DNA of 64,000 nucleotides from positions 372,001 through 436,000 of the forward strand of contig WTXA01000002.1 in NCBI GenBank assembly GCA_009773805.1. Direction: 5' to 3'. The position numbers and the translations under genes were made by a program. Below the pieces are notes generated by a model. That model was not told the DNA's origin. It did no database searches and saw only the letters and a list, made by a program, of their open reading frames with translations. Shown one piece after another: positions 1 to 64,000 of the stretch (positions within the stretch are counted from its first letter, which is position 1; every line of letters begins with the position of its first letter). The stretch is from Fusobacteriota bacterium. Its GTDB lineage: Bacteria > Bacillota > TC1.

Positions 1-1667
1 AGTTTTTTTCTTTTTGGTCCAACTCCTTCAATTTCATCAAAGACTGAGGCTATCATTTCTTTATCCCTGATTGTACGGTGGTAGGTTATGGCAAATCTAT
101 GGGCTTCATCTCTAATAGCTGTAACAATGTGCAAGGCTTTTTCTCCTCTTGGTATGAAGATACCTTCACTATCGCCTTCTTTAAAGAGTATTTCTTCCTT
201 CTTGGCGAGTCCAAGTATATCTATATCTTCTAAGCCATAGCTTTTCATAATTTTTAGTGAGCTGGAAAGTTGTCCTTTGCCTCCATCTATTACTACTAAG
301 TCGGGAGTTGGCAGTTCGGCCATTCTAAATCGTCTACTTAATACTTCTTCCATAGATTTAAAGTCATTTGCTCCCTCTACTGTTCGTATTTTGAATTTTC
401 TGTATTCCTTTTTGTCTGCTTGTCCATTAGTAAATACTACCATACTTGCTACTATGTTAGTGCCACTAATATTACTAATATCATAACATTCTATTCGACT
501 TGGTAATTTCTTAAGTGAGAGATAGTTTTGGAGGGCTAATAATCCATCCTCTATTTCCTTCTCTTTCATCAACCTAACTTCTTCACCCTCACGATATTTT
601 TCTATTGCGTTCATATTAGCTAGATCTACTAGTTGTTTCTTTTCACCTTTTTGTGGGGCTGATAATATTACCTTGCTACCTCTTAGATAACTAAGGTAGT
701 CCTTTAGTTCCTCAAATTCAATCAATACTGGTAATAATATTTCCTTTCCAGGAGTATGGTTAAGATAGTACTGTTCTATAAATGCTTTTAGAACATCACC
801 CTTAGTTTCTCCTGGTGGATGCTCTAAGAAATAGTTTTCTTTATTGATAATATTCCCATCTCTAATGAAGAATATCATTACTGAAGTTTTCTTTTCCCCT
901 TCGTATAGGCCAATAACATCTCTTTCTTTAGCATGGCCCTTGTCTATAATCTGGTTGGCTGTTAGTTTGCTTATGATTTCTATTTGGTCTCTAATTTTAG
1001 CTGCTTTTTCAAATTCCATATTTTTGGAGTATTCAGCCATTTTCCATCTTAATTCTTTAATTAGTTCTTTCTCTTTACCCTTAAGGAACATTACCGTCTC
1101 TTCTATTAGTATTTTGTATTCTTCTTCAGTTGTCAGTCCTACACAGGGTCCTGTGCATCTTTTGATTTGATACTGCAGACAGGGTCTACTACGGTGTTTT
1201 AGTTCATTGTCACTACAGGTTCTTAAGGGAAAGATAGCTTCTATTACTTTTAGTACCCCTTTCATCCCGCCTATAGTGGCATAGGGGCCAAAGTATTGGG
1301 CACCATCATTTATTTTTCTTCTGACAACTTGTATCTTTGGAAATCTGTCTTTCAGGTCAATCTTTAAGTAGGGATAGTGTTTATCATCTCTTAATATTAT
1401 GTTGTATTTAGGCTTATTTTCTTTAATGAGATTTGATTCTAAGATTAATGCTTCTACTTCACTACTGGTTATAGTCCAGTTAATATCTCTAATTTTATCC
1501 ACTAGTGCTGTGGTCTTACTATCTTTGGTACCTTTAAAGTAGCTGCTTACCCTGTTTTTCAGGTTCACAGCTTTGCCTACATATATTATTTTGCCTTTTT
1601 CATCAAACATTTCATAGACCCCTGGGTCTGTTGGTAGGGATCTAAGTTTTTTTTCTATTTTCTCCAT
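1..1667 (-). CDS. uvrC: UvrABC excinuclease subunit C (C-terminus outside window)
   Basis: UvrC makes the two incisions around DNA lesions during nucleotide excision repair, acting with UvrA and UvrB. The frame is open from the ATG at 1667 to the window edge (about 555 residues; the family is usually about 600, so the terminal HhH domain is missing here). Visible in order: the GIY-YIG nuclease domain near residues 10-45 (PGVYEMFD...[13 protein letters not shown]), a UVR helix pair around 200 ([15 protein letters not shown]), and the RNase H-like second nuclease ([23 protein letters not shown]). The start overlaps the end of uvrA by 26 nt and follows AAAGGA at a good distance, so both are probably one operon. 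Confidence 0.95.
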
Positions 1668-4482
1668 TTAGAATATCCTTTAAGTATTGTCCTGTGTAGG
1701 AAATTTCCATTTGCGCTACTTCTTCAGGGGTTCCTTCGGCTATAATTAGTCCGCCACCAGTTCCACCTTCTGGTCCTAAATCTATTATATGGTCTGCTGT
1801 CTTGATAACATCTAAGTTGTGTTCAATTACTACTACTGTGTTACCTTTATCTACTAGTTTGTCCAATACATGCAATAATTTTTCTATGTCAAAGAAGTGT
1901 AGTCCTGTTGTTGGTTCGTCTAGGATATAGAAGGTTTTACCAGTGCTTCTTTTTGATAGTTCTGTTGCTAACTTAATACGTTGGGCTTCTCCACCTGAAA
2001 GAGTGGTGGCTGGTTGTCCAAGTTTAATGTAGCTTAGTCCTACATCCATTAGAGTTTCCATCTTCCGCTTTATCTTAGGTATATTCTCGAAGAAGACAAA
2101 GGCTTCTTCTACTGTCATATTTAGTATGTCAGCTATATTCTTGCTTTTGTAGGTTACATCTAGTGTTTCTCTGTTGTATCTTTTACCTTCACAGACTTCA
2201 CAGGGTACATAAACATCTGGGAGGAAGTGCATTTCTATTTGGATTATGCCATCCCCTTTGCAGTTTTCACAGCGTCCGCCTTTGACATTGAAACTAAAGC
2301 GACCAGTTTTGTAGCCTCGGCTTTTGGATTCTTTGGTTGAGGCCATTAACTCTCTAATATGGTCAAAGACTCCTGTATAGGTTGCTGGGTTTGATCTTGG
2401 TGTTCTGCCTATTGGTGATTGGTCAATGTCAATTATTTTGTCAATTTTTTCTACACCTTTTATGGTTTTGTGTTTACCTGGACTTTCCTTTCGCTTGTTT
2501 ATATGTCTTGCTAAAGCCTTGTAGAGTATTTGGTTTATCAGTGTACTTTTTCCACTGCCTGATACTCCTGTAACGCAGGTAAATATCCCTAGTGGTATTT
2601 TCAGGTCTACATCTTGGAGATTATTCTCACTGGCTCCGGTTATTTCAAGATAGTCTTCCCCTTGTTTGCGTCTGGTTTCAGGTATCTTAATGCTTCGTTT
2701 TCCGCTTAGGTATTGTCCTGTTAAGGAGTTAGGGTTATCTATTACTTCTTGCGGTGTTCCCATAGCTACTACTTGGCCACCTTCTAGTCCAGCTCTTGGT
2801 CCTATGTCTACTAGTACATCAGCGCTGAGCATTGTTTCTTCGTCGTGTTCAACTATGATTAGGGTGTTACCAATGTCTCTTAGGTTCATTAGGGATTCTA
2901 TCAATTTAATATTGTCTCTTTGGTGTAAGCCTATGCTTGGTTCGTCTAGGATGTAAAGTACTCCAACTAGCCCAGATCCGATTTGGGTTGCGAGTCTTAT
3001 TCTTTGTGATTCTCCTCCTGAGAGGGTTGCGGCTCCTCTGCTTAGGGTGAGGTAGTTTAGTCCTACGTTGTTGAGGAAGTTTAGTCTTTCTTTTATTTCT
3101 TTAAAGATTTGTAGGGCTATTATGGTGTCTCTTTCGTTTAGTTCTAGATTGTTTACAAATTCTATTGCTTTGGTTATGGACATGTCTGTTAGGTCTGAGA
3201 TGTTTATGCCTCCTACCAAAACACTAAGTGCGTCTGGTTTTAGTCTTTTGCCATCACAGGCCGGGCATTTTTTTATTTCCATGTAACTTTCTATTTCTTC
3301 TTTGATTCCTTCACTTGTTGTCTCTCGATATCTTCTTTTGAGGTTTGGTATTATGCCTTCAAAAGGTTTTGTGAAGTTCCAGGTTCTACCTTCTTTGGAT
3401 TTGTAGACAAATGGTATTGGCTCTATGCTTCCGTAGAGTATTATGTTTTGTATTTCATTACTTAATTCTTCGAATGGTTGATCTAGAGTGAAGCCAAAGT
3501 GTTTGGCTAGTCCCTCTAGTAAACTTGGGTAGTAGTCGCTGATTTTTGAGTTCCATGGTCCTACGTTTATTGCTCCGTCGTTTAGGGATATGGAATCATC
3601 TGGTATGATCATGTCTTGGGAAAAGGTTTGGGTGAATCCCAGTCCTGTGCATTCAGGGCAGCTGCCGTATGGGGTGTTGAAGGAGAATAGTCTTGGTTCT
3701 ACTTCTTCTATGGTTACTCCACAGTCTAGGCAAACAAAGTTTTCGCTGAATAGAATTTCTTCAGCATCTTCTGGTTCTATTTTGGCTAGTCCTTCTCCAA
3801 GCTTCAAGGCAATCTCAAAGGAGTCTGCTAGTCTTCTTTCTATGCCTTCTTTGATGATTAGTCTGTCTATGACTGCTTCTATGGTGTGTTTTTTGTTTTT
3901 ATCTAAAATGATTTCTTCGCTGGTTTCTCTGATTTCTCCGTCTACTTTTACTCGAACGAAGCCGTCTTTTTTTAGTTTTTCGAATAGTTTGGTGTATTCT
4001 CCTTTTCTGCCTCTTACTAGTGGGGCTAGAAGTAGGGTTTTGGTGCCTTCTTCTAGGAGCATTACTTTGTCTACCATTTGTGGTATTGTTTGTTTTGTTA
4101 TTTCTGCTCCGCAGTTGTGGCAGTATACTGTTCCGACTCTTGCGTATAGTAGTCTCAAATAGTCGTATATTTCTGTTACTGTGCCTACTGTTGATCTTGG
4201 GTTTTTGCTTCTGTGTTTTTGGTCTATGGAGATGGCGGGTGATAGTCCTTCTATGTAGTCTACGTCTGGTTTTTCCATTTGTCCTAAGAATTGTCTTGCG
4301 TAGGAGGATAGTGATTCTACGTATCTTCTTTGTCCTTCTGCGTATATGGTATCGAAGGCCAGGGAGGTTTTTCCGCTTCCTGATACTCCGGTCATTACTA
4401 TCATTTTGTCTCTTGGTAGTTCTATGTTTATGTTTTTTAGGTTGTGTTCTCTTGCGCCTTTTATTATTAGTTTGTCTTTCAT
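1642..4482 (-). CDS. uvrA: UvrABC excinuclease subunit A
   Basis: UvrA is the ATP-dependent DNA damage sensor that loads UvrB in nucleotide excision repair. At 946 residues it has the usual length. Two ABC ATPase modules are visible: Walker [10 protein letters not shown] at about 32-40 and a second GVSGSGKST in the C-terminal half, each with its LSGGE signature ([12 protein letters not shown] and [12 protein letters not shown]). Zinc-binding cysteine pairs occur at CHNC (121-124) with a later CLDC pair, and CENC with CEVC in the second half. The ATG is preceded by an AGAAAGG ribosome site. uvrC follows with a 26-nt overlap. Confidence 0.97.
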
Positions 4483-4564
4483 GTTGTAACCTTTCTTATT
4501 TTGTTTCCATTAACTAAAATTATACCTTTTAGTTGTTGGTCTAGCAAGTTAATGGTATAGAAAA

Positions 4565-4582
4565 GCACCTCAAGTGAGGTGC
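4565..4582 (-). terminator. hairpin after toxin-antitoxin pair
   Basis: Perfect 8-bp inverted repeat GCACCTCA/TGAGGTGC with a 2-nt centre, followed on the minus strand by TTTTC. It lies just beyond the toxin stop codon and before the uvrA promoter region. Confidence 0.6.
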
Positions 4583-4588
4583 ATATTA

Positions 4589-4921
4589 TTAGTTGTTTGA
4601 TACTTCAGGGATTATTCCAAATAAGCTTTTCACAAAATCTCTGCCACCATATAATATTCTGTCAACAATTATAGTATCGTCAACATATCGATAAAATGAA
4701 ATGTAACTTCCTATGATTAAATATCTATATTCATTTGGAATATCTATTTTATTTTTTAGAGAAATCCCGGACAAAGGATAATCCGTTAAATTATTAATAC
4801 CTTTTATTATTTTATCAACTATTATTTTAGCTGCTTTTGGGTTTTCAAGTTCTTGTTCTATATATTCTTGAATAGATCTGATATCGATATAAGCTTTTGG
4901 AGATAATAGTAGCCTAGCCAT
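4589..4921 (-). CDS. type II toxin, RelE/ParE family
   Basis: A 110-residue basic protein with the RelE/ParE fold pattern: N-terminal helices (SPKAYIDIRSIQEYIEQEL), a PLSG turn, then strands ending in the typical block YRYLIIGSYISFYRYVDD...VDRILYGGRDF. Such toxins either inhibit DNA gyrase (ParE) or cleave ribosome-bound mRNA (RelE); the C-terminal YGGRDF pattern fits the ParE branch better, but the target cannot be told from sequence. It overlaps the antitoxin gene by 8 nt, the usual translational coupling. No sign of decay. Confidence 0.85.
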   Translation of the reverse strand: MARLLLSPKAYIDIRSIQEYIEQELENPKAAKIIVDKIIKGINNLTDYPLSGISLKNKIDIPNEYRYLIIGSYISFYRYVDDTIIVDRILYGGRDFVKSLFGIIPEVSNN

Positions 4922-5168
4922 TCTTCTTACCTAGCTTATCTACAACCTCTTCCATAGTTAACCAACCATTTTCTCTGCCTGATTGTTCTCCTTGTGCAAG
5001 TTCACTCATTAAACGAAATTCTGCTTTCATTTTTTCATAATCTTCTATAATAATAATTGCATATTTACCGCGTCCGTTTTTTGTTAAGAAAACTGGCTCA
5101 CCTTCTGCAATATCTTTTAAGACTTCATTATAATTCCTTAAATCAGAAACAGGTTTAATATTTGGCAT
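4914..5168 (-). CDS. antitoxin, Phd/YefM family
   Basis: Antitoxin partner of the adjacent ParE/RelE toxin. The N-terminal half (IKPVSDLRNYNEVLKDIAEGEPVFLTKNGRGKYAIIII) is the Phd/YefM DNA-binding fold that represses the operon; the C-terminal half (EYxK...LMSELAQGEQSG...) should wrap the toxin. An upstream in-frame ATG at 5174 lies only 2 nt after AAAGGAG, so the ATG at 5168, 8 nt after it, is the likely start (84 residues). Confidence 0.85.
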   Translation of the reverse strand: MPNIKPVSDLRNYNEVLKDIAEGEPVFLTKNGRGKYAIIIIEDYEKMKAEFRLMSELAQGEQSGRENGWLTMEEVVDKLGKKNG

Positions 5169-5199
5169 AATCATCTCTCCTTTATACTTTGCTGTTATT

Positions 5200-5228
5200 A
5201 TTGTACCTTAATTATTCGTAATATTCAA
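5200..5228 (-). promoter_or_regulatory. sigma-A promoter of toxin-antitoxin operon
   Basis: On the minus strand TTGAAT at 5228-5223, a 17-bp spacer, and TACAAT at 5205-5200, about 30 nt before the antitoxin start. The spacer contains an imperfect AT-rich dyad that could be the Phd operator (inference). Confidence 0.7.
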
Positions 5229-5235
5229 CAGCACT

Positions 5236-5640
5236 TCATAATTTAGGATTTTTATTAGATATTGAAATTAGTAGATAAAACCAACCTTGTTTCTTTATAT
5301 ATGATTTAATTGATGGAAAAGTCCTTAATGCTTTTTGATTATTAAAAATATTATAAGCCTTGAAGATTTCATCATCCCAATTAAAAGCAAAAAAATGACC
5401 CCTAATATTATATAAATAAAATATTATATTAGCTTTATTCTTTTTTGCTATCTCATTAAACTTAAAACCTAGCATTTTAATTGCATTAAAAGTTGCTATC
5501 CAACCACAGCCATTATGCGATCCATGAAAGAAACCAAGTTTCAACTTAGATGCATTTTCATAACCTTGTCCAAATATATATTCATCAAAAAGAAAATCCT
5601 TATTAAATAAATAGTTAATATTTTTTCGAATAAACGTAAT
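5236..5640 (-). CDS. putative papain-like (C39-type) cysteine peptidase, non-canonical start or frameshift
   Basis: Unnamed family. The core NGCGWIATFNAIKMLG looks like the catalytic-cysteine helix of papain-fold (C39-like) peptidases, and RGHFFAFNWDDEIFKAYN downstream supplies a candidate catalytic histidine and Asp/Asn. The only canonical in-frame start is TTG at 5544 (102 residues), but the frame is open up to 5640 and those 32 extra residues (...YIFGQGYENASK) read as natural protein. Upstream AAGAAGG sits 6 nt before an ATT codon at 5640. Alternatively, an ATG at 5644 joins this frame if one A is removed from the run of six A at 5621-5626. It follows the EamA gene by 19 nt. No signal peptide is seen. 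Confidence 0.55.
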   Translation of the reverse strand: MTFIRKNINYLFNKDFLFDEYIFGQGYENASKLKLGFFHGSHNGCGWIATFNAIKMLGFKFNEIAKKNKANIIFYLYNIRGHFFAFNWDDEIFKAYNIFNNQKALRTFPSIKSYIKKQGWFYLLISISNKNPKL

Positions 5641-5659
5641 TCATCACCTTCTTAAGCTC

Positions 5660-6568
5660 TTACCTCTCCATCTTAATCTTAGGTATACCATAATAGGCTA
5701 CAAATACACCTAATATAACAGTAACAACACCAATAACCTGAACTGGAGACAACACCTCGTTCATAACAACCCGACCAACAAACAAACCACTCACAGGAAC
5801 AAGAAGAGACAACAGAGCAACCTTCCCTGCATCATAAGAACGGAGTAACCTTCCCCAGATAGAAAAGCCAAATAAAGTAGCAGCATAAGAAAGATAAATG
5901 ATAATTAAGAAATAATTTAAATCAAGACCGATGATGGATTTGTATACCACCTCTGGTGAATCCAACAACATACCAAATATGAAAAATGGAATGATCGGTA
6001 TAAGACTACTCCAAACCACTAAACCAAAAACATCCAACTTCTTATTTTCTTTTTTAGCAGACTTAGCAGCCAACTTAATTACAATACTAGAAATAGCCCA
6101 AAAACCAGCAGCTATTAATTGTAGAAATAAACTAAATGGGGGAACAGTCACAATCTCACCTAATCCAACATTTAAGCTCAGTAATATAATACCAATAGTA
6201 GCAATAATAAGTCCTAAAATCTCTTTGCCATCAATCTTATCCTTCAAGATAATAAAGGCAAAAATAAAAGTCAGAAACACATGAGACTGCATAATAACAG
6301 AAGCAAGCCCAGCAGGCATACCAAGATACAAAGAATAAATATCACAAGCAAACTGACCTAACCCAGCAGTCAGACCATAAGCAACAATATACTTCCAAGG
6401 AATATCAGGCTTCTTAATAAGAAACACCGCAGGAAAAGCAGCCACCGTAAAACGAAGACCCACCAAAACCATCGGCGGCATCCCAACAAGACCCAATTTA
6501 ATCACAGTAAAAGTAGAACCCCATATAAGAACAACCAACAAAGCTAAAAAAAGATCCTTTTTTCTCAT
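5660..6568 (-). CDS. EamA-family (DMT superfamily) transporter
   Basis: A 302-residue, very hydrophobic protein with ten predicted membrane helices arranged as two EamA repeats, each with the usual features: an N-terminal ALLVVLIWGSTF motif and second-half helices ending in GRLLRSYDAGKVALLSLLVPV. The superfamily exports metabolites and amino acids; the substrate cannot be inferred. It has a long stretch of C-rich codons on the coding plus strand complement similar to its right-hand neighbours. It is separated by 20 nt from the half-permease gene upstream and 19 nt from the putative peptidase downstream, so all may be one transcript from the ArsR promoter. Confidence 0.85.
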   Translation of the reverse strand: MRKKDLFLALLVVLIWGSTFTVIKLGLVGMPPMVLVGLRFTVAAFPAVFLIKKPDIPWKYIVAYGLTAGLGQFACDIYSLYLGMPAGLASVIMQSHVFLTFIFAFIILKDKIDGKEILGLIIATIGIILLSLNVGLGEIVTVPPFSLFLQLIAAGFWAISSIVIKLAAKSAKKENKKLDVFGLVVWSSLIPIIPFFIFGMLLDSPEVVYKSIIGLDLNYFLIIIYLSYAATLFGFSIWGRLLRSYDAGKVALLSLLVPVSGLFVGRVVMNEVLSPVQVIGVVTVILGVFVAYYGIPKIKMER

Positions 6569-6588
6569 ATCTCTAACCCCTTATCCAA

Positions 6589-7125
6589 TTAATCAACATT
6601 TTCAGCATTTAAATAGATTTCATCTAACTCCTTCTTACTTATCAACTTCTTAAGCACCAATGCAATAATGATAATGCCAGGAATATTAATCAACAACCTC
6701 GCAGCAGCAAACCTCATACCAAGAGCTGAAGATTCATAAAGAAACATTGGAATCTTAGTAGTAGACCAAGCCCCGATAAAAATCAAAATATTACTAAAAC
6801 TAACACCCTTCTTCATAAAAACAGCAGCAATCGGAAAAGCCCCATAAAGAGGACCAGCTGCAGCCGAACCAACTACAAATGAAATAAGGACCCCAACAAA
6901 CCCAGAACCCTCACCCATATACTTAACCATAACATCTCTTGGAACCCAAACATCAAGAAGCCCTAGAATTATAAAAATTGGAGGAACTACAATAAAAACT
7001 TCCAAAAAGGAATTAGCGGCAATACCAAGAGCCTTAGTACCAATTTCATAATTAATCATAGTAAAAATCAACATTCCCACAAACATAATCAAAAAAGCTC
7101 TATACCTTAATACCAGTTTTTTCAT
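6589..7125 (-). CDS. permease, second half (UPF0718/DUF318-like)
   Basis: A 178-residue membrane protein with about five helices. GSAAAGPLYGAFPIAAVFMKKGVSFSNILIFIGAWSTTK resembles the pore repeat of ArsP/UPF0718 permeases (DUF318), which export organoarsenicals or other anions in characterised members. Together with the preceding gene it appears to make a two-subunit version of a protein that is usually one chain with duplicated halves. Its ATG overlaps the upstream half-gene by one base, so the two are translationally coupled. Confidence 0.7.
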   Translation of the reverse strand: MKKLVLRYRAFLIMFVGMLIFTMINYEIGTKALGIAANSFLEVFIVVPPIFIILGLLDVWVPRDVMVKYMGEGSGFVGVLISFVVGSAAAGPLYGAFPIAAVFMKKGVSFSNILIFIGAWSTTKIPMFLYESSALGMRFAAARLLINIPGIIIIALVLKKLISKKELDEIYLNAENVD

Positions 7126-7604
7126 TAATACACCACCAATCCAATAAACCCAGCCACAATAAACGAAAAAAGAAAAGCCAATATATTTCTAGCAATAGAA
7201 ACCTTGACTCCAAAATACTTAATCTCTAATGGAAGAGTAATAACCCCAACCATCATCAAAGTAGATACAAAAACTGCAATCTGAGCATAACCTGCACCAG
7301 CCTCTAAAAGAATAGCTGCAGTAGGGAAAGCTACAAATGGCGGAATCATAGTAATAGCTCCAAAAGCTGCTGCTAAAACTACACCAAAAATACCAGAATC
7401 AGCCCCTATGAACTTCGAAATCAAAGCAGCATTCATTAACGCCAACATCAACCCCACAATTAATAATACCACCAACAATTGAGGCAGAATATTTTCAAAG
7501 GCCTTCCAAGCCTTTAATAATCCTAACTTGGTCTTTTCCTTACTCTTTAATAAAGAGAAAAACAAAAAGACAACAGCAAAAATATAGAATACTATATTAT
7601 CCAT
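7125..7604 (-). CDS. permease, first half (UPF0718/DUF318-like)
   Basis: A 159-residue membrane protein with about four to five helices. Its repeat block GAITMIPPFVAFPTAAILLEAGAGYAQIAVFVSTLMM is the counterpart of GPLYGAFPIAAVFMKKG in the next gene, as expected of two homologous halves. The start codon directly abuts the stop of the ArsR-type regulator and its AGGAG lies inside that gene. Substrate is unknown; the regulator's paired cysteines suggest a metal or metalloid (inference). Confidence 0.7.
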   Translation of the reverse strand: MDNIVFYIFAVVFLFFSLLKSKEKTKLGLLKAWKAFENILPQLLVVLLIVGLMLALMNAALISKFIGADSGIFGVVLAAAFGAITMIPPFVAFPTAAILLEAGAGYAQIAVFVSTLMMVGVITLPLEIKYFGVKVSIARNILAFLFSFIVAGFIGLVVY

Positions 7605-7904
7605 CTATTCATCTCCTAAACTTTTGGTAATTTTCATGATTTCAGACTTGGCCTTCTCCCAGCCAGTTTCGTTAAGGCTATATCTACACCACTTACCAAC
7701 CCTTTTACAGTTTATCAATCCAGCCTCACCTAATATTTTCATATGATGAGACAGTGTAGACTGCCCAATATCAAGACTCACAAGGAGCTCACAACCACAT
7801 AACTCACCCTTATTCAACAATCTTAAAATATACAACCTGTTCTCATCACCGAGAGCTCGGAATATTTGACTTATCTCTATATTATCCAAATCAGAACCAC
7901 CCAT
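7605..7904 (-). CDS. ArsR/SmtB-family metal-responsive repressor
   Basis: A winged-helix repressor of about 100 residues. The helix-turn-helix is QSTLSHHMKILGEAGLINCKRVGKWCRYSL, and the preceding helix carries GELCGCELL, equivalent to the ELCVCDL thiol motif by which ArsR binds arsenite. An in-frame ATG at 7919 exists, but the ATG at 7904 lies 7-8 nt after GGTGG and is preferred. It is the first gene of an operon with two half-permeases, and a long inverted repeat covers its own promoter, so it is most likely autoregulated and released by a thiophilic metal(loid). Confidence 0.88.
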   Translation of the reverse strand: MGGSDLDNIEISQIFRALGDENRLYILRLLNKGELCGCELLVSLDIGQSTLSHHMKILGEAGLINCKRVGKWCRYSLNETGWEKAKSEIMKITKSLGDE

Positions 7905-7940
7905 TATATTCACCACCATTCATAACTTATCACTATTAAT

Positions 7941-7981
7941 ATAATAGGGAACATATCGATAATTGTCAATATGTTCCCTAT
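7941..7981 (-). promoter_or_regulatory. ArsR operator overlapping a strong promoter
   Basis: A perfect 13-bp inverted repeat (ATAGGGAACATAT at 7944-7956 and ATATGTTCCCTAT at 7969-7981, 12-bp spacer). On the minus strand TTGACA (7969-7964) and TATTAT (7946-7941) are separated by exactly 17 bp, so the repeat lies across both boxes. Repressor binding there would occlude RNA polymerase. Confidence 0.88.
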
Positions 7982-8017
7982 AACTTATTGTATATATTTA
8001 CATTAACTATTGATATT

Positions 8018-9547
8018 CTATTTCTTCACTTTGTTAATATACTTGATATCACCCTTTATAAGTTTAATACCTTCCTCAGTAATAACAAAACGCTCTTCCA
8101 TTTTATCCTGAACCTTTTCTAAATAACCATCAATCAAAAGATTTGTTATAAGAGTATTTATTTCGCCCTCGGTCCATTCTTTCATAATACCAAAGACACT
8201 TAAGGTATTTAATCTCTTGTCCTTAATACGTTGATTAAGTTTACCCTTTAACATAATAGCTATAGTACCCTGTCCATAATAACCCTTAGTATGATAAATG
8301 GCCGATAGGATTTTCTGACCTTCCACGCTTTGATCCACCTCAACAATATTACTCAAACAATTACCACAATTACCACAAGGCTCTATTTTTTCACCAAAAT
8401 GATTTAATACAAACTGTCTATAACAATCCCTAGAATGAGCAAACCTAACCATTTCCTCTAGCCAATCTTGCTTTTCCCTAAGACGCCATTTAAAATAGAC
8501 CCTGGACTTTCCAAGAGCCTTATTTACCATAACATCCTTAAGACCAAAAAGTAGTATACACTCACACGGAAGACCATCTCTACCACCACGACCAATTTCC
8601 TGGTAATATGACTCCAAACTAGCAGGCATATTTAAATGTATAATGTACCTGATATTATCCTTATCAAGTCCCATACCAAATGCATTGGTTGCCACCAATA
8701 CCTGATATTTATCCGCAAAGAACTCTTCTTGGACCAGGTTTCTTTCCTTCTTAGTAAGGCCTGCGTGATAAAGACCCACCCTATAACTATCTTTTAAGAG
8801 TTTCTTGGCTAATCGTTCTGCATCTAGCCTAGTATTACAATAGACAATACCTAGAGCATTCACTTTTTTCTTTATAAATTTTAAAACAAAATCGGACTTG
8901 TCTTCATATAGTTTAACATCTATAAATAAATTGGGCCTATCAAAGGTAGTCTTGAATATAACCGGTTCCTTCAACTTAAGAAGCTTGGAGATATCATCAA
9001 TCACTCTTTCATTGGCAGTAGCTGTAAAGGCCGAAATAACCGGTCTAATAGGCAAGCTGTCTAAAGCCAAGGCTATCTTTTTATACTTAGGTCTAAAATC
9101 ATGCCCCCACTGGGAAATACAATGAGCCTCATCAACAGCAACATGATCAATCTTCAATGTTTTTATTACATCTACAAAATCCTCGGAGAAAAGCTTTTCT
9201 GGAGCAATGTAGATGACCTTGTACCGCTCCTCCTTGATTTCTTCAATTCTTTCTCTCATTTGTTTAGGTGTTAAATGACTATTGAGGGAAGTGGAAGGTA
9301 CACCTCTAGCATTAAAAGTATCAACTTGATCCTTCATTAAGGCAACAAGAGGAGATATGACAATAGTTAAATTATCAAAGAAAATTGCCGGTAATTGATA
9401 ACATAGGGACTTACCAGTTCCTGTAGGTAAAATCCCTATGATGTCTCTCTTATTTAAAATATTAGTTATAATTTCTTCCTGAGGCTCTCTAAAACAATCA
9501 TAAGCAAAGTAGCTTTTAAGAGCCTCCCTTAATTCTATTCTTTTAAT
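8018..9547 (-). CDS. recQ: RecQ-type ATP-dependent DNA helicase, apparent ATT start
   Basis: A 3'-5' helicase of recombination and replication repair. Reading from 9547 gives 509 residues with every RecQ motif: FREPQEEII (motif 0), PTGTGKS at 41-47 (Walker A), DEAH at 139-142, the HAGL and IGRGGRDG motifs, the zinc-binding C...CGNCGNC cluster and an RQC winged helix; no HRDC domain. The first ATG is residue 71, after Walker A, and there is no ATG, GTG or TTG between the upstream TAA and residue 71. An ATT at 9547 sits 7 nt after a perfect AAGGAG that overlaps the stop of the ATPase gene, so ATT initiation is the simplest reading. Not a broken gene by any other sign. Confidence 0.9.
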   Translation of the reverse strand: MKRIELREALKSYFAYDCFREPQEEIITNILNKRDIIGILPTGTGKSLCYQLPAIFFDNLTIVISPLVALMKDQVDTFNARGVPSTSLNSHLTPKQMRERIEEIKEERYKVIYIAPEKLFSEDFVDVIKTLKIDHVAVDEAHCISQWGHDFRPKYKKIALALDSLPIRPVISAFTATANERVIDDISKLLKLKEPVIFKTTFDRPNLFIDVKLYEDKSDFVLKFIKKKVNALGIVYCNTRLDAERLAKKLLKDSYRVGLYHAGLTKKERNLVQEEFFADKYQVLVATNAFGMGLDKDNIRYIIHLNMPASLESYYQEIGRGGRDGLPCECILLFGLKDVMVNKALGKSRVYFKWRLREKQDWLEEMVRFAHSRDCYRQFVLNHFGEKIEPCGNCGNCLSNIVEVDQSVEGQKILSAIYHTKGYYGQGTIAIMLKGKLNQRIKDKRLNTLSVFGIMKEWTEGEINTLITNLLIDGYLEKVQDKMEERFVITEEGIKLIKGDIKYINKVKK

Positions 9548-9551
9548 TTTT

Positions 9552-11678
9552 CTACTCCTTGTTTCTTATAAATTTTTCCTTTATCGAAACAATTATATCA
9601 CCGACACGTTTAGTAATTCTAAAACAATTAATAATAGTTAACAATGAAACAAATAAATCTATTCCTATAGCAACTATCAAGAATCCTGTCGAAACATCAT
9701 TAAACATAATATACACAAATATACCTAACTTAGTAAGTAAACTTAATATTATATTCTGTGTAATTATATTATAGGTTCTTTTGCCTAAGTGAATTGTTTT
9801 GTATATTAGATTAAGATCTTCCTTCATTAAAACAATATCAGCAATTTGAGTAACTCTATCTAAACTACCTTTTAAGAAGGCAAAGCTAACATCAGATGCG
9901 GCCATAACAATACCATCGCTAATAGTATCACCAACAAAAGCAACCGTCTTACCATTTAGCCTTTTTTGTTCTCTTTTTATTCTATTAACTTTATCTTCTA
10001 TATTTAACTCGCCATAGATATTAGAAATGTTTAATGGTGCAAGGACTTCAGAAGCACCTTGTTTTCTTTCACCTGTTAAAACTGATACTTTATCTATTTT
10101 TAATTGTTTTAACTTCTCTACAACTTCAACACCTTCAGGTTTTAAGCTTTCCTCTAAAGCTAGAGATCCAATATATTGACCATCAACACCAACGTGTATT
10201 TGAGTTCCTTTATAGTCGTTAATTACTTCAACTCCTTGTTCCTGTAGAAAGTCTTCTGTTCCAACTACTATAGTCTTGCCTCCATATAAAGCCATGGCAC
10301 CTTTGCCTCGTTCTTCACGATACTTTTCTAGAAGCTCAATATTTAGTTCTTTTGTCATTGCTTTTTTAACTGCGTTAGCAATAGGATGCTTTGCTTGAAG
10401 TTCTCCAATTGCAGCATAGGTTAGAATAAACTCTTCTTTGACATTCTTGTAAGGTAATATTTCTTTAACTTTGTATTCTCCAGTTGTCAAGATACCTGTT
10501 TTTGTGAAAAACAAAGTGCTTAATTTACCAATTGCATCTATAGAGCCTGTATGTTTTATCAATACCCCTAGTTTCTTTGCTAGACTAAAAGCAAAGTTGT
10601 AGGCAATAGGTGTAGATAGTAACATTGCCCAAGGACATGAAACTGCTAAAAGAATTAGTCCTTTGTAAATCAACTGAGATGGATTATCTGAAAAGAAGCT
10701 TAATAAGAAAAGTATCAAGGCTATTGCACCAACTACTTTAACGTATATACTACCAATGCTCGCGCTAGTCTTGGCAAATCCTTTTTTTAATTCCATAGCT
10801 TCTTCAGTCTTTGTTATTATTTCCTTTAAGAGTCCTTCATTATATCGTTTTAACACTAATAGCTTCAGTGGTTTTTCTATATTTACACCACCGCTTTTTA
10901 GTATGCTGCCAGGCACTACTTCTTCTTCAAAGTTTTCATTTGATACAGAAGACATATCTATTGTGGATTTACCTTCCAATACTTTTGAATAAAGTGGAAC
11001 AACCTCACCTGATCTTACAACTATAATATCTTCTTCTTTAATTTCTTTTATTGGTGTAGGAAGGACTACTTTTCCATTAAGCTTGTACACTAGTGTTTCT
11101 TCTTTGTGAAGTATATCAGAAACATCCTTCTTTGCTAGATTTGAAACTTTCCAACTTAAGTAGTCAGCTACTAGGTAAATAGCTAGGACAATTAATGCTT
11201 CTAAATAATCCTTAATAACAAATGCTCCTATTATTGCCAAGGCAATAAGTAAGGATTCATTTATTTTTCTTTCCACAATTACTGTGTTATATATCTTTTT
11301 TATTAGGACTATAGAACAAAGTAACAAGCCAATAAGATAACCTACCCACTTGTATTCTACAGGTATGTATTGGGTATAGCTAATTGCGTACATTACTAAT
11401 CCAAGTACAAATAGTAATACGTTTTTTTTATTTATTTTTTTGTCTATATTCAATGTTTTTTCAGATATATTAATAGTGTCGTCATAATTATGAATAACAT
11501 CAATTATATCCTTGGTTGCCATTTTCTCGTCAGCATCCTTGACAAAGGTAACTTTCAATTTTTGTTGAAAGCTATGATAGGTTACTTTTTCTATGTCTGG
11601 CAATAGATTGATATCTTCTATGGCCTTTTTTAGAATGCTGTCATTTTCTACATGGCTGATAAAGAAGTTTTTTACCAT
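9552..11678 (-). CDS. P1B-type ATPase homologue lacking the phosphorylation aspartate (pseudo-ATPase)
   Basis: At 708 residues with the helix plan of heavy-metal P-type ATPases, it is full length and uninterrupted. Yet the DKTGT motif reads TKTGI at 392-396 (the phosphorylated Asp is Thr), the membrane CPC motif reads CPW (348-350), actuator TGES reads SNEN (246-249), TGD reads TGE (535-537), and GDGxND reads GDTISD (583-588). The nucleotide-domain HP (431-432) remains. The N-terminal ferredoxin-like region has no CXXC. It is predicted to be unable to form the phospho-enzyme; a metal-sensing, scaffolding or subunit role is possible but unproven. recQ follows directly. Transcribed from an extended -10 promoter. 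Confidence 0.85.
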   Translation of the reverse strand: MVKNFFISHVENDSILKKAIEDINLLPDIEKVTYHSFQQKLKVTFVKDADEKMATKDIIDVIHNYDDTINISEKTLNIDKKINKKNVLLFVLGLVMYAISYTQYIPVEYKWVGYLIGLLLCSIVLIKKIYNTVIVERKINESLLIALAIIGAFVIKDYLEALIVLAIYLVADYLSWKVSNLAKKDVSDILHKEETLVYKLNGKVVLPTPIKEIKEEDIIVVRSGEVVPLYSKVLEGKSTIDMSSVSNENFEEEVVPGSILKSGGVNIEKPLKLLVLKRYNEGLLKEIITKTEEAMELKKGFAKTSASIGSIYVKVVGAIALILFLLSFFSDNPSQLIYKGLILLAVSCPWAMLLSTPIAYNFAFSLAKKLGVLIKHTGSIDAIGKLSTLFFTKTGILTTGEYKVKEILPYKNVKEEFILTYAAIGELQAKHPIANAVKKAMTKELNIELLEKYREERGKGAMALYGGKTIVVGTEDFLQEQGVEVINDYKGTQIHVGVDGQYIGSLALEESLKPEGVEVVEKLKQLKIDKVSVLTGERKQGASEVLAPLNISNIYGELNIEDKVNRIKREQKRLNGKTVAFVGDTISDGIVMAASDVSFAFLKGSLDRVTQIADIVLMKEDLNLIYKTIHLGKRTYNIITQNIILSLLTKLGIFVYIMFNDVSTGFLIVAIGIDLFVSLLTIINCFRITKRVGDIIVSIKEKFIRNKE

Positions 11679-11710
11679 TTTATTGTACCGCCTTCTTTTT
11701 TATTGTCCTC

Positions 11711-11719
11711 ATTATATCA
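11711..11719 (-). promoter_or_regulatory. extended -10 promoter of the pseudo-ATPase gene
   Basis: TGATATAAT on the minus strand, an ideal extended -10 element, about 33 nt upstream of the start codon; no good -35 is visible. Confidence 0.55.
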
Positions 11720-11757
11720 AATAAGGATTTTTATATAAAGACTTTGAAAATAAAATA

Positions 11758-11766
11758 TGTTATAAT
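11758..11766 (+). promoter_or_regulatory. extended -10 promoter of lipid kinase gene
   Basis: TGTTATAAT with TATAAT at 11761-11766, 21 nt before the start codon and followed by a GGAGG ribosome site at 11776-11780. The -35 region is poor, as is common for extended -10 promoters. Confidence 0.6.
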
Positions 11767-11787
11767 GTTCCTTGTGGAGGGCTCAAT

Positions 11788-12672
11788 ATGGTTCTTGAAC
11801 GTTATTTGTTAATATATAACAGAGCTTCGGGCTCAGATAATATAAATAGTCTTTTAACTGAGATTGTTCCTATTTATCAGGAACATGGTATTCTCTTGAC
11901 GCCTTTTTGCTTAAATATAGGTAGTAAGAATGATTTTTTACCTCTTTTGAAGAATGATGATTTTAGTGGTGTCTTGATTTCTGGTGGAGATGGATCTATT
12001 CGTTCTGTCATTAGTTTTCTATTAGATAATAGTATTGATTTGCCTATTGGTATCCTTCCTGCTGGTACTTGTAATGATTTAGCTAATAGTCTAGGTCTAC
12101 CAAGAAGTATCAAAGATGCGGCGCTAGTTCCATTAAAGGGTAAAAAGTTAGCTATTGATGTTGGTTTAATTAATGGTGAAAGTTACTTTTTCAGTAGTTG
12201 TGCAGGTGGTTATTTTATGCCTGCGACTTATGATACCCCATCAAGAGCAAAGAAGAATATTAAGCAGTTTGCCTACTATTTTAGAGCTGCTACTAGGTTT
12301 ACCTCTTTCAAGCCTTTTGACTTGACTGTTTCTATTGATGGTAATCTTCATAAGTTTAGTGCTATAATGTTTGCTATTGCTACTGGTTCACAGATTGCTG
12401 GTTTTAATAATATTCTAGATGAAGCTGAACTTACAGATGGTAAGCTAGATTTGTTTATTATTGATGATTGTTCCTATTTAGAGCTTCCAAATATTGTATT
12501 TAATATTTTTAGAGGTCAGTTTTCTAATCAAAAGCATGTAAGGTATTTTCAGGCTGAGTCTTTCTATATTGATGGACCTATGAATCTGCCTGTAGTCTTT
12601 GATGGTGAAAAGGGTGGAAGATTGCCTTTGTCAATTAGGGTTTCAAATAAGAGAGTTAGATTCTTTGTCTAA
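11788..12672 (+). CDS. diacylglycerol/lipid kinase family protein (DagK/YegS type)
   Basis: A soluble lipid kinase of 294 residues. The nucleotide-binding glycine motif ISGGDGSIRSVISFLL and the following GILPAGTCNDLANSLGLP are the family hallmarks, and the C-terminal beta-sandwich (DEAELTDGKLDLFIID) carries the EAxxxDGxLD motif. Members phosphorylate diacylglycerol or related lipids, recycling them into phosphatidic acid. It stands alone on the plus strand between divergent minus-strand genes and is followed 19 nt later by tRNA-Sec, with one terminator for both. Confidence 0.92.
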   Translation: MVLERYLLIYNRASGSDNINSLLTEIVPIYQEHGILLTPFCLNIGSKNDFLPLLKNDDFSGVLISGGDGSIRSVISFLLDNSIDLPIGILPAGTCNDLANSLGLPRSIKDAALVPLKGKKLAIDVGLINGESYFFSSCAGGYFMPATYDTPSRAKKNIKQFAYYFRAATRFTSFKPFDLTVSIDGNLHKFSAIMFAIATGSQIAGFNNILDEAELTDGKLDLFIIDDCSYLELPNIVFNIFRGQFSNQKHVRYFQAESFYIDGPMNLPVVFDGEKGGRLPLSIRVSNKRVRFFV

Positions 12673-12691
12673 TTAAAATCAAGGTTTATAT

Positions 12692-12788
12692 GAGGGTGGT
12701 TTCGTCCTGGTGGGCGACACGGACTTCAAATCCGATGTTGGGTGGTGGACCCATCCTTGGTAGGTTCGATTCCTATTCACTCTCGCCA
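12692..12788 (+). tRNA. selC: tRNA-Sec (anticodon TCA)
   Basis: A 97-nt tRNA with encoded CCA. The acceptor stem is 8 bp (GAGGGTGG with TCACTCTC), the D stem is 6 bp with a 4-nt loop, the anticodon loop CTTCAAA holds TCA at 12726-12728, there is a long variable arm (TGGGT/ACCCA), and the T loop is TTCGATT. These are the bacterial tRNA-Sec features. The organism therefore decodes some UGA codons as selenocysteine. Confidence 0.96.
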
Positions 12789-12805
12789 TATATATAATAA
12801 CAACA

Positions 12806-12836
12806 AAAGGATTGAGTTTAGAACTCAATCCTTTTT
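12806..12836 (+). terminator. terminator of lipid kinase/tRNA-Sec unit
   Basis: Perfect 13-bp stem AAAGGATTGAGTT/AACTCAATCCTTT with a 3-nt loop and a T run; on the other strand a shorter T run may also end the convergent small gene. Confidence 0.85.
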
Positions 12837-12862
12837 ATATTCGATATATCCAGCATCACCAT

Positions 12863-13126
12863 CTATGCTTGCTTTTCTATTTTATCTATATCTCCAATGA
12901 AGCTGACACCAATGCTGAATTGATTCTCATCTTCTAACACAATGTATATCATGTCATCGTCTTCTACTTCAAATCCTGATTCAAATAAAAAGAATCTACC
13001 TTCAGTTTTAACTCCGTCATTATCTGTTATTCTAATTTGGTCTCCAAATTCTATATAGATCCCAATTTCTTGATTTTCGTCTTCTTTTGTTACTTTAATG
13101 CATGGTTCAATGTCTGTAATCTTCAT
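12863..13126 (-). CDS. small acidic hypothetical protein
   Basis: An 87-residue, strongly acidic protein with alternating strand-like segments (IGIYIEFGDQIRITDNDGV; EGRFFLFESGFEVEDDDM; IYIVLEDENQFSIGVSFIGDI), suggesting a small all-beta fold. I do not recognise the family. GTG at 13138 is in frame, but it lies inside the AAAGGTGG ribosome site; the ATG at 13126, 7 nt after it, is the likely start. It has its own promoter and stands alone between tRNA-Sec and the MFS gene. Confidence 0.65.
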   Translation of the reverse strand: MKITDIEPCIKVTKEDENQEIGIYIEFGDQIRITDNDGVKTEGRFFLFESGFEVEDDDMIYIVLEDENQFSIGVSFIGDIDKIEKQA

Positions 13127-13155
13127 TGTATACACCACCTTTTGATATTTTTTGT

Positions 13156-13184
13156 ATTATATCATAGATTGGTGATTAATTGAA
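13156..13184 (-). promoter_or_regulatory. promoter of small acidic protein gene
   Basis: Minus strand TTCAAT (13184-13179), 17 bp, TGATATAAT with TATAAT at 13161-13156, about 30 nt before the start. Confidence 0.6.
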
Positions 13185-13195
13185 TCAAACAAAAT

Positions 13196-13221
13196 AGAGC
13201 CCCAGTAAAAACTGGAACTCT
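13196..13221 (-). terminator. terminator of MFS transporter gene
   Basis: Hairpin with AGAG..CCAGT pairing ACTGG..CTCT around an AAAA loop, with a short internal loop; followed on the minus strand by ATTTTG. Confidence 0.55.
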
Positions 13222-13271
13222 ACCATTATAACTTATTACTTTAATTTAATAAATTTTTATACTTTTGATAT

Positions 13272-14474
13272 TTAAACTTCGGTTTTATTTTTTCCAAACC
13301 CTTCGATTCTGAAAGCCAGAATCAAACCAATCAGTGAAGTAGCAACTACAGCAATGAAAAGACTTGTAAAGTTACCGCCGAGTACCAATAATCCACCAAT
13401 ACCAATCAATGATGCAATACCATAGGCTTGATAAACAATACTATAATTTGATCCATACCAATGAGAACCAAAAGCTCTGTTTGTATAAACTGGGAATAAT
13501 GCCAGGAATCCACCATAACCGACAACGATACCTGCAATACCAATTATAAACATAACTTGATTTAAGTGTGATATCAATAGCACTGTTGACAAGATAGTAA
13601 TAATAAAGCTCAATTGAATTATTCTTAAAGGACCAAACTTATCTGACAAGTAACCTGCTAGAAGTCTGCTAGCTCCATTAGTTATAGCAAGAACTGTAAT
13701 TAGACCCAATGCCACACTACGCTCTAAGCCACCTACCTCTATACCAATATTAGCTGAAGCTCCAAGAACAAAAAGTCCAGGAATAGCAGCCATTAGATAC
13801 ATTACCCATAAATACTTGAATTTACGAGTTTTAATCATATCTCTTGTTCTAACATCAGTCTCTACAATAGATGATTCATGTCTTTCATATCCAGGTGGAT
13901 TGTTTGAGAACAATGCACCTATAAAAATCAGAATAAATGATATCAAACCTAGGAATATAAAACTCTGTGAGACATTCATATTCATATTGTTAAACAAGAA
14001 TGTTATCAATTGCTTATAGATTATACTTCCTGATGCAAATACAGCTACTGATAATCCTGTAACAAGACCCTTGTGAGTAGGAAACCACTTAACCAAGGTA
14101 GCCAAAGGACAAACATAAATAAATCCAATACCAACTCCTGTAATCACTCCATATGATATAGTCATTAAAAATGGTTGATTTGCGAATCCAGATATAATTA
14201 ATCCACCACCATATAGTACCGCACCTATCATCATCGTAATCCTTGGACCTTTTGCATCCACAAGTTTACCAGAAAGAATAGTAGATAACGCAAATACTGC
14301 TTGAGCTATAGAATAAGGTAAAATAACAGCATTGTCACTCCAACCAAATTCCGCTTTCATACCTACTCCCAAGGCACTCCAGGCATACAAGCCTGCAATG
14401 GTTAAATTTGCTAACAACACACCAACAAGTACAATATACCTGTTTTTAACTTCAAGTTTTAAAATATTTTTCAA
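13272..14474 (-). CDS. MFS transporter, OFA (oxalate/formate antiporter-like) family
   Basis: A 400-residue major facilitator with twelve hydrophobic helices. NLTIAGLYAWSAL and PYSIAQAVFALSTILSGKLVDAKGPR in the first half, and SDKFGPLRIIQLSF in the second, are OFA-type signatures (loop 2-3 GxxxDxxGxR pattern). OFA members exchange oxalate/formate or carry other monocarboxylates; the substrate here is unknown. It lies 91 nt downstream of ppcA's neighbouring end, in the same orientation and with its own terminator. A link to C4/C1 carboxylate metabolism with ppcA is only suggested by position. Confidence 0.85.
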   Translation of the reverse strand: MKNILKLEVKNRYIVLVGVLLANLTIAGLYAWSALGVGMKAEFGWSDNAVILPYSIAQAVFALSTILSGKLVDAKGPRITMMIGAVLYGGGLIISGFANQPFLMTISYGVITGVGIGFIYVCPLATLVKWFPTHKGLVTGLSVAVFASGSIIYKQLITFLFNNMNMNVSQSFIFLGLISFILIFIGALFSNNPPGYERHESSIVETDVRTRDMIKTRKFKYLWVMYLMAAIPGLFVLGASANIGIEVGGLERSVALGLITVLAITNGASRLLAGYLSDKFGPLRIIQLSFIITILSTVLLISHLNQVMFIIGIAGIVVGYGGFLALFPVYTNRAFGSHWYGSNYSIVYQAYGIASLIGIGGLLVLGGNFTSLFIAVVATSLIGLILAFRIEGFGKNKTEV

Positions 14475-14565
14475 TATAAATCTTCCTCCATAACTAATGT
14501 TTTTAAATTATTTTACAATTATACATATAAATACATATACAAGGCAACAATTCTTTTCTCTAAAT

Positions 14566-16176
14566 TTAACCAAGACTCTTTCTTATCTTACCCATCTTAA
14601 TAATCCACTCCTTAAGAATCTTCTGCTCCTCTTCAACATCATCAAACAAATCCTTACTTTTACCCATTAAATGAAGAATAATCGGTCTAGCAGACATCAA
14701 CAAAGTATGATACAAACCTTCTTCAAGATCAACATCAAGGTTGATTCCCATTATTTCACATGCTAGTTGAAAATCCTCATCATAAGCTACCCTTGCCTCA
14801 TCAGAAACAATACCCTTAGCTACCTTTGAATTTACAAACTTAGAAGCAAACAAAAGATCAGCTCGGAGGAGTGGATAATACTCATTTAATCTAATTATAC
14901 CAACATCGCCGTACTTTTCCATAACCTCTTTTAAACCCTTGCCTATCCCTATAAACTCCGGAGGCATACCTAAAGTATACAAAGAAGCAGTAAAAGATAT
15001 AGCCCTTGGTACAGAACACTCTATATGAGTATCAATACCTAAAAGTTCACTCTTTAAATTCTCGTCCTTTACTAAAGCTGCAATTTCATCAACAACAACA
15101 CTCTCTCTGGAATACTGAAGATCTGTCTTAACACCTGCTAATCTATCCCTATTCTTAGGAATGTATTTTGAAATAAAATCTACCGTACAAATCAACTTAC
15201 CAAATAGCCCAAGATAATGTTTAGAAAATATGCCAATCATTTCTTGCATTTCTAAGATTTCTTCAGATGAAAAAATTCGTGTCTCGTTAGAATCAACTCC
15301 TTCAGCCAAAGCATTAACAACCCTACGAGTCTCAGACTCACCATGATCATACCGCATGCCAGACTGAATAGAAAAAGTCTTTACACCTGCATAATTCTTC
15401 ATAAATCCATTTAAATTCTTTTTTGTTAGGTGACCCCTGAAAGGTAGTGACCCACAACCAAGAATTGGAGCAACCTCAACACCATTAGCTACACTCCAAT
15501 TAGCCAACTTGCTTAATGCAATTCTGATAGCTAAAACAGATGAAACCATCCCATATGACATAGCAGAATCTGATCTAGCCAACATTACTCTATAACTATC
15601 ATTATATATCCCATTCTTCCTTTGTTCCTTGTCATAAATATCAAGTATATTATCAACATTAGCCAAAGCAGGAACAGTCTCTACTAGAGGAATAATTTTT
15701 ATACTATCCAAAGGAAACTGAATATCATAGTTTTTGTTACCAAGTTCTATAACAGAATTAATTCGCTTACTTAGAGTAACCAATTCCTCACCAGTTTCTA
15801 TCATAGGTACAACTGTTTCAGTTATGGCTTGAATAGAAGATTTTCTGTAGGCTAAAATATTAGTCTCAACTAGAGACATTATGCTCATCAATTGTCTAAA
15901 CACTGGTTCCTTAACAGCATTAGGAATTCTAGGAGTAATCCTTACATCCTTACCTGGGATAATACCCTTGCTAATTAAACCTAAGGCAATTTGTGATGTT
16001 TGATGATAAGGTGTTAACTTACCCTCAAAATCAATCATTATCTCTTCAATTCCTAGTCCACCTTTTTCTTGCTTTTCTAGAATATGAAATGCTTCTTCAG
16101 GCTCATTTTGAATAGATATATATCTCCCTGAATTGTCCGGATGTTGTGTTCCCATACTAATTGGATATTTTCTCAT
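14566..16176 (-). CDS. ppcA: phosphoenolpyruvate carboxylase, archaeal type
   Basis: PpcA carboxylates PEP with bicarbonate to oxaloacetate, feeding C4 precursors. This short, archaeal-type form (536 residues, against about 900 in the bacterial family) is known from archaea and some clostridia. Recognisable blocks are the N-terminal MGTQHPDNS, EIMIDFEGKLTPYHQ, the LARSDSAMSYGM block and GCGSLPFRGHLTKKN, and the arginine-bearing SARPIILH near the C-terminus. The start has TAAAGGAGAAGAA just upstream. No allosteric C-terminal region of the bacterial type is present. Confidence 0.93.
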   Translation of the reverse strand: MRKYPISMGTQHPDNSGRYISIQNEPEEAFHILEKQEKGGLGIEEIMIDFEGKLTPYHQTSQIALGLISKGIIPGKDVRITPRIPNAVKEPVFRQLMSIMSLVETNILAYRKSSIQAITETVVPMIETGEELVTLSKRINSVIELGNKNYDIQFPLDSIKIIPLVETVPALANVDNILDIYDKEQRKNGIYNDSYRVMLARSDSAMSYGMVSSVLAIRIALSKLANWSVANGVEVAPILGCGSLPFRGHLTKKNLNGFMKNYAGVKTFSIQSGMRYDHGESETRRVVNALAEGVDSNETRIFSSEEILEMQEMIGIFSKHYLGLFGKLICTVDFISKYIPKNRDRLAGVKTDLQYSRESVVVDEIAALVKDENLKSELLGIDTHIECSVPRAISFTASLYTLGMPPEFIGIGKGLKEVMEKYGDVGIIRLNEYYPLLRADLLFASKFVNSKVAKGIVSDEARVAYDEDFQLACEIMGINLDVDLEEGLYHTLLMSARPIILHLMGKSKDLFDDVEEEQKILKEWIIKMGKIRKSLG

Positions 16177-16204
16177 TTCTTCTCCTTTAAGATCTATAAT
16201 TAAA

Positions 16205-16240
16205 AAGCCAGCAATAATCCTCTTCGACTATTACTGGCTT
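16205..16240 (-). terminator. terminator downstream of MpsC-like gene
   Basis: Stem AAGCCAG/CTGGCTT extended by AATA/TATT with one mismatch, followed on the minus strand by TTTTTAATT. It would end the ssb/MpsC transcript ahead of ppcA. Confidence 0.75.
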
Positions 16241-16281
16241 ACCTATAACTTGCTCGTTGCAATTTAATTGTCTTCCAATTT

Positions 16282-16650
16282 TTATAATATTAATTTTTCT
16301 ACGTCTTGATCAGCTACAATAACTATTATTTTTTCTCCAGTTTTCGTACTAACGTCAGAATAGGTACTAATAATATTAATATCTATAAGTGACTTAATAG
16401 TCTCTTCTAAGAGATGTCTGGAGTTTTCAAACAATGAGGTTCTAACTTTTTTAACTAGTTCAACCCCATCTTTATTCTTTGCTAGGTTCTTTTCAGAAAT
16501 ACTTAGGAATCCATTTTGCCTTATTATTATCATATCCTGTAAGATAATAGTGCGGATTTTTTCTGGACCTCTCCCCATGTATTCCAATTCAAACTTGCTT
16601 ATTGCTTCACTTAACAGTGCTTCAATTTGCCCTTTTGTCATATATTTCAC
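16282..16650 (-). CDS. DUF2294 / MpsC-like protein
   Basis: A 122-residue soluble protein of the DUF2294 family: KGQIEALLSEAISKFELEYMGRGPEKIRTIILQDMIIIRQNG and a C-terminal STYSDVSTKTGEKIIVIV block match the family pattern closely. In staphylococci MpsC belongs with the bicarbonate/sodium-dependent MpsAB system, but no mpsA or mpsB lies nearby, so the role here is open. It sits 81 nt downstream of ssb on the same strand. Confidence 0.8.
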   Translation of the reverse strand: MKYMTKGQIEALLSEAISKFELEYMGRGPEKIRTIILQDMIIIRQNGFLSISEKNLAKNKDGVELVKKVRTSLFENSRHLLEETIKSLIDINIISTYSDVSTKTGEKIIVIVADQDVEKLIL

Positions 16651-16731
16651 CTATAGCAATCCTAAAATTGTGCATAGTTAGTGCAACAAACTAATTTTAC
16701 CAATATTTAACCCAATTTGCAAGAAATATGA

Positions 16732-17148
16732 CTAAAATGGTACGTCGTCATCATCTAAGGCCTGACTTGGGAAGAATACATCCTCAACAGCTCCGCCACC
16801 GCCACTGGCACCTTCAGCAGATTTATCTCTATCAAGAAAAACTACTCTACTAGCCTGTACATCTGTTGTATATACTTTCTGTCCATCTTTTTCATAACTT
16901 CCAGTTCTAATGCTTCCATCAACCAATACTAATCTACCTTTTTTAAGAATATTTCCTACGTTCTCAGCTTGTTTGTCCCAAGTAGTAATTTTAATAAAAT
17001 CAGCACTACTTTCTCCAGATTCCTTATCCTTAAAACCTCTGTCTACAGCCAATGTGAAATTAGCAACAGCTTTACCTGAAGGTGTATACCTCAATTCAGG
17101 ATCTCTAACCAATCTACCTACTAAAGTAACCTTATTATACATTTTCAT
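16732..17148 (-). CDS. ssb: single-stranded DNA-binding protein
   Basis: SSB coats single-stranded DNA at forks and recruits repair proteins. The OB fold covers about residues 1-107 (NKVTLVGRLVRDPELRYTPSG; VDGSIRTGSYEKDGQKVYTTDV), followed by a short glycine-rich linker and the conserved acidic tip DDDDVPF. A second ATG two codons in (17142) has the better 9-nt spacing from GAGGAG. The usual rpsF and rpsR partners are absent; DUF951 directly precedes it and the stop and start abut. Confidence 0.95.
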   Translation of the reverse strand: MKMYNKVTLVGRLVRDPELRYTPSGKAVANFTLAVDRGFKDKESGESSADFIKITTWDKQAENVGNILKKGRLVLVDGSIRTGSYEKDGQKVYTTDVQASRVVFLDRDKSAEGASGGGGAVEDVFFPSQALDDDDVPF

Positions 17149-17334
17149 CTACTCCTCTTCTGTTACTATTTTTTTTACACGTTTAGTGAAATTCTCTCTA
17201 GAAATCATAACACTTCTTTTACAAGTAGTACACTCAATTCTAAAATCTGCACCTATCCTTAGGATTTTCCAATTATATCCACCACAAGGATGCGGCTTTT
17301 TCATAATTACTATCATTCCTTCTTGGTACATCAT
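17149..17334 (-). CDS. DUF951 family protein
   Basis: A short basic protein with the DUF951 consensus: MxxxEGMIVIMKKPHPCGGYNW, then LRIGADFRIECTTCKRSVMISRENF. The CxxC with the upstream HPCGG suggests metal binding. An in-frame ATG at 17367 exists, but GAGGTG just before the ATG at 17334 and the family's usual N-terminus favour the shorter form (61 residues). It lies between the Tad pilus operon and ssb, as it often does near ssb in clostridia. Confidence 0.88.
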   Translation of the reverse strand: MMYQEGMIVIMKKPHPCGGYNWKILRIGADFRIECTTCKRSVMISRENFTKRVKKIVTEEE

Positions 17335-17371
17335 ATTCACCTCACTAATTATTTTACCCTTAATCATACCA

Positions 17372-18025
17372 TTAGTCCATACCCGTTTTTCTTGCTAGAC
17401 ATATTCTACAAACTCTAAAACCTTTATCCCGCCCTTCACCTAAAGTAGTCTTCGCTTTGTAACCATTTTTTAAGTAACTACAATCACTATAAAGGTGATA
17501 AACACGGTTATATTCATAGTCATCATAATTCTCATCCACTATATATACCTCATCTTCATCCCTCATGTTTTCCTTCAAGTGACTGAAAGTATCCTCCAGC
17601 ATTTCTTTCAAATACTGACTACTCCTAATAAACATTGCTCCTCTAAATACTGGATAACTACCCTCTGCTAAACCAGCCTTCCCCACCAATCTTCTATATA
17701 AAACATAATTATCCAAGGTGAAAGTACCAGTATTCTCCTTAAATGTCGGTCTTAAAAGACTACTGTATAAATTACTAGTCTTCTTAAACTTATTGCTAGT
17801 GACCTTGGAACTATTAAAATCATAGATTATATCATCATAAAGTTTTTTATCCTCGTACCAACCATAACCACTAACCCTTAAGGCCTGTCCCAAGCTATTA
17901 GTTACGCAAAAACTATTATAAACTTGGAATATCAACAACACTAATCCAAAAAACACAATCAATATTATTGGAAATAATATCGCCCCTTCAATTGTTGCAC
18001 TACCTCTTTCATCTTTAAAGTCCAT
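17372..18025 (-). CDS. TadE-like pseudopilin with Cys/His tail
   Basis: The N-terminus DERGSATIEGAILFPIILIVFFGLVLLIF is a type IVb prepilin leader: cleavage after Gly, glutamate at +5, then one hydrophobic helix, as in TadE/TadF. The rest is extracellular. The tail RVYHLYSDCSYLKNG...GFRVCRIC resembles the YHxxxC...CxxC metal-binding-like ending seen on many Firmicute surface proteins. The ATG at 18046 lacks a ribosome site; that at 18025, following GGTGAAG, is preferred and overlaps the pilin stop by 11 nt. Last gene of the Tad operon. Confidence 0.78.
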   Translation of the reverse strand: MDFKDERGSATIEGAILFPIILIVFFGLVLLIFQVYNSFCVTNSLGQALRVSGYGWYEDKKLYDDIIYDFNSSKVTSNKFKKTSNLYSSLLRPTFKENTGTFTLDNYVLYRRLVGKAGLAEGSYPVFRGAMFIRSSQYLKEMLEDTFSHLKENMRDEDEVYIVDENYDDYEYNRVYHLYSDCSYLKNGYKAKTTLGEGRDKGFRVCRICLARKTGMD

Positions 18026-18239
18026 TTGGCACTTCACCAGCTCCATTCATAATCTGACCATCAATGCCATTTATTAAATGATTATACCAGCCAGTTATAA
18101 CATTTCTAAAAGCAAAACCTAAAGCTACTAAAATAACTAAAATAATTACTACTTCTATAGTTTCAATACCCCGATCACCTTTTATAATAAGTTTAAATTT
18201 TTTTTGAATACTTTTAAATAAATTGAAAATAATTTTCAT
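18015..18239 (-). CDS. flp: Flp-family type IVb pilin
   Basis: A 74-residue small pilin: basic cytoplasmic leader, the processing site KGDRG^[18 protein letters not shown] with glutamate at +5, a single hydrophobic helix and a short polar tail. This would be the major subunit of a Tad/Flp adhesive pilus after cleavage by a prepilin peptidase, which is not encoded in this window. An AGGAGG-type site precedes the ATG, and the gene lies 8 nt after tadC. Confidence 0.85.
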   Translation of the reverse strand: MKIIFNLFKSIQKKFKLIIKGDRGIETIEVVIILVILVALGFAFRNVITGWYNHLINGIDGQIMNGAGEVPNGL

Positions 18240-18247
18240 TATACCTC

Positions 18248-19027
18248 CTAAAATACATTGCCATTCATAATAGAAAAAACACTAGGTATCAAGACCAACA
18301 AACTGACACCAATAAATATAATCATCATAGGTAAGACCATTTTGGCAGACCCTTCCTCAGCCAATTGTTTTATCGTCTCCTTCTTTAATTTCCAAGCATC
18401 TTCAGCAAGTCTTATTAAATAACTATTACTATTCCCACCTACTAAATAGAATTGAAGAAAGAAATTTACGAGTTTTATCAGCTCTCGCTCTCTTGTTCCA
18501 AGGATTACTTCATGAAAAGCTGCCTTTCTATTGATACCAAGATTTATCTTATCAAGACTAGACTTAATCAAAGAAAGATAATATCCATAATTATCAGCTG
18601 CGAAATATACTGATAAAGCATTTTCTAAAGTTAGGCCTGCTTGCAGATAAAGCATCAAGGAATTTAAAAATCCCGGATATTCCTTAAAAAACTCTACTTT
18701 CCTATTGTTAACAATATTCTTTAATTTTATATATCTAACTCTTGAAACACCAAATAAAATTGCTAGGGCTAGAAATGCCAAACCAGAATCAATAATAATT
18801 CCTATAAATACTAAAGGTAACATCAACACAATATTATGAAAAACCATATCACGATAACTTTCGATATTTAACGCTAAAGCTTCAATACCATGATATTTTT
18901 TTAATACTTCCTTCTCTTTTAGACTAATAGGTAGCCTATATTTTAATTTAAGAATTAAGGAGAAGGTAATATTCGTAATTACAATAGAAAGACTAAACAC
19001 TAGATAGATAACAAATATTAATCCCAT
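18248..19027 (-). CDS. tadC: Tad pilus assembly membrane protein, TadC-like (T2SSF)
   Basis: A 259-residue membrane protein of the type II secretion F family. It has two N-terminal helices, a cytoplasmic T2SSF domain (FFKEYPGFLNSLMLYLQAGLTLENALSVYF...) and a C-terminal helix pair (MVLPMMIIFIGVSLLVLIP). With TadB it forms the inner-membrane platform that couples the TadA motor to pilin insertion. Its start overlaps tadB by 10 nt. Confidence 0.85.
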   Translation of the reverse strand: MGLIFVIYLVFSLSIVITNITFSLILKLKYRLPISLKEKEVLKKYHGIEALALNIESYRDMVFHNIVLMLPLVFIGIIIDSGLAFLALAILFGVSRVRYIKLKNIVNNRKVEFFKEYPGFLNSLMLYLQAGLTLENALSVYFAADNYGYYLSLIKSSLDKINLGINRKAAFHEVILGTRERELIKLVNFFLQFYLVGGNSNSYLIRLAEDAWKLKKETIKQLAEEGSAKMVLPMMIIFIGVSLLVLIPSVFSIMNGNVF

Positions 19028-19758
19028 ACAACCTCCATTAACTTATTACTTATAAAAAATGAAAAAGCAAATAACAAGCCTACTCCTAAGAAAGTGACTA
19101 TACCAATAATATTAGTAGTTAAAAATATTATCATATCGGGATAGAGAAAACGAAAAGCTAATAACATCAGAAAAGGAATAGCTCTAAGAATAAGAACTTC
19201 AATTCTTTGTTTAGCTAACAATGTTTTAATCTCTCTTTCAACTTCAAGTCTTTCACTTAATATATTATTAGTATTTTCCAAAACTTCCTTAAGGTTGCCA
19301 CCTTTATTTCGAGTAATAGACAAAACATTGCCAAATTCCTTGAAGAAGCCTATCTTATATTTACCTTCCAAGATTATAAAACCCTTCTCATAATTAATAC
19401 CTATTTTATTCCAGTAAATAATCTTATCTAGTTCTTTGCCTAAAAGAGTTTCGTCACCATACATATTACTTAGGTTAAATTTTATTTCGATTAAGGAGTT
19501 ATCAAAGGACTTGCCACTTTTCAAGCAGCCATCAAGTAAATAAATAAAATCCTGAAATTCTAAGAGCATCCTGTCCCTCTTGACCTTTGTTAGATACTTT
19601 TTATAGTAAGGTAATAATATTATAGAGAATAGACTAACCAATACTGAAAACAAAACATTACTAGTTAATGAAATAAAATAAATCAAAACTAATAGATACG
19701 TTGCGAATATTATTTTAACTATTTTCTTATTCCTTTTTAAAATTCTGATTATTTTCAT
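19018..19758 (-). CDS. tadB: Tad pilus assembly membrane protein, TadB-like (T2SSF)
   Basis: A 246-residue membrane protein with two N-terminal helices, a cytoplasmic T2SSF segment (LEFQDFIYLLDGCLKSGKSFDNSL...GNVLSITRNKGGNLKEVL) and two C-terminal helices. It is the partner of TadC in the pilus platform. The start overlaps tadA by 32 nt, showing tight translational coupling. Length is somewhat shorter than in proteobacterial TadB, normal for Firmicutes. Confidence 0.85.
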   Translation of the reverse strand: MKIIRILKRNKKIVKIIFATYLLVLIYFISLTSNVLFSVLVSLFSIILLPYYKKYLTKVKRDRMLLEFQDFIYLLDGCLKSGKSFDNSLIEIKFNLSNMYGDETLLGKELDKIIYWNKIGINYEKGFIILEGKYKIGFFKEFGNVLSITRNKGGNLKEVLENTNNILSERLEVEREIKTLLAKQRIEVLILRAIPFLMLLAFRFLYPDMIIFLTTNIIGIVTFLGVGLLFAFSFFISNKLMEVVWD

Positions 19759-20917
19759 AAATATTTAATTTCTCCTGATTTTTTAATTCACTAATTCTAA
19801 TTAACGCACCCAATTTGTCTCTTTCAAATAAGGTATTTAGTACTAAGGCAGACTCATTCTTCAAGATTTCATAGATTCCTACAAGCTTTCTACCATCATG
19901 TTGCCTTTGTAACTGTATAACTATATCTATTCCACTTTTAATTAAATTCACGCCTACATCTTCTCTTAAATCATTACCCACCAGTACCATGGTTAATAAT
20001 CTCAACAACATGTCTTTGGCACTATTTGCATGACCTGTTGACATTGATCCTTCATGCCCTGTATTCATAGCAGTTAGCATATCAAATGCTTCATGACCCC
20101 TTACTTCTCCAACAATTATTCTGTCAGGTCTCATCCTTAAAGCAGTTTTAATTAACTTTCTAATATCTATGTGTGTATCAAAATTGTCATTATCCAATTG
20201 ACGCCCTTCCAGTCTGATAAGATTTGGAATATTCCTAATGCTTAATTCGGCTGAATCCTCAATTGTTATAAGTCGTTCATCAACTGGTATAAAACCTGCC
20301 AGTAAATTTAGGAAAGTAGTTTTTCCAGAACTAGTACCTCCACTGATAAAAATATTATAGCGACTCCTTACAAGTAATTTTAAAAATTCAAGGGCTTCTT
20401 GATTAATAGTATCCTTAATGAGTAAATCTTCCATTTTTAAAAAGCTTTTATTGAATTTTCTGATTGTTAATACCGGTCCATCTATAGCTATGGGTTTCAG
20501 AACAACATTAACCCTAGATCCATCATCTAATCTAACATCTACAATAGGCTTAGCTTGATTTACTATCTTGTTCATTTTTCCAACAATTGTTTGTATAATA
20601 TTTTCTAATTGATCAGTATTTTCAAATGTTCTATTCTCTCTATATATTTTTCCTGCCTTTTCATAAAATATATATTCAGGCCCATTAACCATGATTTCAT
20701 CAATATCCTTATTTTCTAATAAAATCTGAAGAATATCATAGCGGCAAATACTATTAAACAAATCTCTTATCAAGTTATTCTTATACTCAATTGGCAAAGT
20801 CATATCTCTAGTTCTATCTATAACTTTATCAATTATTAAATCCTTAATTTCAAGTTCACTTGGCAATTCTTTTTTTTTTAATTCTTCAATAATTTCTTCT
20901 TTAAGCTCCCTTTCCAT
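19727..20917 (-). CDS. tadA: Tad pilus ATPase TadA/CpaF
   Basis: The cytoplasmic motor of Tad pilus assembly, 396 residues. An N-terminal helical domain is followed by the secretion-ATPase core with FISGGTSSGKTTFLNLLAG (Walker A), ITIEDSAEL (Asp box), LRMRPDRIIVGEVRGHEAFDML (Walker B) and the histidine box TGHEGSMSTGHANS. All catalytic motifs are intact, so the locus should be powered. GGAGGAGC lies 7 nt before the start, inside the end of the tadZ-like gene (40-nt overlap). Confidence 0.93.
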   Translation of the reverse strand: MERELKEEIIEELKKKELPSELEIKDLIIDKVIDRTRDMTLPIEYKNNLIRDLFNSICRYDILQILLENKDIDEIMVNGPEYIFYEKAGKIYRENRTFENTDQLENIIQTIVGKMNKIVNQAKPIVDVRLDDGSRVNVVLKPIAIDGPVLTIRKFNKSFLKMEDLLIKDTINQEALEFLKLLVRSRYNIFISGGTSSGKTTFLNLLAGFIPVDERLITIEDSAELSIRNIPNLIRLEGRQLDNDNFDTHIDIRKLIKTALRMRPDRIIVGEVRGHEAFDMLTAMNTGHEGSMSTGHANSAKDMLLRLLTMVLVGNDLREDVGVNLIKSGIDIVIQLQRQHDGRKLVGIYEILKNESALVLNTLFERDKLGALIRISELKNQEKLNIYENNQNFKKE

Positions 20918-21834
20918 AAAACAAGCTCCTCCCTATCCTTATTGAATTTTATTTGTCCGTTTTTTATACAAATAATATTATCTAACTGCCCAAGTTCAAT
21001 AGCATCAACAATAACCTTCTTCATACTATTTATATGCATTTTATCCATTTCGCTATTAAGAAGATTACCCTCGATTTGAATATAATATAAATAATCCTCT
21101 ATTTCTCTCATCTTCCAATAAAGTACACCATAGTCCAACACTACATATCTGTATTTTTGAGTTTCTAAAAATTTCATCAAGTGTTTTATAAAAATATCTG
21201 TTAGTTCGTTAATCTCTTCACTTTTAATATCCATCTCTATATAGTCATATTTTTCAATAATATTATGACTAATGATACCAGGGTTGAATTTCTCCTGATT
21301 ATTATGATAGTATAAAGCCTTTAATAGACCTTTGTTACTTGTGTTCCAACCTATACACTTAAAGGGAAAATCAATATTAAAGGACAACATAAAAACCTTG
21401 TTTCCTTCATCTGCAAGTTCCCTAGCAATGAAATGATTTGAGATAGTTGCTGCCGACAAATTATATGGGGAAATAGCAGCAATAATTTCCATTTGTTGAT
21501 CCTTTTCTTCACACCCTACAATTTTTAATATTTCTGCTTTGATCTTTGCCTTAGCTTGATATAGAAATATACCATTTTGATCCTTTTCCTCGGTTAAGAT
21601 AATCATCTTACTATTTCTTATAACCTTTTTGTTCTTTCCACTTATAATAGTATAGCCACTTTCTCCTAAGTTGAACTCATTAATAAAATAGAAATTAATA
21701 TTCTTATGATTCTCTTTAATCAGCTCCTCTCCAATATTTCTGATGACCATATCACCACAGTCATATATCTCCACATCAATCACAACTACCACCTCTGAAT
21801 ACTTTTTATACAAAAGAGAAAGATTTTCAAACAT
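20878..21834 (-). CDS. TadZ/CpaE-like localisation protein with degenerate P-loop
   Basis: First gene of the Tad operon, 318 residues. By position and fold pattern it is TadZ/CpaE: an N-terminal receiver-like half (to about 110) and a MinD/ParA-like half starting EIIAAISPYNLSAATISNHFIARELADEGNKVFMLSF. Where MinD-family ATPases have SPKGGVGKT, this reads SPYNLSAAT, so both P-loop lysines are gone and ATP hydrolysis is unlikely; degenerate TadZ proteins are known to still mark the pilus site. The exact start is uncertain; only a weak AGAAG precedes the ATG. Confidence 0.7.
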   Translation of the reverse strand: MFENLSLLYKKYSEVVVVIDVEIYDCGDMVIRNIGEELIKENHKNINFYFINEFNLGESGYTIISGKNKKVIRNSKMIILTEEKDQNGIFLYQAKAKIKAEILKIVGCEEKDQQMEIIAAISPYNLSAATISNHFIARELADEGNKVFMLSFNIDFPFKCIGWNTSNKGLLKALYYHNNQEKFNPGIISHNIIEKYDYIEMDIKSEEINELTDIFIKHLMKFLETQKYRYVVLDYGVLYWKMREIEDYLYYIQIEGNLLNSEMDKMHINSMKKVIVDAIELGQLDNIICIKNGQIKFNKDREELVLWKGSLKKKLLKN

Positions 21835-21884
21835 TTAACTTCTATCTTACAAAATATGAATATAATTATTATAGGAGGTGCAAA

Positions 21885-22526
21885 ATGAATAAAAAAATAT
21901 ACTTTATCGGAAGTGAAGATTTAAGAAATTATTTAGAAAGGAGTCTGCAGCTTATAGGGTGGAAGATTGAAGACTTCATTGGCTGGAATGTGGATAGCCT
22001 AATAATTTATCAACTAGAACAAGTTGATATTCCCTCATTCCATTTACCAGATAATCTTCTAATAGTTACCAATAACAAAAAACTAAAGGATTACAACAAT
22101 ACTAATATCTTCTACTATCAAATCAACAACCTGAGATTCACCTTTTCTCGTTTTATCATTGAATATATACAAAGACAAACTAACAAGCCATCTGATTTTT
22201 ATGATTCCAAAGAGGTTATTAATCTACTATATACATGTCAAAGTAGCAATCTAGAGAATCTAGTCACACATATTAACAAAAATAATCGTTATGAAGTTAG
22301 AAAGTTAAAGTACTCCAATCATTTAGCTGAACAGCCTATTAAGACAATTATTTATATGGAGGCCCCAGAAAAATCAATAATTATTACCAACTTGTTAACA
22401 ATCTATAGGGGGTATACTTGGATACAAAAAAAAGAACTAAAAGGTCAAAACCCTTTAGCTCCTAAATTATTTATAAATAAAATCGATAAATCTACAACTA
22501 ATAAAATATTAAAACTTCTAAATTAA
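21885..22526 (+). CDS. hypothetical protein divergent from Tad operon
   Basis: A 213-residue soluble protein, AT-rich and lysine/asparagine-rich, that I do not recognise. The N-terminal half (KKIYFIGSEDLRNYLERSLQLIG...LIIYQLEQVDIPSFHLPDNLLIVTNN) alternates strands and helices like a receiver or Rossmann-type fold, comparable in plan to the N-terminal half of TadZ, but no phospho-acceptor pattern is clear. A GGAGG site is 6 nt before the ATG. It is divergently transcribed from tadZ with only 50 nt between, and its 3' end overlaps the next minus-strand gene by 4 nt. Confidence 0.75.
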   Translation: MNKKIYFIGSEDLRNYLERSLQLIGWKIEDFIGWNVDSLIIYQLEQVDIPSFHLPDNLLIVTNNKKLKDYNNTNIFYYQINNLRFTFSRFIIEYIQRQTNKPSDFYDSKEVINLLYTCQSSNLENLVTHINKNNRYEVRKLKYSNHLAEQPIKTIIYMEAPEKSIIITNLLTIYRGYTWIQKKELKGQNPLAPKLFINKIDKSTTNKILKLLN

Positions 22527-23497
22527 AGCAACCCACCATCACCTAATTCAGCAATAAAATTCTTAGTAATCTTAATCTTGGCAACTAATAATGGCAACAC
22601 CAAATCAAGTATAGACATACCACCTCTTAACAAACCAGCTGGTAAGCCAATCAGAGGAATTTTACCCTCATAATAAGCAGCCATGAACATAGCTCCAGGA
22701 AAAACAGGAGAACCATAAATAACCATCTCAACTTTTTCATGCTCCTTGACTGTCTTTAAAGTAAAATCATCAGCATCAACTGACATCCCACCAGTTAAAA
22801 CTACTAAATCAAAGTCCCTCTCAATAAAATCATCAACCGCAGCCCTTATAATACTCTGTTCATCAGGAACAATATTTTGTTCCATCACTTGGTAACCATA
22901 AGTTTCCAACATACCTTGAAGATAAGGTAGGAAAGCATCCTTAATTCTACCTTCATAAACCTCACGCCCTGTTGTAACTACTCCTATTTTCAAACTATTA
23001 ATAGGATATACTTCAACAATAGGCTCTTTTAGCATCTCTACACCAGTTTCTAATAATTCCTGCTCTATTTCCAAAGGAGTTATAGAAAAAGTAGCTACCT
23101 TTGATCCAGCTTCAACAATAGAATATTTTTTCTTGGTTGCAACTTTCATACCATCAATCATATTTAAAGACTTCAACTTTTTACGACTAGTTAACAAAAT
23201 ACCCTTATGATCAGCAAACCCATGTACTTTACCTTCCTTAGGTTCGCTTATAGTAACACCATTTCCACAAGCCTTTGTTCCTAAAATCTTGGCTGCTTCA
23301 TTTTCATGAATTAGCTTACTATCTTCATCAATAATTTTCACATGATACTTACCCATATTTTTTAGAATTTCCACATCTTCAGCTTTAACAACATAACCTC
23401 TCAAATAAGTAATATTCTGATTATTACCAGGTACAATACCTGTTAGCTCATGAGATAATTGTTTTCCAACAGCTTCTTCTATAGCAATAATTTTCAT
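22523..23497 (-). CDS. molybdopterin-binding protein (MoeA/MoCF domain)
   Basis: A 324-residue protein whose C-terminal half is a MoCF/MogA-type domain: IGVVTTGREVYEGRIKDAF, then DLVVLTGGMSVDADDFT with the conserved GGxSxxxDD, and a glycine-rich LIGLPAGLLRGG. The N-terminal half is not the full MoeA scaffold. Such proteins bind molybdopterin and occur with selenium- or xanthine-type molybdenum hydroxylase systems in clostridia; tRNA-Sec elsewhere in this window fits but does not prove that. It follows the transglutaminase-like gene by 11 nt. Confidence 0.82.
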   Translation of the reverse strand: MKIIAIEEAVGKQLSHELTGIVPGNNQNITYLRGYVVKAEDVEILKNMGKYHVKIIDEDSKLIHENEAAKILGTKACGNGVTISEPKEGKVHGFADHKGILLTSRKKLKSLNMIDGMKVATKKKYSIVEAGSKVATFSITPLEIEQELLETGVEMLKEPIVEVYPINSLKIGVVTTGREVYEGRIKDAFLPYLQGMLETYGYQVMEQNIVPDEQSIIRAAVDDFIERDFDLVVLTGGMSVDADDFTLKTVKEHEKVEMVIYGSPVFPGAMFMAAYYEGKIPLIGLPAGLLRGGMSILDLVLPLLVAKIKITKNFIAELGDGGLL

Positions 23498-23508
23498 TCT
23501 TCACCTCT

Positions 23509-25275
23509 TTATATAATAGAATCTTCTTTGGCGATTTCTACATATTTATCAGCCTTAAACTCATAAACTTGCCCATCGACTAATATTTTAGCACCTCCAG
23601 GTGAAGTTTCCAACCAACATTCTAAACCTCTGTCTTTAGTAATATCAAGTAGCGCTATAGCTTTCTCCAAACCATCACCAGTACTAAAATTCCATACTTC
23701 ATCTGGCTGAGCCAATCTATTATCACTATAAATAGAAACATTACCTAAACCATTTAAGTATTCATAAGCCTCTTCAATACTCAATTCTTGTGCACCTACT
23801 AAGGTAACAGGATTTCTCTCCAAAGCAGCTTTCATAAAAGCTTTGAGATAATCCTTGCCTTTAATATCTCTATAAGCAAGAAATGCTAGATCGGCAACTT
23901 CACTATTCTCTCTTCTGCCTTCAAGGTATTTAATTATTTCTTCCCTGCTCATATCATTACCTAATACAATAGGCGCAGTCTCTACAAAATTCTTTTCCTG
24001 AATCTCAGGCAATTGAGGATCTATTTTGCAAAAATCTATTAATCCATCAACTAAATTCTTTTGTTTGTTACAAACCTTAGCTACTATTGTAGCCAGAACT
24101 TCAGGATTAGCTTGTAATTCCCTAACACGCAAACCACTATTTTTAAAAGCCGCTTCAATATCTTTTAAATTAATTCGATCTTCAATAGGGTTACTATAAA
24201 ATTCCATTGCATCAATATCTTCTAATAACTTATTTTGAGTAGAAGTTCCAATCAAATATGGACTACCATGCTCGTAAGGAAAGACCTTCTCAGCTTCAAT
24301 ATAATGTTTCTTGCCAAAAATCTCATGCTCAAATTGGAAACACATTTGTTTTAAGGCAGAATTTCTCAAATAACTAGCAATGGTTGTATAGTCAACTTTT
24401 GTTTCTAGATAATCTGTAATCTTCTCTTTAAAACCTAAATAGGTTTCCTTTGGCATTGTAGCTTCTTTATATATCCTATGTACATAACCTAAGTTGTTAG
24501 CTACAAAAGTGATTTGTTCATTCTCAATCGCTCTTCTAGATTTCATAGAAATCTCAGTACCATTGAACCACATATTTTTTGTAACCAAACGTCTATTATT
24601 AGTTATTTGGCCTGTTCCAACGTCCACAAAATTCTGAGAATGAAGAGGAGTGGCTATCATATAGATATCTTCCATAGGTAGACCACCTATTATATATAAG
24701 GCAGCATAGTACATTGTAGACAAGGAAACGCACTCACCTGCTCCTTTATGATAACCTTCCTTTAAATGAAAGGCTGTCATAGATTCAATAGTTTCTGTTT
24801 TCCAATAAGGTATAGCCTCACTTGTATATTTATCTAGCCCAAAGTGTTTTCTAATATCTATATCAAAGTAGTACTTATCTCCTTCGTAACCAAATAAAGC
24901 ATTGCTTTGTTTTAAGGTATCTAAATCCACAAACTGATCGAACCTTTTTAATTCTTTATCCTTGGTAGTCATTCCCCAAGTATCAAGGTCAAGATTAAAA
25001 TCAAACTGATTCATGATAAATTGCTTAATTCTTTGCAATTTTTTATTTAAATTCATAGTCTCTATATTTTTAAACCAAGGATCTTCCTTCCACTTCCAGA
25101 TAACTGGTGACATAATATTGGCTAAAACCAAAGAAAACATCAACTCAGGGAAGATAAAAATCTCCATATCTGACAAACTTACAGCAGATGAATATTTTTC
25201 CATAGACTCTTTATTATTTTTATCTAGCATTCGCTCACATCCATATAATGTATTTAGTGTTTCCACTTTGTTCAT
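23509..25275 (-). CDS. large uncharacterised protein with transglutaminase-like core
   Basis: A 588-residue soluble protein with no signal peptide. Around residues 175-220, KGAGECVSLSTMYYAALYIIGGLPMEDIYMIATPLHSQNFVDVG has the order of a transglutaminase-like/papain site: Cys182 at a helix start, then His212 with Asn215 and Asp218. Flanking regions match nothing I recognise. The ATG at 25275 lies inside a TGATATAAT extended -10, so the true start is probably downstream (25230 or 25203). It is co-directional with and 11 nt from the molybdopterin-binding gene. Confidence 0.72.
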   Translation of the reverse strand: MNKVETLNTLYGCERMLDKNNKESMEKYSSAVSLSDMEIFIFPELMFSLVLANIMSPVIWKWKEDPWFKNIETMNLNKKLQRIKQFIMNQFDFNLDLDTWGMTTKDKELKRFDQFVDLDTLKQSNALFGYEGDKYYFDIDIRKHFGLDKYTSEAIPYWKTETIESMTAFHLKEGYHKGAGECVSLSTMYYAALYIIGGLPMEDIYMIATPLHSQNFVDVGTGQITNNRRLVTKNMWFNGTEISMKSRRAIENEQITFVANNLGYVHRIYKEATMPKETYLGFKEKITDYLETKVDYTTIASYLRNSALKQMCFQFEHEIFGKKHYIEAEKVFPYEHGSPYLIGTSTQNKLLEDIDAMEFYSNPIEDRINLKDIEAAFKNSGLRVRELQANPEVLATIVAKVCNKQKNLVDGLIDFCKIDPQLPEIQEKNFVETAPIVLGNDMSREEIIKYLEGRRENSEVADLAFLAYRDIKGKDYLKAFMKAALERNPVTLVGAQELSIEEAYEYLNGLGNVSIYSDNRLAQPDEVWNFSTGDGLEKAIALLDITKDRGLECWLETSPGGAKILVDGQVYEFKADKYVEIAKEDSII

Positions 25276-25330
25276 TATATCACAAGTAGATTAAGTTGAC
25301 ATATACATCTACATGCGTCGATATGTATAT
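25274..25330 (-). promoter_or_regulatory. extended -10 promoter with upstream inverted repeat
   Basis: TGATATAAT (25282-25274 on the minus strand) overlaps the first possible start of the transglutaminase-like gene. Upstream, ATATACAT (25301-25308) and ATGTATAT (25323-25330) form a perfect 8-bp inverted repeat with 14 bp between, a candidate operator. A TTGACA at 25296-25301 on the plus strand lacks a good -10 at the right distance. Confidence 0.45.
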
Positions 25331-25498
25331 TCAGCTAACTTTTTCACAGTTTTCACGCTACCAACACATAACAAGACTATACTTGTGCCATAAGTTAAGA
25401 GGAGGTGGTGAATGGAATAACGGGTAAAATAAATAAAGGAGGTATTTAGAATTATAATTAGAGGTATATTAAGAAAATAAGTTAAAGTTTATATTTAA

Positions 25499-25585
25499 AC
25501 AGTAAATATTAATGTATATCGAAAAATATTAAGTATATTTAGACAGTAGATATTAATGTATATTAAAAAAGTATTAAAGTATAGA
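25499..25585. repeat. two-copy imperfect tandem repeat, 44-bp period
   Basis: ACAGTAAATATTAATGTATA starts at 25499 and ACAGTAGATATTAATGTATA at 25543; the similarity continues through an AAAAATATTAAGTAT / AAAAAGTATTAAAGTAT segment. Confidence 0.7.
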
Positions 25586-25647
25586 TAAAAAAAAATTAAT
25601 CAATTAAAAGATTTTAAGATTACTTAAAAAGTTTTAAAAATTAAAAA

Positions 25648-25762
25648 AGTTAAAAACAATGTTCGAAAAGTAAAAAGTCAAAGACAATGTTCGAAAAGTA
25701 AAAAAGTCAAAGACAATGTTCGAAAAGTAAAAAAGTTAAAGACAATGTTCGAAAAGTAAAAA
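25648..25762. repeat. four-copy iteron-like tandem array, 28-29-bp period
   Basis: Four consecutive units begin at 25648, 25676, 25705 and 25734. Each contains the identical 20-mer ACAATGTTCGAAAAGTAAAA, with only the AGT(C/T)AAA(G/A) lead-in varying. No spacers separate the units. Each core includes the palindrome TTCGAA. Confidence 0.95.
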
Positions 25763-25802
25763 AGTAATCTTAAAAAAGTTAAAAAAATAATTTCTTTTCA
25801 TT

Positions 25803-25838
25803 AAGACCACCTAGGCATTCGCCTAGGTGGTCTTTTTT
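25803..25838 (+). terminator. strong terminator upstream of fba
   Basis: Perfect 14-bp stem AAGACCACCTAGGC/GCCTAGGTGGTCTT with ATTC loop and a TTTTTT tail; the strongest terminator in the window. It separates the repeat locus from fba. Confidence 0.92.
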
Positions 25839-25904
25839 CACTTTATTTGGTAAAATAGTTGTAGAATAGATATAGAAAATAAATAGATTGGATGTGTTGA
25901 TAAA

Positions 25905-26834
25905 ATGCCTTTAGTAAATACAAGAGAAATGTTCAAAAAAGCCTATGAAGAAGGGTATGCTATAGGAGCCTTTAATGTAAATAACATGGAGATTATACAA
26001 GGAATAACAGAAGCAGCCAAGAATCAAAAGGCACCCTTAATTCTACAAGTATCATCTGGTGCTAGAAAATATGCAAACCATACCTATCTAATAAAACTAG
26101 TTGAAGCAGCACTAATTGAAACTGATTTACCAATAGCATTACACCTAGATCATGGTGACTCCTTTGAGTTATGCAAAGCATGCATTGATGGCGGCTTTAC
26201 TTCAGTAATGATCGATGGTTCACATCTTTCCTTTGAAGACAACATCACCTTAACTAAAAAGGTTGTTGACTATGCCAAACCTAGGAACGTTAGCGTTGAA
26301 GGAGAATTAGGCAGACTAGCAGGTGTAGAAGATGAAATAAATGTAAATGCAGAAGATGCAAGTTATACAAAACCAGAAGAAGTTGAAGAGTTTGTAAAAC
26401 GTACAGGGGTTGACTCTTTAGCGATAGCTATAGGAACAAGCCATGGTGCTTTTAAATTTAAAGGTGAAGCCAAATTAAGATTTGATATACTAGAAGAAGT
26501 TGGCAAAAGATTACCTGGCTTTCCAATAGTTCTTCATGGTGCCTCATCAGTAGTTCCAGAATATGTACAACTAATCAATGAACATGGCGGTGAAATTGCA
26601 GGAGCCAAAGGTGTTCCTGAAGAAATGTTGAGACGTGCTGCCTCAATGGCAGTTTGTAAGATAAACATCGATTCAGACCTTCGTCTAGCAATGACAGCTA
26701 AAGTTAGAGAAGCCTTAGAACAAGATCCAAAAAACTTTGATCCAAGAAAATATTTATCCCCAGCTAGAGATGCTATCAAAGAAATTGTAGAACATAAGAT
26801 AGTCGAAGTACTCGGCTGTAACGGTAAGGCTTAA
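25905..26834 (+). CDS. fba: class II fructose-bisphosphate aldolase
   Basis: Reversibly cleaves fructose 1,6-bisphosphate into two triose phosphates in glycolysis and gluconeogenesis. At 309 residues it matches the class IIB zinc enzymes. Visible motifs: GAFNVNNMEIIQGI, the zinc-ligand/catalytic ALHLDHGDSFELC, VEGELGRLAGVED, the GTSHGAFK histidine, VLHGASSV, and the substrate-binding INIDSDLRLA. It leads a plus-strand set with a HAD phosphatase (2 nt apart) and a Nudix hydrolase, after a strong terminator, so it has its own promoter within 25840-25890. Confidence 0.95.
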   Translation: MPLVNTREMFKKAYEEGYAIGAFNVNNMEIIQGITEAAKNQKAPLILQVSSGARKYANHTYLIKLVEAALIETDLPIALHLDHGDSFELCKACIDGGFTSVMIDGSHLSFEDNITLTKKVVDYAKPRNVSVEGELGRLAGVEDEINVNAEDASYTKPEEVEEFVKRTGVDSLAIAIGTSHGAFKFKGEAKLRFDILEEVGKRLPGFPIVLHGASSVVPEYVQLINEHGGEIAGAKGVPEEMLRRAASMAVCKINIDSDLRLAMTAKVREALEQDPKNFDPRKYLSPARDAIKEIVEHKIVEVLGCNGKA

Positions 26835-26836
26835 TC

Positions 26837-27565
26837 ATGGAAATTAAGGGCATTTTATTCGACAAGGATGGTACCTTGCTAGAATTCGATAGAACTTGGA
26901 GACCGATAGCAAATCAAGTAGTTGATGAAGTTGCAAAACACTATAACTTCGATGATAAGGTAGCTCTTGCAGCATCAATAGGTCTTTATGAGCAGAGCAT
27001 AAACCCAAACGGATCTTTGTCTTCTGGCACCAATAAAGATGTTGCTTTGGATATGTTAGCTGTACTAAAAGCCAATAGCATTGACTGTAAAGATGAAGAT
27101 CATATAAAGTGGTCAACTCAAGTCTTCAATAAGGTAGCTGCTTCTCTACCTTTCTATCCTATTGATGGTGTAGTTGAAACTATTAAGACGCTCAAAGAAG
27201 AAGGTTATTACATAGGACTTTCAACAGCAGATTCTGTAGAAAATGCCAAATTATTCCTAGAGAAAACAGGTCTTGCTAACTATTTCGACTATATTGGAGC
27301 AGATGATGGAATAATAATGCCTAAACCAGCACCTGACTATATGAATAACTTCTGTAAGCAATATACTCTTAAACCTTCAGAAGTGGCAGTTGTAGGAGAT
27401 ACTATGGCAGATATGAACTTCGGTATCAATAGTGGTGCAGGATTGATTGTAGGTGTCTTGTCTGGCACAGGAACAACATCCCTGCTTAGGGATAGTGCTA
27501 ACATTGTTATTAATAGTGTCAAAGATCTTATTATTGGTAAAAAAACAATATGGGAGGATATGTAG
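26837..27565 (+). CDS. HAD-family hydrolase (phosphoglycolate phosphatase-like)
   Basis: A 242-residue HAD phosphatase. Motif I FDKDGTLLEF (nucleophile Asp9, acid Asp11), motif II GLSTADS, and motif III-IV KPAPDYMNNF...VAVVGDTMADMNFG are all intact; the helical C1 cap lies at about 15-90. Probable substrates are small phosphomonoesters such as phosphoglycolate. The start follows the fba stop by two bases and the end overlaps the Nudix start by one base, so expression should be coupled. Confidence 0.88.
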   Translation: MEIKGILFDKDGTLLEFDRTWRPIANQVVDEVAKHYNFDDKVALAASIGLYEQSINPNGSLSSGTNKDVALDMLAVLKANSIDCKDEDHIKWSTQVFNKVAASLPFYPIDGVVETIKTLKEEGYYIGLSTADSVENAKLFLEKTGLANYFDYIGADDGIIMPKPAPDYMNNFCKQYTLKPSEVAVVGDTMADMNFGINSGAGLIVGVLSGTGTTSLLRDSANIVINSVKDLIIGKKTIWEDM

Positions 27566-28077
27566 TGGATTATCTTTATGATGGTTGGTTAAAGATATAT
27601 AAGAAGAATTTAAATGGCAGAAGTTTTGAAGTACTTGAAGACAAGGATGCAGTCGGTACTTTAGTTGAAGATAGAAACGGCAACTTTTTATTAGTCCGAC
27701 AGTTTAGAACTGCACTAGATCGTGAATCACTTGAAATCCCTGCTGGTTGTATAGACAAGGATGGGCTAACTCCGGAAGAAATAATGATTGAAGAATTAAA
27801 GGAAGAAGCCAATCTTGATATAGAGGTTGATAATCTAAGACTAATGATTGATACCTGTCCACAAGTTGGAATAAGTAAAGGCAGTTACAAACTATATTAT
27901 TGTAAATATGATGGAATAGGTATAAATCAATCAGTTCCCGAGGACCTGGATGTTTCAGAAACCATATGGGTTTCTCCTAAAGAATACCTAGCAAAGATTG
28001 AAAATAGGGAAATAGTTGATACAAAAAGTCAACTAGCCTACTATATGATAATGAATAAAAAAATGACTCAGTTGTAA
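27565..28077 (+). CDS. Nudix hydrolase, ADP-ribose pyrophosphatase-like, degenerate box
   Basis: A 170-residue Nudix protein. The region EIPAGCIDKDGLTPEEIMIEELKEEANLDI aligns with the Nudix box of ADP-ribose pyrophosphatases (usually GX5EX7REUXEEXGU), but the first Glu and the Arg are replaced while the EExxEE metal-binding end persists, so activity may be altered. VRQFRTALDRESLEIPAG is typical of the ADPR branch. An upstream ATG at 27550 is in frame, but GGGAGG 7 nt before the GTG at 27565 and the one-base overlap with the HAD stop favour GTG. Confidence 0.82.
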   Translation: MDYLYDGWLKIYKKNLNGRSFEVLEDKDAVGTLVEDRNGNFLLVRQFRTALDRESLEIPAGCIDKDGLTPEEIMIEELKEEANLDIEVDNLRLMIDTCPQVGISKGSYKLYYCKYDGIGINQSVPEDLDVSETIWVSPKEYLAKIENREIVDTKSQLAYYMIMNKKMTQL

Positions 28078-28092
28078 TAACTGAGTCATTTT
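28060..28092. terminator. bidirectional terminator between Nudix gene and rpsI
   Basis: 14-bp stem AAAATGACTCAGTT/AACTGAGTCATTTT with GTAAT loop. It includes the Nudix stop codon and would also stop rpsI transcription from the other side. Confidence 0.8.
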
Positions 28093-28112
28093 CATTATAC
28101 AGGTAAATAATA

Positions 28113-28505
28113 TTATCTTTTTGAAAACTGTGAAGCTTTTCTGGCTTTTTTCAAACCATATTTTCTTCTTTCTTTCATTCTTGGGTCTCTTGTTAGGAAA
28201 CCTTCTCTTTTTAAAGCTGGTCTCATAGTAGCATCTGCTTCAAGCAAAGCTCTAGAAATACCATGACGAATAGCTCCGGCTTGTCCTGCTACTCCGCCAC
28301 CTGTTACTTTAGCGATAACGTCGAATTTATTTTCTGTTTCTGTAACAACCAATGGTTGTTTAACGATCATTACTAAGATATCTTGGCTTAAGTATTCTTT
28401 AACTTCTCTATTATTTACTGTTATCTCACCTTTACCAGGCTTGAGGTAAACTCTAGCGATAGCATTTTTTCTTCTACCAGTTCCATAAAATTGTATATCA
28501 GCCAT
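28113..28505 (-). CDS. rpsI: 30S ribosomal protein S9
   Basis: Small-subunit protein whose C-terminal tail contacts P-site tRNA. The 130-residue sequence has the signature [20 protein letters not shown] and the invariant end [11 protein letters not shown]. It is 10 nt downstream of rplM in the universally conserved L13-S9 operon. Confidence 0.98.
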
Positions 28506-28515
28506 CGTATTCTCC

Positions 28516-28950
28516 TTATCCTTTAATTTCTAAAACTTCTGGTTTTTGTGCTTGGTGCGGATGTTCGCTACCAGCGTAAACGTGAAGCTTATCCATCACT
28601 TGTCTGCCTAAGACATTGTGAGGTATCATACCTTTAACAGCCATTTGAATGATTCTGTCAGGATGTTTTTCCATCATAGTCTTATAAGTGATTTTTTTCA
28701 AGTTACCAACATAACCAGTAAATCTGTAATACATCTTTTGTGATTCTTTTCTACCAGTCAATTTAATCTTTTCCGCATTTACTACGATTACAAAATCTCC
28801 AGTATCCAAATGTGGAGTATAGGTTGGCTTATGTTTTCCTCTTAGGACTGTAGCAACTTCTGTAGCTAAACGTCCAAGAGTTTGACCTTCTGCATCTACA
28901 ACGTACCATTTTCTCTCAATAGTACTAGGTGTAGCCATATATGTTTTCAT
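28516..28950 (-). CDS. rplM: 50S ribosomal protein L13
   Basis: An early-assembly protein of the large subunit, 144 residues, with [18 protein letters not shown] at the start and the [12 protein letters not shown] block typical of the family. AGAGGAGG lies just upstream. Transcribed from a near-consensus promoter with a leader of about 100 nt and cotranscribed with rpsI. Confidence 0.98.
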
Positions 28951-29049
28951 AGGAATCCTCCTCTTTATTTATATTTTATACTAATAAATGACCCCCTATG
29001 ACCACCTTAAAAGCTGGGCTCTTGCTTAAAAAACATTCATAAAAACTCA
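28951..29049 (-). promoter_or_regulatory. rplM-rpsI leader, candidate L13 autoregulatory RNA
   Basis: About 100 nt lie between the predicted transcription start and the rplM start. They hold AGCCCAGCTTTTAAGG and GGTCATAGGGGGTC segments with some pairing potential. Firmicute L13 operons often carry an L13-binding leader; I cannot confirm the consensus by eye. Confidence 0.3.
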
Positions 29050-29055
29050 CCATTA

Positions 29056-29084
29056 ATTATATATAAATAAGATGATTGTGTCAA
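29056..29084 (-). promoter_or_regulatory. rplM-rpsI promoter
   Basis: Consensus promoter on the minus strand: TTGACA at 29084-29079, 17-bp spacer, TATAAT at 29061-29056. Confidence 0.88.
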
Positions 29085-29195
29085 TGAATTTTACTAAATC
29101 AAATTAAATAATAGAAAAGCATGCTTTTTTATGTTAAAATACGCACATGGGTAATAATTATAATCTAAATTTAAACTATTTATATGGAGTTATGA

Positions 29196-29729
29196 ATGAT
29201 GAAAAACAAAGAAAAAATCGAAAGTCTATTTAAGGAAATAATTGAACTATTAGAAGATAGTAGTGGAATCAACTCCTTTGATGAGTCTATGGTTGATACA
29301 CCAGAAAGAGTAACTAAAATGTGGGGTAATGAATTATTAAAGGGATACCACATGCACCCTCAGGAGTTGATAAAACTATTTCCTAACACCTCAAAAAACC
29401 CTGAGGAAATAGAAATCGGAAATATTCCTTTCTATAGTATGTGTGAACATCATATGATGCCATTCTTTGGCAGAATGACTATCAAATACATACCTGGTAA
29501 CTTTGTACTTGGCTTAAGTAAGATACCAAGAGTAGTAGAAGCATATGCAAGAAGATTCCAATTACAAGAACGCCTAGGCCAACAAATAGCAGATGCAATA
29601 GTTAAGTATGGTAAAGCAAGGTCAGTTGAGGTTATAATAGAAGCAGAGCACACTTGCATGACAGCAAGAGGTATCCAGTCCATTGGCAGTATTACCAAAA
29701 CAAAATCAACATCATTTGCAACAAAATAA
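29196..29729 (+). CDS. folE: GTP cyclohydrolase I (FolE, type IA)
   Basis: Converts GTP to dihydroneopterin triphosphate, the first step of folate synthesis. The 177-residue protein has the active-site blocks MCEHHMMPFFGRMTIKYIPG (zinc Cys and His), GLSKIPRVVEAYARRFQLQERL, and the second zinc cysteine in HTCMTARGIQ. Two adjacent ATG codons start it; GGAG lies 8 nt upstream. A TGTTAAAAT extended -10 at 29132-29140 is the likely promoter. The folate link to fhs nearby is suggestive only. Confidence 0.95.
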   Translation: MMKNKEKIESLFKEIIELLEDSSGINSFDESMVDTPERVTKMWGNELLKGYHMHPQELIKLFPNTSKNPEEIEIGNIPFYSMCEHHMMPFFGRMTIKYIPGNFVLGLSKIPRVVEAYARRFQLQERLGQQIADAIVKYGKARSVEVIIEAEHTCMTARGIQSIGSITKTKSTSFATK

Positions 29730-29756
29730 AATACTGCCTCATTACAGGAGGTTTGA

Positions 29757-30506
29757 ATGGTAGCTAACTACAATAGAATAGGCGTACGCAGCAGGTATAA
29801 GAGTAGAATTAAGAACAATATTCTTTTTACAGTCCTGATAATTTTGATTATTATAGCTGCAATAATTCTAGCTATTAAACCAACTTTTAAAAATTGGATT
29901 ATAACATCCATTCCAGAAGATAGTACAACCTTGGAAGGTATTGACGTATCAAACCATCAAGGTAATATCATTTGGGAAGATATTGATCAAAATTTAGTAA
30001 ACTTTGTTTTTATCAAAGCTACAGAAGGAACTACCTTCACCGATAAGAGTTTTTCAAAAAACTGGGAAGCGTCCAAAGAGGCTGGATTTCTAAGAGGAGC
30101 TTATCACTACTTCACTATAACAAGTGATGGTAAGAAGCAAGCAGAACATTTCATCAACATAGTTCCAAAAGAAAAAAGCACCTTACCTCCAGTTATTGAT
30201 ATTGAAGAGGTAGGAGATAATCAAGCTAAGTTAATAGTTGAACTCAGAGAGTATGCAAATATAATAGAAAAACATTATGGGGTTAAACCTATTTTCTATG
30301 TGAACAAACAAACATATGAGCTATATATTAGAGATAATTTCAAAGACTATGTAATTTGGTATGCTGTTTATGGATCTGAACCACCTATAGATACTTGGAC
30401 TATCTGGCAGTATACTGATAGTGGTACTTCAAATGGAATTAAAGGACCTGTTGATTTCAATATTTTCAAAGGTAACAAAAAAGATATAATGAAACTAACT
30501 AATTAA
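29757..30506 (+). CDS. membrane-anchored GH25 lysozyme
   Basis: A muramidase expected to cut the glycan strands of peptidoglycan outside the membrane. After a basic N-terminus and one transmembrane helix (about 24-45), the GH25 domain shows GIDVSNHQGNIIWEDI, FIKATEGTTFTDKSF, GAYHYFTI, the catalytic PVIDIEEVGDN and WQYTDSGTSNGIKGPVDFNIF. The protein is 249 residues, essentially one domain without cell-wall repeats. AGGAGG precedes the ATG by 5 nt; the gene follows folE by 27 nt. Confidence 0.93.
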   Translation: MVANYNRIGVRSRYKSRIKNNILFTVLIILIIIAAIILAIKPTFKNWIITSIPEDSTTLEGIDVSNHQGNIIWEDIDQNLVNFVFIKATEGTTFTDKSFSKNWEASKEAGFLRGAYHYFTITSDGKKQAEHFINIVPKEKSTLPPVIDIEEVGDNQAKLIVELREYANIIEKHYGVKPIFYVNKQTYELYIRDNFKDYVIWYAVYGSEPPIDTWTIWQYTDSGTSNGIKGPVDFNIFKGNKKDIMKLTN

Positions 30507-30524
30507 TTCAAAATATTAAGAAAC

Positions 30525-30557
30525 AAAAAGAGCGGTACATGATGTACCGCTCTTTTT
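30525..30557. terminator. bidirectional terminator between GH25 and fhs
   Basis: Near-perfect palindrome AAAAAGAGCGGTAC...GTACCGCTCTTTTT with runs of A and T on both sides; it serves both convergent genes. Confidence 0.88.
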
Positions 30558-30573
30558 ATGTTCTTTTAAGATC

Positions 30574-32259
30574 CTAGAATAAGCCTGTGATTACGCCTTC
30601 ATCATCGATGTCGATGTTACAAGCTGAAGGAACTTTAGGAAGTCCTGGCATAGTCATGATAGCTCCGGCAATACATACCAAGAAACCAGCACCAGCTGAT
30701 AATCTGATTTCTCTAATAGTAATATCGAAACCAGTTGGACGTCCTAATTTAGTTTGATCATCTGTAAATGAATATTGAGTCTTAGCCATACAGATTGGAA
30801 GTTCTGCATATCCTAAGTCATTTAATTGCTTAATAGTTTTTTCTGCATCAGCTGTAAAGTTAACTTTGTCAGCTCCGTAGATTTCTGTAGCAATCTTATT
30901 GATTTTTTCTTTAATAGGTAATTTTGTGTCATAAAGTACTTTGAAGTTAGATTCTTTAGCATCGATAGTTTTAACAACTTTCTCAGCCAAGTCTCTTCCG
31001 CCTTCTCCGCCTTTAGCCCAAACTTCAGATAATGAAACTTCAACGCCTAAAGCATTACAGTTCTTTTCAACTAAATCAAGTTCAGCTCTAGTGTCAAGTG
31101 GGAATGCATTAATAGCAACAACAACTGGAACACCAAATTTTCCTACGTTCTCAATGTGTTTTTCCAAGTTAGCAAAACCTTTAGTTACTGCTTCAAGATT
31201 TTCAGCACCTAAGTCAGCTTTAGCTACTCCACCGTGCATTTTAAGAGCACGAACGGTAGCAACAATTACTGTTACTGCAGGCTTAAGTCCAGCAAATCTA
31301 CATTTTAAATCGAAGAATTTCTCAGCTCCAAGGTCTGCACCAAAACCAGCTTCAGTTACAGTGTAATCAGCTAATTTCAAAGCAGTCTTAGTAGCATTTA
31401 CACTGTTACAACCGTGAGCAATATTAGCGAAAGGTCCACCGTGAATAAATGCTGGAGTATTTTCCAATGTTTGTACCAGGTTAGGTTTAATAGCATCTTT
31501 CATTAGAAGAGCCATAGCACCTTGCGCTTTTAAGTCAGCAGCAGTTACAGGTTTCTTGTCATAAGTGTATCCAATAACGATTCTTGAGAAACGCTCTTTC
31601 ATATCCATTAGATCATCAGCTAGACAAAGAATTGCCATTACTTCTGAAGCAACAGTGATATCAAAACCATTTTCTCTAGGAACTCCATTAGCTTTTCCAC
31701 CTAAACCAATAACGATATCTCTTAGAGATCTGTCATTTAAGTCGATAACACGACGGAAAACGATAGTTCTTGGGTCTATGTTTAAAGGATTTCCTTGTTG
31801 TATGCTGTTGTCGATCATTGCTGATAACAAGTTGTGAGCATAAGTGATAGCATGAAGGTCACCAGTAAAGTGTAGGTTGATGTCGTCCATAGGAACAACT
31901 TGAGCATATCCTCCACCAGCAGCTCCACCTTTAACGCCGAAACTTGGTCCTAGTGATGGTTCTCTTAAACAAACCATAACTTTTTTGCCGATTTTAGCAA
32001 GACCGTCAGCCAAACCTACAGAAGTAGTTGTTTTACCTTCACCAGCTGGTGTAGGGCTAATAGCAGTAACTAGAATCAATTTACCATCTTTTTCATTTTT
32101 TAATCTTTTAACAGTTTCCATGGAGATCTTTGCTTTATATTTACCATAAAACTCTAAATCATCATCGCTAAGGCCTAATTTCCTAGCTACATTAACTATA
32201 GGATTTTTTTCCGCTTCTTGAGCGATTTCAATGTCACTTTTAAAACTCATTTTGTACAC
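30574..32259 (-). CDS. fhs: formate-tetrahydrofolate ligase
   Basis: Ligates formate to tetrahydrofolate with ATP, giving 10-formyl-THF for purines and one-carbon or acetogenic metabolism. At 561 residues it is family-typical. Motifs: the P-loop-like [57 protein letters not shown], and NIAHGCNSV. It heads the set fhs-ndk downstream of ftsH, each gene separated by about 15-25 nt. Confidence 0.97.
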
Positions 32260-32273
32260 TCCTTTTATATTTA

Positions 32274-32693
32274 TTAATATTGAACAATTTCATCATCGCT
32301 GAAATAAAGATTAATTTCTCTTTCAGCATTTTCTAAAGAATCAGAAGCGTGTATCAAGTTCTTAGTCATATTAATTGCTAAGTCACCTCTTACACTACCC
32401 ATTTCTGCCTTCTCTGGGTCTGTAGCTCCATTTAACTTACGAATTCCTGAAATCACGTTATCTCCTCCAATAACCATGTGAACAACAGGACCAGAAGTTA
32501 AATACTCAACTAAAGACGGAAAATATGGTCTTTCTAAATGCTCATAATAGTGTTTATCTAATTGATCTTTAGTCAAATTTTGAATTTTAAGAGCTAATAC
32601 TTTATAGCCCTTCTTCTCAATACGACTAAGAACCTCACCTAGCAAACCTCTTTTCAATCCATCAGATTTCAACATTACAAATGTCTTTTCCAT
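32274..32693 (-). CDS. ndk: nucleoside diphosphate kinase
   Basis: Balances nucleoside triphosphates by phosphate transfer through a phospho-histidine. The 139-residue sequence begins [21 protein letters not shown] and has the C-terminal [15 protein letters not shown] block of the family, with the catalytic histidine in LIHASDS. It lies 15 nt upstream of fhs. Confidence 0.93.
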
Positions 32694-32715
32694 GCTATCT
32701 CCCTTTCTTAAAAGA

Positions 32716-34524
32716 TTATTCCATTAAAGCCTCAAATTCATCTCTACTTAATACTTCTTGCTCCATTAATTTTTCGGCTACCTTGGTCAATTTGTCTCTA
32801 TGTGCCATTAAGATACTTTTAGTTTTTTCATAGCACATATCCATATACTTTTTAGATGTGTTGTCAATCTTAGCTGCAATTTCCTCGGAATAGTTCTTCT
32901 CTTTGACAAAATCTCTACCTAAGAAAACTTCCCCGGACTTGTGTCCATAAGTCAATGCACCTAATTCATCAGTCATACCATAAACAGTAATCATGTTTCT
33001 TATTATTGAAGAAGCTCTCTCCAAGTCATTAGAAGCACCGGTACTTATGTCACCGAGTTCCAACTCCTCGGCTATTCTGCCACCTAGCAACAAGCATACA
33101 CTGTCAAGCATATCATTTTTAGTTATATAGTTCTTATCCTCATCAGGTAGGGTTAGAGTATAACCTCCAGCCAAGCCTCTTGGAATAATGGATATCTTAT
33201 GAACAGGATCTGTATTCTCAAGGAAGTAGCTAGTTACAGCATGACCAGTTTCATGAAAAGCTATTAACTTTCTTTCTTTATCATTCATTACTTTGCTTTT
33301 CTTTTCAGGTCCAGCTATTTCTCTTTCTATGGCTTGTTCTACACTTTCCATAGAAATTTTAACTTCATTTTTTCTAACAGCAAGTAATGCTGCTTCATTT
33401 ATTATATTAGCAAGATCAGCACCATTAAATCCTGGAGTTCTCTTAGCTATTATCTTGAGGTCAACATCGTCAGCCAATGGTTTGTTTTTACTATGTATTA
33501 ACAAGATTTCTTCTCTACCCTTAACATCAGGTGCAGATATATAAATTTGTCTATCAAATCTACCTGGTCTTAACAGTGCAGAGTCTAGAATATCAGGTCT
33601 GTTTGTTGCAGCCATAACAATAATAGCTTCATTATTTTCGAAACCATCCATTTCAACCAAAAGTTGATTTAAGGTTTGTTCTCTTTCATCGTGTCCGCCA
33701 CCAACACCTGCACCTCTTTGACGACCTACTGCATCGATCTCGTCTATGAATACTATACATGGAGATGATTTTTTTGCTCTATCGAATAAGTCTCTAACTC
33801 TTGAAGCACCAACTCCTACATATAATTCTACGAATTCTGAACCACTTATTGCATAAAAGGGTACATTAGCTTCTCCGGCAACTGCCTTGGCAACTAAAGT
33901 CTTACCAGTACCAGGTGCACCTGATAATAGTACTCCCTTAGGTATCTTAGCGCCAAATCTAGTAAACTTGGCAGGGTTTTTCAAGAATTCGATAATTTCT
34001 TGTAGTTCTTCTTTAACTTCATCTATTCCCGCAACATCTTTGAAGGTAGTATTGTTTACTACATCTTCACTAGCAAGTTTAGCTTTGCTTTTTCCAAACT
34101 GCATTGCTCCTGATCCGCCACCATTTTTATTAAAAATCATAAATAGGACGAATACAAACACTCCTCCAACTAATAATATGTTTATTATCCCAAAAACATT
34201 TACACTACTAATACTACTAGTTTGTAATGCGATATTGTTATCTTTGGCTACTTGAGTTACTGCATCATTGATTAAGTTAACATTGTCTTCAAAGACATAA
34301 CTTTTGCTATTATCAACATTGGTCTCCCAACTAACTACTACTTTGCTATTGTCTACTACATTAACTTTGGCCTTGTCTATCTCTCCTCTTTCAGCCATCT
34401 GGCTGAATTCTAAGAAACTACTCTTTGTTTCAACTTTGTTTTCTCCGTTGTAGAACATAAATGTCAAGATAATCAAGCCACTAATCATCAATCCAATTAT
34501 TATTCTTTTTATATTTTCTTTCAA
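32716..34524 (-). CDS. ftsH: ATP-dependent zinc metalloprotease FtsH
   Basis: Membrane-anchored AAA+ protease that degrades misfolded membrane and regulatory proteins. Two N-terminal helices flank a short external domain; then the AAA module ([37 protein letters not shown]...LLRPGRFDR) and the zinc site HETGH with a downstream Glu-bearing [13 protein letters not shown]. An ATG at 34548 is in frame, but AAAGGAG lies inside that stretch, 8 nt before TTG at 34524, which is the likelier start (602 residues). It follows tilS as in other Firmicutes, without hpt between. Confidence 0.95.
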
Positions 34525-34594
34525 ATCCTTATCTCCTTTACAGCGCATAGAACTGCATTTATCATTTTAACATATCTAAATTTTCATTACAATT

Positions 34595-35971
34595 TTATCT
34601 ATAAGAAAAGTGCAAAATTGTTACAGTATTTTCATCAATTTTGAATAAATCACTAATTCCTATCCCTGGTATGAATACTAATTTATCATTTTGAGACACA
34701 ATTAAAGGTAATTCATCTCTAGTTTGCGCTTCTATACCTCTATCTATGAATAGTTTTTTTAATTTTCTTTCAATTTTGTTACCTATAACAAAAAACAAAT
34801 CACCAGATTTTCTATTCCTAGCCTTTAAAGGCCAAGTCAATTTATTAAAATCTACATAACCTTCAAAAGAATCTCTTTTTATATAGATATCTTTCCCAGG
34901 CAGTTCATTTATGACTTCCAATTTTAGTATTTTACCTGCAAATTCATATTGCCCTGGTTTTTCTATTAAAAATTCTAGAGACTCATAAGTTAAAACTTTC
35001 TTTCTCATGTCTAATATTAAGCCATCTTTATTTCTATATAGATTTATTCCATTTGGTAGTCCAAGTTTATTATTTTGCTTTTTTTGTATTTTCTTAATAT
35101 ATTCGTCTGCTTTTTCAACAAATTTATACTCTAGGTACATATGACTTAGTTCTTTATAGGCTTTTATTAACAATCTTCTTCTAATAGCTAGGTGTAATTC
35201 TATTATTTTTTCATTGATTATTATGTATTGATCTTTATGTTCTATATATTTATTATAATATTTGTCTACTTCCGATTCTATAAAATTATTATCTTCTCTA
35301 ATTATTTCACCTGTTTTTACTAGATTGTTTTCAATTTGAGGATTGTATTTTTTTAGTATAGGTAAAAGTTTTATTCTTATCTTGTTTCTTGCATACCTAG
35401 TTTGTAGATTGCTTTTGTCTGTCCTATATTCTAGCCCTAATTCATTTACTTTTTCTTCAATTTTATCTCTAGTGATATTAAGGAGAGGTCTTATTATATT
35501 ATTCTTATCTATAAACATACCTCTTAGGCCTTCGGCTCCTGTTCCTCTTATTAGATGCATTAATATTGTTTCTGCTTGGTCCTTTTGGTGGTGGGCTACT
35601 GCTATTTTTCTAAAAGAAAATTGCTCCTTTAGGGAATTTAAATACTCGTATCTTAATTTTCTAGCGCCTTCTTCTATTGACCACTTATTGGATTGAGATA
35701 CTTTTTTTACATCAATATTTATAGTATGGTAGTGAATCAACCATTTACTACATAACTGTTTTACCAGTTGCTGATCTTTGTCGCTTTCTTTTTTTCTTAG
35801 CATGTGGTTGATGTGTGCTGCTTCTATTTCTATTCCAAGTTCTTCTTTATACTTATTTAGTAAATATAGAAGAAGGACAGAGTCCATTCCACCTGAGACA
35901 GCTACTAAAATTCTATCACCAGGTCTGATATCGGTCTTTTCTTTTATATTTTTTAAAAACTGTTCTTCCAT
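34595..35971 (-). CDS. tilS: tRNA(Ile)-lysidine synthetase
   Basis: Modifies C34 of the CAU-anticodon isoleucine tRNA to lysidine. The PP-loop VAVSGGMDSVLLLYLL is at about residues 24-38, followed by HINHMLR and AVAHHQKDQAETILMHLIRGTG. The C-terminal TilS domain ends GDLFFVIGN...FIDRGIEAQTRDELPLI. At 458 residues it is normal. The stop lies 71 nt before the ftsH start. Confidence 0.93.
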   Translation of the reverse strand: MEEQFLKNIKEKTDIRPGDRILVAVSGGMDSVLLLYLLNKYKEELGIEIEAAHINHMLRKKESDKDQQLVKQLCSKWLIHYHTINIDVKKVSQSNKWSIEEGARKLRYEYLNSLKEQFSFRKIAVAHHQKDQAETILMHLIRGTGAEGLRGMFIDKNNIIRPLLNITRDKIEEKVNELGLEYRTDKSNLQTRYARNKIRIKLLPILKKYNPQIENNLVKTGEIIREDNNFIESEVDKYYNKYIEHKDQYIIINEKIIELHLAIRRRLLIKAYKELSHMYLEYKFVEKADEYIKKIQKKQNNKLGLPNGINLYRNKDGLILDMRKKVLTYESLEFLIEKPGQYEFAGKILKLEVINELPGKDIYIKRDSFEGYVDFNKLTWPLKARNRKSGDLFFVIGNKIERKLKKLFIDRGIEAQTRDELPLIVSQNDKLVFIPGIGISDLFKIDENTVTILHFSYR

Positions 35972-36019
35972 AATACACGCACTTTCCTAAGCATTCATTT
36001 CTAATTATATCATAGACTA

Positions 36020-36058
36020 AAAAAAGTACACCTCGAATATTAATATCCGAGGTGTACT
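36020..36058 (-). terminator. terminator of amino acid permease gene
   Basis: 11-bp stem AGTACACCTCG/CGAGGTGTACT (36025-36035, 36048-36058) and a seven-T tail on the minus strand. Confidence 0.88.
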
Positions 36059-36082
36059 ACTGTCTAATAAAATATTTATCTA

Positions 36083-37465
36083 CTATTTTTTAAAGAACTC
36101 TTTACCTTTGCCACCTTTAACTAATACACCAATAATCATAATTACTGCAAATATAGCTAGGTATCCAAATACGCTTTCCATACCGTGTGAGAAGAAAGCA
36201 GCTATAACCATGAAAACACATCCAATTATAGCCAATACTGGTACTATAAAACGTTTCCAAGTTGATAGATCTTTTTCCTTCATCATCATTCCAATAAAAA
36301 TTGGGATATATAAAGCATAGATTGTTACAATAGGTATTTCTGATGAGTCAAAATTGAAGTTGAAAACACCAAATCCACCAAACCAAGGATCTGTAAGATT
36401 AGCACCATAGAAGTAAACTAACCATGCAGCGCTTAGTAGTAATCCAAAAATTGCTGAATTACTTGGGATATTTGTAGCTTTATCAATTTGATTCATAACA
36501 TTAACTTTTGGTCCTTCATTTCTAGCAGCAAGTGAATACATGCCTCTTGTGCAACCTAGCATTAGTCCATTTAATGTTCCTAGACAAGAAATGATTATGA
36601 ATACAAATAATAGTGTTCCACCTACGCTTGAGAAGATTGTTTCAAAGGCTATTCTAGCACCATCTTGTCCCCCAGCCATCATTACTTCATTAGTAACTGC
36701 GCCTGCAAGTCCAATGTAGTAAAGGATATATACTGTAATTACAATGAATGATCCTAAAACTAATGCTTTAGGTAGATTTTTCTTTGATTCTCTTAATTCA
36801 GCGTTTATACTTGTTGCAATAATCCAACCTTCATAAGCGAATGCTGTTGCAACTACTGCTGTAAATAGTCCTTGTAGAGGATCTACATTTTCTACTACTG
36901 TTGTGAAGTTTGTTACTGTCATTCCATTGGCTAAACCAACTATTGTTCCAATAATTGCCATTAGTACTAATGGAATTAATTTAATAACAGTTGCAGTTAC
37001 TTGGAATTTTCCGGCTAGTACAGGTGATAGTGCATTTAATGCATAACTAGCAACCAAGAAGAATCCAGCTAGTACCATTGTTTGTGGGCCTACAATGTCC
37101 CATCCTAATAGTACTCCAGTAAATCTTGCTGATACCCAAGCCAACACTGAGGTTAGTGTAGGATAATAAATAAGTGCCATAAACCAACCAACATAATATG
37201 CATAATTCTTTCCTAGTGTTGCTTCAGCATAGTCAACTACACCGTTTACGTACTCATATCTAGTTGCCATAATAGCAAAAGTATAAGCACATGATACCAT
37301 GATAACACCACCGATAATCCATCCTAAAATACCAAGCGGTAAATCTCCTCCGGTTGCTACTAGTATTTTCTCAGCCTTAAAGAAAACACCGCTACCGATT
37401 ACAATTCCAACAACCATGGCGATTGCTGTAAATAGGCCGTATTTTTTTGTTAATCCTTGTTCCAT
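36083..37465 (-). CDS. amino acid permease, APC family
   Basis: A membrane transporter with twelve hydrophobic helices. The first helix AIAMVVGIVIGSGVFFKAEKIL is the unwound GSGxF substrate-binding motif of APC carriers, and the helix-6 region ATAFAYEGWIIATSINAELRESKKNLPKAL is family-typical, resembling LAT/serine-threonine exchangers. An in-frame ATG at 37507 would add 14 residues, but AGAAAGGTG sits just before the ATG at 37465, giving 460 residues. The gene stands alone with its own terminator; substrate unknown. Confidence 0.88.
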   Translation of the reverse strand: MEQGLTKKYGLFTAIAMVVGIVIGSGVFFKAEKILVATGGDLPLGILGWIIGGVIMVSCAYTFAIMATRYEYVNGVVDYAEATLGKNYAYYVGWFMALIYYPTLTSVLAWVSARFTGVLLGWDIVGPQTMVLAGFFLVASYALNALSPVLAGKFQVTATVIKLIPLVLMAIIGTIVGLANGMTVTNFTTVVENVDPLQGLFTAVVATAFAYEGWIIATSINAELRESKKNLPKALVLGSFIVITVYILYYIGLAGAVTNEVMMAGGQDGARIAFETIFSSVGGTLLFVFIIISCLGTLNGLMLGCTRGMYSLAARNEGPKVNVMNQIDKATNIPSNSAIFGLLLSAAWLVYFYGANLTDPWFGGFGVFNFNFDSSEIPIVTIYALYIPIFIGMMMKEKDLSTWKRFIVPVLAIIGCVFMVIAAFFSHGMESVFGYLAIFAVIMIIGVLVKGGKGKEFFKK

Positions 37466-37507
37466 TTTTTTCACCTTTCTCTTATAAATTTGTTCTATAC
37501 AGTCCAT

Positions 37508-37781
37508 TTATAACCGTCTTTGCTTTCTCAATGCTTAGATGTTTCACAACCATCTAAAAAACACTTCAATAACAAGACAAATATAACAAATTGTTTCTAA
37601 TATTCTTAATATATAGTATCAGGTAAATTATGTACATTTTATATAATTCTACCATATATTAGTCTATATGCAATACTTAATTTTACATAAAAAAACAGAC
37701 ATGCTCCACATATCCGTTTTTGTATTCTATATACTACTAAATTTATATTATTTCTTAGCAATTTTAATTGTTGTCTCTAAT
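37508..37781. other. intergenic region between permease and ppa genes
   Basis: 274 bp with no gene. It holds one hairpin (AGATG/CATCT around 37537-37556) in the permease leader and AT-rich tracts; I see no riboswitch or clear promoter. Confidence 0.4.
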
Positions 37782-38312
37782 CTACTTGTTAAATTGTTTT
37801 TTATATCCCTCTATACATTCGTCTATCAGTCTAATAGCTTCTTCCTGACCATTAATACCAATAAGTGCAGTTTCTTTACCTTCTAGTGATTTATATACTG
37901 TGAAGAAGTGACTCATTTCATCAAACATGTGTTGAGGTAATTCACCAATATTCTGATAATTATTATACATGGGATCATCAAAGGGTATTGCAATAACTTT
38001 TTCATCCTTGTATCCTTGATCTTCCATTATTATTACACCTATAGGATAACATCTAACAAGAGTCATCGGTCCAATAGCCTCTGAACATAAAACTAAAACA
38101 TCCAAAGGATCATTATCATAACCATAAGTCAAAGGTATAAAGCCATAGTTTGCTGGATAATGAGTAGAAGTATATAGAACTCTATCGAGTTTTAGCATAC
38201 CAGTTTCTTTGTCCATTTCGTACTTTGCCTTACTTCCTTTGGATATTTCTATAACAGCTGTAAAATCGTTGCTTTTTATCCTATCCTTAGGCATATCGTG
38301 CCAGATGTTCAT
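37782..38312 (-). CDS. ppa: inorganic pyrophosphatase, family I
   Basis: Hydrolyses pyrophosphate from biosynthetic reactions. The soluble family I signature is seen in VIEISKGSKAKYEMDKETG, YPANYGFIPLTYGYDNDPLDVLVL with the metal-binding DxDPxD-type cluster, and EDQGYKDEKVIAIP. In-frame GTG at 38321 lies in the GGGGTG ribosome site; the ATG at 38312 is the start (176 residues). Many clostridia use family II or membrane pyrophosphatases, so a family I enzyme is a mild distinguishing trait. Confidence 0.93.
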   Translation of the reverse strand: MNIWHDMPKDRIKSNDFTAVIEISKGSKAKYEMDKETGMLKLDRVLYTSTHYPANYGFIPLTYGYDNDPLDVLVLCSEAIGPMTLVRCYPIGVIIMEDQGYKDEKVIAIPFDDPMYNNYQNIGELPQHMFDEMSHFFTVYKSLEGKETALIGINGQEEAIRLIDECIEGYKKQFNK

Positions 38313-38393
38313 CAAAATCACCCCTTTGCTTTAGACCAAATTCATTTAAAGAAGTTTTCTTAAATAAGAATCCCTTTAAACCTATTTTTTTAT

Positions 38394-38978
38394 TTATTTG
38401 TTTTTATTTTTTTCTAAATAAAATGTTGCTTCCATGTCAGCAGTTACAAGGGCTAAGGAAAGTGGAAATTTTTCCATTGCATCACTGATCATTCTTTTAT
38501 CTTCAATACCAGAGAATCCCATATGGAAGCGAATAGCAAAAGCTTCATCTCTACTTAATCTTATAAACCCATTAATAATATATACTGATTTTTCACCATG
38601 TCCATATGGCAGATTGTCAAGATAATCGTAAGATGGCACTTGTTGCCAAACCCCATCTGCCCCTTTAACATTTCTACTACCTAGTTTATAGCAATTAACC
38701 TTGCATAAATCATGTAGTAAAGCTACTATGGCTATTGATTCTTCTGAAGCTTCAACCTTGTAAATCTCATTTACTCTAAGTCTACTCATATAATCTTTGA
38801 GACAGTCGTAAACATTTAAACTATGTTCAACAAGACCTCCTGGATAGGCTCCGTGAAATCTAGTGCTTGCAGGAGCTGTAAAGAAATCTGATTTTTCTAG
38901 ATATTCTAATAGTTTATCGCTACCTTCTCTAGTAATTAATTCCTTGTAAATTTGTATAAATCTATCTTTATTTTCCAT
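38394..38978 (-). CDS. HD-domain phosphohydrolase
   Basis: A 194-residue HD-superfamily protein: the first metal histidine is in STRFHGAYPGGLVEHSLNVYDCL, the HD pair in ALLHDLCKVNCYK, and later HGEKSVYII and RFHMGF supply further histidines. The GGLVEHSLNV pattern is shared with the HD part of YhaM-type nucleases, but no OB domain is present. Substrate is unknown, likely a nucleotide or RNA end. It lies 72 nt upstream of ppa. Confidence 0.82.
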   Translation of the reverse strand: MENKDRFIQIYKELITREGSDKLLEYLEKSDFFTAPASTRFHGAYPGGLVEHSLNVYDCLKDYMSRLRVNEIYKVEASEESIAIVALLHDLCKVNCYKLGSRNVKGADGVWQQVPSYDYLDNLPYGHGEKSVYIINGFIRLSRDEAFAIRFHMGFSGIEDKRMISDAMEKFPLSLALVTADMEATFYLEKNKNK

Positions 38979-39049
38979 ATTTTCTCCTAAAAACTAATAA
39001 CTTCATCATATTATATCATAATTTATGTGCTGATGACTGTATAAATAAA

Positions 39050-39082
39050 AATCACCAATTAATTTCAAATTAATTGGTGATT
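39050..39082 (-). terminator. terminator of signal peptidase-like gene
   Basis: Perfect stem AATCACCAATTAAT/ATTAATTGGTGATT and TTTTTATTT tail on the minus strand. Confidence 0.8.
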
Positions 39083-39101
39083 AGAATTATAAGCTCTTTT
39101 T

Positions 39102-39596
39102 CTAATCATCTAATAAAAATTTTATTAAATAAGGAATAACTAGAAGCCCCAATATTATAGTCGAAGAAATAATTTTTCCTTTAGTTTCACTAATAAAATT
39201 ATTTATATAACCCAAATAAGGAATATCATAAACTACCTTACCTAAGATACTAACATAAGTTATTTCCTTTGCAGAATCTACATTTATATTATCCCCTCTA
39301 ATTTCAAAAATTCTTTTTACAATATTTTTATTTACAATTCTTGAAATATCATAACTATATTTTTTATCACTAGTAGTAAAAGCGATAACATCATCAGGAT
39401 AAATTTTAGTAACATCTATCTCATTCAAGAGCACTAAACTACCAACTGAATAACTAGGTGACATATCATTATCATTTACACTTAAAGGATAAAATTTCAC
39501 TAATGGTAGTATAAATATCGAAAGTATAATAAGGCTATAAATCAAAATACATAATAAAACAGTATACTTGACAATTTTAAATATTTCTTCTTTCAT
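39102..39596 (-). CDS. signal peptidase I-like (SipW type) protein without catalytic residues
   Basis: A 164-residue membrane protein with one N-terminal helix (about 12-33), a C-terminal helix (about 142-160) and an S26B/SipW-type domain between. Family motifs persist: VGSLVLL after the active-site block, then GDNINVDSAKEITYVSILGKVVYDIPYLGYI. But the catalytic SGSM reads DNDM (Asp44 for Ser) and the THR base motif reads ISR (Ser85 for His). It is therefore predicted to be inactive as a peptidase. Single-gene unit, between the antiporter and the HD gene; it is not a prepilin peptidase. Confidence 0.75.
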   Translation of the reverse strand: MKEEIFKIVKYTVLLCILIYSLIILSIFILPLVKFYPLSVNDNDMSPSYSVGSLVLLNEIDVTKIYPDDVIAFTTSDKKYSYDISRIVNKNIVKRIFEIRGDNINVDSAKEITYVSILGKVVYDIPYLGYINNFISETKGKIISSTIILGLLVIPYLIKFLLDD

Positions 39597-39683
39597 TGTT
39601 TATCCCTTCAAAATAGTATTATTATTTGTATATATTGTATCATAGCTAATTAGTATAAAATACTGAAATTTAACATTCTTGTG

Positions 39684-40859
39684 TTATATCAAAAGTTTTT
39701 CTGCCGTAGAATTAATAGCTATGGAACCAAGAGGTGCAGTTACTAATATAGATAATACTGCAATAGCTAGTATTATCTCACCTGCTGGTAAACCAAGGCC
39801 TAAGGGAATAGCCCCTATTGCTGCTTGTACAGTAGCTTTAGGTATATAGGCTATGACGCAAAATAGTCTTTCTTTATAGTTCAACTTTGTTCCTAGAGTA
39901 GATAATAAAACACCAATACTCCTAGCACAAAGACCTATAAAGATAATTAACAACCCTTTCAACCCTGCTTGAATAGCAACTTGTATATTAACCTGTGAAC
40001 CTACAAGAACAAAAAGAATCAATTCAGCAAAAACCCAAAGTTTATCAAACTTCAACGATAACCTATTGGCCACAATAGGTCTTTTCTCAAGTATGATAAA
40101 GCCAATGGCCATCACTCCAAGTAATCCAGCTATTTCCAGTTTATTCTTCAAGGCGTTTTCTATTACTGTTATTAATATTGCTATTCCAAGTATAATCATT
40201 ACTTTCCTAGTATCTCTAATATGAAAATTCTTAAAAAGTTTAACTAATATTAAACCAAAAAAAACTCCAAGTATTATTCCTAATAAAATTGAAATTGGTA
40301 TATTTAGAAGTTCTATCCCCACATTTATTTTAGAGCCTCCATAAAGTCCTAGAAAAGTAGTGAAGATAGTTATAGCAAAAACATCGTCTATTGAAGCACT
40401 TGCTAGAATAAGTGTCGGTATGCCTTTTTTAACCCCAAGTCTCATATCCTGATATTTCAACATTAATGGTACTACGACGGCAGGGGATACTGCAGCTAGG
40501 GTAAATCCTAGGATACCACCTTCTATAAAAGAAAAATCAAAAAGCCACATAGATACTAAAGCTATGGTCAAGCCTTCTAGAATACCTGGTATACAACTCA
40601 TTTTAATTGCTGTAGCTCCTACTTTAGCAAGTTGTGACTTACTAATACCAAGGCCTGCTCTTAAAAGTATGATAATTAATGCAATTTTTCTTAAGTCTCC
40701 TGATATTCTTAAAAGGTCACCATCAAGCCAGTTCAATACATAGGGGCCTAATACTATTCCAAGTAGGAGCATCCCAAGTAGTCCTGGTAGGCCTATTTTT
40801 TTAAATATTGCATTGGCAGCTAATCCAAATATTAGTATTATTGCTAGACTTGTAGTCAT
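39684..40859 (-). CDS. cation:proton antiporter (CPA family), fluoride-riboswitch controlled
   Basis: A CPA-type antiporter of 391 residues with about twelve helices. Signature regions are GLPGLLGMLLLGIVLGP, LRAGLGISKSQL, the paired-residue helix ILASASIDDVFAITIF and the C-terminal ATVQAAIGAIPLGLGLP. Antiporters of this clade recur behind fluoride riboswitches and are thought to support fluoride tolerance; an ordinary Na+/H+ role is also possible. The in-frame ATG at 40892 lies in the riboswitch terminator; the one at 40859, after GGATGGTGAT, is the start. Confidence 0.88.
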   Translation of the reverse strand: MTTSLAIILIFGLAANAIFKKIGLPGLLGMLLLGIVLGPYVLNWLDGDLLRISGDLRKIALIIILLRAGLGISKSQLAKVGATAIKMSCIPGILEGLTIALVSMWLFDFSFIEGGILGFTLAAVSPAVVVPLMLKYQDMRLGVKKGIPTLILASASIDDVFAITIFTTFLGLYGGSKINVGIELLNIPISILLGIILGVFFGLILVKLFKNFHIRDTRKVMIILGIAILITVIENALKNKLEIAGLLGVMAIGFIILEKRPIVANRLSLKFDKLWVFAELILFVLVGSQVNIQVAIQAGLKGLLIIFIGLCARSIGVLLSTLGTKLNYKERLFCVIAYIPKATVQAAIGAIPLGLGLPAGEIILAIAVLSILVTAPLGSIAINSTAEKLLI

Positions 40860-40880
40860 ATAATCACCATCCTTCTCTTT

Positions 40881-40970
40881 AATAAAAAACACTCCTACAC
40901 GGAGCAGTATTGCTGCAGCATGTAGGAGTCATCAGCTTTATAAAGCGTTTTTGGCGAACTCCATCGCCAT
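40881..40970 (-). promoter_or_regulatory. fluoride riboswitch (crcB motif) with overlapping terminator
   Basis: On the minus strand GGCGATGGAGTTCGCC (from 40968) is followed by AAAAACGC, a short stem and GCTGATGACTCCTAC, the conserved fluoride aptamer core. ACTCCTACA (40929-40921) also pairs perfectly with TGTAGGAGT (40899-40891), followed by a six-T run. Aptamer and terminator share that strand, so fluoride binding should prevent termination and turn the antiporter on. TGATATAAT at 40998-40990 is the likely promoter. Confidence 0.9.
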
Positions 40971-41023
40971 TTTTTATATATTTGAATAAATTATATCATA
41001 ATTTTTATTATCTTAAAAGAATG

Positions 41024-41056
41024 AAAAAACCCTCGGCGTCAATAACACTGAGGGTT
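41024..41056 (-). terminator. terminator after tRNA-Met
   Basis: Stem AACCCTCGG/CTGAGGGTT with one G-T pair and a six-T tail on the minus strand. Confidence 0.82.
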
Positions 41057-41065
41057 GTTGAATAT

Positions 41066-41142
41066 TGGTAGCGACGGCTGGGATCGAACCAGCGACCTCA
41101 CGGGTATGAGCCGTGCGCTCTAACCACCTGAGCTACATCGCC
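41066..41142 (-). tRNA. tRNA-Met, elongator (anticodon CAT)
   Basis: 77 nt with encoded CCA: GGCGATG acceptor, CTCATAC anticodon loop with CAT, GGTTCGATCC T arm. The body matches Firmicute elongator tRNA-Met (ACGG...CCCGTGAGGTCG). It lies behind the divIC/S1 genes. Confidence 0.93.
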
Positions 41143-41171
41143 AAATACTACCTACCTATTTTACATAAAAG

Positions 41172-41194
41172 AAAACCCTTTTGTCAAGGGTTTT
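41172..41194 (-). terminator. hairpin at end of S1 gene
   Basis: Stem AAAACCCTT/AAGGGTTTT just at the S1 stop codon with a short CTTTTA tail; a weak terminator that may allow read-through into tRNA-Met. Confidence 0.55.
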
Positions 41195-41606
41195 AGTTTT
41201 TCTTCTTCTTTTTTCTTGATAAATCCTGACTTCTTCTTGCATCTAGTTGAATTTCTTCACTTTCTTTCAAAAACTTAGCTAACTTATCCTCAAAGTTCTC
41301 CGGTTTGACTGACTCTTGAACCCTTTTCTTAAAAGGAGTGAAAGGTGCAGACTTAGCTTGATTACCAGCATTTTCCTGTGCTTTCTTGATGGATAAAACC
41401 AATTTACCATTATCTTCAACTTTTAATACCTTAACCTTAACAGCATCACCAATTTTATAGATATCTTTAATATCCTTAACGAAATCCGATGAAACCTCAG
41501 AAATATGAACTAAACCAGTAACCTCATTATTAATTTTCACAAATGCTCCGAAAGTAGTAATTCCTGAAATTACACCTTCAACAATCTGATCCTTGCTAAA
41601 ATCCAT
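41193..41606 (-). CDS. S1 RNA-binding domain protein (YabR-like)
   Basis: A 137-residue protein with one N-terminal S1 domain (VEGVISGITTFGAFVKINNEVTGLVHISEVS...GDAVKVKVLKVEDNGKLVLSIK) and a lysine-rich tail. It corresponds to YabR, which follows divIC in Bacillus. GGGAGG precedes the ATG at 41606; an upstream ATG at 41624 overlaps divIC and is less likely. Confidence 0.85.
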   Translation of the reverse strand: MDFSKDQIVEGVISGITTFGAFVKINNEVTGLVHISEVSSDFVKDIKDIYKIGDAVKVKVLKVEDNGKLVLSIKKAQENAGNQAKSAPFTPFKKRVQESVKPENFEDKLAKFLKESEEIQLDARRSQDLSRKKKKKN

Positions 41607-41620
41607 CTGTCCTCCCATAA

Positions 41621-41977
41621 TCAATTAATATTCTCTAAAATATAAACAACTTCTCCAGGTTTTATTAAACCCAACTTATCTTTAGCCATAAGCTCTATTT
41701 CTGCGTCACTAAGTAAATTCTCCTGTGCCTCAAGCAGCACTTCCTTTTCATAGTACAAGTCATTTATCCTAGCTTCAAGTTCACGGTTATTATAATACAA
41801 CTCCACACTATCCAAAATACTCTTGCCAATATTGAATACAAAAAAGCCTACACTAATAAACAAAGCAGACATAACTAAAAAGTTAAGCAAAGAAAACCCA
41901 AACCGACCTTTAACCTTTTTTACTTGCTTAACCACAGGTAATGAGTGAACTCTCCTCTTCTTTAAATCAATTTTCAA
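41621..41977 (-). CDS. divIC: septum formation initiator, DivIC/FtsL family
   Basis: A small bitopic division protein. A basic cytoplasmic N-terminus (KIDLKKRRVHSLPVVKQVKKVKG) leads to one transmembrane helix (about 36-58), an extracellular coiled coil (NNRELEARINDLYYEKEVLLEAQ) and the typical end AKDKLGLIKPGEVVYI. GGAGG lies 7 nt before TTG at 41977, giving 118 residues; the ATG at 42004 lacks a ribosome site. Context (S4 protein, S1 protein) matches the divIC region of Bacillus. Confidence 0.85.
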   Translation of the reverse strand: MKIDLKKRRVHSLPVVKQVKKVKGRFGFSLLNFLVMSALFISVGFFVFNIGKSILDSVELYYNNRELEARINDLYYEKEVLLEAQENLLSDAEIELMAKDKLGLIKPGEVVYILENIN

Positions 41978-42021
41978 AACTATACCTCCAGGCACTATAA
42001 ACATATTATATGAAAAAAACC

Positions 42022-42858
42022 CTATAAATTCAACAATCTACAAGCATTCTTACCAAGAACAAGTCCCAATTCATCATCAGACAGTCCACTTTTCTCAAAA
42101 TATGCCTTATACCTCCCAATTGACAGCAAAGGAAAATCACTACCAAACAATACCTTATGTAAAATACAAATCTCTCTAAATACCCTAAATACCTCTGGTT
42201 TATACAAATAAATACCAGCAGCGGTGTCATAATAAACATTAGACAAACTAGAACCTAACTCCTTCATCAACTCATAAAAAGGCAAACCTCCACCAAAATG
42301 AGCAAAAACCAATTTATTTTCAGGAAAATCTTGAGCAATCATACAGATCTCCTTAGGAGTAACTTCAACCTTACCTACATAATCATGCCCTACAGGCTCA
42401 TTACTATGAATAACAACAGGTACATCAGCTTCTTTGGCAAGACCCATTAGACCAGCCAAATCTTCCTTCTTATGAGGATCTATACCTTGACCAGACAAGA
42501 ACATCTCCCCAACTCCAGATAAACCAGCTTCAATACACCTATTAAACTCAGTTTCAAAACCTTTTTCCTTAGGTGAAATAGCCATAAACCCAACAATTCT
42601 ATCAGGATACTTTTTAACAAGTTCAATAGTATAGTCATTAACATATCTACATAAGCCTATATCCCTAAAAGAAAAACCAGTTACAACTCCAACATCAAAG
42701 CCACTTTTATCCAAATCGGTAATTACAGCTTCCCCATTAGCGAACTTGTTTAAAGGACTATCTGCCAACAAAGCCCAATAAGCTTCCTTGTCATAAATCG
42801 ACTTATAGTCCCTGATCAAATCATCAGGAGTAACATGAATATGAAAATCAACTTTCAC
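42022..42858 (-). CDS. amidohydrolase-superfamily TIM-barrel protein
   Basis: A 278-residue metal-dependent hydrolase of the amidohydrolase_2 type: N-terminal metal pair DFHIHVTPDD, then VVIHSNEP, LVFAHFGGGLPF and the late aspartate in LFGSDFPLLSIG. Substrate unknown (family members decarboxylate or hydrolyse cyclic acids). Starts at GTG, overlapping the S4 gene stop by one base. It occupies the place of yabP/yabQ in the Bacillus order, so it may be a recent insertion into this operon. Confidence 0.85.
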   Translation of the reverse strand: MKVDFHIHVTPDDLIRDYKSIYDKEAYWALLADSPLNKFANGEAVITDLDKSGFDVGVVTGFSFRDIGLCRYVNDYTIELVKKYPDRIVGFMAISPKEKGFETEFNRCIEAGLSGVGEMFLSGQGIDPHKKEDLAGLMGLAKEADVPVVIHSNEPVGHDYVGKVEVTPKEICMIAQDFPENKLVFAHFGGGLPFYELMKELGSSLSNVYYDTAAGIYLYKPEVFRVFREICILHKVLFGSDFPLLSIGRYKAYFEKSGLSDDELGLVLGKNACRLLNL

Positions 42859-43121
42859 TAATCATCACCTATTCTCTCAACACCCAATAAATCATAAAGG
42901 CTGCCTACATCTTCTTTTTTAACAACTTCTCTAATATCAGTAACCTTAACAATAGTTTTTCTGCTACCAAATAAGATTTGGATGACATCTTCTACTTTAA
43001 CCTCATAACTACCCTTAACAAATTTATCATTAACAACAATCTTATGATTATCACAAAGCTCCTTGCCAACGCTTCTTCTCTTGACTAGTCTTGTGATTTT
43101 TAAATACTTATCTATTCTCAT
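42858..43121 (-). CDS. rqcP: S4-domain RNA-binding protein, RqcP/Hsp15-like
   Basis: An 87-residue S4 protein: MRIDKYLKITRLVKRRSVGKELCDNHKIVVNDKFVKGSYEV is the S4 RNA-binding motif. RqcP (YabO) binds stalled 50S-peptidyl-tRNA complexes and works with RqcH in alanine tailing. Position between hup and divIC agrees with Bacillus and other Firmicutes. Confidence 0.88.
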   Translation of the reverse strand: MRIDKYLKITRLVKRRSVGKELCDNHKIVVNDKFVKGSYEVKVEDVIQILFGSRKTIVKVTDIREVVKKEDVGSLYDLLGVERIGDD

Positions 43122-43134
43122 ATAATATCATAAA

Positions 43135-43160
43135 AAAAGACCGGTTAATTCCGGTCTTTT
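43135..43160 (-). terminator. terminator of hup
   Basis: Stem AAAAGACCGG/CCGGTCTTTT with six-base loop and seven T on the minus strand; it sits directly upstream of rqcP. Confidence 0.85.
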
Positions 43161-43164
43161 CATA

Positions 43165-43440
43165 CTATTTCTTAACTGTATCCTTTAAAGCTTTTCCGGC
43201 TTTAAATGCTGGTACTTGTGAAGCTGGAATTTTTATTGATTCATTTGTTTTTGGGTTATGTCCTGTTCTTGCGGCTCTGCTTCTTACTTCGAAGGTTCCA
43301 AATCCAACTAATTGAACTTTTTCCCCTTTTGCTAATGTTTCAGTAATGGAATCAAAAACTGCCGCTACTGCTTTTTCAGCATCCTTTTTAGATAATCCTG
43401 CACTTGCAGCAACGCTGCTAACTAATTCGCCTTTGTTCAT
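43165..43440 (-). CDS. hup: HU family DNA-binding protein
   Basis: A 91-residue histone-like protein that bends and compacts [35 protein letters not shown], then [20 protein letters not shown] and [17 protein letters not shown] show the complete HU fold with the flexible DNA-binding arms. GAGGAGG precedes the start. Confidence 0.97.
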
Positions 43441-43533
43441 TATATTCCCTCCTCGAAATAGGTGTTTAATCCTTATATGCTATATTCTACACAAATAGTA
43501 TATGCATTGCAAGTTATTAAACCATATTTATTT

Positions 43534-44520
43534 TTATTGAATTTTAACTGGTTCAACAGTTTCTTCGTCTTTTTCTAGATCAAACTTCATCTTCCTATCA
43601 ATCTTACCATCTTTTTTCAATTTATCAATAAAATTGACGAAAGCTTCTTCTCTAATAGGACCATAAATAATTTCTGTCACATAATTCTTTACATCTTCAT
43701 AACTTGATTTAACATTATCAGCTTTTATAATATGATAACCAAACTGAGAAAGCACAGGCTCTAATGTATACTCACCTGCATTTAGTTTGACAGATGCTGC
43801 CACAAATTCTTGAACATAAGTAGTATTGTCAGCTCCAAAATAGCCGGATATCACACCACCTCCTACAGCACTACCAGTATCATCACTATTAGCCTTAGCC
43901 ATAGCTGCAAAGTCCTCACCAGTTGTAAGTCTAGCCACTAAAGCCTTAGCCTTTGTCAAAGCAGCAGCTTCATTTTCTGACTTTTCTAATGATATAAGAA
44001 TATGACTCACTTCAACCATCTTATACTTGGAAGGATTTTCATCATATGCTTTTTTGATAACAGCCTCATCCACTTTGACATCCTTAGCAATGATATCATC
44101 GTACAAAGCTTTCTCTTCCATTGAACTTCTTATTAAACCATCAACAAAATTCTTGTTGTAGCCATAAGTAGTTTTCAATTGTTCATAAAACGCTTCTTTA
44201 CTTTCAACTCCGTTTGCTTTGATAACCTCTTGCATATATGCATCTATATCATCTTTAGAAATCTCTAGTTTACGTTTCTTTGCTTCTTGTTCAATCAACT
44301 TACTTGTAATTAAACTTTCAAAAATACTTTCTTTTTCTGCTTCTGTTGCTTTAGCATCTTTACCATAAAGACCAGTCAACATACTATTAAGTTCTTTTTC
44401 GTAGATTTTGTCTCCATTTACTAAAGCTATTACAGTTCCCTTGTTTTCGCAACCTGTCAATATAATTCCACCTAATAAGGCACCAATCATTAAGACTGCT
44501 AACATTTTAAGTAACTTCAA
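43534..44520 (-). CDS. prsA: foldase lipoprotein, PrsA/SurA-type peptidyl-prolyl isomerase
   Basis: A 328-residue exported foldase. The lipobox is GIILTGC (Cys24), so it should be anchored to the outer face of the membrane. A SurA-like N-domain (VNGDKIYEKELNSML...) precedes a parvulin domain at about 165-260 (EVSHILISLEKSE; ANSDDTGSAVGGGVISGYFG; LEPVLSQFGYHIIKA). It assists folding of secreted proteins. Located between mfd and hup. Confidence 0.9.
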   Translation of the reverse strand: MKLLKMLAVLMIGALLGGIILTGCENKGTVIALVNGDKIYEKELNSMLTGLYGKDAKATEAEKESIFESLITSKLIEQEAKKRKLEISKDDIDAYMQEVIKANGVESKEAFYEQLKTTYGYNKNFVDGLIRSSMEEKALYDDIIAKDVKVDEAVIKKAYDENPSKYKMVEVSHILISLEKSENEAAALTKAKALVARLTTGEDFAAMAKANSDDTGSAVGGGVISGYFGADNTTYVQEFVAASVKLNAGEYTLEPVLSQFGYHIIKADNVKSSYEDVKNYVTEIIYGPIREEAFVNFIDKLKKDGKIDRKMKFDLEKDEETVEPVKIQ

Positions 44521-44627
44521 ATCTCTACCTCCATGAATTTTCTATATGAATTAAATAATATCATAATCCTAACTTTACTACAAACAAATATATATTTACT
44601 GATTTTAATGTGACAAACATGTGAAAA

Positions 44628-47600
44628 TTACTTCAACTCTTTTAAAAAATGCTCTAACAGATACAACTTGCTCTCACCAATAAATACTATTGAATCCTCA
44701 CTGAACCTAACCTTACCCTTAAACTTCTGTCTTATTTTCTGTAATTGATCCAGGTTATATTTCCCAGGTTTTAAATAAATGATATAATTCATACCATCCT
44801 TTTTGATTTTAGTCACAAAAGCATCATGAGCCAAAATCCTTATATTAGACATAAGAAACAAATTCTCAGCTACAGTTGGGATAGGACCAAATCTATCAGT
44901 AACCTCATCAATCAAGCCTAATAGTTCTTCACGTACAGTAACATCTGCAATCTTTTTATAAATCTCCACCTTGACTATATCATCACCTATATAGTTACTT
45001 GGTAAATGCCCATCAATATTAAGATCAAGTTCAACTAAAGCTTCTTCCTCAACTTGTGAATCAGCTAGTCTATTAACCTCATCCTCTAATATTTTGCAAT
45101 ACAAGTCAAAACCAACAGAAACCATATGCCCATGTTGTTCTTTTCCTAGCAGATTACCAGCCCCTCTAATTTCAAGATCTAACATTGCAATCTTGAACCC
45201 AGATCCAAGTTCTGTCAATTCTTTTACTGCCTTTAGCCTCCTTTGAGCTGTTTCACTTAAAATTTTATGTTTATCAAACATGAAATAGGCATAGGCAACC
45301 CTATTACTTCTCCCAACTCTTCCTTTAAGTTGATATATTTGGGCTAGACCAAGATTATCAGCTTCATCAACGATAAGTGTATTAGCATTCCTTATATTCA
45401 AACCATTTTCTATTAAAGTTGTACATAACAAAATATCAATATGACCCTCCATGAAACCCATCATCCTGGATTCCAGGGTCTTTTCATTCATTTGACCATG
45501 GGCAATACCAATTGTTGCTTCAGGCACCAATTCTTCAAGTTTTCTCTTTTTAGATTCAATACTCTGAACTTTATTATACACATAGAATACTTGTCCTTCT
45601 CTTTTTAACTCCTTAAGTATACTGTTTCTAACGATAAGGTCATCATGTTCAAGAACATAAGTTTGAACAGGGTATCTTTCCTTAGGTGCAGTCTCTATGA
45701 CACTTAAATCCCTAGCACCAGCCAAGGCCATATGTAAAGTTCTTGGTATTGGTGTGGCTGAAAGCACTAAACAATCTATATTGTTTTTTAAATTCTTGAT
45801 TTTTTCCTTATGAACTACTCCGAATTTTTGTTCTTCATCGATTACCAGCAATCCTAAATCCTTAAATAGAATATCATTAGATAAAATTCTATGGGTCCCG
45901 ATAAGAATATCAATTTGACCATCTGCTAGTCCCTCTAAAACTTTTTTTTGTTGATTCTTGTGGACAAATCTATTCATAATACCAATATTAAAAGGTAAAT
46001 CCTGGAATCTTTCAATAAAAGTCCTATAATGCTGTTGTGAAAGAACAGTCGTAGGTGATAAAAGGGCTACCTGTTTACCATCCATTACAGCCTTGAAAGC
46101 AGCTCTTAAAGCAACTTCTGTTTTACCATAGCCCACATCCCCAATGATAACTCTATCCATAGACATAGTTTTTTCCATATCTTTTCTTACATCTTCTATC
46201 GCTTTATCCTGATCTACTGTTTCAATGTAGGGGAACCTATCGGCAAAGTCTCTATGTTCTTCAACATCCTTAGAAAAAGCAAAGCCCTTGGCTTGTTTTC
46301 TTTGACTATATAGTTGAAGTAGATCCTTAGCAATATCACTAACTGATATCCTTACTTTTTCCTTAGTTTTTCTCCACTCATTGTTACTAAGATTTGATAA
46401 CCTAGGTTTGTGTCCCTCCGCACCGATATATTTTTCAATTACATCCATTTTTTCAACAGGCAAGAATAATCTGCCAGTACCATGGAACTGTAATACTAGA
46501 TAGTCTTTAACATGTCCAAGTATTTCTTTTTGCTCAATGCCTTTGTAGTGAGCTATACCATACTCGTCATGTACTACATAATCTCCTTCTTTAATATCAA
46601 TAAAGGGATTTAATTTCTTTCTTCTTTTCTTATCTCCGGTTTTCTTACTATGTCCAAAGATTGTTTTTTCACCAATAAGTGCTATTCTTTGCTCATAAAG
46701 GATAAAGCTTTCTTCTAAATAGCCTTCAAGAAAACTTATTCTACTATCAACAAGATTTCGTTCTTCAAAAAATCCTTCTAAACTCTTTGATTTTTCCTTG
46801 CTACTAGAAAATAGATATATCTTTACATTTTCTGACAATAACTTTAGTACTTCTGCTATAAATTTATCCAAGTCACTTTGGAAAGATATTATTTGTTTTT
46901 TTTCATAATGGTAGTTACTATTATAACTTGACTCAAAGCTATCGAAAAGTGCAGTATGAATCAAATTTTCTCCTATAAATAAATCTATAGGATCCATGTT
47001 AATATAGCCTTCTTTTTGGATTGGATGTATTAAACCATCCTTTTCACCAATAGTATAATCCTCAATAAGTGAGGCATAGTAAATATCTCCTCTTACTTTT
47101 AGGTCACTAAAATTATTAATTACTATTTGTGGTTTTTTATTACAATAGGATAAAATAGTGTTTAGTTCATTATAAAATGCAGGGAAGAATCTTTCATTTT
47201 CTTCCTTGAAAAGTCCAGCTTTCATTAAAGCAAGCTCATCACGAATGATATCAGAAGCTTCTGGCAAGAGTTTTTCAACAACTTTAGCAAGGTTTTCTGG
47301 AGGTAAAAGATCAGATGTAGGGTATAGCTTAATTACTTCAATTTCTCTTATAGTTCTTTGATTCTCGATGTCAAATTCCTTTATTTTTTCTAGTTGATCA
47401 TCAAAGAAGTCGAGTCTTACAGGGTTTTCTTCAGTAACCGGATATATGTCTACAATATCTCCTCTAACTGTAAATTGACCCTTTAGTTCAAGAACAGGTT
47501 CTTTTTGAAAGCCAATTTTTACTAAGCTCTCAATTAATCTACTTCTATCAATAGTCATATCTTTTTTAAGTATTAAGGTATTTTTCTTAAATTCTTCTAC

Positions 47601-47999
47601 TGGTATGTATTTTTCTATTAGAGATTCTTCACTTAGAATAAGTATATCTATATTACCCTCTAAAAGATTCTTTAATATTTTTATTCTATTATTTTTTAAC
47701 TCTCTACCTTTTAGTATTGTTCTATAGGGTAGAATATTTCTTTTAGGTAATAGTTGAACTTTGTCTCCCAGCCATTCTTTCATTAGAAAAAAGAGGCTTT
47801 CGGCCTCTTGTTGTTCCTTTATTATAAATAGTGGTTTATCAAGAATCTTTTGTAATCCTTGATAGAAAAAGACTTCATCTCCAACGGCAAGACCTGTAAC
47901 TCCGATGCTTTTATCTCCCCGTTCTAGTCCTTTTTCGATATCCTTGTAGATATTGCCTTTTTCAATTATTTCCTTGATTATCTTGTTCTTTTTGTTCAT
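44628..47999 (-). CDS. mfd: transcription-repair coupling factor
   Basis: Mfd removes RNA polymerase stalled at lesions and recruits UvrA. The 1123-residue protein has a UvrB-like N-terminal region, the CarD-like RNA polymerase-interacting domain (PFIDIKEGDYVVHDEYGIAHYKGIE), and the RecG-like helicase with GDVGYGKTEVALRAA, the DEEQKFGV box, GTHRIL, SATPIPRTL and QLKGRVGRS. It overlaps the end of pth by 38 nt. It pairs functionally with uvrA/uvrC at the left of the window. Confidence 0.97.
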   Translation of the reverse strand: MNKKNKIIKEIIEKGNIYKDIEKGLERGDKSIGVTGLAVGDEVFFYQGLQKILDKPLFIIKEQQEAESLFFLMKEWLGDKVQLLPKRNILPYRTILKGRELKNNRIKILKNLLEGNIDILILSEESLIEKYIPVEEFKKNTLILKKDMTIDRSRLIESLVKIGFQKEPVLELKGQFTVRGDIVDIYPVTEENPVRLDFFDDQLEKIKEFDIENQRTIREIEVIKLYPTSDLLPPENLAKVVEKLLPEASDIIRDELALMKAGLFKEENERFFPAFYNELNTILSYCNKKPQIVINNFSDLKVRGDIYYASLIEDYTIGEKDGLIHPIQKEGYINMDPIDLFIGENLIHTALFDSFESSYNSNYHYEKKQIISFQSDLDKFIAEVLKLLSENVKIYLFSSSKEKSKSLEGFFEERNLVDSRISFLEGYLEESFILYEQRIALIGEKTIFGHSKKTGDKKRRKKLNPFIDIKEGDYVVHDEYGIAHYKGIEQKEILGHVKDYLVLQFHGTGRLFLPVEKMDVIEKYIGAEGHKPRLSNLSNNEWRKTKEKVRISVSDIAKDLLQLYSQRKQAKGFAFSKDVEEHRDFADRFPYIETVDQDKAIEDVRKDMEKTMSMDRVIIGDVGYGKTEVALRAAFKAVMDGKQVALLSPTTVLSQQHYRTFIERFQDLPFNIGIMNRFVHKNQQKKVLEGLADGQIDILIGTHRILSNDILFKDLGLLVIDEEQKFGVVHKEKIKNLKNNIDCLVLSATPIPRTLHMALAGARDLSVIETAPKERYPVQTYVLEHDDLIVRNSILKELKREGQVFYVYNKVQSIESKKRKLEELVPEATIGIAHGQMNEKTLESRMMGFMEGHIDILLCTTLIENGLNIRNANTLIVDEADNLGLAQIYQLKGRVGRSNRVAYAYFMFDKHKILSETAQRRLKAVKELTELGSGFKIAMLDLEIRGAGNLLGKEQHGHMVSVGFDLYCKILEDEVNRLADSQVEEEALVELDLNIDGHLPSNYIGDDIVKVEIYKKIADVTVREELLGLIDEVTDRFGPIPTVAENLFLMSNIRILAHDAFVTKIKKDGMNYIIYLKPGKYNLDQLQKIRQKFKGKVRFSEDSIVFIGESKLYLLEHFLKELK

Positions 48000-48567
48000 C
48001 TTTTTTCCTGTTCATTTCATTCATGGTTTTTTCAATGCCTGATTTTATGAAAATTCGAATGCCTTCTTCATGCTTTTTTATTTCTTCTTTAACCAGTAAT
48101 GCTTCTTCAGTATCAAATTTACTTAACACATAATCTTTACCACGTAAGTGTCCCTTACCTTTGCCTATACCAATTTTAAGTCTGCTGATTTTATCTGTTC
48201 CTAGTTTTTGGATTATGTCTCCCATGCCATTTTGTCCACCTGAAGATCCTTTTTTCTTGTATTTGCTTTCTCCTACAGGTAAATCCATATCGTCATATAT
48301 TACCAGGATATCTTCTACTTCTATCTTATAGTAGCTACTTAATGCTTGTACTGATTCACCGCTTAGGTTCATATATGTTGTCGGCATTAAGAAGTAGGTT
48401 TTTGTTCCATCTATTACTTTACTTGCAACATGACCTTTAAAGGCTTTTTCTTCTTTAAACTCCAGATTCCAGTCTTCTTTTAAATGCTCTAGGAACATAA
48501 AGCCAATGTTGTGTCTAGTTGCCTGGTATTCCTTGCCTATGTTGCCTAGTCCTACTATTAATTTCAT
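47962..48567 (-). CDS. pth: peptidyl-tRNA hydrolase
   Basis: Recycles peptidyl-tRNA released from stalled ribosomes. The 201-residue sequence starts MKLIVGLGNIGKEYQATRHNIGF, carries the catalytic histidine in TRHN and has YDDMDLPVGESKYKKKGSSGGQNGM. AAAGGAG lies 6 nt before the ATG at 48567; the in-frame ATG at 48591 is less likely. The C-terminal tail is lysine/glutamate-rich and overlaps mfd. Confidence 0.95.
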   Translation of the reverse strand: MKLIVGLGNIGKEYQATRHNIGFMFLEHLKEDWNLEFKEEKAFKGHVASKVIDGTKTYFLMPTTYMNLSGESVQALSSYYKIEVEDILVIYDDMDLPVGESKYKKKGSSGGQNGMGDIIQKLGTDKISRLKIGIGKGKGHLRGKDYVLSKFDTEEALLVKEEIKKHEEGIRIFIKSGIEKTMNEMNRKKDEQKEQDNQGNN

Positions 48568-48588
48568 GTTTACTCCTTTTTCATAGCT

Positions 48589-48622
48589 CAAGAATCCTCA
48601 TCTTGAAAAGATGGGGATTCTT
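48589..48622 (-). other. intercistronic hairpin before pth
   Basis: A long stem CAAGAATCC..ATCTT/AAGAT..GGATTCTTG between prs and pth without a T run on the minus strand; it stands directly before the pth ribosome site. It may be an RNA-processing or stability element. Confidence 0.5.
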
Positions 48623-48661
48623 GATGGTATTGTTCATATATATATTTTTTTATTATATGTT

Positions 48662-49606
48662 CTATTTAATAAGTCTGCTGACACTTTCATCGGCATGAAT
48701 GTTCAAGATAGCCTTTGAAAGGAATTGGGCCACAGACAGGATCTTTATTTTATCGATTTTCTTTTCTTCTGGTAGTCTAATTGTATTTGTTACAACAACC
48801 TCTTTTAGTGAAGAAGCTTGGATTCTTTCTATTGCTGGTCCTGATAGTACAGCATGTGTACAACAAGCTCTTACAGTCTTGGCTCCAAATTTTTTAAGTA
48901 GTTCTGCACCTTTTGTTATTGTTCCTGCAGTATCAATCATATCGTCAACTAATATACAGTCCATACCATTAACATCTCCAAGTACATTAAGTACCTCTGA
49001 AACGTTAGCTTTAGGTCTTCTTTTTTCGATAATTGCAAATTCGGCGCCAATCCTATTGGCCAAATCCCTTGCTCTTGTAACTCCACCAAGGTCAGGAGAT
49101 ACTACACAGATGTTACTTAATTTTAATTTTTTATAGTATTCTGCTAATATTGGAGCTCCAGGTAAATGGTCGAATGGTATATCGAAAAAGCCTTGGATAG
49201 CATTAGCATGCAAGTCCATGGAAACGACTCTTCTTGCACCAGCTGCAACTATTAGATTGGCTACTAGTTTAGCTGTGATAGGGTCTCTTGCTTTGGATTT
49301 TCGTTCTTGTCTGGCATAACCATAGTAAGGGATAACAGCTGTTATTCTTCTTGCTGATGCTCTTCTGACTGCATCTATAATTATTAACAACTCCATAAGG
49401 TATTCATTGACTGGTTGTGAGGTAGGCTGAATTATGAAAACGTCGGCTCCCCTTACACTTTCATTTATTTGAAGTTGTGTTTCACCGTCACTAAACTGGG
49501 TTACTACTGAATCTATTACTGGAACGCCTAGTATTTGAGCTATTTCTTTGGATAACTCAGGATTAGCGTTGCCTGTGAATATTTTTAAACTGCCGTCTCT
49601 TTCCAT
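48662..49606 (-). CDS. prs: ribose-phosphate pyrophosphokinase
   Basis: Makes PRPP from ribose 5-phosphate and ATP. The 314-residue sequence carries VQIxESVRGADVFIIQPTSQPVN, the YYGYARQERKSKARDPITAK loop, and the PRPP-binding CILVDDMIDTAGTITKGAELL. GGAGG 6 nt before the ATG at 49606 settles the start; a longer frame would run into glmU. Follows glmU by 10 nt as in Bacillus. Confidence 0.96.
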   Translation of the reverse strand: MERDGSLKIFTGNANPELSKEIAQILGVPVIDSVVTQFSDGETQLQINESVRGADVFIIQPTSQPVNEYLMELLIIIDAVRRASARRITAVIPYYGYARQERKSKARDPITAKLVANLIVAAGARRVVSMDLHANAIQGFFDIPFDHLPGAPILAEYYKKLKLSNICVVSPDLGGVTRARDLANRIGAEFAIIEKRRPKANVSEVLNVLGDVNGMDCILVDDMIDTAGTITKGAELLKKFGAKTVRACCTHAVLSGPAIERIQASSLKEVVVTNTIRLPEEKKIDKIKILSVAQFLSKAILNIHADESVSRLIK

Positions 49607-49616
49607 AATAGTCCTC

Positions 49617-50972
49617 CTAATTTTTCTTTTTCCAATTGTCTTTATTAATTTGTTTGCTTCGCCCAATAGCTAAAGCTCTTTTAGGAACATCCTTGGTAAT
49701 TGTTGATCCTGCTCCCACATAGGCTTCCTTCCCTATGGTGACTGGGGCTACCAAGTTTGAATTACTGCCAATAAATGCTCCATCTTCTATGATTGTTTGG
49801 TATTTATGTTCTCCGTCATAATTGCAGGTAATTGTTCCTGCACCGATATTAACTTTTTCACCCACTAATGCATCTCCAATGTAGCTATGATGTGGGATTT
49901 TAGAACCATCGCCAACTTTAGTTTTTTTAAGTTCAACAAAATCGCCAACCTTTACTTTGTCACCTAGTACATTGTCAGGTCGTAAGTATGCGAAAGGTCC
50001 TATAATACAATTTTCACCCAGTTCGCTGTTTAAAATTATTGATGATAGGATTGTTGTTCCTTTTCCAATCTTACTGTCTTTTATTATGGAATTTGGTCCA
50101 ATTACTACATCATCTCCGATTGTGGTATTTCCAGTTATACTTACATTTGGTCCTATTACTACGTCTTCACCAAAAATAACATCGCTGCTAATATAGGTTG
50201 AGGCTGAATCTTCAAAAGTAACTCCAGCCATCATATGTTTTTCATTGATTCTTCTTTTTATTAGAAGTGTAGCTTCTTCAAGTTGCACTCTATTGTTAAT
50301 TCCTAGTATTACTTTGTTATCATTCGCCTTGCAGACCTCAACTCTTTGTCCTTGTTTCTTGAACATTTCTAATACATCTGTTAAGTAGTATTCTCCTTGT
50401 GAGTTATTGTTAGTTAATCCATTCAAGGCTTCCTCTAATAATACTCTATCAAAGATATAGGTGCCTGAGTTTACTTCTTTGATTAGTTTTTCTATTTCAG
50501 TGGCATCTTTTTCTTCGACTATTCTTTCGAATGGTCCATCATTAATTCTAATTATTCGACCATAGCCTTTGCTATCTTCTATGTCTGCTGACAACACAAC
50601 AGCTTTAGCTTCATCTTTAATATATTGTTCTATCATTGTTCTTAAGGTTTCTGCTGTTATCATTGGAGCATCGCCACAGAGTACTAAGACCGCTTCTTCA
50701 TCTTCTAGTGCATCCATCCCTGCTTTAACAGCGTCTCCAGTGCCTAGTTGTTGATCTTGGGTTCTGTATAAATAGGTGTCTTCAAAGTATTCTTGTATAT
50801 ATTCTCCCCCATGTCCTATTACAACTATTGGTTTTTTATCTGTTAGTTCCTTAACAGCGTCTGTAACATAGCCTAAAATTGGCTTATTTAAAATTTTATG
50901 CAAAACTTTTGGATACTTGGAATTCATTCTTGTACCCTTTCCTGCAGCCAGGACTATTGCACCTATTTTCAT
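49617..50972 (-). CDS. glmU: bifunctional N-acetylglucosamine-1-phosphate uridyltransferase / GlcN-1-P acetyltransferase
   Basis: Makes UDP-GlcNAc for the cell wall. The N-terminal uridyltransferase has LAAGKGTRMNSKYPKVLHKI and the LCGDAPMI motif; the C-terminal half is a left-handed beta-helix of hexapeptide repeats (GPNVSITGNTTIGDDVVIGP...) with the acetyltransferase site HHSYIGDALVG and NYDGEHK. At 451 residues it is complete. Confidence 0.96.
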   Translation of the reverse strand: MKIGAIVLAAGKGTRMNSKYPKVLHKILNKPILGYVTDAVKELTDKKPIVVIGHGGEYIQEYFEDTYLYRTQDQQLGTGDAVKAGMDALEDEEAVLVLCGDAPMITAETLRTMIEQYIKDEAKAVVLSADIEDSKGYGRIIRINDGPFERIVEEKDATEIEKLIKEVNSGTYIFDRVLLEEALNGLTNNNSQGEYYLTDVLEMFKKQGQRVEVCKANDNKVILGINNRVQLEEATLLIKRRINEKHMMAGVTFEDSASTYISSDVIFGEDVVIGPNVSITGNTTIGDDVVIGPNSIIKDSKIGKGTTILSSIILNSELGENCIIGPFAYLRPDNVLGDKVKVGDFVELKKTKVGDGSKIPHHSYIGDALVGEKVNIGAGTITCNYDGEHKYQTIIEDGAFIGSNSNLVAPVTIGKEAYVGAGSTITKDVPKRALAIGRSKQINKDNWKKKN

Positions 50973-50987
50973 ATAAAGCCTCCCTTA

Positions 50988-52517
50988 TTAGTTAATATAT
51001 TTAATATTGTTTCCAAATATTTCCGTTATTTTATCTTCCGAGTTCTTTTCTTTTGTTTCTTCTATTTCATTGGTAAATTCCACTAGTATCTTTATTTTTC
51101 TACCAGCCAGCTTCCTTAAGATAACCTCAGCTAGTTCTATGTTTTCTGGAAGTTCGACTCTGTCTTTATGGAATTTTGATTTATTTTCATCAAAATATAT
51201 AGTTAAGATATTGTCCATGAAAACATGTCCTACTGAACCTTTATAGTAGGCTTCGAGACTTTTATTTTTCTCGCCAATAATTACCATCAGCCTGTGCCAG
51301 AGTTTTTCTCCGTCTAGTTTAACACCTGTTTCCGGTTTCACGTCTTCGTCCATTGGGGGTGTTTCTATAATTGTATTTTCTTTTTTTGTATTTGTTGATT
51401 TCTGTTCTGTTGTTATAGTTGGTGTTACAGGATTTCCAGTACTACCTTTTAGTAATTCTACTTCAAGTAGTATATCTGGATGATTGCTATATTTCATTTT
51501 TGATTCAAGTTCACCTAGTTTGTATATCCAATTTAGTATTTCTTCTTTAGTAAATCTATCTCCAACCTTTTTTAAATCTCTAATCATTTCTTCACCAGCA
51601 ATAATAAATTGTTCTGGTTTTTGAATTGATTTTATAATTAAAATATTTCTTAACCCTTCAACAATATTGAAAAGTAGTTGTCCTATACTTTTGCCTCCAC
51701 CTTTTAGTTCTTCATAGAGGTTCATTATTTCGGTAACATTTTTATCAGCTATTTGTTGGAAAAGTTCAATTATTTTTTTATCTTCGACTATTCCTGCTAT
51801 TTGGCTTACGTCTTCAACTGTCACTTCGTTATCGTATGAAGTAAGGCATTGGTCCAGTAGGCTTATGGCGTCTCTTAGTCCGCCTCCTGCTAGTTTGGCT
51901 ATCAAGGTTAGTGCTTCTTCAGTTATTCTTCCATTACAATCAGCCGCGATGAAGCGTAATCTTTCGATTAATATATCACTTGGGATTTTATGGAAGTCGA
52001 ATTTTTGGCATCTTGATAGTATTGTTAGTGGTATTTTATGTGGTTCTGTTGTTGCTAGAATAAATACTATGTGTCCTGGTGGTTCTTCCAGGGTTTTCAG
52101 GAGTGCGTTGAAGGCTTCTCCTGTTAGCATGTGTACCTCGTCTATGATGTAGACTTTGGTTTTGCCTTCTACTGGCATGAATTTTATTTTTTCTCTTAGA
52201 TCTCTTATTTCATCTATGCCTCTATTGGAGGCTGCGTCTATTTCTATTATGTCCATGAAGTTGCCTTCGTTAATTTTTAGGCAGTTCATGCATTTATTGC
52301 ATGGTTCTCCATCTACTAGATCAAGGCAGTTTAGGGCTTTGGCTAGTAGCTTTGCTGTGCTGGTTTTTCCTGTGCCTCTTACTCCTGATAGTAGGTATGC
52401 ATGTGATACCATATTTTTGGAGAGGGCATTCTTTAGTGTTCTTACTACGTGGTCTTGTCCTACAAGGGCTGCAAAATTAACAGGCCTATGTTTTCTATAT
52501 AGGGCTAAATAGCTCAT
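50988..52517 (-). CDS. dnaX: DNA polymerase III subunit gamma/tau
   Basis: The clamp-loader ATPase of the replisome. GVRGTGKTSTAKLLAKAL (Walker A), the zinc module CNKCMNCLKI, IDEVHML and SGGGLRDAISLLDQ are all present. It is 509 residues from the ATG at 52517, which follows GGAGG; an earlier ATG at 52553 is unsupported. Only a short linker separates the clamp-loader part from a tau-like C-terminus. ebfC and recR, the usual partners, are missing; glmU follows after 15 nt. A seven-A run at 51387-51381 could support a frameshift. Confidence 0.95.
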   Translation of the reverse strand: MSYLALYRKHRPVNFAALVGQDHVVRTLKNALSKNMVSHAYLLSGVRGTGKTSTAKLLAKALNCLDLVDGEPCNKCMNCLKINEGNFMDIIEIDAASNRGIDEIRDLREKIKFMPVEGKTKVYIIDEVHMLTGEAFNALLKTLEEPPGHIVFILATTEPHKIPLTILSRCQKFDFHKIPSDILIERLRFIAADCNGRITEEALTLIAKLAGGGLRDAISLLDQCLTSYDNEVTVEDVSQIAGIVEDKKIIELFQQIADKNVTEIMNLYEELKGGGKSIGQLLFNIVEGLRNILIIKSIQKPEQFIIAGEEMIRDLKKVGDRFTKEEILNWIYKLGELESKMKYSNHPDILLEVELLKGSTGNPVTPTITTEQKSTNTKKENTIIETPPMDEDVKPETGVKLDGEKLWHRLMVIIGEKNKSLEAYYKGSVGHVFMDNILTIYFDENKSKFHKDRVELPENIELAEVILRKLAGRKIKILVEFTNEIEETKEKNSEDKITEIFGNNIKYIN

Positions 52518-52571
52518 TTTGCCTCCTTTAGGAAATTTATGACATAACATCATTTTACTACAAATCGGAGT

Positions 52572-52616
52572 GAAAAAATAGGGAAAGACGGCAATAAGTC
52601 TCGCGTCTTTCCCTAT
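52572..52616 (-). terminator. terminator of lipoprotein gene
   Basis: 13-bp stem ATAGGGAAAGACG/CGTCTTTCCCTAT and a six-T tail on the minus strand, separating it from dnaX. Confidence 0.85.
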
Positions 52617-52646
52617 CTATGAATTTACTGATTAGGTTTTATTCTA

Positions 52647-53342
52647 CTAATTTTTAATCTTAGACATAAATTCATCATCAGAATGGCTGTAAATATACTT
52701 TTTGCCTTCTTCATAATAGTTTTGGATATAGTTACCATCTTTAGTCTTGTCCAAAATACCTGCTGCTGACATTCTTTCGAAGCTACCTTTAGGTAAAGGC
52801 ATATGAGGTGCAGGCGTTATTAATGGAAATATAAGTTCTTCACCTTCAGATAAAAATGGCATCCCATTATCCATTTCTTTCAGCACAATATTATTAATGT
52901 CAGAATCGGACAAATCTTTAAATCTAAATCTATCATCAAAGAATTTGATATAATCTTGTAATTTTATATAACCACCAAACATGAATATTGTAACAATGTC
53001 GCCTTTTTTCACTTCACCCTTATAGGATTCTGTAACTAAAATATCTGCTTTAGTCCATGCCGAACCCGTAAAACTTGTATAAGAGATATTTTTAACAATC
53101 CCACGAATAATCTCATCAGAATCATTAAATATAACATTTAAATCAGGCCCATATTTAGAATCTGTAACTGAATCCACTTTCATCAATTTATTGTTTTCAC
53201 TTGGTCCTTTATATTCATTTTCTATAGAAACTGTAAGATCTCTTGAATTCTTTTGCTCTCTATTATTACCTACATTACTACAACCTTCAAATATCACAAC
53301 CAAAGCTACTAATAAAAATAATATTGATACTAACTTTTTCAT
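52647..53342 (-). CDS. hypothetical lipoprotein
   Basis: A 231-residue exported protein with a signal peptide ending in the lipobox VIFEGC (Cys21), so it should be a surface lipoprotein. The mature part (VIFNDSDEIIRGIVKNISYTSFTG...ILVTESYKGEVKKGDIVTIFMFGG) looks like the all-beta domain found in several secreted clostridial proteins; no function is known to me. It lies 12 nt downstream of the secreted metalloprotease gene and shares its terminator. Confidence 0.8.
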   Translation of the reverse strand: MKKLVSILFLLVALVVIFEGCSNVGNNREQKNSRDLTVSIENEYKGPSENNKLMKVDSVTDSKYGPDLNVIFNDSDEIIRGIVKNISYTSFTGSAWTKADILVTESYKGEVKKGDIVTIFMFGGYIKLQDYIKFFDDRFRFKDLSDSDINNIVLKEMDNGMPFLSEGEELIFPLITPAPHMPLPKGSFERMSAAGILDKTKDGNYIQNYYEEGKKYIYSHSDDEFMSKIKN

Positions 53343-53354
53343 TTAAAATACCTC

Positions 53355-53996
53355 CTAATTATATAAATGATTTATAGTAATACAGTCAATAGCTGATCCT
53401 CTGGATGCAATTCTATTATAACTTGCTTGACACATTATACTGTATATATTGTTATTTTGGTGAGATAAACCCATTCCATGTCCTAGTTCATGTGATATAG
53501 TAGCCTTACACTGAGAAGCAGATATGCCATAATAATATAAATTTTGAGAAGATATAAGCATTTTTGTCCAACCATAATTTTGCGGCAATTCACCTGCAGG
53601 TGTCAAAGTTATTTCTGTATTATATACATAAAATTTAGTTTGTCCTAACACTCCAGTTGGAAGTACCGAATTCCAAAACTCAAACATTGCAGAAGAACGA
53701 TTAGTTGTCTCTCGGATAGATATCGAAGTTGTTATATTAGGATATCCAGGACTAGTATTAACCCATTCAGAAACTGCATTCCTCACATAACCATTAAAAT
53801 TAGAATCAAAACCTGTCATCCAAAAGTATCTTCTATTAACTCCATAATTACCTACACCACCTGTCATTACATGATCACCAAATGTATGATAACCATGATT
53901 GCAAATATAACCATCTGGATTTGATGCAAAAACCATAGTTGATTGCACAAAAAATAGAAATCCAACTAATAGTAAAGTAGTAAAAACTTTTTTCAT
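53355..53996 (-). CDS. secreted metzincin (matrixin-like) metalloprotease
   Basis: A 213-residue protein with a clear signal peptide (to about residue 25, ending VFAS) and a small single-domain protease. The metzincin zinc motif HELGHGMGLSH occupies 169-179, and SIM at 186-188 provides the Met-turn. There is no long propeptide, C-terminal repeats or sorting signal, so it is probably released. Family members degrade host or environmental proteins. It is followed by a lipoprotein gene on the same transcript. Confidence 0.88.
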   Translation of the reverse strand: MKKVFTTLLLVGFLFFVQSTMVFASNPDGYICNHGYHTFGDHVMTGGVGNYGVNRRYFWMTGFDSNFNGYVRNAVSEWVNTSPGYPNITTSISIRETTNRSSAMFEFWNSVLPTGVLGQTKFYVYNTEITLTPAGELPQNYGWTKMLISSQNLYYYGISASQCKATISHELGHGMGLSHQNNNIYSIMCQASYNRIASRGSAIDCITINHLYN

Positions 53997-54134
53997 TTTT
54001 ATTCCTCCATTTTAAAGTTTATCATGTTAATTATTTAAGAAGAATTTTAAAGAAATATATATTAAATCAATTTATTATTGATTATATTGTATCACCTCCA
54101 TTTTAATTTGGCAATATATATTTACAAACAACAA

Positions 54135-54164
54135 AGCCTTGCTCAAATATAATTGAACAAGGCT
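54135..54164 (-). terminator. terminator of YczE-like gene
   Basis: Stem AGCCTTG.TCAA/TTGA.CAAGGCT with one mismatch, then TTTGTTG on the minus strand. Confidence 0.6.
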
Positions 54165-54206
54165 CACAAAATTACTATCAATTCAACTCTTAATTAACAA
54201 GAATAA

Positions 54207-54854
54207 TCAACTCTCATACAACCGCTCCAAATCCAAATGCTCAAACAACCACTTAAACACCTTAACTATGGATCCAGTACCTAAAGCAATAATCAAAGTA
54301 CCCTCACCAACACCAACAACTCTACCCAAAAGGATAATGGAAAGAACAACCCCAATAGTCAAAACCCCTATATCAAAATAAATCTTTGCATCACCAAACT
54401 TAATCTTAGCCCTATAAGCAATAGCCCTAACAATCCCCTCACCAGGATTAAAGATAACCTTAGCCAAAACCTGCATATAAATGCCAAGTGCCAACAAAAT
54501 ACATCCTATCAAAAGAACCAAAAGCTTCTCCATATAAAAATAAGGAATATAATCCTTAAAAATAAACAAACCAAAATCAATAAAAAAACCAAACAAAGGA
54601 CAAACCAAAAACTGAAAATACTGATCCTTGGTAAAACCCTTACCAAGAAGAATCATCTGCCCGAAAACAAAAGATAAACTCCAAATAAAATTCATCATAC
54701 CAAAACTAACAGGAAAAACATTAGACAAAACCAAAGGAGCAATAGACATAGGTGTCGAACCAATATTCGACTTAATAGTAATGGCAATACCAACACCACT
54801 AAACAAAAGACCAACCACAAAAATCAGATACCTAAACATTAGCTTCATACTCAT
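54207..54854 (-). CDS. YczE/YitT-like integral membrane protein
   Basis: A 215-residue membrane protein with about five or six helices. FRYLIFVVGLLFSGVGIAITIKSNIGSTPMSIAPLVLS and the later NPGEGIVRAIAYRAKIKFGDAKIYFDI are typical of the YczE/DUF6198 group. The function is unknown. It has a C-rich codon style resembling the EamA region, stands as a single gene and lies just downstream of the lysS terminator. Confidence 0.75.
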   Translation of the reverse strand: MSMKLMFRYLIFVVGLLFSGVGIAITIKSNIGSTPMSIAPLVLSNVFPVSFGMMNFIWSLSFVFGQMILLGKGFTKDQYFQFLVCPLFGFFIDFGLFIFKDYIPYFYMEKLLVLLIGCILLALGIYMQVLAKVIFNPGEGIVRAIAYRAKIKFGDAKIYFDIGVLTIGVVLSIILLGRVVGVGEGTLIIALGTGSIVKVFKWLFEHLDLERLYES

Positions 54855-54877
54855 TCTGATAACTCCTTAAAATATAC

Positions 54878-54908
54878 AAAAAAAATGAGGAGTTAGACCC
54901 CTCATTTT
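54878..54908 (-). terminator. terminator of greA-lysS
   Basis: Stem AAAATGAGG/CCTCATTTT with an eight-T tail on the minus strand. Confidence 0.88.
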
Positions 54909-54928
54909 AACATTAAAACATCTAAAAA

Positions 54929-56392
54929 CTACTTCTTATCTCTCATTGTAGGATACAAAATTACATCCCTAATTGATGGAGAATCAGTTAAAAACATAAC
55001 CAACCTATCAATACCAATACCAAGACCACCAGCAGGAGGCATACCATACTCCAACGCAGTAATAAAATCCTCATCATAAGGCTGAGCCTCATCATCACCA
55101 GACTCCTTACGCTCCACTTGCTTCAAGAATCTCTCCTTTTGGTCAATAGGATCATTCAACTCACTAAAAGCATTTATTAACTCCCTACCAAAAACAAAAG
55201 CCTCATAACGATACGTAAACATATTATCATCCTCTTTCCTCTTAGCAAGAGGAGAAATCTCAATAGGATAATCATAAACAAAAGTCGGCTGAATCAAATG
55301 CTCCTCAACGAAAGCCTCAAACATCTCATTCAACAACTCACCCTTACTAATATTAGCAGGTGTAGAAACTTTGCCTTCGCAAACCTTCCTAGCCTCAACA
55401 TCATCTTTAAGTTCTGAAAAATCAACTCCAGAATACTTCTTAACAGCCTCAACCATAGAAATCCTATTCCAAGGTGGCTTAAAATCAATCTCAGTCTCTT
55501 GATAAGTAACCTTAGTTGTACCAAGAACCTTAGTAGCAACCTCACCTATCATATTCTCTGCGATACTCATCATATCAGACAAATCACCATACGCTTGATA
55601 AAGTTCTAGTAGTGTAAACTCAGGATTATGTCTTACAGACATACCCTCATTTCTAAACACTCTACCAATCTCATAAACTCGCTCAATACCACCAACCAAC
55701 AAACGCTTCAAATGAAGCTCCAAGGCAATACGCATATAAAGAGTCATATCCAAAGTATTATGATGAGTTATAAACGGTCTAGCAGATGCACCACCAGCTA
55801 AGGGATGCAAAACAGGAGTCTCTACCTCAAGAAAATCTTGATTATCAAGAAAATTCCTCATTTCCTTTATAATCCTACTCCTAGTTATAAAAGTATCCTT
55901 AACTTCAGGATTCATAATTAAATCAACATATCTTTGTCTGTATCTTAACTCAACATCCTTCAAGCCATGATATTTCTCTGGCAATGGCAACAGACCCTTA
56001 GTCAACATTGTGATTGATGTGCTCTTAATAGAGATTTCACCCTTTTGAGTTTTGAAAACCTCACCCTCGACACCAATAATATCACCAATATCATAAAGGG
56101 CGATAAAATTATCAAAAGGCTCCTCACCAAGTTTATCCTGTCTTACATAAACTTGAATAGAACCATACATATCTGCAACATTAACAAAAGCAGTCTTACC
56201 ATGCTCCCTACGAGCCATTATTCTACCAGCTATTATAACAGCCTTACCTTCAAAATTTTCAAAGTCATCCTTGATTTCATTTGAAAAAGCAGTCCTCTCA
56301 AAACGACCACTAAAAGGTTCGATGCCCTTATCTCTTAGAGCATCGATCTTATCTCTTCTTATTTGTAATAATTCAGTTAATTCAGTTTCCAT
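54929..56392 (-). CDS. lysS: lysyl-tRNA synthetase, class II
   Basis: Charges tRNA-Lys. The 487-residue protein has an N-terminal OB anticodon-binding domain ([28 protein letters not shown]) and the class II core: motif 2 [26 protein letters not shown] and motif 3 [26 protein letters not shown]. It lies 13 nt downstream of greA, the widespread Firmicute order. Confidence 0.97.
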
Positions 56393-56405
56393 TTATTCTC
56401 CTAAA

Positions 56406-56912
56406 CTATTGCATTATTTCAATAATCTTATACTGTATGCTACCTATTGGTAATCTCACCTTAACAGTTGAACCCACCTTTTTATCTAGAATAGCCTTAC
56501 CAACAGGAGACACATTTGAAATCTTCAAATTATCAGGGTCAAACTCCATAGAACCAACTATAGTGAAAATAACCTCATCAGAAGTCTCAAGGTTTTGAAC
56601 CTTAACCTTAGAACCAAGTTTAACCTTCTTAGAATCAATTTCTTCTTCAATTATCTTTACATGAAGCAACTTCTTTTCCAAATCAGCAATCTTACCTTCC
56701 AAATATGACTGCTCTCTTTTAGCATCCTCATACTCAGAATTTTCACTTAAGTCGCCAAAGCTAATAGCTACTTTAATTCTCTCAGCAATTTCTTCTCTAC
56801 TATCATTTTTTAAATACTCTAATTCTTCCTTTAACTTTTCATAACCTTCTTTTGTTAGAATAGTTTCTTCAAAATTCATTTCCTTTGATTTGTCTTTATC
56901 TTTTATAATCAT
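56406..56912 (-). CDS. greA: transcription elongation factor GreA
   Basis: Reactivates arrested RNA polymerase by stimulating transcript cleavage. The N-terminal coiled coil carries LTKEGYEKLKEELEYL and the acidic tip ISFGDLSENSEYEDAK; the C-terminal FKBP-like domain has ISNVSPVGKAIL. A basic N-terminal extension of about a dozen residues (IIKDKDKSKEMNFEE) is longer than usual. GGAGG precedes the ATG at 56912; a TTG at 56924 is in frame but lies in that site. Confidence 0.95.
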   Translation of the reverse strand: MIIKDKDKSKEMNFEETILTKEGYEKLKEELEYLKNDSREEIAERIKVAISFGDLSENSEYEDAKREQSYLEGKIADLEKKLLHVKIIEEEIDSKKVKLGSKVKVQNLETSDEVIFTIVGSMEFDPDNLKISNVSPVGKAILDKKVGSTVKVRLPIGSIQYKIIEIMQ

Positions 56913-56982
56913 ATTTACCTCCAACTGTATATCCAGTTCCCATTTCTTAATTATATAATATCTATATTTCTAAAGCAAGGTA

Positions 56983-57624
56983 TTAGGACTCTTCCAAACC
57001 CTCCTTGGCTAGGATATCAGCTCGTTCGTTCCATTTGTCCCCTGAATGACCCTTAATTTTCATAAAATGAACTGTCAATCTCGCTTTACGACACTGATAA
57101 AAATCATAATAACCTTTAGTGAAAATATTGTTTCTCTTCCATAGTCCAAGTGCCCACATTTCAATACCTAAATAATCATAACAAATAGTAGCTTCCTTAA
57201 TACCACTATTTAAACAATAAACCATAGCCTCCATGGCACCCTTCATCTCCCCAGCTACGTTTCTCAACCTAGCAGCTTCTACATCAGTACCCCGACCACA
57301 CTGTTCATGTATTGCAACATCCTTTGCTATATCAACTACCACAAAACCATAACTATAGACATCATCCCTATAACTACCATCAACATAAATAGCAATATCA
57401 GTATTAAACTGAGTAATTTGGGGATTATTCTTAGCTACCTTAGACTTTTGCTTAACAACCCCATTCTCTGTGCTCACGAAAGCCAAGGCTTCCTCTTTAG
57501 TGGAAAAGCCTTTATAGCTAACTCCCTTTTCACCTTTGATTCTATCCTTACAAATAGACCAGTCAGTAAAAATCTCAGAACTACCATCACCAAATTTAAC
57601 ACCATAAAATTTTTTAACAGCCAT
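56983..57624 (-). CDS. rnhA: ribonuclease H1 with viroplasmin-type domain
   Basis: Degrades RNA in RNA-DNA hybrids. The N-terminal KKFYGVKFGDGSSEIFTDWSICKDRIKGEKGVSYKGFSTKEEALAFV is the hybrid-binding (viroplasmin-like) domain; the RNase H fold follows with IYVDGSYRDD (first Asp), GEMKGAMEAM (Glu), YDYLGIEMWA (Asp) and KGHSGDKWNERAD (His and last Asp). At 213 residues the two-domain protein is complete. Confidence 0.92.
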   Translation of the reverse strand: MAVKKFYGVKFGDGSSEIFTDWSICKDRIKGEKGVSYKGFSTKEEALAFVSTENGVVKQKSKVAKNNPQITQFNTDIAIYVDGSYRDDVYSYGFVVVDIAKDVAIHEQCGRGTDVEAARLRNVAGEMKGAMEAMVYCLNSGIKEATICYDYLGIEMWALGLWKRNNIFTKGYYDFYQCRKARLTVHFMKIKGHSGDKWNERADILAKEGLEES

Positions 57625-57694
57625 AAAAATACTCCTTAAAATAATTGCAAGATAAATGTAAATATGTAATAATTATCCTAACTCGGAGGTAATC

Positions 57695-58138
57695 ATGCAC
57701 ATAAATTTTATACACAAAAGTAAAAAAATACTCGTCGCCCTCTCATTGATAGGAATAATTCTTTTTTCCATCCTATTTATGGATAGCGATGAACAACAAT
57801 ACGTAGCAAAAGTAAAATCAACAATCAGTCAATTACGTGGCTACTCATTAGAAATTGAAAATATAAACCTAGATCAAAATCCAGACCTACTTATAACAAC
57901 CTATGGGAAAATTGTTAATACTTCCAAAGAGGGTTTAGCTCTTCAACCATCAAGCTCAATGGTAATTTTCGATGATCAACTTAACAAATATCTTAATGAT
58001 ACTGTAGTCGGCTACTCTCAATTAATAGAAGGTACTAGAAACAAGGATCTAGAATTAATCAAAAGAGGAGTAGAAACCTTATCAAGACTTGATGATAGGT
58101 TTCTCCGACAAATTACTACTTTAGGTAAAAAAGAGTAA
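57695..58138 (+). CDS. hypothetical membrane-anchored protein
   Basis: A 147-residue protein with a basic start and one hydrophobic helix (about 12-29), then a predicted extracellular helical domain with no cysteines. I do not recognise a family. CGGAGG precedes the ATG. It is divergent from rnhA and its end overlaps the Smr gene tail-to-tail by 23 nt. Confidence 0.7.
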   Translation: MHINFIHKSKKILVALSLIGIILFSILFMDSDEQQYVAKVKSTISQLRGYSLEIENINLDQNPDLLITTYGKIVNTSKEGLALQPSSSMVIFDDQLNKYLNDTVVGYSQLIEGTRNKDLELIKRGVETLSRLDDRFLRQITTLGKKE

Positions 58139-58367
58139 TACCTTTATTCAAACCTTTATACTTTTTACTTATTCTTTTATGCTTGAAATCCCTTTGCAGC
58201 ATATCCATCAAAGCACTACCTTGATGAAAACCATGGATTACCTTGACCTCCTTAATATTTGTAGGCAACATATCCAATTGCTGAGAAAGTAGAACTCTGG
58301 CTTCATCGACCAAACACTGATGAAGATCTTCAACTAACCTACTATCCTCGTAATACACATTTGACAT
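58116..58367 (-). CDS. Smr-domain protein
   Basis: A short stand-alone Smr (MutS2 C-terminal-like) domain: VEDLHQCLVDEARVLLSQQLDMLP and VKVIHGFHQGSALMDMLQRDF match the DLHG...EA...IHGxGxG pattern, although the first motif reads DLHQ, not DLHG. Smr domains act as DNA/RNA endonucleases. GGGAG before the ATG at 58367 favours this start over 58400. It follows rho across a terminator. Confidence 0.78.
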   Translation of the reverse strand: MSNVYYEDSRLVEDLHQCLVDEARVLLSQQLDMLPTNIKEVKVIHGFHQGSALMDMLQRDFKHKRISKKYKGLNKGITLFYLK

Positions 58368-58382
58368 AATACACTCCCAATA

Positions 58383-58410
58383 AAAAACACTTGTAGACAC
58401 AAGTGTTTTT
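58383..58410 (-). terminator. terminator of rho
   Basis: 12-bp stem AAAAACACTTGT/ACAAGTGTTTTT with AGAC loop and T run on the minus strand, touching the rho stop codon. Confidence 0.8.
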
Positions 58411-59681
58411 CTATTTTTTTACAATCAATTTAAAAGCTTTAATCAACTCTTCATTATTTTTAGTTTTAGAAACTGCATCTAATAACATTTGAGTAGCTTC
58501 CATATTTGACATATTATTTATCTCTTTTCTAAAATTCCAGACAAATTCTCGCTCTGACTCATTTAAAAGCAGTTCTTCTTTTCTAGTTCCAGAACGCACT
58601 ACATCAATGGCAGGGAAAATTCTATTATCTGCCAATCTTCTATCAAGAATAAGTTCCATATTACCTGTACCCTTGAATTCTTCAAAAATTACTTCGTCCA
58701 TTCTGCTACCAGTTTCAACAAGGGCAGTAGCTAAAATAGTTAAGCTTCCACCTTCTTCAATATTTCTTGCAGCACCAAATACACGCTTCGGTTTAAATAA
58801 AGAAGCTGGATCAACACCACCAGATAAAGTCCTACCACTTGGCTGAGTCACAAGATTTTGAGCTCTTGCTAGTCTAGTAATACTGTCAAGAAGGATAACA
58901 ACATCCTTCTTCATTTCAACTTGTCTCTTAGCTTTCTCCATAACCATATCAGTAACCTTTACATGATTTTCTGAAGGCTCATCAAAAGTTGAAGCAATCA
59001 CCTCTGCATTAACTGATCTTTCAATATCAGTAACCTCCTCAGGACGTTCATCAATTAGAAGTATCATCAATTCAATTTCTGGATGATTTCTGGTAATTGC
59101 ATTAGCTATCATTTTAATTAAGGTAGTCTTGCCAACTTTAGGCGGAGCTACTATCAGTCCTCTTTGACCCTTACCAATAGGTGAAACTAAATCAATCATT
59201 CTTAATGCAGCTTCAGTGCTTTCCAATTTTATCCTTTCAGTAGGATAAATTGGTGTTAACGAATCAAAATGAATTCTTTTAGCAGACAACTCTGGATCAA
59301 ATCCATTTACAGACTCAACTCTTAATAAAGCATAATATCTCTCATTGTCCTTTGGAGGACGTAACATTCCTGATATTTTGTCCCCTGTTAATAAACTAAA
59401 TCGTCTTATTTGTGAAGGAGAAACATATATATCATCCAATCCTTGAGTATACTTAAATGCTCGAAGAAACCCAAAGCCATCAGGAAGAATCTCTAGAACA
59501 CCCTCTGCTCGTGGTCTATTTTCATCTGTTAAAGTATCTGCTTCCTTCTTGGCCTGTATCTTCAATATTTCAAATATCAATTCTTTCTTGCGAAAAGTAT
59601 AATATGAAGTTATCATAAGTGACTTTGCTATTTCATATAGTTCAATCAGCTTCTTTTCTTCAAGATCTTCCTTTTTAAACA

Positions 59682-59682
<1 letters not shown>
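58411..59682 (-). CDS. rho: transcription termination factor Rho
   Basis: Hexameric RNA helicase that ends transcription. The N-terminal RNA-binding domain (GVLEILPDGFGFLRAF...DDIYVSPSQIRRF) is followed by the ATPase core: GKGQRGLIVAPPKVGKTTLIKMIANAI, LMILLIDERPEEVTDI, and the LDSITRLARAQN and RLADNRIFPAIDVVRSGTRKEELL loops. It is 423 residues, with no long N-terminal insertion. Its start overlaps pyrG by one base. Confidence 0.96.
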
Positions 59683-61307
<1,625 letters not shown>

Positions 61308-61320
61308 TTATTAACCTCCC

Positions 61321-63006
61321 CTACATTCTCTCAGGTGCGCTTACACCTAGAATACCCAGTACATTTTCCAAGGTATATTTAGTAGCTATAATTAGCTTCA
61401 ATCTATTTTTCTTAACATGCTCTTCTTCATTTAATACTCTGCAACTACTATAGAATTGATGGAATAAAGTTGCTAGTTCCAAGGCGAAAGCTGCTACCCT
61501 GTATGGCTCTCTTCTTACACCGGCATCAATTAGTACCTTCTCCAACTCACCAATCTTAAGTGCTAGTTCCTTTTCTATATCAAGACCAAGTACAATTTCT
61601 GTTTCGTCTAGGTACTTGTCTATTTCACCATCACCAATTTGTCTTAAAATACTCGATATCCTTGCATAGGCATATTGAATATAGAAAACTGGATTATCAG
61701 CTGAATCGCTTTTTGCTAAATCCATGTCAAAATCTAAATGACTATCAGGATTTCTCATAACAAAGAAGTACCTTGCCGCATCCTTACCAACTTCTTCAAG
61801 TAACTCTTCTAAAGTAACATAAGTCCCTGTCCTCTTGGACATACGAAGAATTTCCCCATTCTTATAAAGACGAACCAATTGCATCAAAATTACTTCAAGC
61901 CCATCAGCAGAATAACCAATAGCCTCCATGGCTCTTTTCATTCTAGCCACATGACCATGATGATCTGCGCCCCAGATATTTATCAGTCTATTAAACCCTC
62001 TGTCATATTTATTCTTATGATAAGCAATGTCTGCAGCAAAGTAGGTTGGATGACCATTGTTTCTGATCATTACCTCATCCTTTTCCTCACCCATGCTAGT
62101 AGTTTTCAACCATATGGCACCCTCGTTTTCATAAAGGTAGCCTTTTTCTTTAAGAGTGTCCATAGTTTCTTCGATGGCTCCACTATTGTGAATAGTACTT
62201 TCTCTATACCAGACATCGTACACTAGACCAAACTTACCAAGATATGTCTTAATATGATCAAGTTTCTCACTCAAGCTATATTCAATCAATGTAGCAATTC
62301 TTTCTTCAGAACTAACATTAATTAAGCCAGTACCATTTTTTTCTATGTAACCTTTAACTGTAACCATAATATCTGCACCATGATAACCATTCTCTGGGAA
62401 AATAACACCTTTTTCACCAAGAGCTTCTCTAAATCTAGCATCAAGTGACAGACCGAAATTCTCTATTTGATTTCCTGCATCGTTGATATAATATTCCTTA
62501 ATAACTTCAGCTCCAAGTGCTTTAAAGACATTAGCCAAAGTATCACCTATAGCTGCTCCTCTAGCATTGCCCATATGTAACAATCCAGTTGGATTGGCAC
62601 TAACAAATTCTAGATTGATTTTTTCACCCTTTAATTCCTCATTATGTCCATAGTTGTTTTTTTGATCAATTGCTTCCTTAATGATCTCACCAAGGTACTT
62701 TTCTGTAAGATACATATTAATAAATCCTGGACCGGCTATCTCAATCTTGCTGATATATTCAGAATCATCTACTTCTTTAAATAAATCAACTAGAATGCCA
62801 GCTAATTCTCTTGGATTCTTTTTTTCAGACTTACTAATTACCATAGCAATATTAGTTGCATAATCTCCATTTTTCTTATCCTTAGGAACTTCTAAAGTAA
62901 AACTTGGTATTTCGGACAATAACAATAGGGATTTATCTTGTCCTAAAGCTATCCCTTTTCTCCAATTTTCTTTAATCTTTTTTTCCAAATCAATAATTAT
63001 ACCCAA
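61321..63006 (-). CDS. argS: arginyl-tRNA synthetase
   Basis: Charges tRNA-Arg, class I. The 561-residue protein contains the HIGH-type motif NPTGLLHMGNARGAAIGDTL, the LINIWGADHHGHVARMKRAM segment, the late LRMSKRTGTYVTLEELLEEVG and a C-terminal helical anticodon-binding domain. It follows the DUF1934 gene by 4 nt. Confidence 0.97.
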   Translation of the reverse strand: MGIIIDLEKKIKENWRKGIALGQDKSLLLLSEIPSFTLEVPKDKKNGDYATNIAMVISKSEKKNPRELAGILVDLFKEVDDSEYISKIEIAGPGFINMYLTEKYLGEIIKEAIDQKNNYGHNEELKGEKINLEFVSANPTGLLHMGNARGAAIGDTLANVFKALGAEVIKEYYINDAGNQIENFGLSLDARFREALGEKGVIFPENGYHGADIMVTVKGYIEKNGTGLINVSSEERIATLIEYSLSEKLDHIKTYLGKFGLVYDVWYRESTIHNSGAIEETMDTLKEKGYLYENEGAIWLKTTSMGEEKDEVMIRNNGHPTYFAADIAYHKNKYDRGFNRLINIWGADHHGHVARMKRAMEAIGYSADGLEVILMQLVRLYKNGEILRMSKRTGTYVTLEELLEEVGKDAARYFFVMRNPDSHLDFDMDLAKSDSADNPVFYIQYAYARISSILRQIGDGEIDKYLDETEIVLGLDIEKELALKIGELEKVLIDAGVRREPYRVAAFALELATLFHQFYSSCRVLNEEEHVKKNRLKLIIATKYTLENVLGILGVSAPERM

Positions 63007-63010
63007 AATT

Positions 63011-63370
63011 TTACTCCTTTATGTATTCTAGCAATATTAAATTTTTATGTGCCAGTATATCGAATTCATCATATAGTGAATATTCTATCTTAAAATAGTT
63101 CTCCTCGATCAACATGAATTTGGTAACTAACTTGAAAAGCAGATTTCCATATTCTGTACAATAAGAGAACTCGTGATCCTTTTGTAAATTGAATTTCATT
63201 ATGCTGTTGCTTCTTTTAATTTCGATATCACAGTCTGTAATTAAAATGTTTACAGTATCCATATTTTCATCTAGATACTGTATTTCTGTTCCATGGTTAT
63301 CTTTATTTAGAAATCCTTTATAGAAATGGTTTTCCCCTTCTGTGTTGAGGATTATTTTTATTGGAATCAT
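63011..63370 (-). CDS. DUF1934 family protein
   Basis: A 119-residue protein expected to form a small beta-barrel (YwiB type). Alternating strands end with KIEYSLYDEFDILAHKNLILLEYIKE, the usual C-terminus of DUF1934, and the position directly upstream of argS is typical for Firmicutes. Function unknown. Confidence 0.83.
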   Translation of the reverse strand: MIPIKIILNTEGENHFYKGFLNKDNHGTEIQYLDENMDTVNILITDCDIEIKRSNSIMKFNLQKDHEFSYCTEYGNLLFKLVTKFMLIEENYFKIEYSLYDEFDILAHKNLILLEYIKE

Positions 63371-63421
63371 TCTATATGCCTCTTTGAAATGCTGTAGTAT
63401 ATTCTATTAAATATAGCATTA

Positions 63422-64000
63422 TTAAGCCTTTTTTTCAATAAGCAGGTCATGTAATTTAATTGCTGTATCTAAATAGTTGCCTTTTAATGCATCTTCTTCA
63501 TTATAACTAATACCCATGCCTAAATCTTTTCTTGAATCATAAAGCATATATGGTACAGGTAAAGAATCATGTTTACCTGTTTTCAATGGCGTTCTATGAT
63601 CAGGTACAACTAGTAATCTATAGTCAGCCTTTATATCGCTGACTAGCTTACTAATAATAAATTCATCTATTAGTTCAAGAGCTCTAACCTTACCTTCGAT
63701 ATCACCTTGATGTCCACATTCATCAGGCGCCTCTAGATGTATGTACATATAGTCCAAACCACTATTTAAGGCTAAAACAGCTGCTTCACCTTTTCCTTTG
63801 AAATTAGTATGTATTGTTCCTGTCGCACCTGGAACAATGATGACCTCCATACCAGCACCTTTACCAATACCTCTAATCAGATCTACAGCACTGATAACCC
63901 CACCCTTTAAACCATACAAATCTTCAAATTTATCAAGAAGAGGTTTTTTCCCCTCACCCCAAAGCCAAGGACAATTAGCTGGATTTTTACCTTCACTAAT
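63422..64000 (-). CDS. apgM: cofactor-independent phosphoglycerate mutase, ApgM type (N-terminus outside window)
   Basis: Interconverts 3- and 2-phosphoglycerate. Only the C-terminal 192 residues lie here, since the frame is open to the window edge; the full enzyme is about 400. Recognisable: NPANCPWLWGEGKKP, YGLKGGVISAVDLIRGIG, MYIHLEAPDECGHQGD with metal-binding residues, and VVPDHRTPLKTGKHDSLPVPYMLYD. A TTG at 63919 is in frame but is internal and not the start. Confidence 0.93.
   Translation of the reverse strand: MSEGKNPANCPWLWGEGKKPLLDKFEDLYGLKGGVISAVDLIRGIGKGAGMEVIIVPGATGTIHTNFKGKGEAAVLALNSGLDYMYIHLEAPDECGHQGDIEGKVRALELIDEFIISKLVSDIKADYRLLVVPDHRTPLKTGKHDSLPVPYMLYDSRKDLGMGISYNEEDALKGNYLDTAIKLHDLLIEKKA

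Follow-up and report, generated by a model that had tools for sequence, protein, structure and literature searches.

The recQ gene in the stretch of 64,000 nucleotides analysed here (the window; G000:C2:372001-436000, from a source genome of 1.68 Mb in 4 contigs, G000) is very probably translated from an AUU codon, ATT at position 9547 of the minus strand, located 7 nt after an AAGGAG Shine-Dalgarno (SD) sequence at the end of a P-type ATPase gene, with initiation that we infer to be weak, checked by IF3 and coupled to translation of the upstream gene. The AUU start itself, which is conserved in one clade of the genus, is well supported by sequence. Counted from this codon, the coding sequence (8018..9547, minus strand) specifies a RecQ protein of 509 aa.

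On direct reading of the minus strand, the recQ frame runs without interruption from 9565 to a stop codon at 8018 and is closed upstream by an in-frame TAA at 9568-9566; between this TAA and the first in-frame ATG (9335..9337) the frame contains no ATG, GTG or TTG, as the earlier note had claimed, and no CTG either. The ATT codon (9545..9547) and the AAGGAG sequence (9555..9560, both minus strand), previously placed 7 nt apart, were read at the same coordinates, and the peptide predicted from ATT is identical to the MKRIEL start that had been proposed. The observation thus stands, but the interval originally assigned to it (9338-9560) was loosely bounded, since the end of the upstream gene falls inside: the TAG of the P-type ATPase gene (9554-9552) sits between AAGGAG and ATT. 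In a 320-kb sample of G000, an SD match at least as long as the 6 nt of recQ occurs at 132 of the 261 assigned gene starts. The recQ SD is thus good but ordinary and differs from the extended SDs reported for AUU/AUA starts in S. aureus; spacings of 6-8 nt are modal among the same starts. The anti-SD used for scoring was the consensus sequence, a search for 16S in G000 having found none. Predicted folding near the recQ start is weak (-3.7 kcal/mol versus a mean of -6.4, sd 3.4).

The genome collection used includes ten genomes of the class, five of them in the same genus (the window's own included) and one in a sister genus. Comparison of the start region in related genomes, which the earlier note had asked for, revealed ATT after AAGGAG at the homologous recQ codon in four of the five genus genomes (G000, G002, G003 and G004), with spacings of 7, 7, 6 and 7 nt, respectively; the fifth, G001, carries TTG at this position, and the single sister-genus genome, G005, has GTG one codon further on. 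Codons 2-4 vary among the four ATT genomes (AAA AGA ATA, ATA AAA TTT, ATT AAA ATT and ATT GAT ATT, in the order above) in both sequence and residue, and the conserved ATT therefore stands out; codon 5 is GAA in all four. Given that four of the five genus genomes share ATT at this codon, with AAGGAG 6-7 nt upstream and with variation in the three codons that follow, the missing canonical start is not an assembly accident, and the earlier doubt over an indel hiding an ATG is answered by the same ATT in three other genomes.

The shared ATT alone is modest or weak evidence for a start: of the 34 isoleucine positions that the four recQ genes have in common, 8 are ATT in every one of them. The strength of the case for an AUU start comes from the combination of its position, the SD, the lack of an alternative and the TTG and GTG codons of the outgroups. 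As the four ATT genomes form one clade, the ATT start may be a single evolutionary event, the simplest reading being that a UUG or GUG would have changed to AUU once, in their ancestor. In G004, an ATG and a GTG are found 18 and 14 codons, respectively, before the ATT, within the ATPase gene and with no evident SD; an upstream canonical start was rejected because the frame is closed nearer to ATT in the window, G002 and G003, the in-frame TAA of G003 being separated from ATT by a single codon (ATA).

Near-cognate codons are clustered at this site (ATA ATT ATT in G003, ATA ATT ATA in G002), and the ATPase stop lies at most 12 nt from ATT in all four genomes, an arrangement that would also suit initiation at a neighbouring weak codon, such as the ATA at 9538 or another member of the G003 run, or reinitiation at any near-cognate codon by the stop. 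We consider this improbable, since only the ATT at 9547, the sole shared near-cognate codon with proper SD spacing, keeps the same codon and a spacing of 6-7 nt in four of four genomes, and the canonical codons of the outgroups fall at the ATT codon itself (G001) or one codon on (G005). Still less credible is an ATPase-RecQ fusion produced by frameshifting or stop readthrough, in which recQ would have no start of its own: in each of the four ATT genomes the two genes do adjoin or overlap, with a common frame in G003, but in the three others the frames disagree, the ATPase stop moves from -7 to +12, and what is retained is an SD.

The requirement for a start at or near 9547 was further examined at the protein level. 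The 70 codons ahead of the ATG at 9337, which is codon 71 when counted from ATT, encode IKRIELREALKSYFAYDCFREPQEEI...PTGTGKSLCYQ, a stretch which we take to comprise the Q motif and Walker A. This translation agrees with the previous assignment of the Q motif and Walker A (PTGTGKS) to residues 1-70, as does an alignment with E. coli RecQ (PDB 1oyw), which begins at query residue 7 (E 6.9e-107). The protein scores 437.8 bits against TIGR00614 (RecQ family; cut-off 219.8) and contains the Pfam DEAD and Helicase_C domains (PF00270 and PF00271) as well as the zinc-binding and RQC domains of RecQ (PF16124 and PF09382); a helicase core complete with Walker A and Q motif requires a start at or near 9547. 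No Pfam match to HRDC was obtained at E 0.001, and the TIGR01389 score (577.1 bits) is under the cut-off of 640.2; the HRDC domain is present in many RecQ members, not all, and is not defining. Over codons 2-70, dN/dS values of 0.04-0.15 were obtained for the six pairs of ATT genomes, so that the codons preceding ATG 9337 evolve under protein-level selection. For Walker A itself, G002, G003 and G004 have PTGKGKS, and the RecQ proteins of the window, G001 and G005 have PTGTGKS.

A start at ATG 9337 is the choice of a gene caller restricted to ATG, GTG and TTG, this being the first canonical start, and would yield a 439-aa protein without Walker A. We find such a start hardly tenable: TCTCCTCTTGTTGCCTTA precedes the codon and offers no Shine-Dalgarno, the DEAD domain would be truncated, its profile being matched only from position 58 with PTGTGKS missing, and the protein constraint on codons 2-70 is strong. 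A sequencing error or a decaying recQ gene has next to no probability. Some of the sequences do come from metagenome assemblies, and one further gene of the sample shows a frameshift when compared with G004, but the same ATT is present in four genomes, the recQ frames are full-length and stop-free, and dN is low across the whole gene; the relatives refute this reading unless all four share an identical error.

How unusual such a start is was evaluated by scanning 320 kb of G000 (G000:C2:230001-550000) against 320 kb of G004 for homology upstream of the first canonical start. A looser first scan, in which conserved leaders and shadow frames stretched the homology, was replaced by a refined scan that retained 263 conserved non-shadow ORFs. 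Among these, recQ ranks first, with homology from codon 1 and the first canonical codon at position 77 of the stop-to-stop frame, and it is unique apart from two frameshifted frames, namely o85, entered via a probable -1 frameshift, and o471, broken in G000 relative to G004. Rows with at least 10 codons of upstream homology were judged by eye, and the others among them, of at most about 20 codons, were as a group taken to be probable leaders or gene overlaps; o47, with homology 32 codons before its first canonical start, was rejected as an odd start, the canonical codon being an ATG with a strong SD.

Across the phylum, a pattern combining AGGA, ATT and RecQ motifs matched 10 of 398 genomes, the five of the genus and five others. 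The ATT matched in G001 belongs to ATTG, that is, to its TTG start; four of the other matches (G268, G381, G087 and G190) have an in-frame DTG within a few bases after ATT, and the last, G279, has a GTG near by and a translated motif that is probably from another ATPase. An ATT-only recQ is thus found by this pattern, which requires AGGA and fixed motif spacing and covers only recQ genes with such an SD, in 4 of the 398 genomes, each a member of this genus. With DTG in place of ATT, the pattern matched 47 of the 398, an upper figure, since some hits, including that of G004, are out of frame or perhaps not RecQ.

Regarding the mode of initiation, the AUU at 9547 would be read by initiator tRNA (fMet), giving a RecQ that begins fMet-Lys-Arg-Ile-Glu-Leu. 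By analogy, initiation would be weak and restrained by IF3, ribosomes finishing the ATPase gene would probably assist it, and RecQ would stay at a low level, increasing when IF3 is in short supply. In S. aureus (PMC13009471), AUU and AUA starts are accompanied by extended SDs and, in reporter assays under poor-medium conditions, reach about 10% of the AUG value; for E. coli, PMC2268962 describes excess IF3 as lowering non-canonical initiation and reinitiation alike. The infC gene, found in nine of the ten genomes of this class searched (L036-L044), appears to start with ATA in eight and with ATT in one (G002). Upstream starts are impossible at four of the nine loci, where the frame is closed by a stop at -9; the other five have an in-frame GTG at -9, inside the SD, which was discounted by judgement. 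IF3-sensitive initiation, and hence IF3 control of recQ, is plausible by analogy because of the AUU/AUA literature and of infC starting on ATA or ATT in this class.

Translational coupling of recQ to the ATPase gene is likewise probable by analogy, and it fits because the first base of the ATPase stop lies at -7, +12, -6 and -4 relative to the recQ ATT in G000, G002, G003 and G004, respectively; in G002 the stop falls after the ATT, which was counted against the coupling step.

The upstream gene (9552..11678, minus strand) encodes a P-type (P1B-like) ATPase and ends in a TAG whose first base is 7 nt ahead of the A of the recQ ATT; the ATPase-recQ gene pair is present in all six family genomes. 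In all six, the ATPase homologue has FTKTG for DKTG, SNEN or SNES for TGE, and CPW or SPW for CPC; we take the lost motifs to be the phosphorylated Asp (DKTG), the TGE of the actuator loop and CPC. The protein is apparently a conserved pump that is catalytically dead. Elsewhere in the window (6589-7919, minus strand), a gene for an ArsR/SmtB-type regulator precedes two short permease halves of ArsP_1-like type, perhaps a split permease; one of the halves scores under the Pfam cut-off. Two further loci were noted in G000. At about G000:C2 513045 (L059, about 3000-3100), a G GGT TTT site in a pair of overlapping frames, laid out alike in G004, points to a probable -1 programmed frameshift, the pair resembling phage tail assembly chaperone genes. 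At about G000:C2 266290 (L046), a membrane protein gene that is continuous in G004 is frameshifted at a GGGGG run in G000, representing either a true lesion or an assembly error.

An intragenic inverted repeat, ATAGGGATTTTACC..GGTAARTCCCTAT, lies over the Walker A codons of recQ (codons 37-49; 9403..9439, minus strand; 109 nt into the gene); it is present in six of six family recQ genes and almost codon-identical across these divergent genomes. Within this hairpin window, 10 of the 12 conserved residues use an identical codon in all six genomes, as against 46 of 220 gene-wide. The best recQ window has a hypergeometric value of 3.2e-6, a single-window value with several hundred windows scanned; the best window of the upstream ATPase piece, the only control gene, reached 1.6e-2. 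When codons were resampled by genome usage, equal or lower energy was obtained in 1-5 of 3000 trials per genome, and dinucleotide shuffles gave z -2.8 for the hairpin of the window. Covariation was not significant: one pair changes on both sides, a score matched by 107 of 500 shuffles. The case for the hairpin accordingly rests on synonymous constraint, because covariation leaves the fold unproven. For the first 70 codons in the G000-G004 pair, recQ is fourth of 106 genes in excess synonymous identity; its pairwise synonymous identity is thus high, though not unique.

A search of G000 with the exact arms ATAGGGAT/ATCCCTAT missed recQ itself, whose second arm in the window has AGTCCC, and was repeated with a Y/R pattern, which found no second copy in G000. 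Outside the family, none of seven matched stretches (one of them probably not RecQ; L023 was unmatched by the expression used) contained a similar hairpin, and terminator, promoter and Rfam scans gave nothing useful. Our guess is that an RNA hairpin acts here on mRNA stability or translation. A more far-reaching scheme, which we regard as doubtful, is that recQ has joined an IF3 regulon in a lineage with infC on AUA or AUU, its AUU start letting helicase supply follow IF3 and ribosome status and the Walker A hairpin providing further control of this mRNA at a second level.

Few natural AUU starts are conserved, and each one adds to the list a gene whose level is set by start-codon discrimination. 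By analogy, the AUU start would most likely keep RecQ scarce and tied to the start-codon proofreading factor, and a genome-stability helicase under such a start would couple recombination capacity to the translation state. For annotation, gene callers limited to ATG, GTG and TTG would drop 70 residues together with the ATP-binding site, and RecQ could be misread as inactive. The hairpin over Walker A and the ATPase without its catalytic Asp may be as important as the AUU start.

Overall, the AUU start belongs to a known kind, represented by infC, pcnB and staphylococcal cvfC1, and is new for recQ as far as searched: no paper on an AUU or non-AUG start of a bacterial recQ was found in a literature search lacking most subscription journals. 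One of these, pcnB of E. coli, is akin to recQ in encoding a nucleic-acid enzyme with an AUU start, and Binns and Masters reportedly described in 2002 that this enzyme is held scarce by its AUU start; it is, however, another enzyme in another phylum, and the recQ start adjoins the stop of an upstream gene. The gene for IF3, infC (AUU in E. coli, AUA in S. aureus), likewise has a near-cognate start after a clear SD, and its initiation is low and IF3-sensitive (PMC13009471 and PMC2268962); in this class infC is itself on ATA or ATT. Yet infC is self-regulating, whereas RecQ is no translation factor, making direct feedback impossible, and the recQ case is confined to one genus. Conserved non-canonical starts in Bacillota are also represented by staphylococcal cvfC1 (AUU) and ccpN (AUA), with reporter output in poor medium at about 10% of that from AUG; according to PMC13009471, these have extended SD pairing and measured use, whereas the recQ start has a 6-nt SD and is predicted from sequence. 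Finally, in a start-codon mutant of E. coli recJ, also a recombination gene, both IF3 and an upstream ORF influence translation, which depends on them according to PMC2268962; recJ is there a mutant gene (with a GUA start, according to a title cited in that source), whereas the recQ start is natural and conserved.

Follow-up and report, generated by a model that had tools for sequence, protein, structure and literature searches.

A conserved family of apparent pseudo-P1B-ATPases without the phosphorylated aspartate, limited so far to one bacterial family

A phosphorylated aspartate is the defining feature of P-type ATPases. In the window, by which we mean the whole stretch of 64,000 nucleotides analysed, the gene at 9552..11678 on the minus strand encodes a protein that resembles a heavy-metal pump of this superfamily and carries a threonine at the position of that aspartate. 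The locus raises the question of whether such a protein is a pump in decay, an enzyme with another chemistry or a protein kept for a different task. The ORF starts with ATG and has no internal stops, in agreement with the intact frame and the length of 708 aa given in a preliminary description of this DNA. The same description credited the gene with a good promoter; a promoter-like TTTATA-17-TATAAT with a TG upstream is indeed present, and the judgement of its quality goes beyond what a consensus match can say.

By descent and fold the protein belongs to the P-type ATPase superfamily, since Pfam, AF2 and Foldseek all place in it an E1-E2 actuator domain and a HAD-like P domain with an inserted N domain. 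The Pfam domains E1-E2_ATPase (5e-25) and Hydrolase (9e-16) both scored above their gathering cut-offs, and the NCBIfam model for heavy-metal P-type ATPases (TIGR01525) matched at 1.8e-98 with 330.8 bits, narrowly below its curated cut-off of 346.25. The top PDB sequence match was the zinc ATPase ZntA (4umv, 5e-53), with residues 142-691 aligned; in this alignment T392 lies opposite the aspartate of DKTGT and W350 opposite the second cysteine of CPC. From a shallow input alignment (24 rows, 19-29% identity) AF2 predicted a complete P1B fold with a mean pLDDT of 79 and a pTM of 0.67. The model contains the A, P and N domains in full, the transmembrane helices that one would expect and, at its N-terminus, a domain of beta-alpha-beta-beta-alpha-beta topology. 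The best Foldseek match of this model was ZntA in the E2.Pi state (4umw). The N-terminal domain (11454..11678, minus strand) has a predicted ferredoxin-like fold resembling that of HMA domains, which profile comparison over residues 18-70 matched at an E value of 9e-5 with a probability of only 59%. It has no CxxC in any of the six orthologues that we found, the positions of the two cysteines being occupied by N/S and I/V.

All five motif replacements listed in the preliminary description were found in the sequence, and the close relatives share them in the form TKTG[IV], [CS]PW, SNE, TGE and TISD; all lie on the minus strand. TKTGI (residues 392-396, 10491..10505) stands in place of the DKTGT phosphorylation motif, with threonine as the would-be acceptor in six of six orthologues. 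The codon at this position is ACA in the window, as had been reported, and ACA, ACT or ACG across the family; the use of three synonymous codons indicates that the residue is kept and not the codon. CPW (348-350, 10629..10637, within SCPW 347-350) replaces the transport motif CPC. Its PW is fixed and its first cysteine is serine in two orthologues, so that one metal-binding thiol is gone in all six proteins and both are gone in two. In the A domain TGES has become SNEN (246-249, 10932..10943), with SNE[NS] across the orthologues and the catalytic glutamate E248 retained. TGD has become TGE (535-537, 10068..10076) in 6/6, and GDGxND has become GDTISD (583-588, 9915..9932), or G[DEN]TISD in the family, where the Mg-binding position D584 varies between D, E and N and the last aspartate is fixed. 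T392, W350, S246-N247-E248, T535-G536-E537 and T585-I586-S587-D588 are thus invariant across the six orthologues, while the 38 canonical relatives aligned have an equally invariant Asp392, Cys350, Gly247, Asp537, Gly585 and Asn587. Altogether 31 positions are fixed in the six orthologues to a residue other than one conserved in at least 90% of the canonical relatives.

Other parts of the canonical machinery were retained. The HP of the nucleotide-binding domain (431-432, 10383..10388, minus strand) is present in 6/6 orthologues together with E426, G460 and G473, and G458 is kept in five and is asparagine in one; in P1B ATPases such E, H, P and G residues of the N domain bind ATP. KTG, K563, D588 and the actuator E248 are fixed as well. 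In the membrane part, K650 (9729..9731) and D674 (9657..9659) align with the conserved transmembrane Lys and Asp that, besides CPC, characterise the Zn/Cd (P1B-2, CadA/ZntA) ATPases, and form part of the Zn/Cd transport site there. Both are kept in 6/6, as are E141, E160, P349, N684 and R687. Fixed residues that are new to the family include some of surface type, such as Y410, K411, K414 and E415.

The genome from which the window comes (1.68 Mb, 98% complete) carries a single copy of this gene. Its other P-type ATPases, among them a canonical CadA-like paralogue with 30% identity, all have DKTG. Orthologues at 80, 79, 76, 62 and 50% identity were found in all four further genomes of the genus that the analysis covered and in one genome representing another genus of the family, and the family sample consequently consists of six genomes from two genera. 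None was found in the four genomes of the sister family of the same order. When a profile was searched against 398 genomes of the phylum, scores fell from 1197 bits for the most distant orthologue to 377 for the best canonical match. A DNA-level search of this phylum sample for the pattern F-T-K-T-G-x-[LIVMF]-T hit P-type ATPases only in the same six genomes. Ten further genomes matched the pattern in short or unrelated frames outside the P-type ATPases, one of them an ORF resembling queuine tRNA-ribosyltransferase, and a wider distribution was rejected on this ground. Viral contigs searched with the orthologue profile yielded no relative, and ten viral contigs that matched the motif pattern contained no P-type ATPase. 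To date, its members come from a single bacterial family.

In a maximum-likelihood tree the six orthologues grouped in a single clade (99.8/100), whose stem measures 1.86 substitutions per site and whose crown branches are short, and this clade joined the Zn/Cd ATPases of the CadA/ZntA group by a long branch at 100/100. A long stem followed by a short crown fits a burst of sequence change and then constraint. Within the genus, pairwise NG86 estimates of dN/dS were 0.06-0.09, compared with 0.05-0.07 for the neighbouring recQ; the values are approximate because dS was near saturation, with one pair saturated at synonymous sites. They indicate that the fold, the length and the frame are held by strong purifying selection. 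We then asked where the constraint lies. The fraction of sites invariant in the same five genomes was 0.56 in the pseudo-pump against 0.37 in its canonical paralogue for the A domain, 0.54 against 0.29 for the N domain, 0.61 against 0.51 for the P domain and 0.45 against 0.49 for the membrane region (permutation p about 0.0002). Relative to the active paralogue, conservation is higher in all three cytoplasmic domains and not in the membrane region, which amounts to a shift of constraint. In the active paralogue the N domain is the least conserved of the four, and in the pseudo-pump it ranks with the better conserved ones.

The shared motifs and the low dN/dS refute recent decay, and the conserved pseudoenzyme proposed in the preliminary description withstood both comparisons. 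On this evidence the six genes represent what, judged from sequence, is a real and conserved family of pseudo-P1B-ATPases. Lacking the aspartate, the protein would form no phosphoenzyme and is most likely not a pump. The altered Mg-binding and dephosphorylation motifs, the missing thiolate pair of the transport site and the absent HMA cysteines point the same way, and we consider it very probable that the protein no longer pumps.

The surroundings of the gene are conserved as well. A divergent lipid kinase gene of the YegS/DagK type (11788..12672, plus strand), the pseudo-pump gene and recQ (8018..9547, minus strand) occur in this order in each of the six genomes; in genome G005 an additional gene separates the kinase from the pseudo-pump. 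The recQ gene lies directly downstream, as the preliminary description had it. The ribosome site of recQ, AAGGAG, lies within the 3' end of the pseudo-pump gene, which makes it probable that the two genes share one transcript with coupled translation; a shared function does not follow from this. At the recQ N-terminus no ATG, GTG or TTG fits, and the apparent start just behind the pseudo-pump stop is an ATT preceded by GGAG-TAG and overlapping the end of the upstream gene. The start region has ATT in G001, G003 and G004 also, TTG in G002 and GTG in G005, and translation from a rare start might keep the helicase at a low, regulated level. A damaged Walker A motif in RecQ was considered and rejected, the sequence being PTGTGKS. 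Beyond recQ lie an ArsR regulator and two separate half-permeases of the ArsP_1/Cu-Zn efflux type (6589-7919, minus strand), conserved in most of the genus and in the sister family. They were rejected as constant partners, being absent in G005, not found in the incomplete G002, and present in the sister family where the pseudo-pump is lacking. All five genomes of the genus also have a canonical CadA, located away from the pseudo-pump in an ArsR-HMA-CadA cluster. The active CadA of the genus (L047:7546-9687, about 615 aa) has no built-in HMA domain; this is encoded just upstream as a small protein of its own, behind the ArsR regulator. In G005 the canonical CadA (L143:3468-5147) is split over five reading frames, reflecting either a decayed pump or assembly errors; the pseudo-pump is intact there, and no second P1B relative with an uninterrupted frame was found in that genome.

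The role that we regard as most likely, with a probability of roughly one half, is that of a non-pumping membrane switch or scaffold that binds a nucleotide or another ligand. In the ancestor of the bacterial family, the chemistry of an ancient copy of a CadA/ZntA-type pump would have been lost, and the protein would since then have been kept in the membrane without pumping. With the pump cycle presumably unable to run, the cytoplasmic A, N and P domains, which have most of the ATP-pocket residues, may still bind nucleotide or another ligand, and this binding would cause a conformational shift that acts on a partner. In that case the protein would be anchored in the membrane as a switch or scaffold and would transport nothing. 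Retention of the nucleotide-pocket residues, together with the stronger constraint now lying on the cytoplasmic part, suggests such a ligand-responsive role. As a counterpoint, the fixed transport-site residues K650 and D674 may mean that some function in the membrane was kept, so that the role would not be purely cytoplasmic, and G458, a glycine that one would expect in the ATP pocket, is asparagine in one orthologue.

Several other explanations have to be set against this one. A recently decayed pseudogene or a sequencing error could account for the loss of several normally invariant motifs at once, but the results refute it: the gene is intact in two genera under a low dN/dS, its threonine is encoded by three codons, and its cytoplasmic domains change more slowly than those of the active paralogue. 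It is also very improbable, if slightly less so, that the protein is an enzyme of different chemistry, with threonine or a displaced residue as acceptor. KTG, K563, D588 and E248 would be available to such an enzyme; against it stand the D/E/N variation at the Mg ligand D584, the change of TGD to TGE and of TGES to SNE[NS], and the finding that substitution of the phosphorylated aspartate inactivates SERCA and the Na/K- and H/K-ATPases, stopping their phosphorylation (PMC13322241).

A purely structural scaffold, whose cytoplasmic domains dock partners with no ligand-driven switching, needs no ATP and accords with the conservation of the A, N and P domains and with the new fixed residues at 410, 411, 414 and 415. 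We find it possible but rather doubtful, as the HP, E and G residues of the nucleotide pocket stay fixed amid otherwise altered motifs. A passive, ATP-independent channel, carrier or binding protein for ions or metals, built on the P1B membrane domain, draws its main support from K650 and D674 and some from the other fixed membrane residues. It is somewhat less likely again, given that CPC has become [CS]PW with a bulky tryptophan fixed in the metal site, that the HMA cysteines are lost, and that, of all regions, only the membrane part does not exceed the active paralogue in conservation. The same cysteine losses weaken the metal sensor or chaperone put forward earlier. The suggestion of a regulatory membrane subunit, or of a dominant partner acting through hetero-oligomers with the active CadA-type pump of the cell, is favoured by the canonical CadA in all five genomes of the genus, by the origin of the pseudo-pump in the same ATPase group and by its intact fold. 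We nevertheless judge it unlikely. The gene lies outside the ArsR-HMA-CadA operon, and in G005 the only intact P1B relative found is the pseudoenzyme itself, a pattern that may be partly an assembly error; moreover, no P1B pump is known to require one. Equally unlikely, and more speculative than the switch or scaffold role preferred here, is the conversion of a P1B-ATPase into a membrane receptor. Such a receptor would sense nucleotides, transport nothing and control some process in the cytoplasm, perhaps one connected with RecQ, the helicase that is probably expressed together with it.

Compared with the Zn(II)/Cd(II)/Pb(II) P1B-2 ATPases CadA and ZntA (4umv/4umw), the pseudo-pump is alike in fold, length, A/P/N domain order, transmembrane helices, fixed K650 and D674, N-terminal HMA-like fold and place in the tree; it is unlike them in the lost phosphorylation aspartate and HMA CxxC and in its [CS]PW, SNE[NS], TGE and G[DEN]TISD motifs. 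For degenerate P-type folds the precedents come from eukaryotes. TMEM94/ERMA also combines a P-type fold with degenerate motifs, TGES being absent and GDGVND replaced (PMC12134183, PMC13322241). One study reported that it binds the ATP analogue AMPPCP with micromolar affinity and shows no ATPase activity (PMC12134183); pump function has been claimed as well (PMC13322241), and a role as a Mg pump is disputed. In contrast to the bacterial protein, TMEM94/ERMA still has an aspartate at the acceptor position (DKQGI), has ten transmembrane helices and is not of the P1B type. Apicomplexan guanylate cyclases have a P4-ATPase-like domain, and a degenerated P-type ATPase domain was reported in a signalling protein, Plasmodium GC-beta (PMC6592433); there, however, the domain is of P4 type and fused to a cyclase. 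KdpB of the KdpFABC potassium pump, a weak sequence match, is a P-type ATPase polypeptide inside a larger complex, but it is catalytically active and has DKTGT. The open-access literature searched contained no described bacterial family in which the aspartate was lost while the whole fold was kept under strong selection, and a search of it for a P-type ATPase pseudoenzyme returned nothing direct.

From a naturally dead pump one could learn which tasks are open to a P-type ATPase that does not pump, and since the loss is complete and common to six genomes it is directly testable in vitro. The family also warns against annotating such genes as metal exporters. If the receptor reading were true, these bacteria would provide a case of conversion from transporter to receptor within the P-type ATPases.
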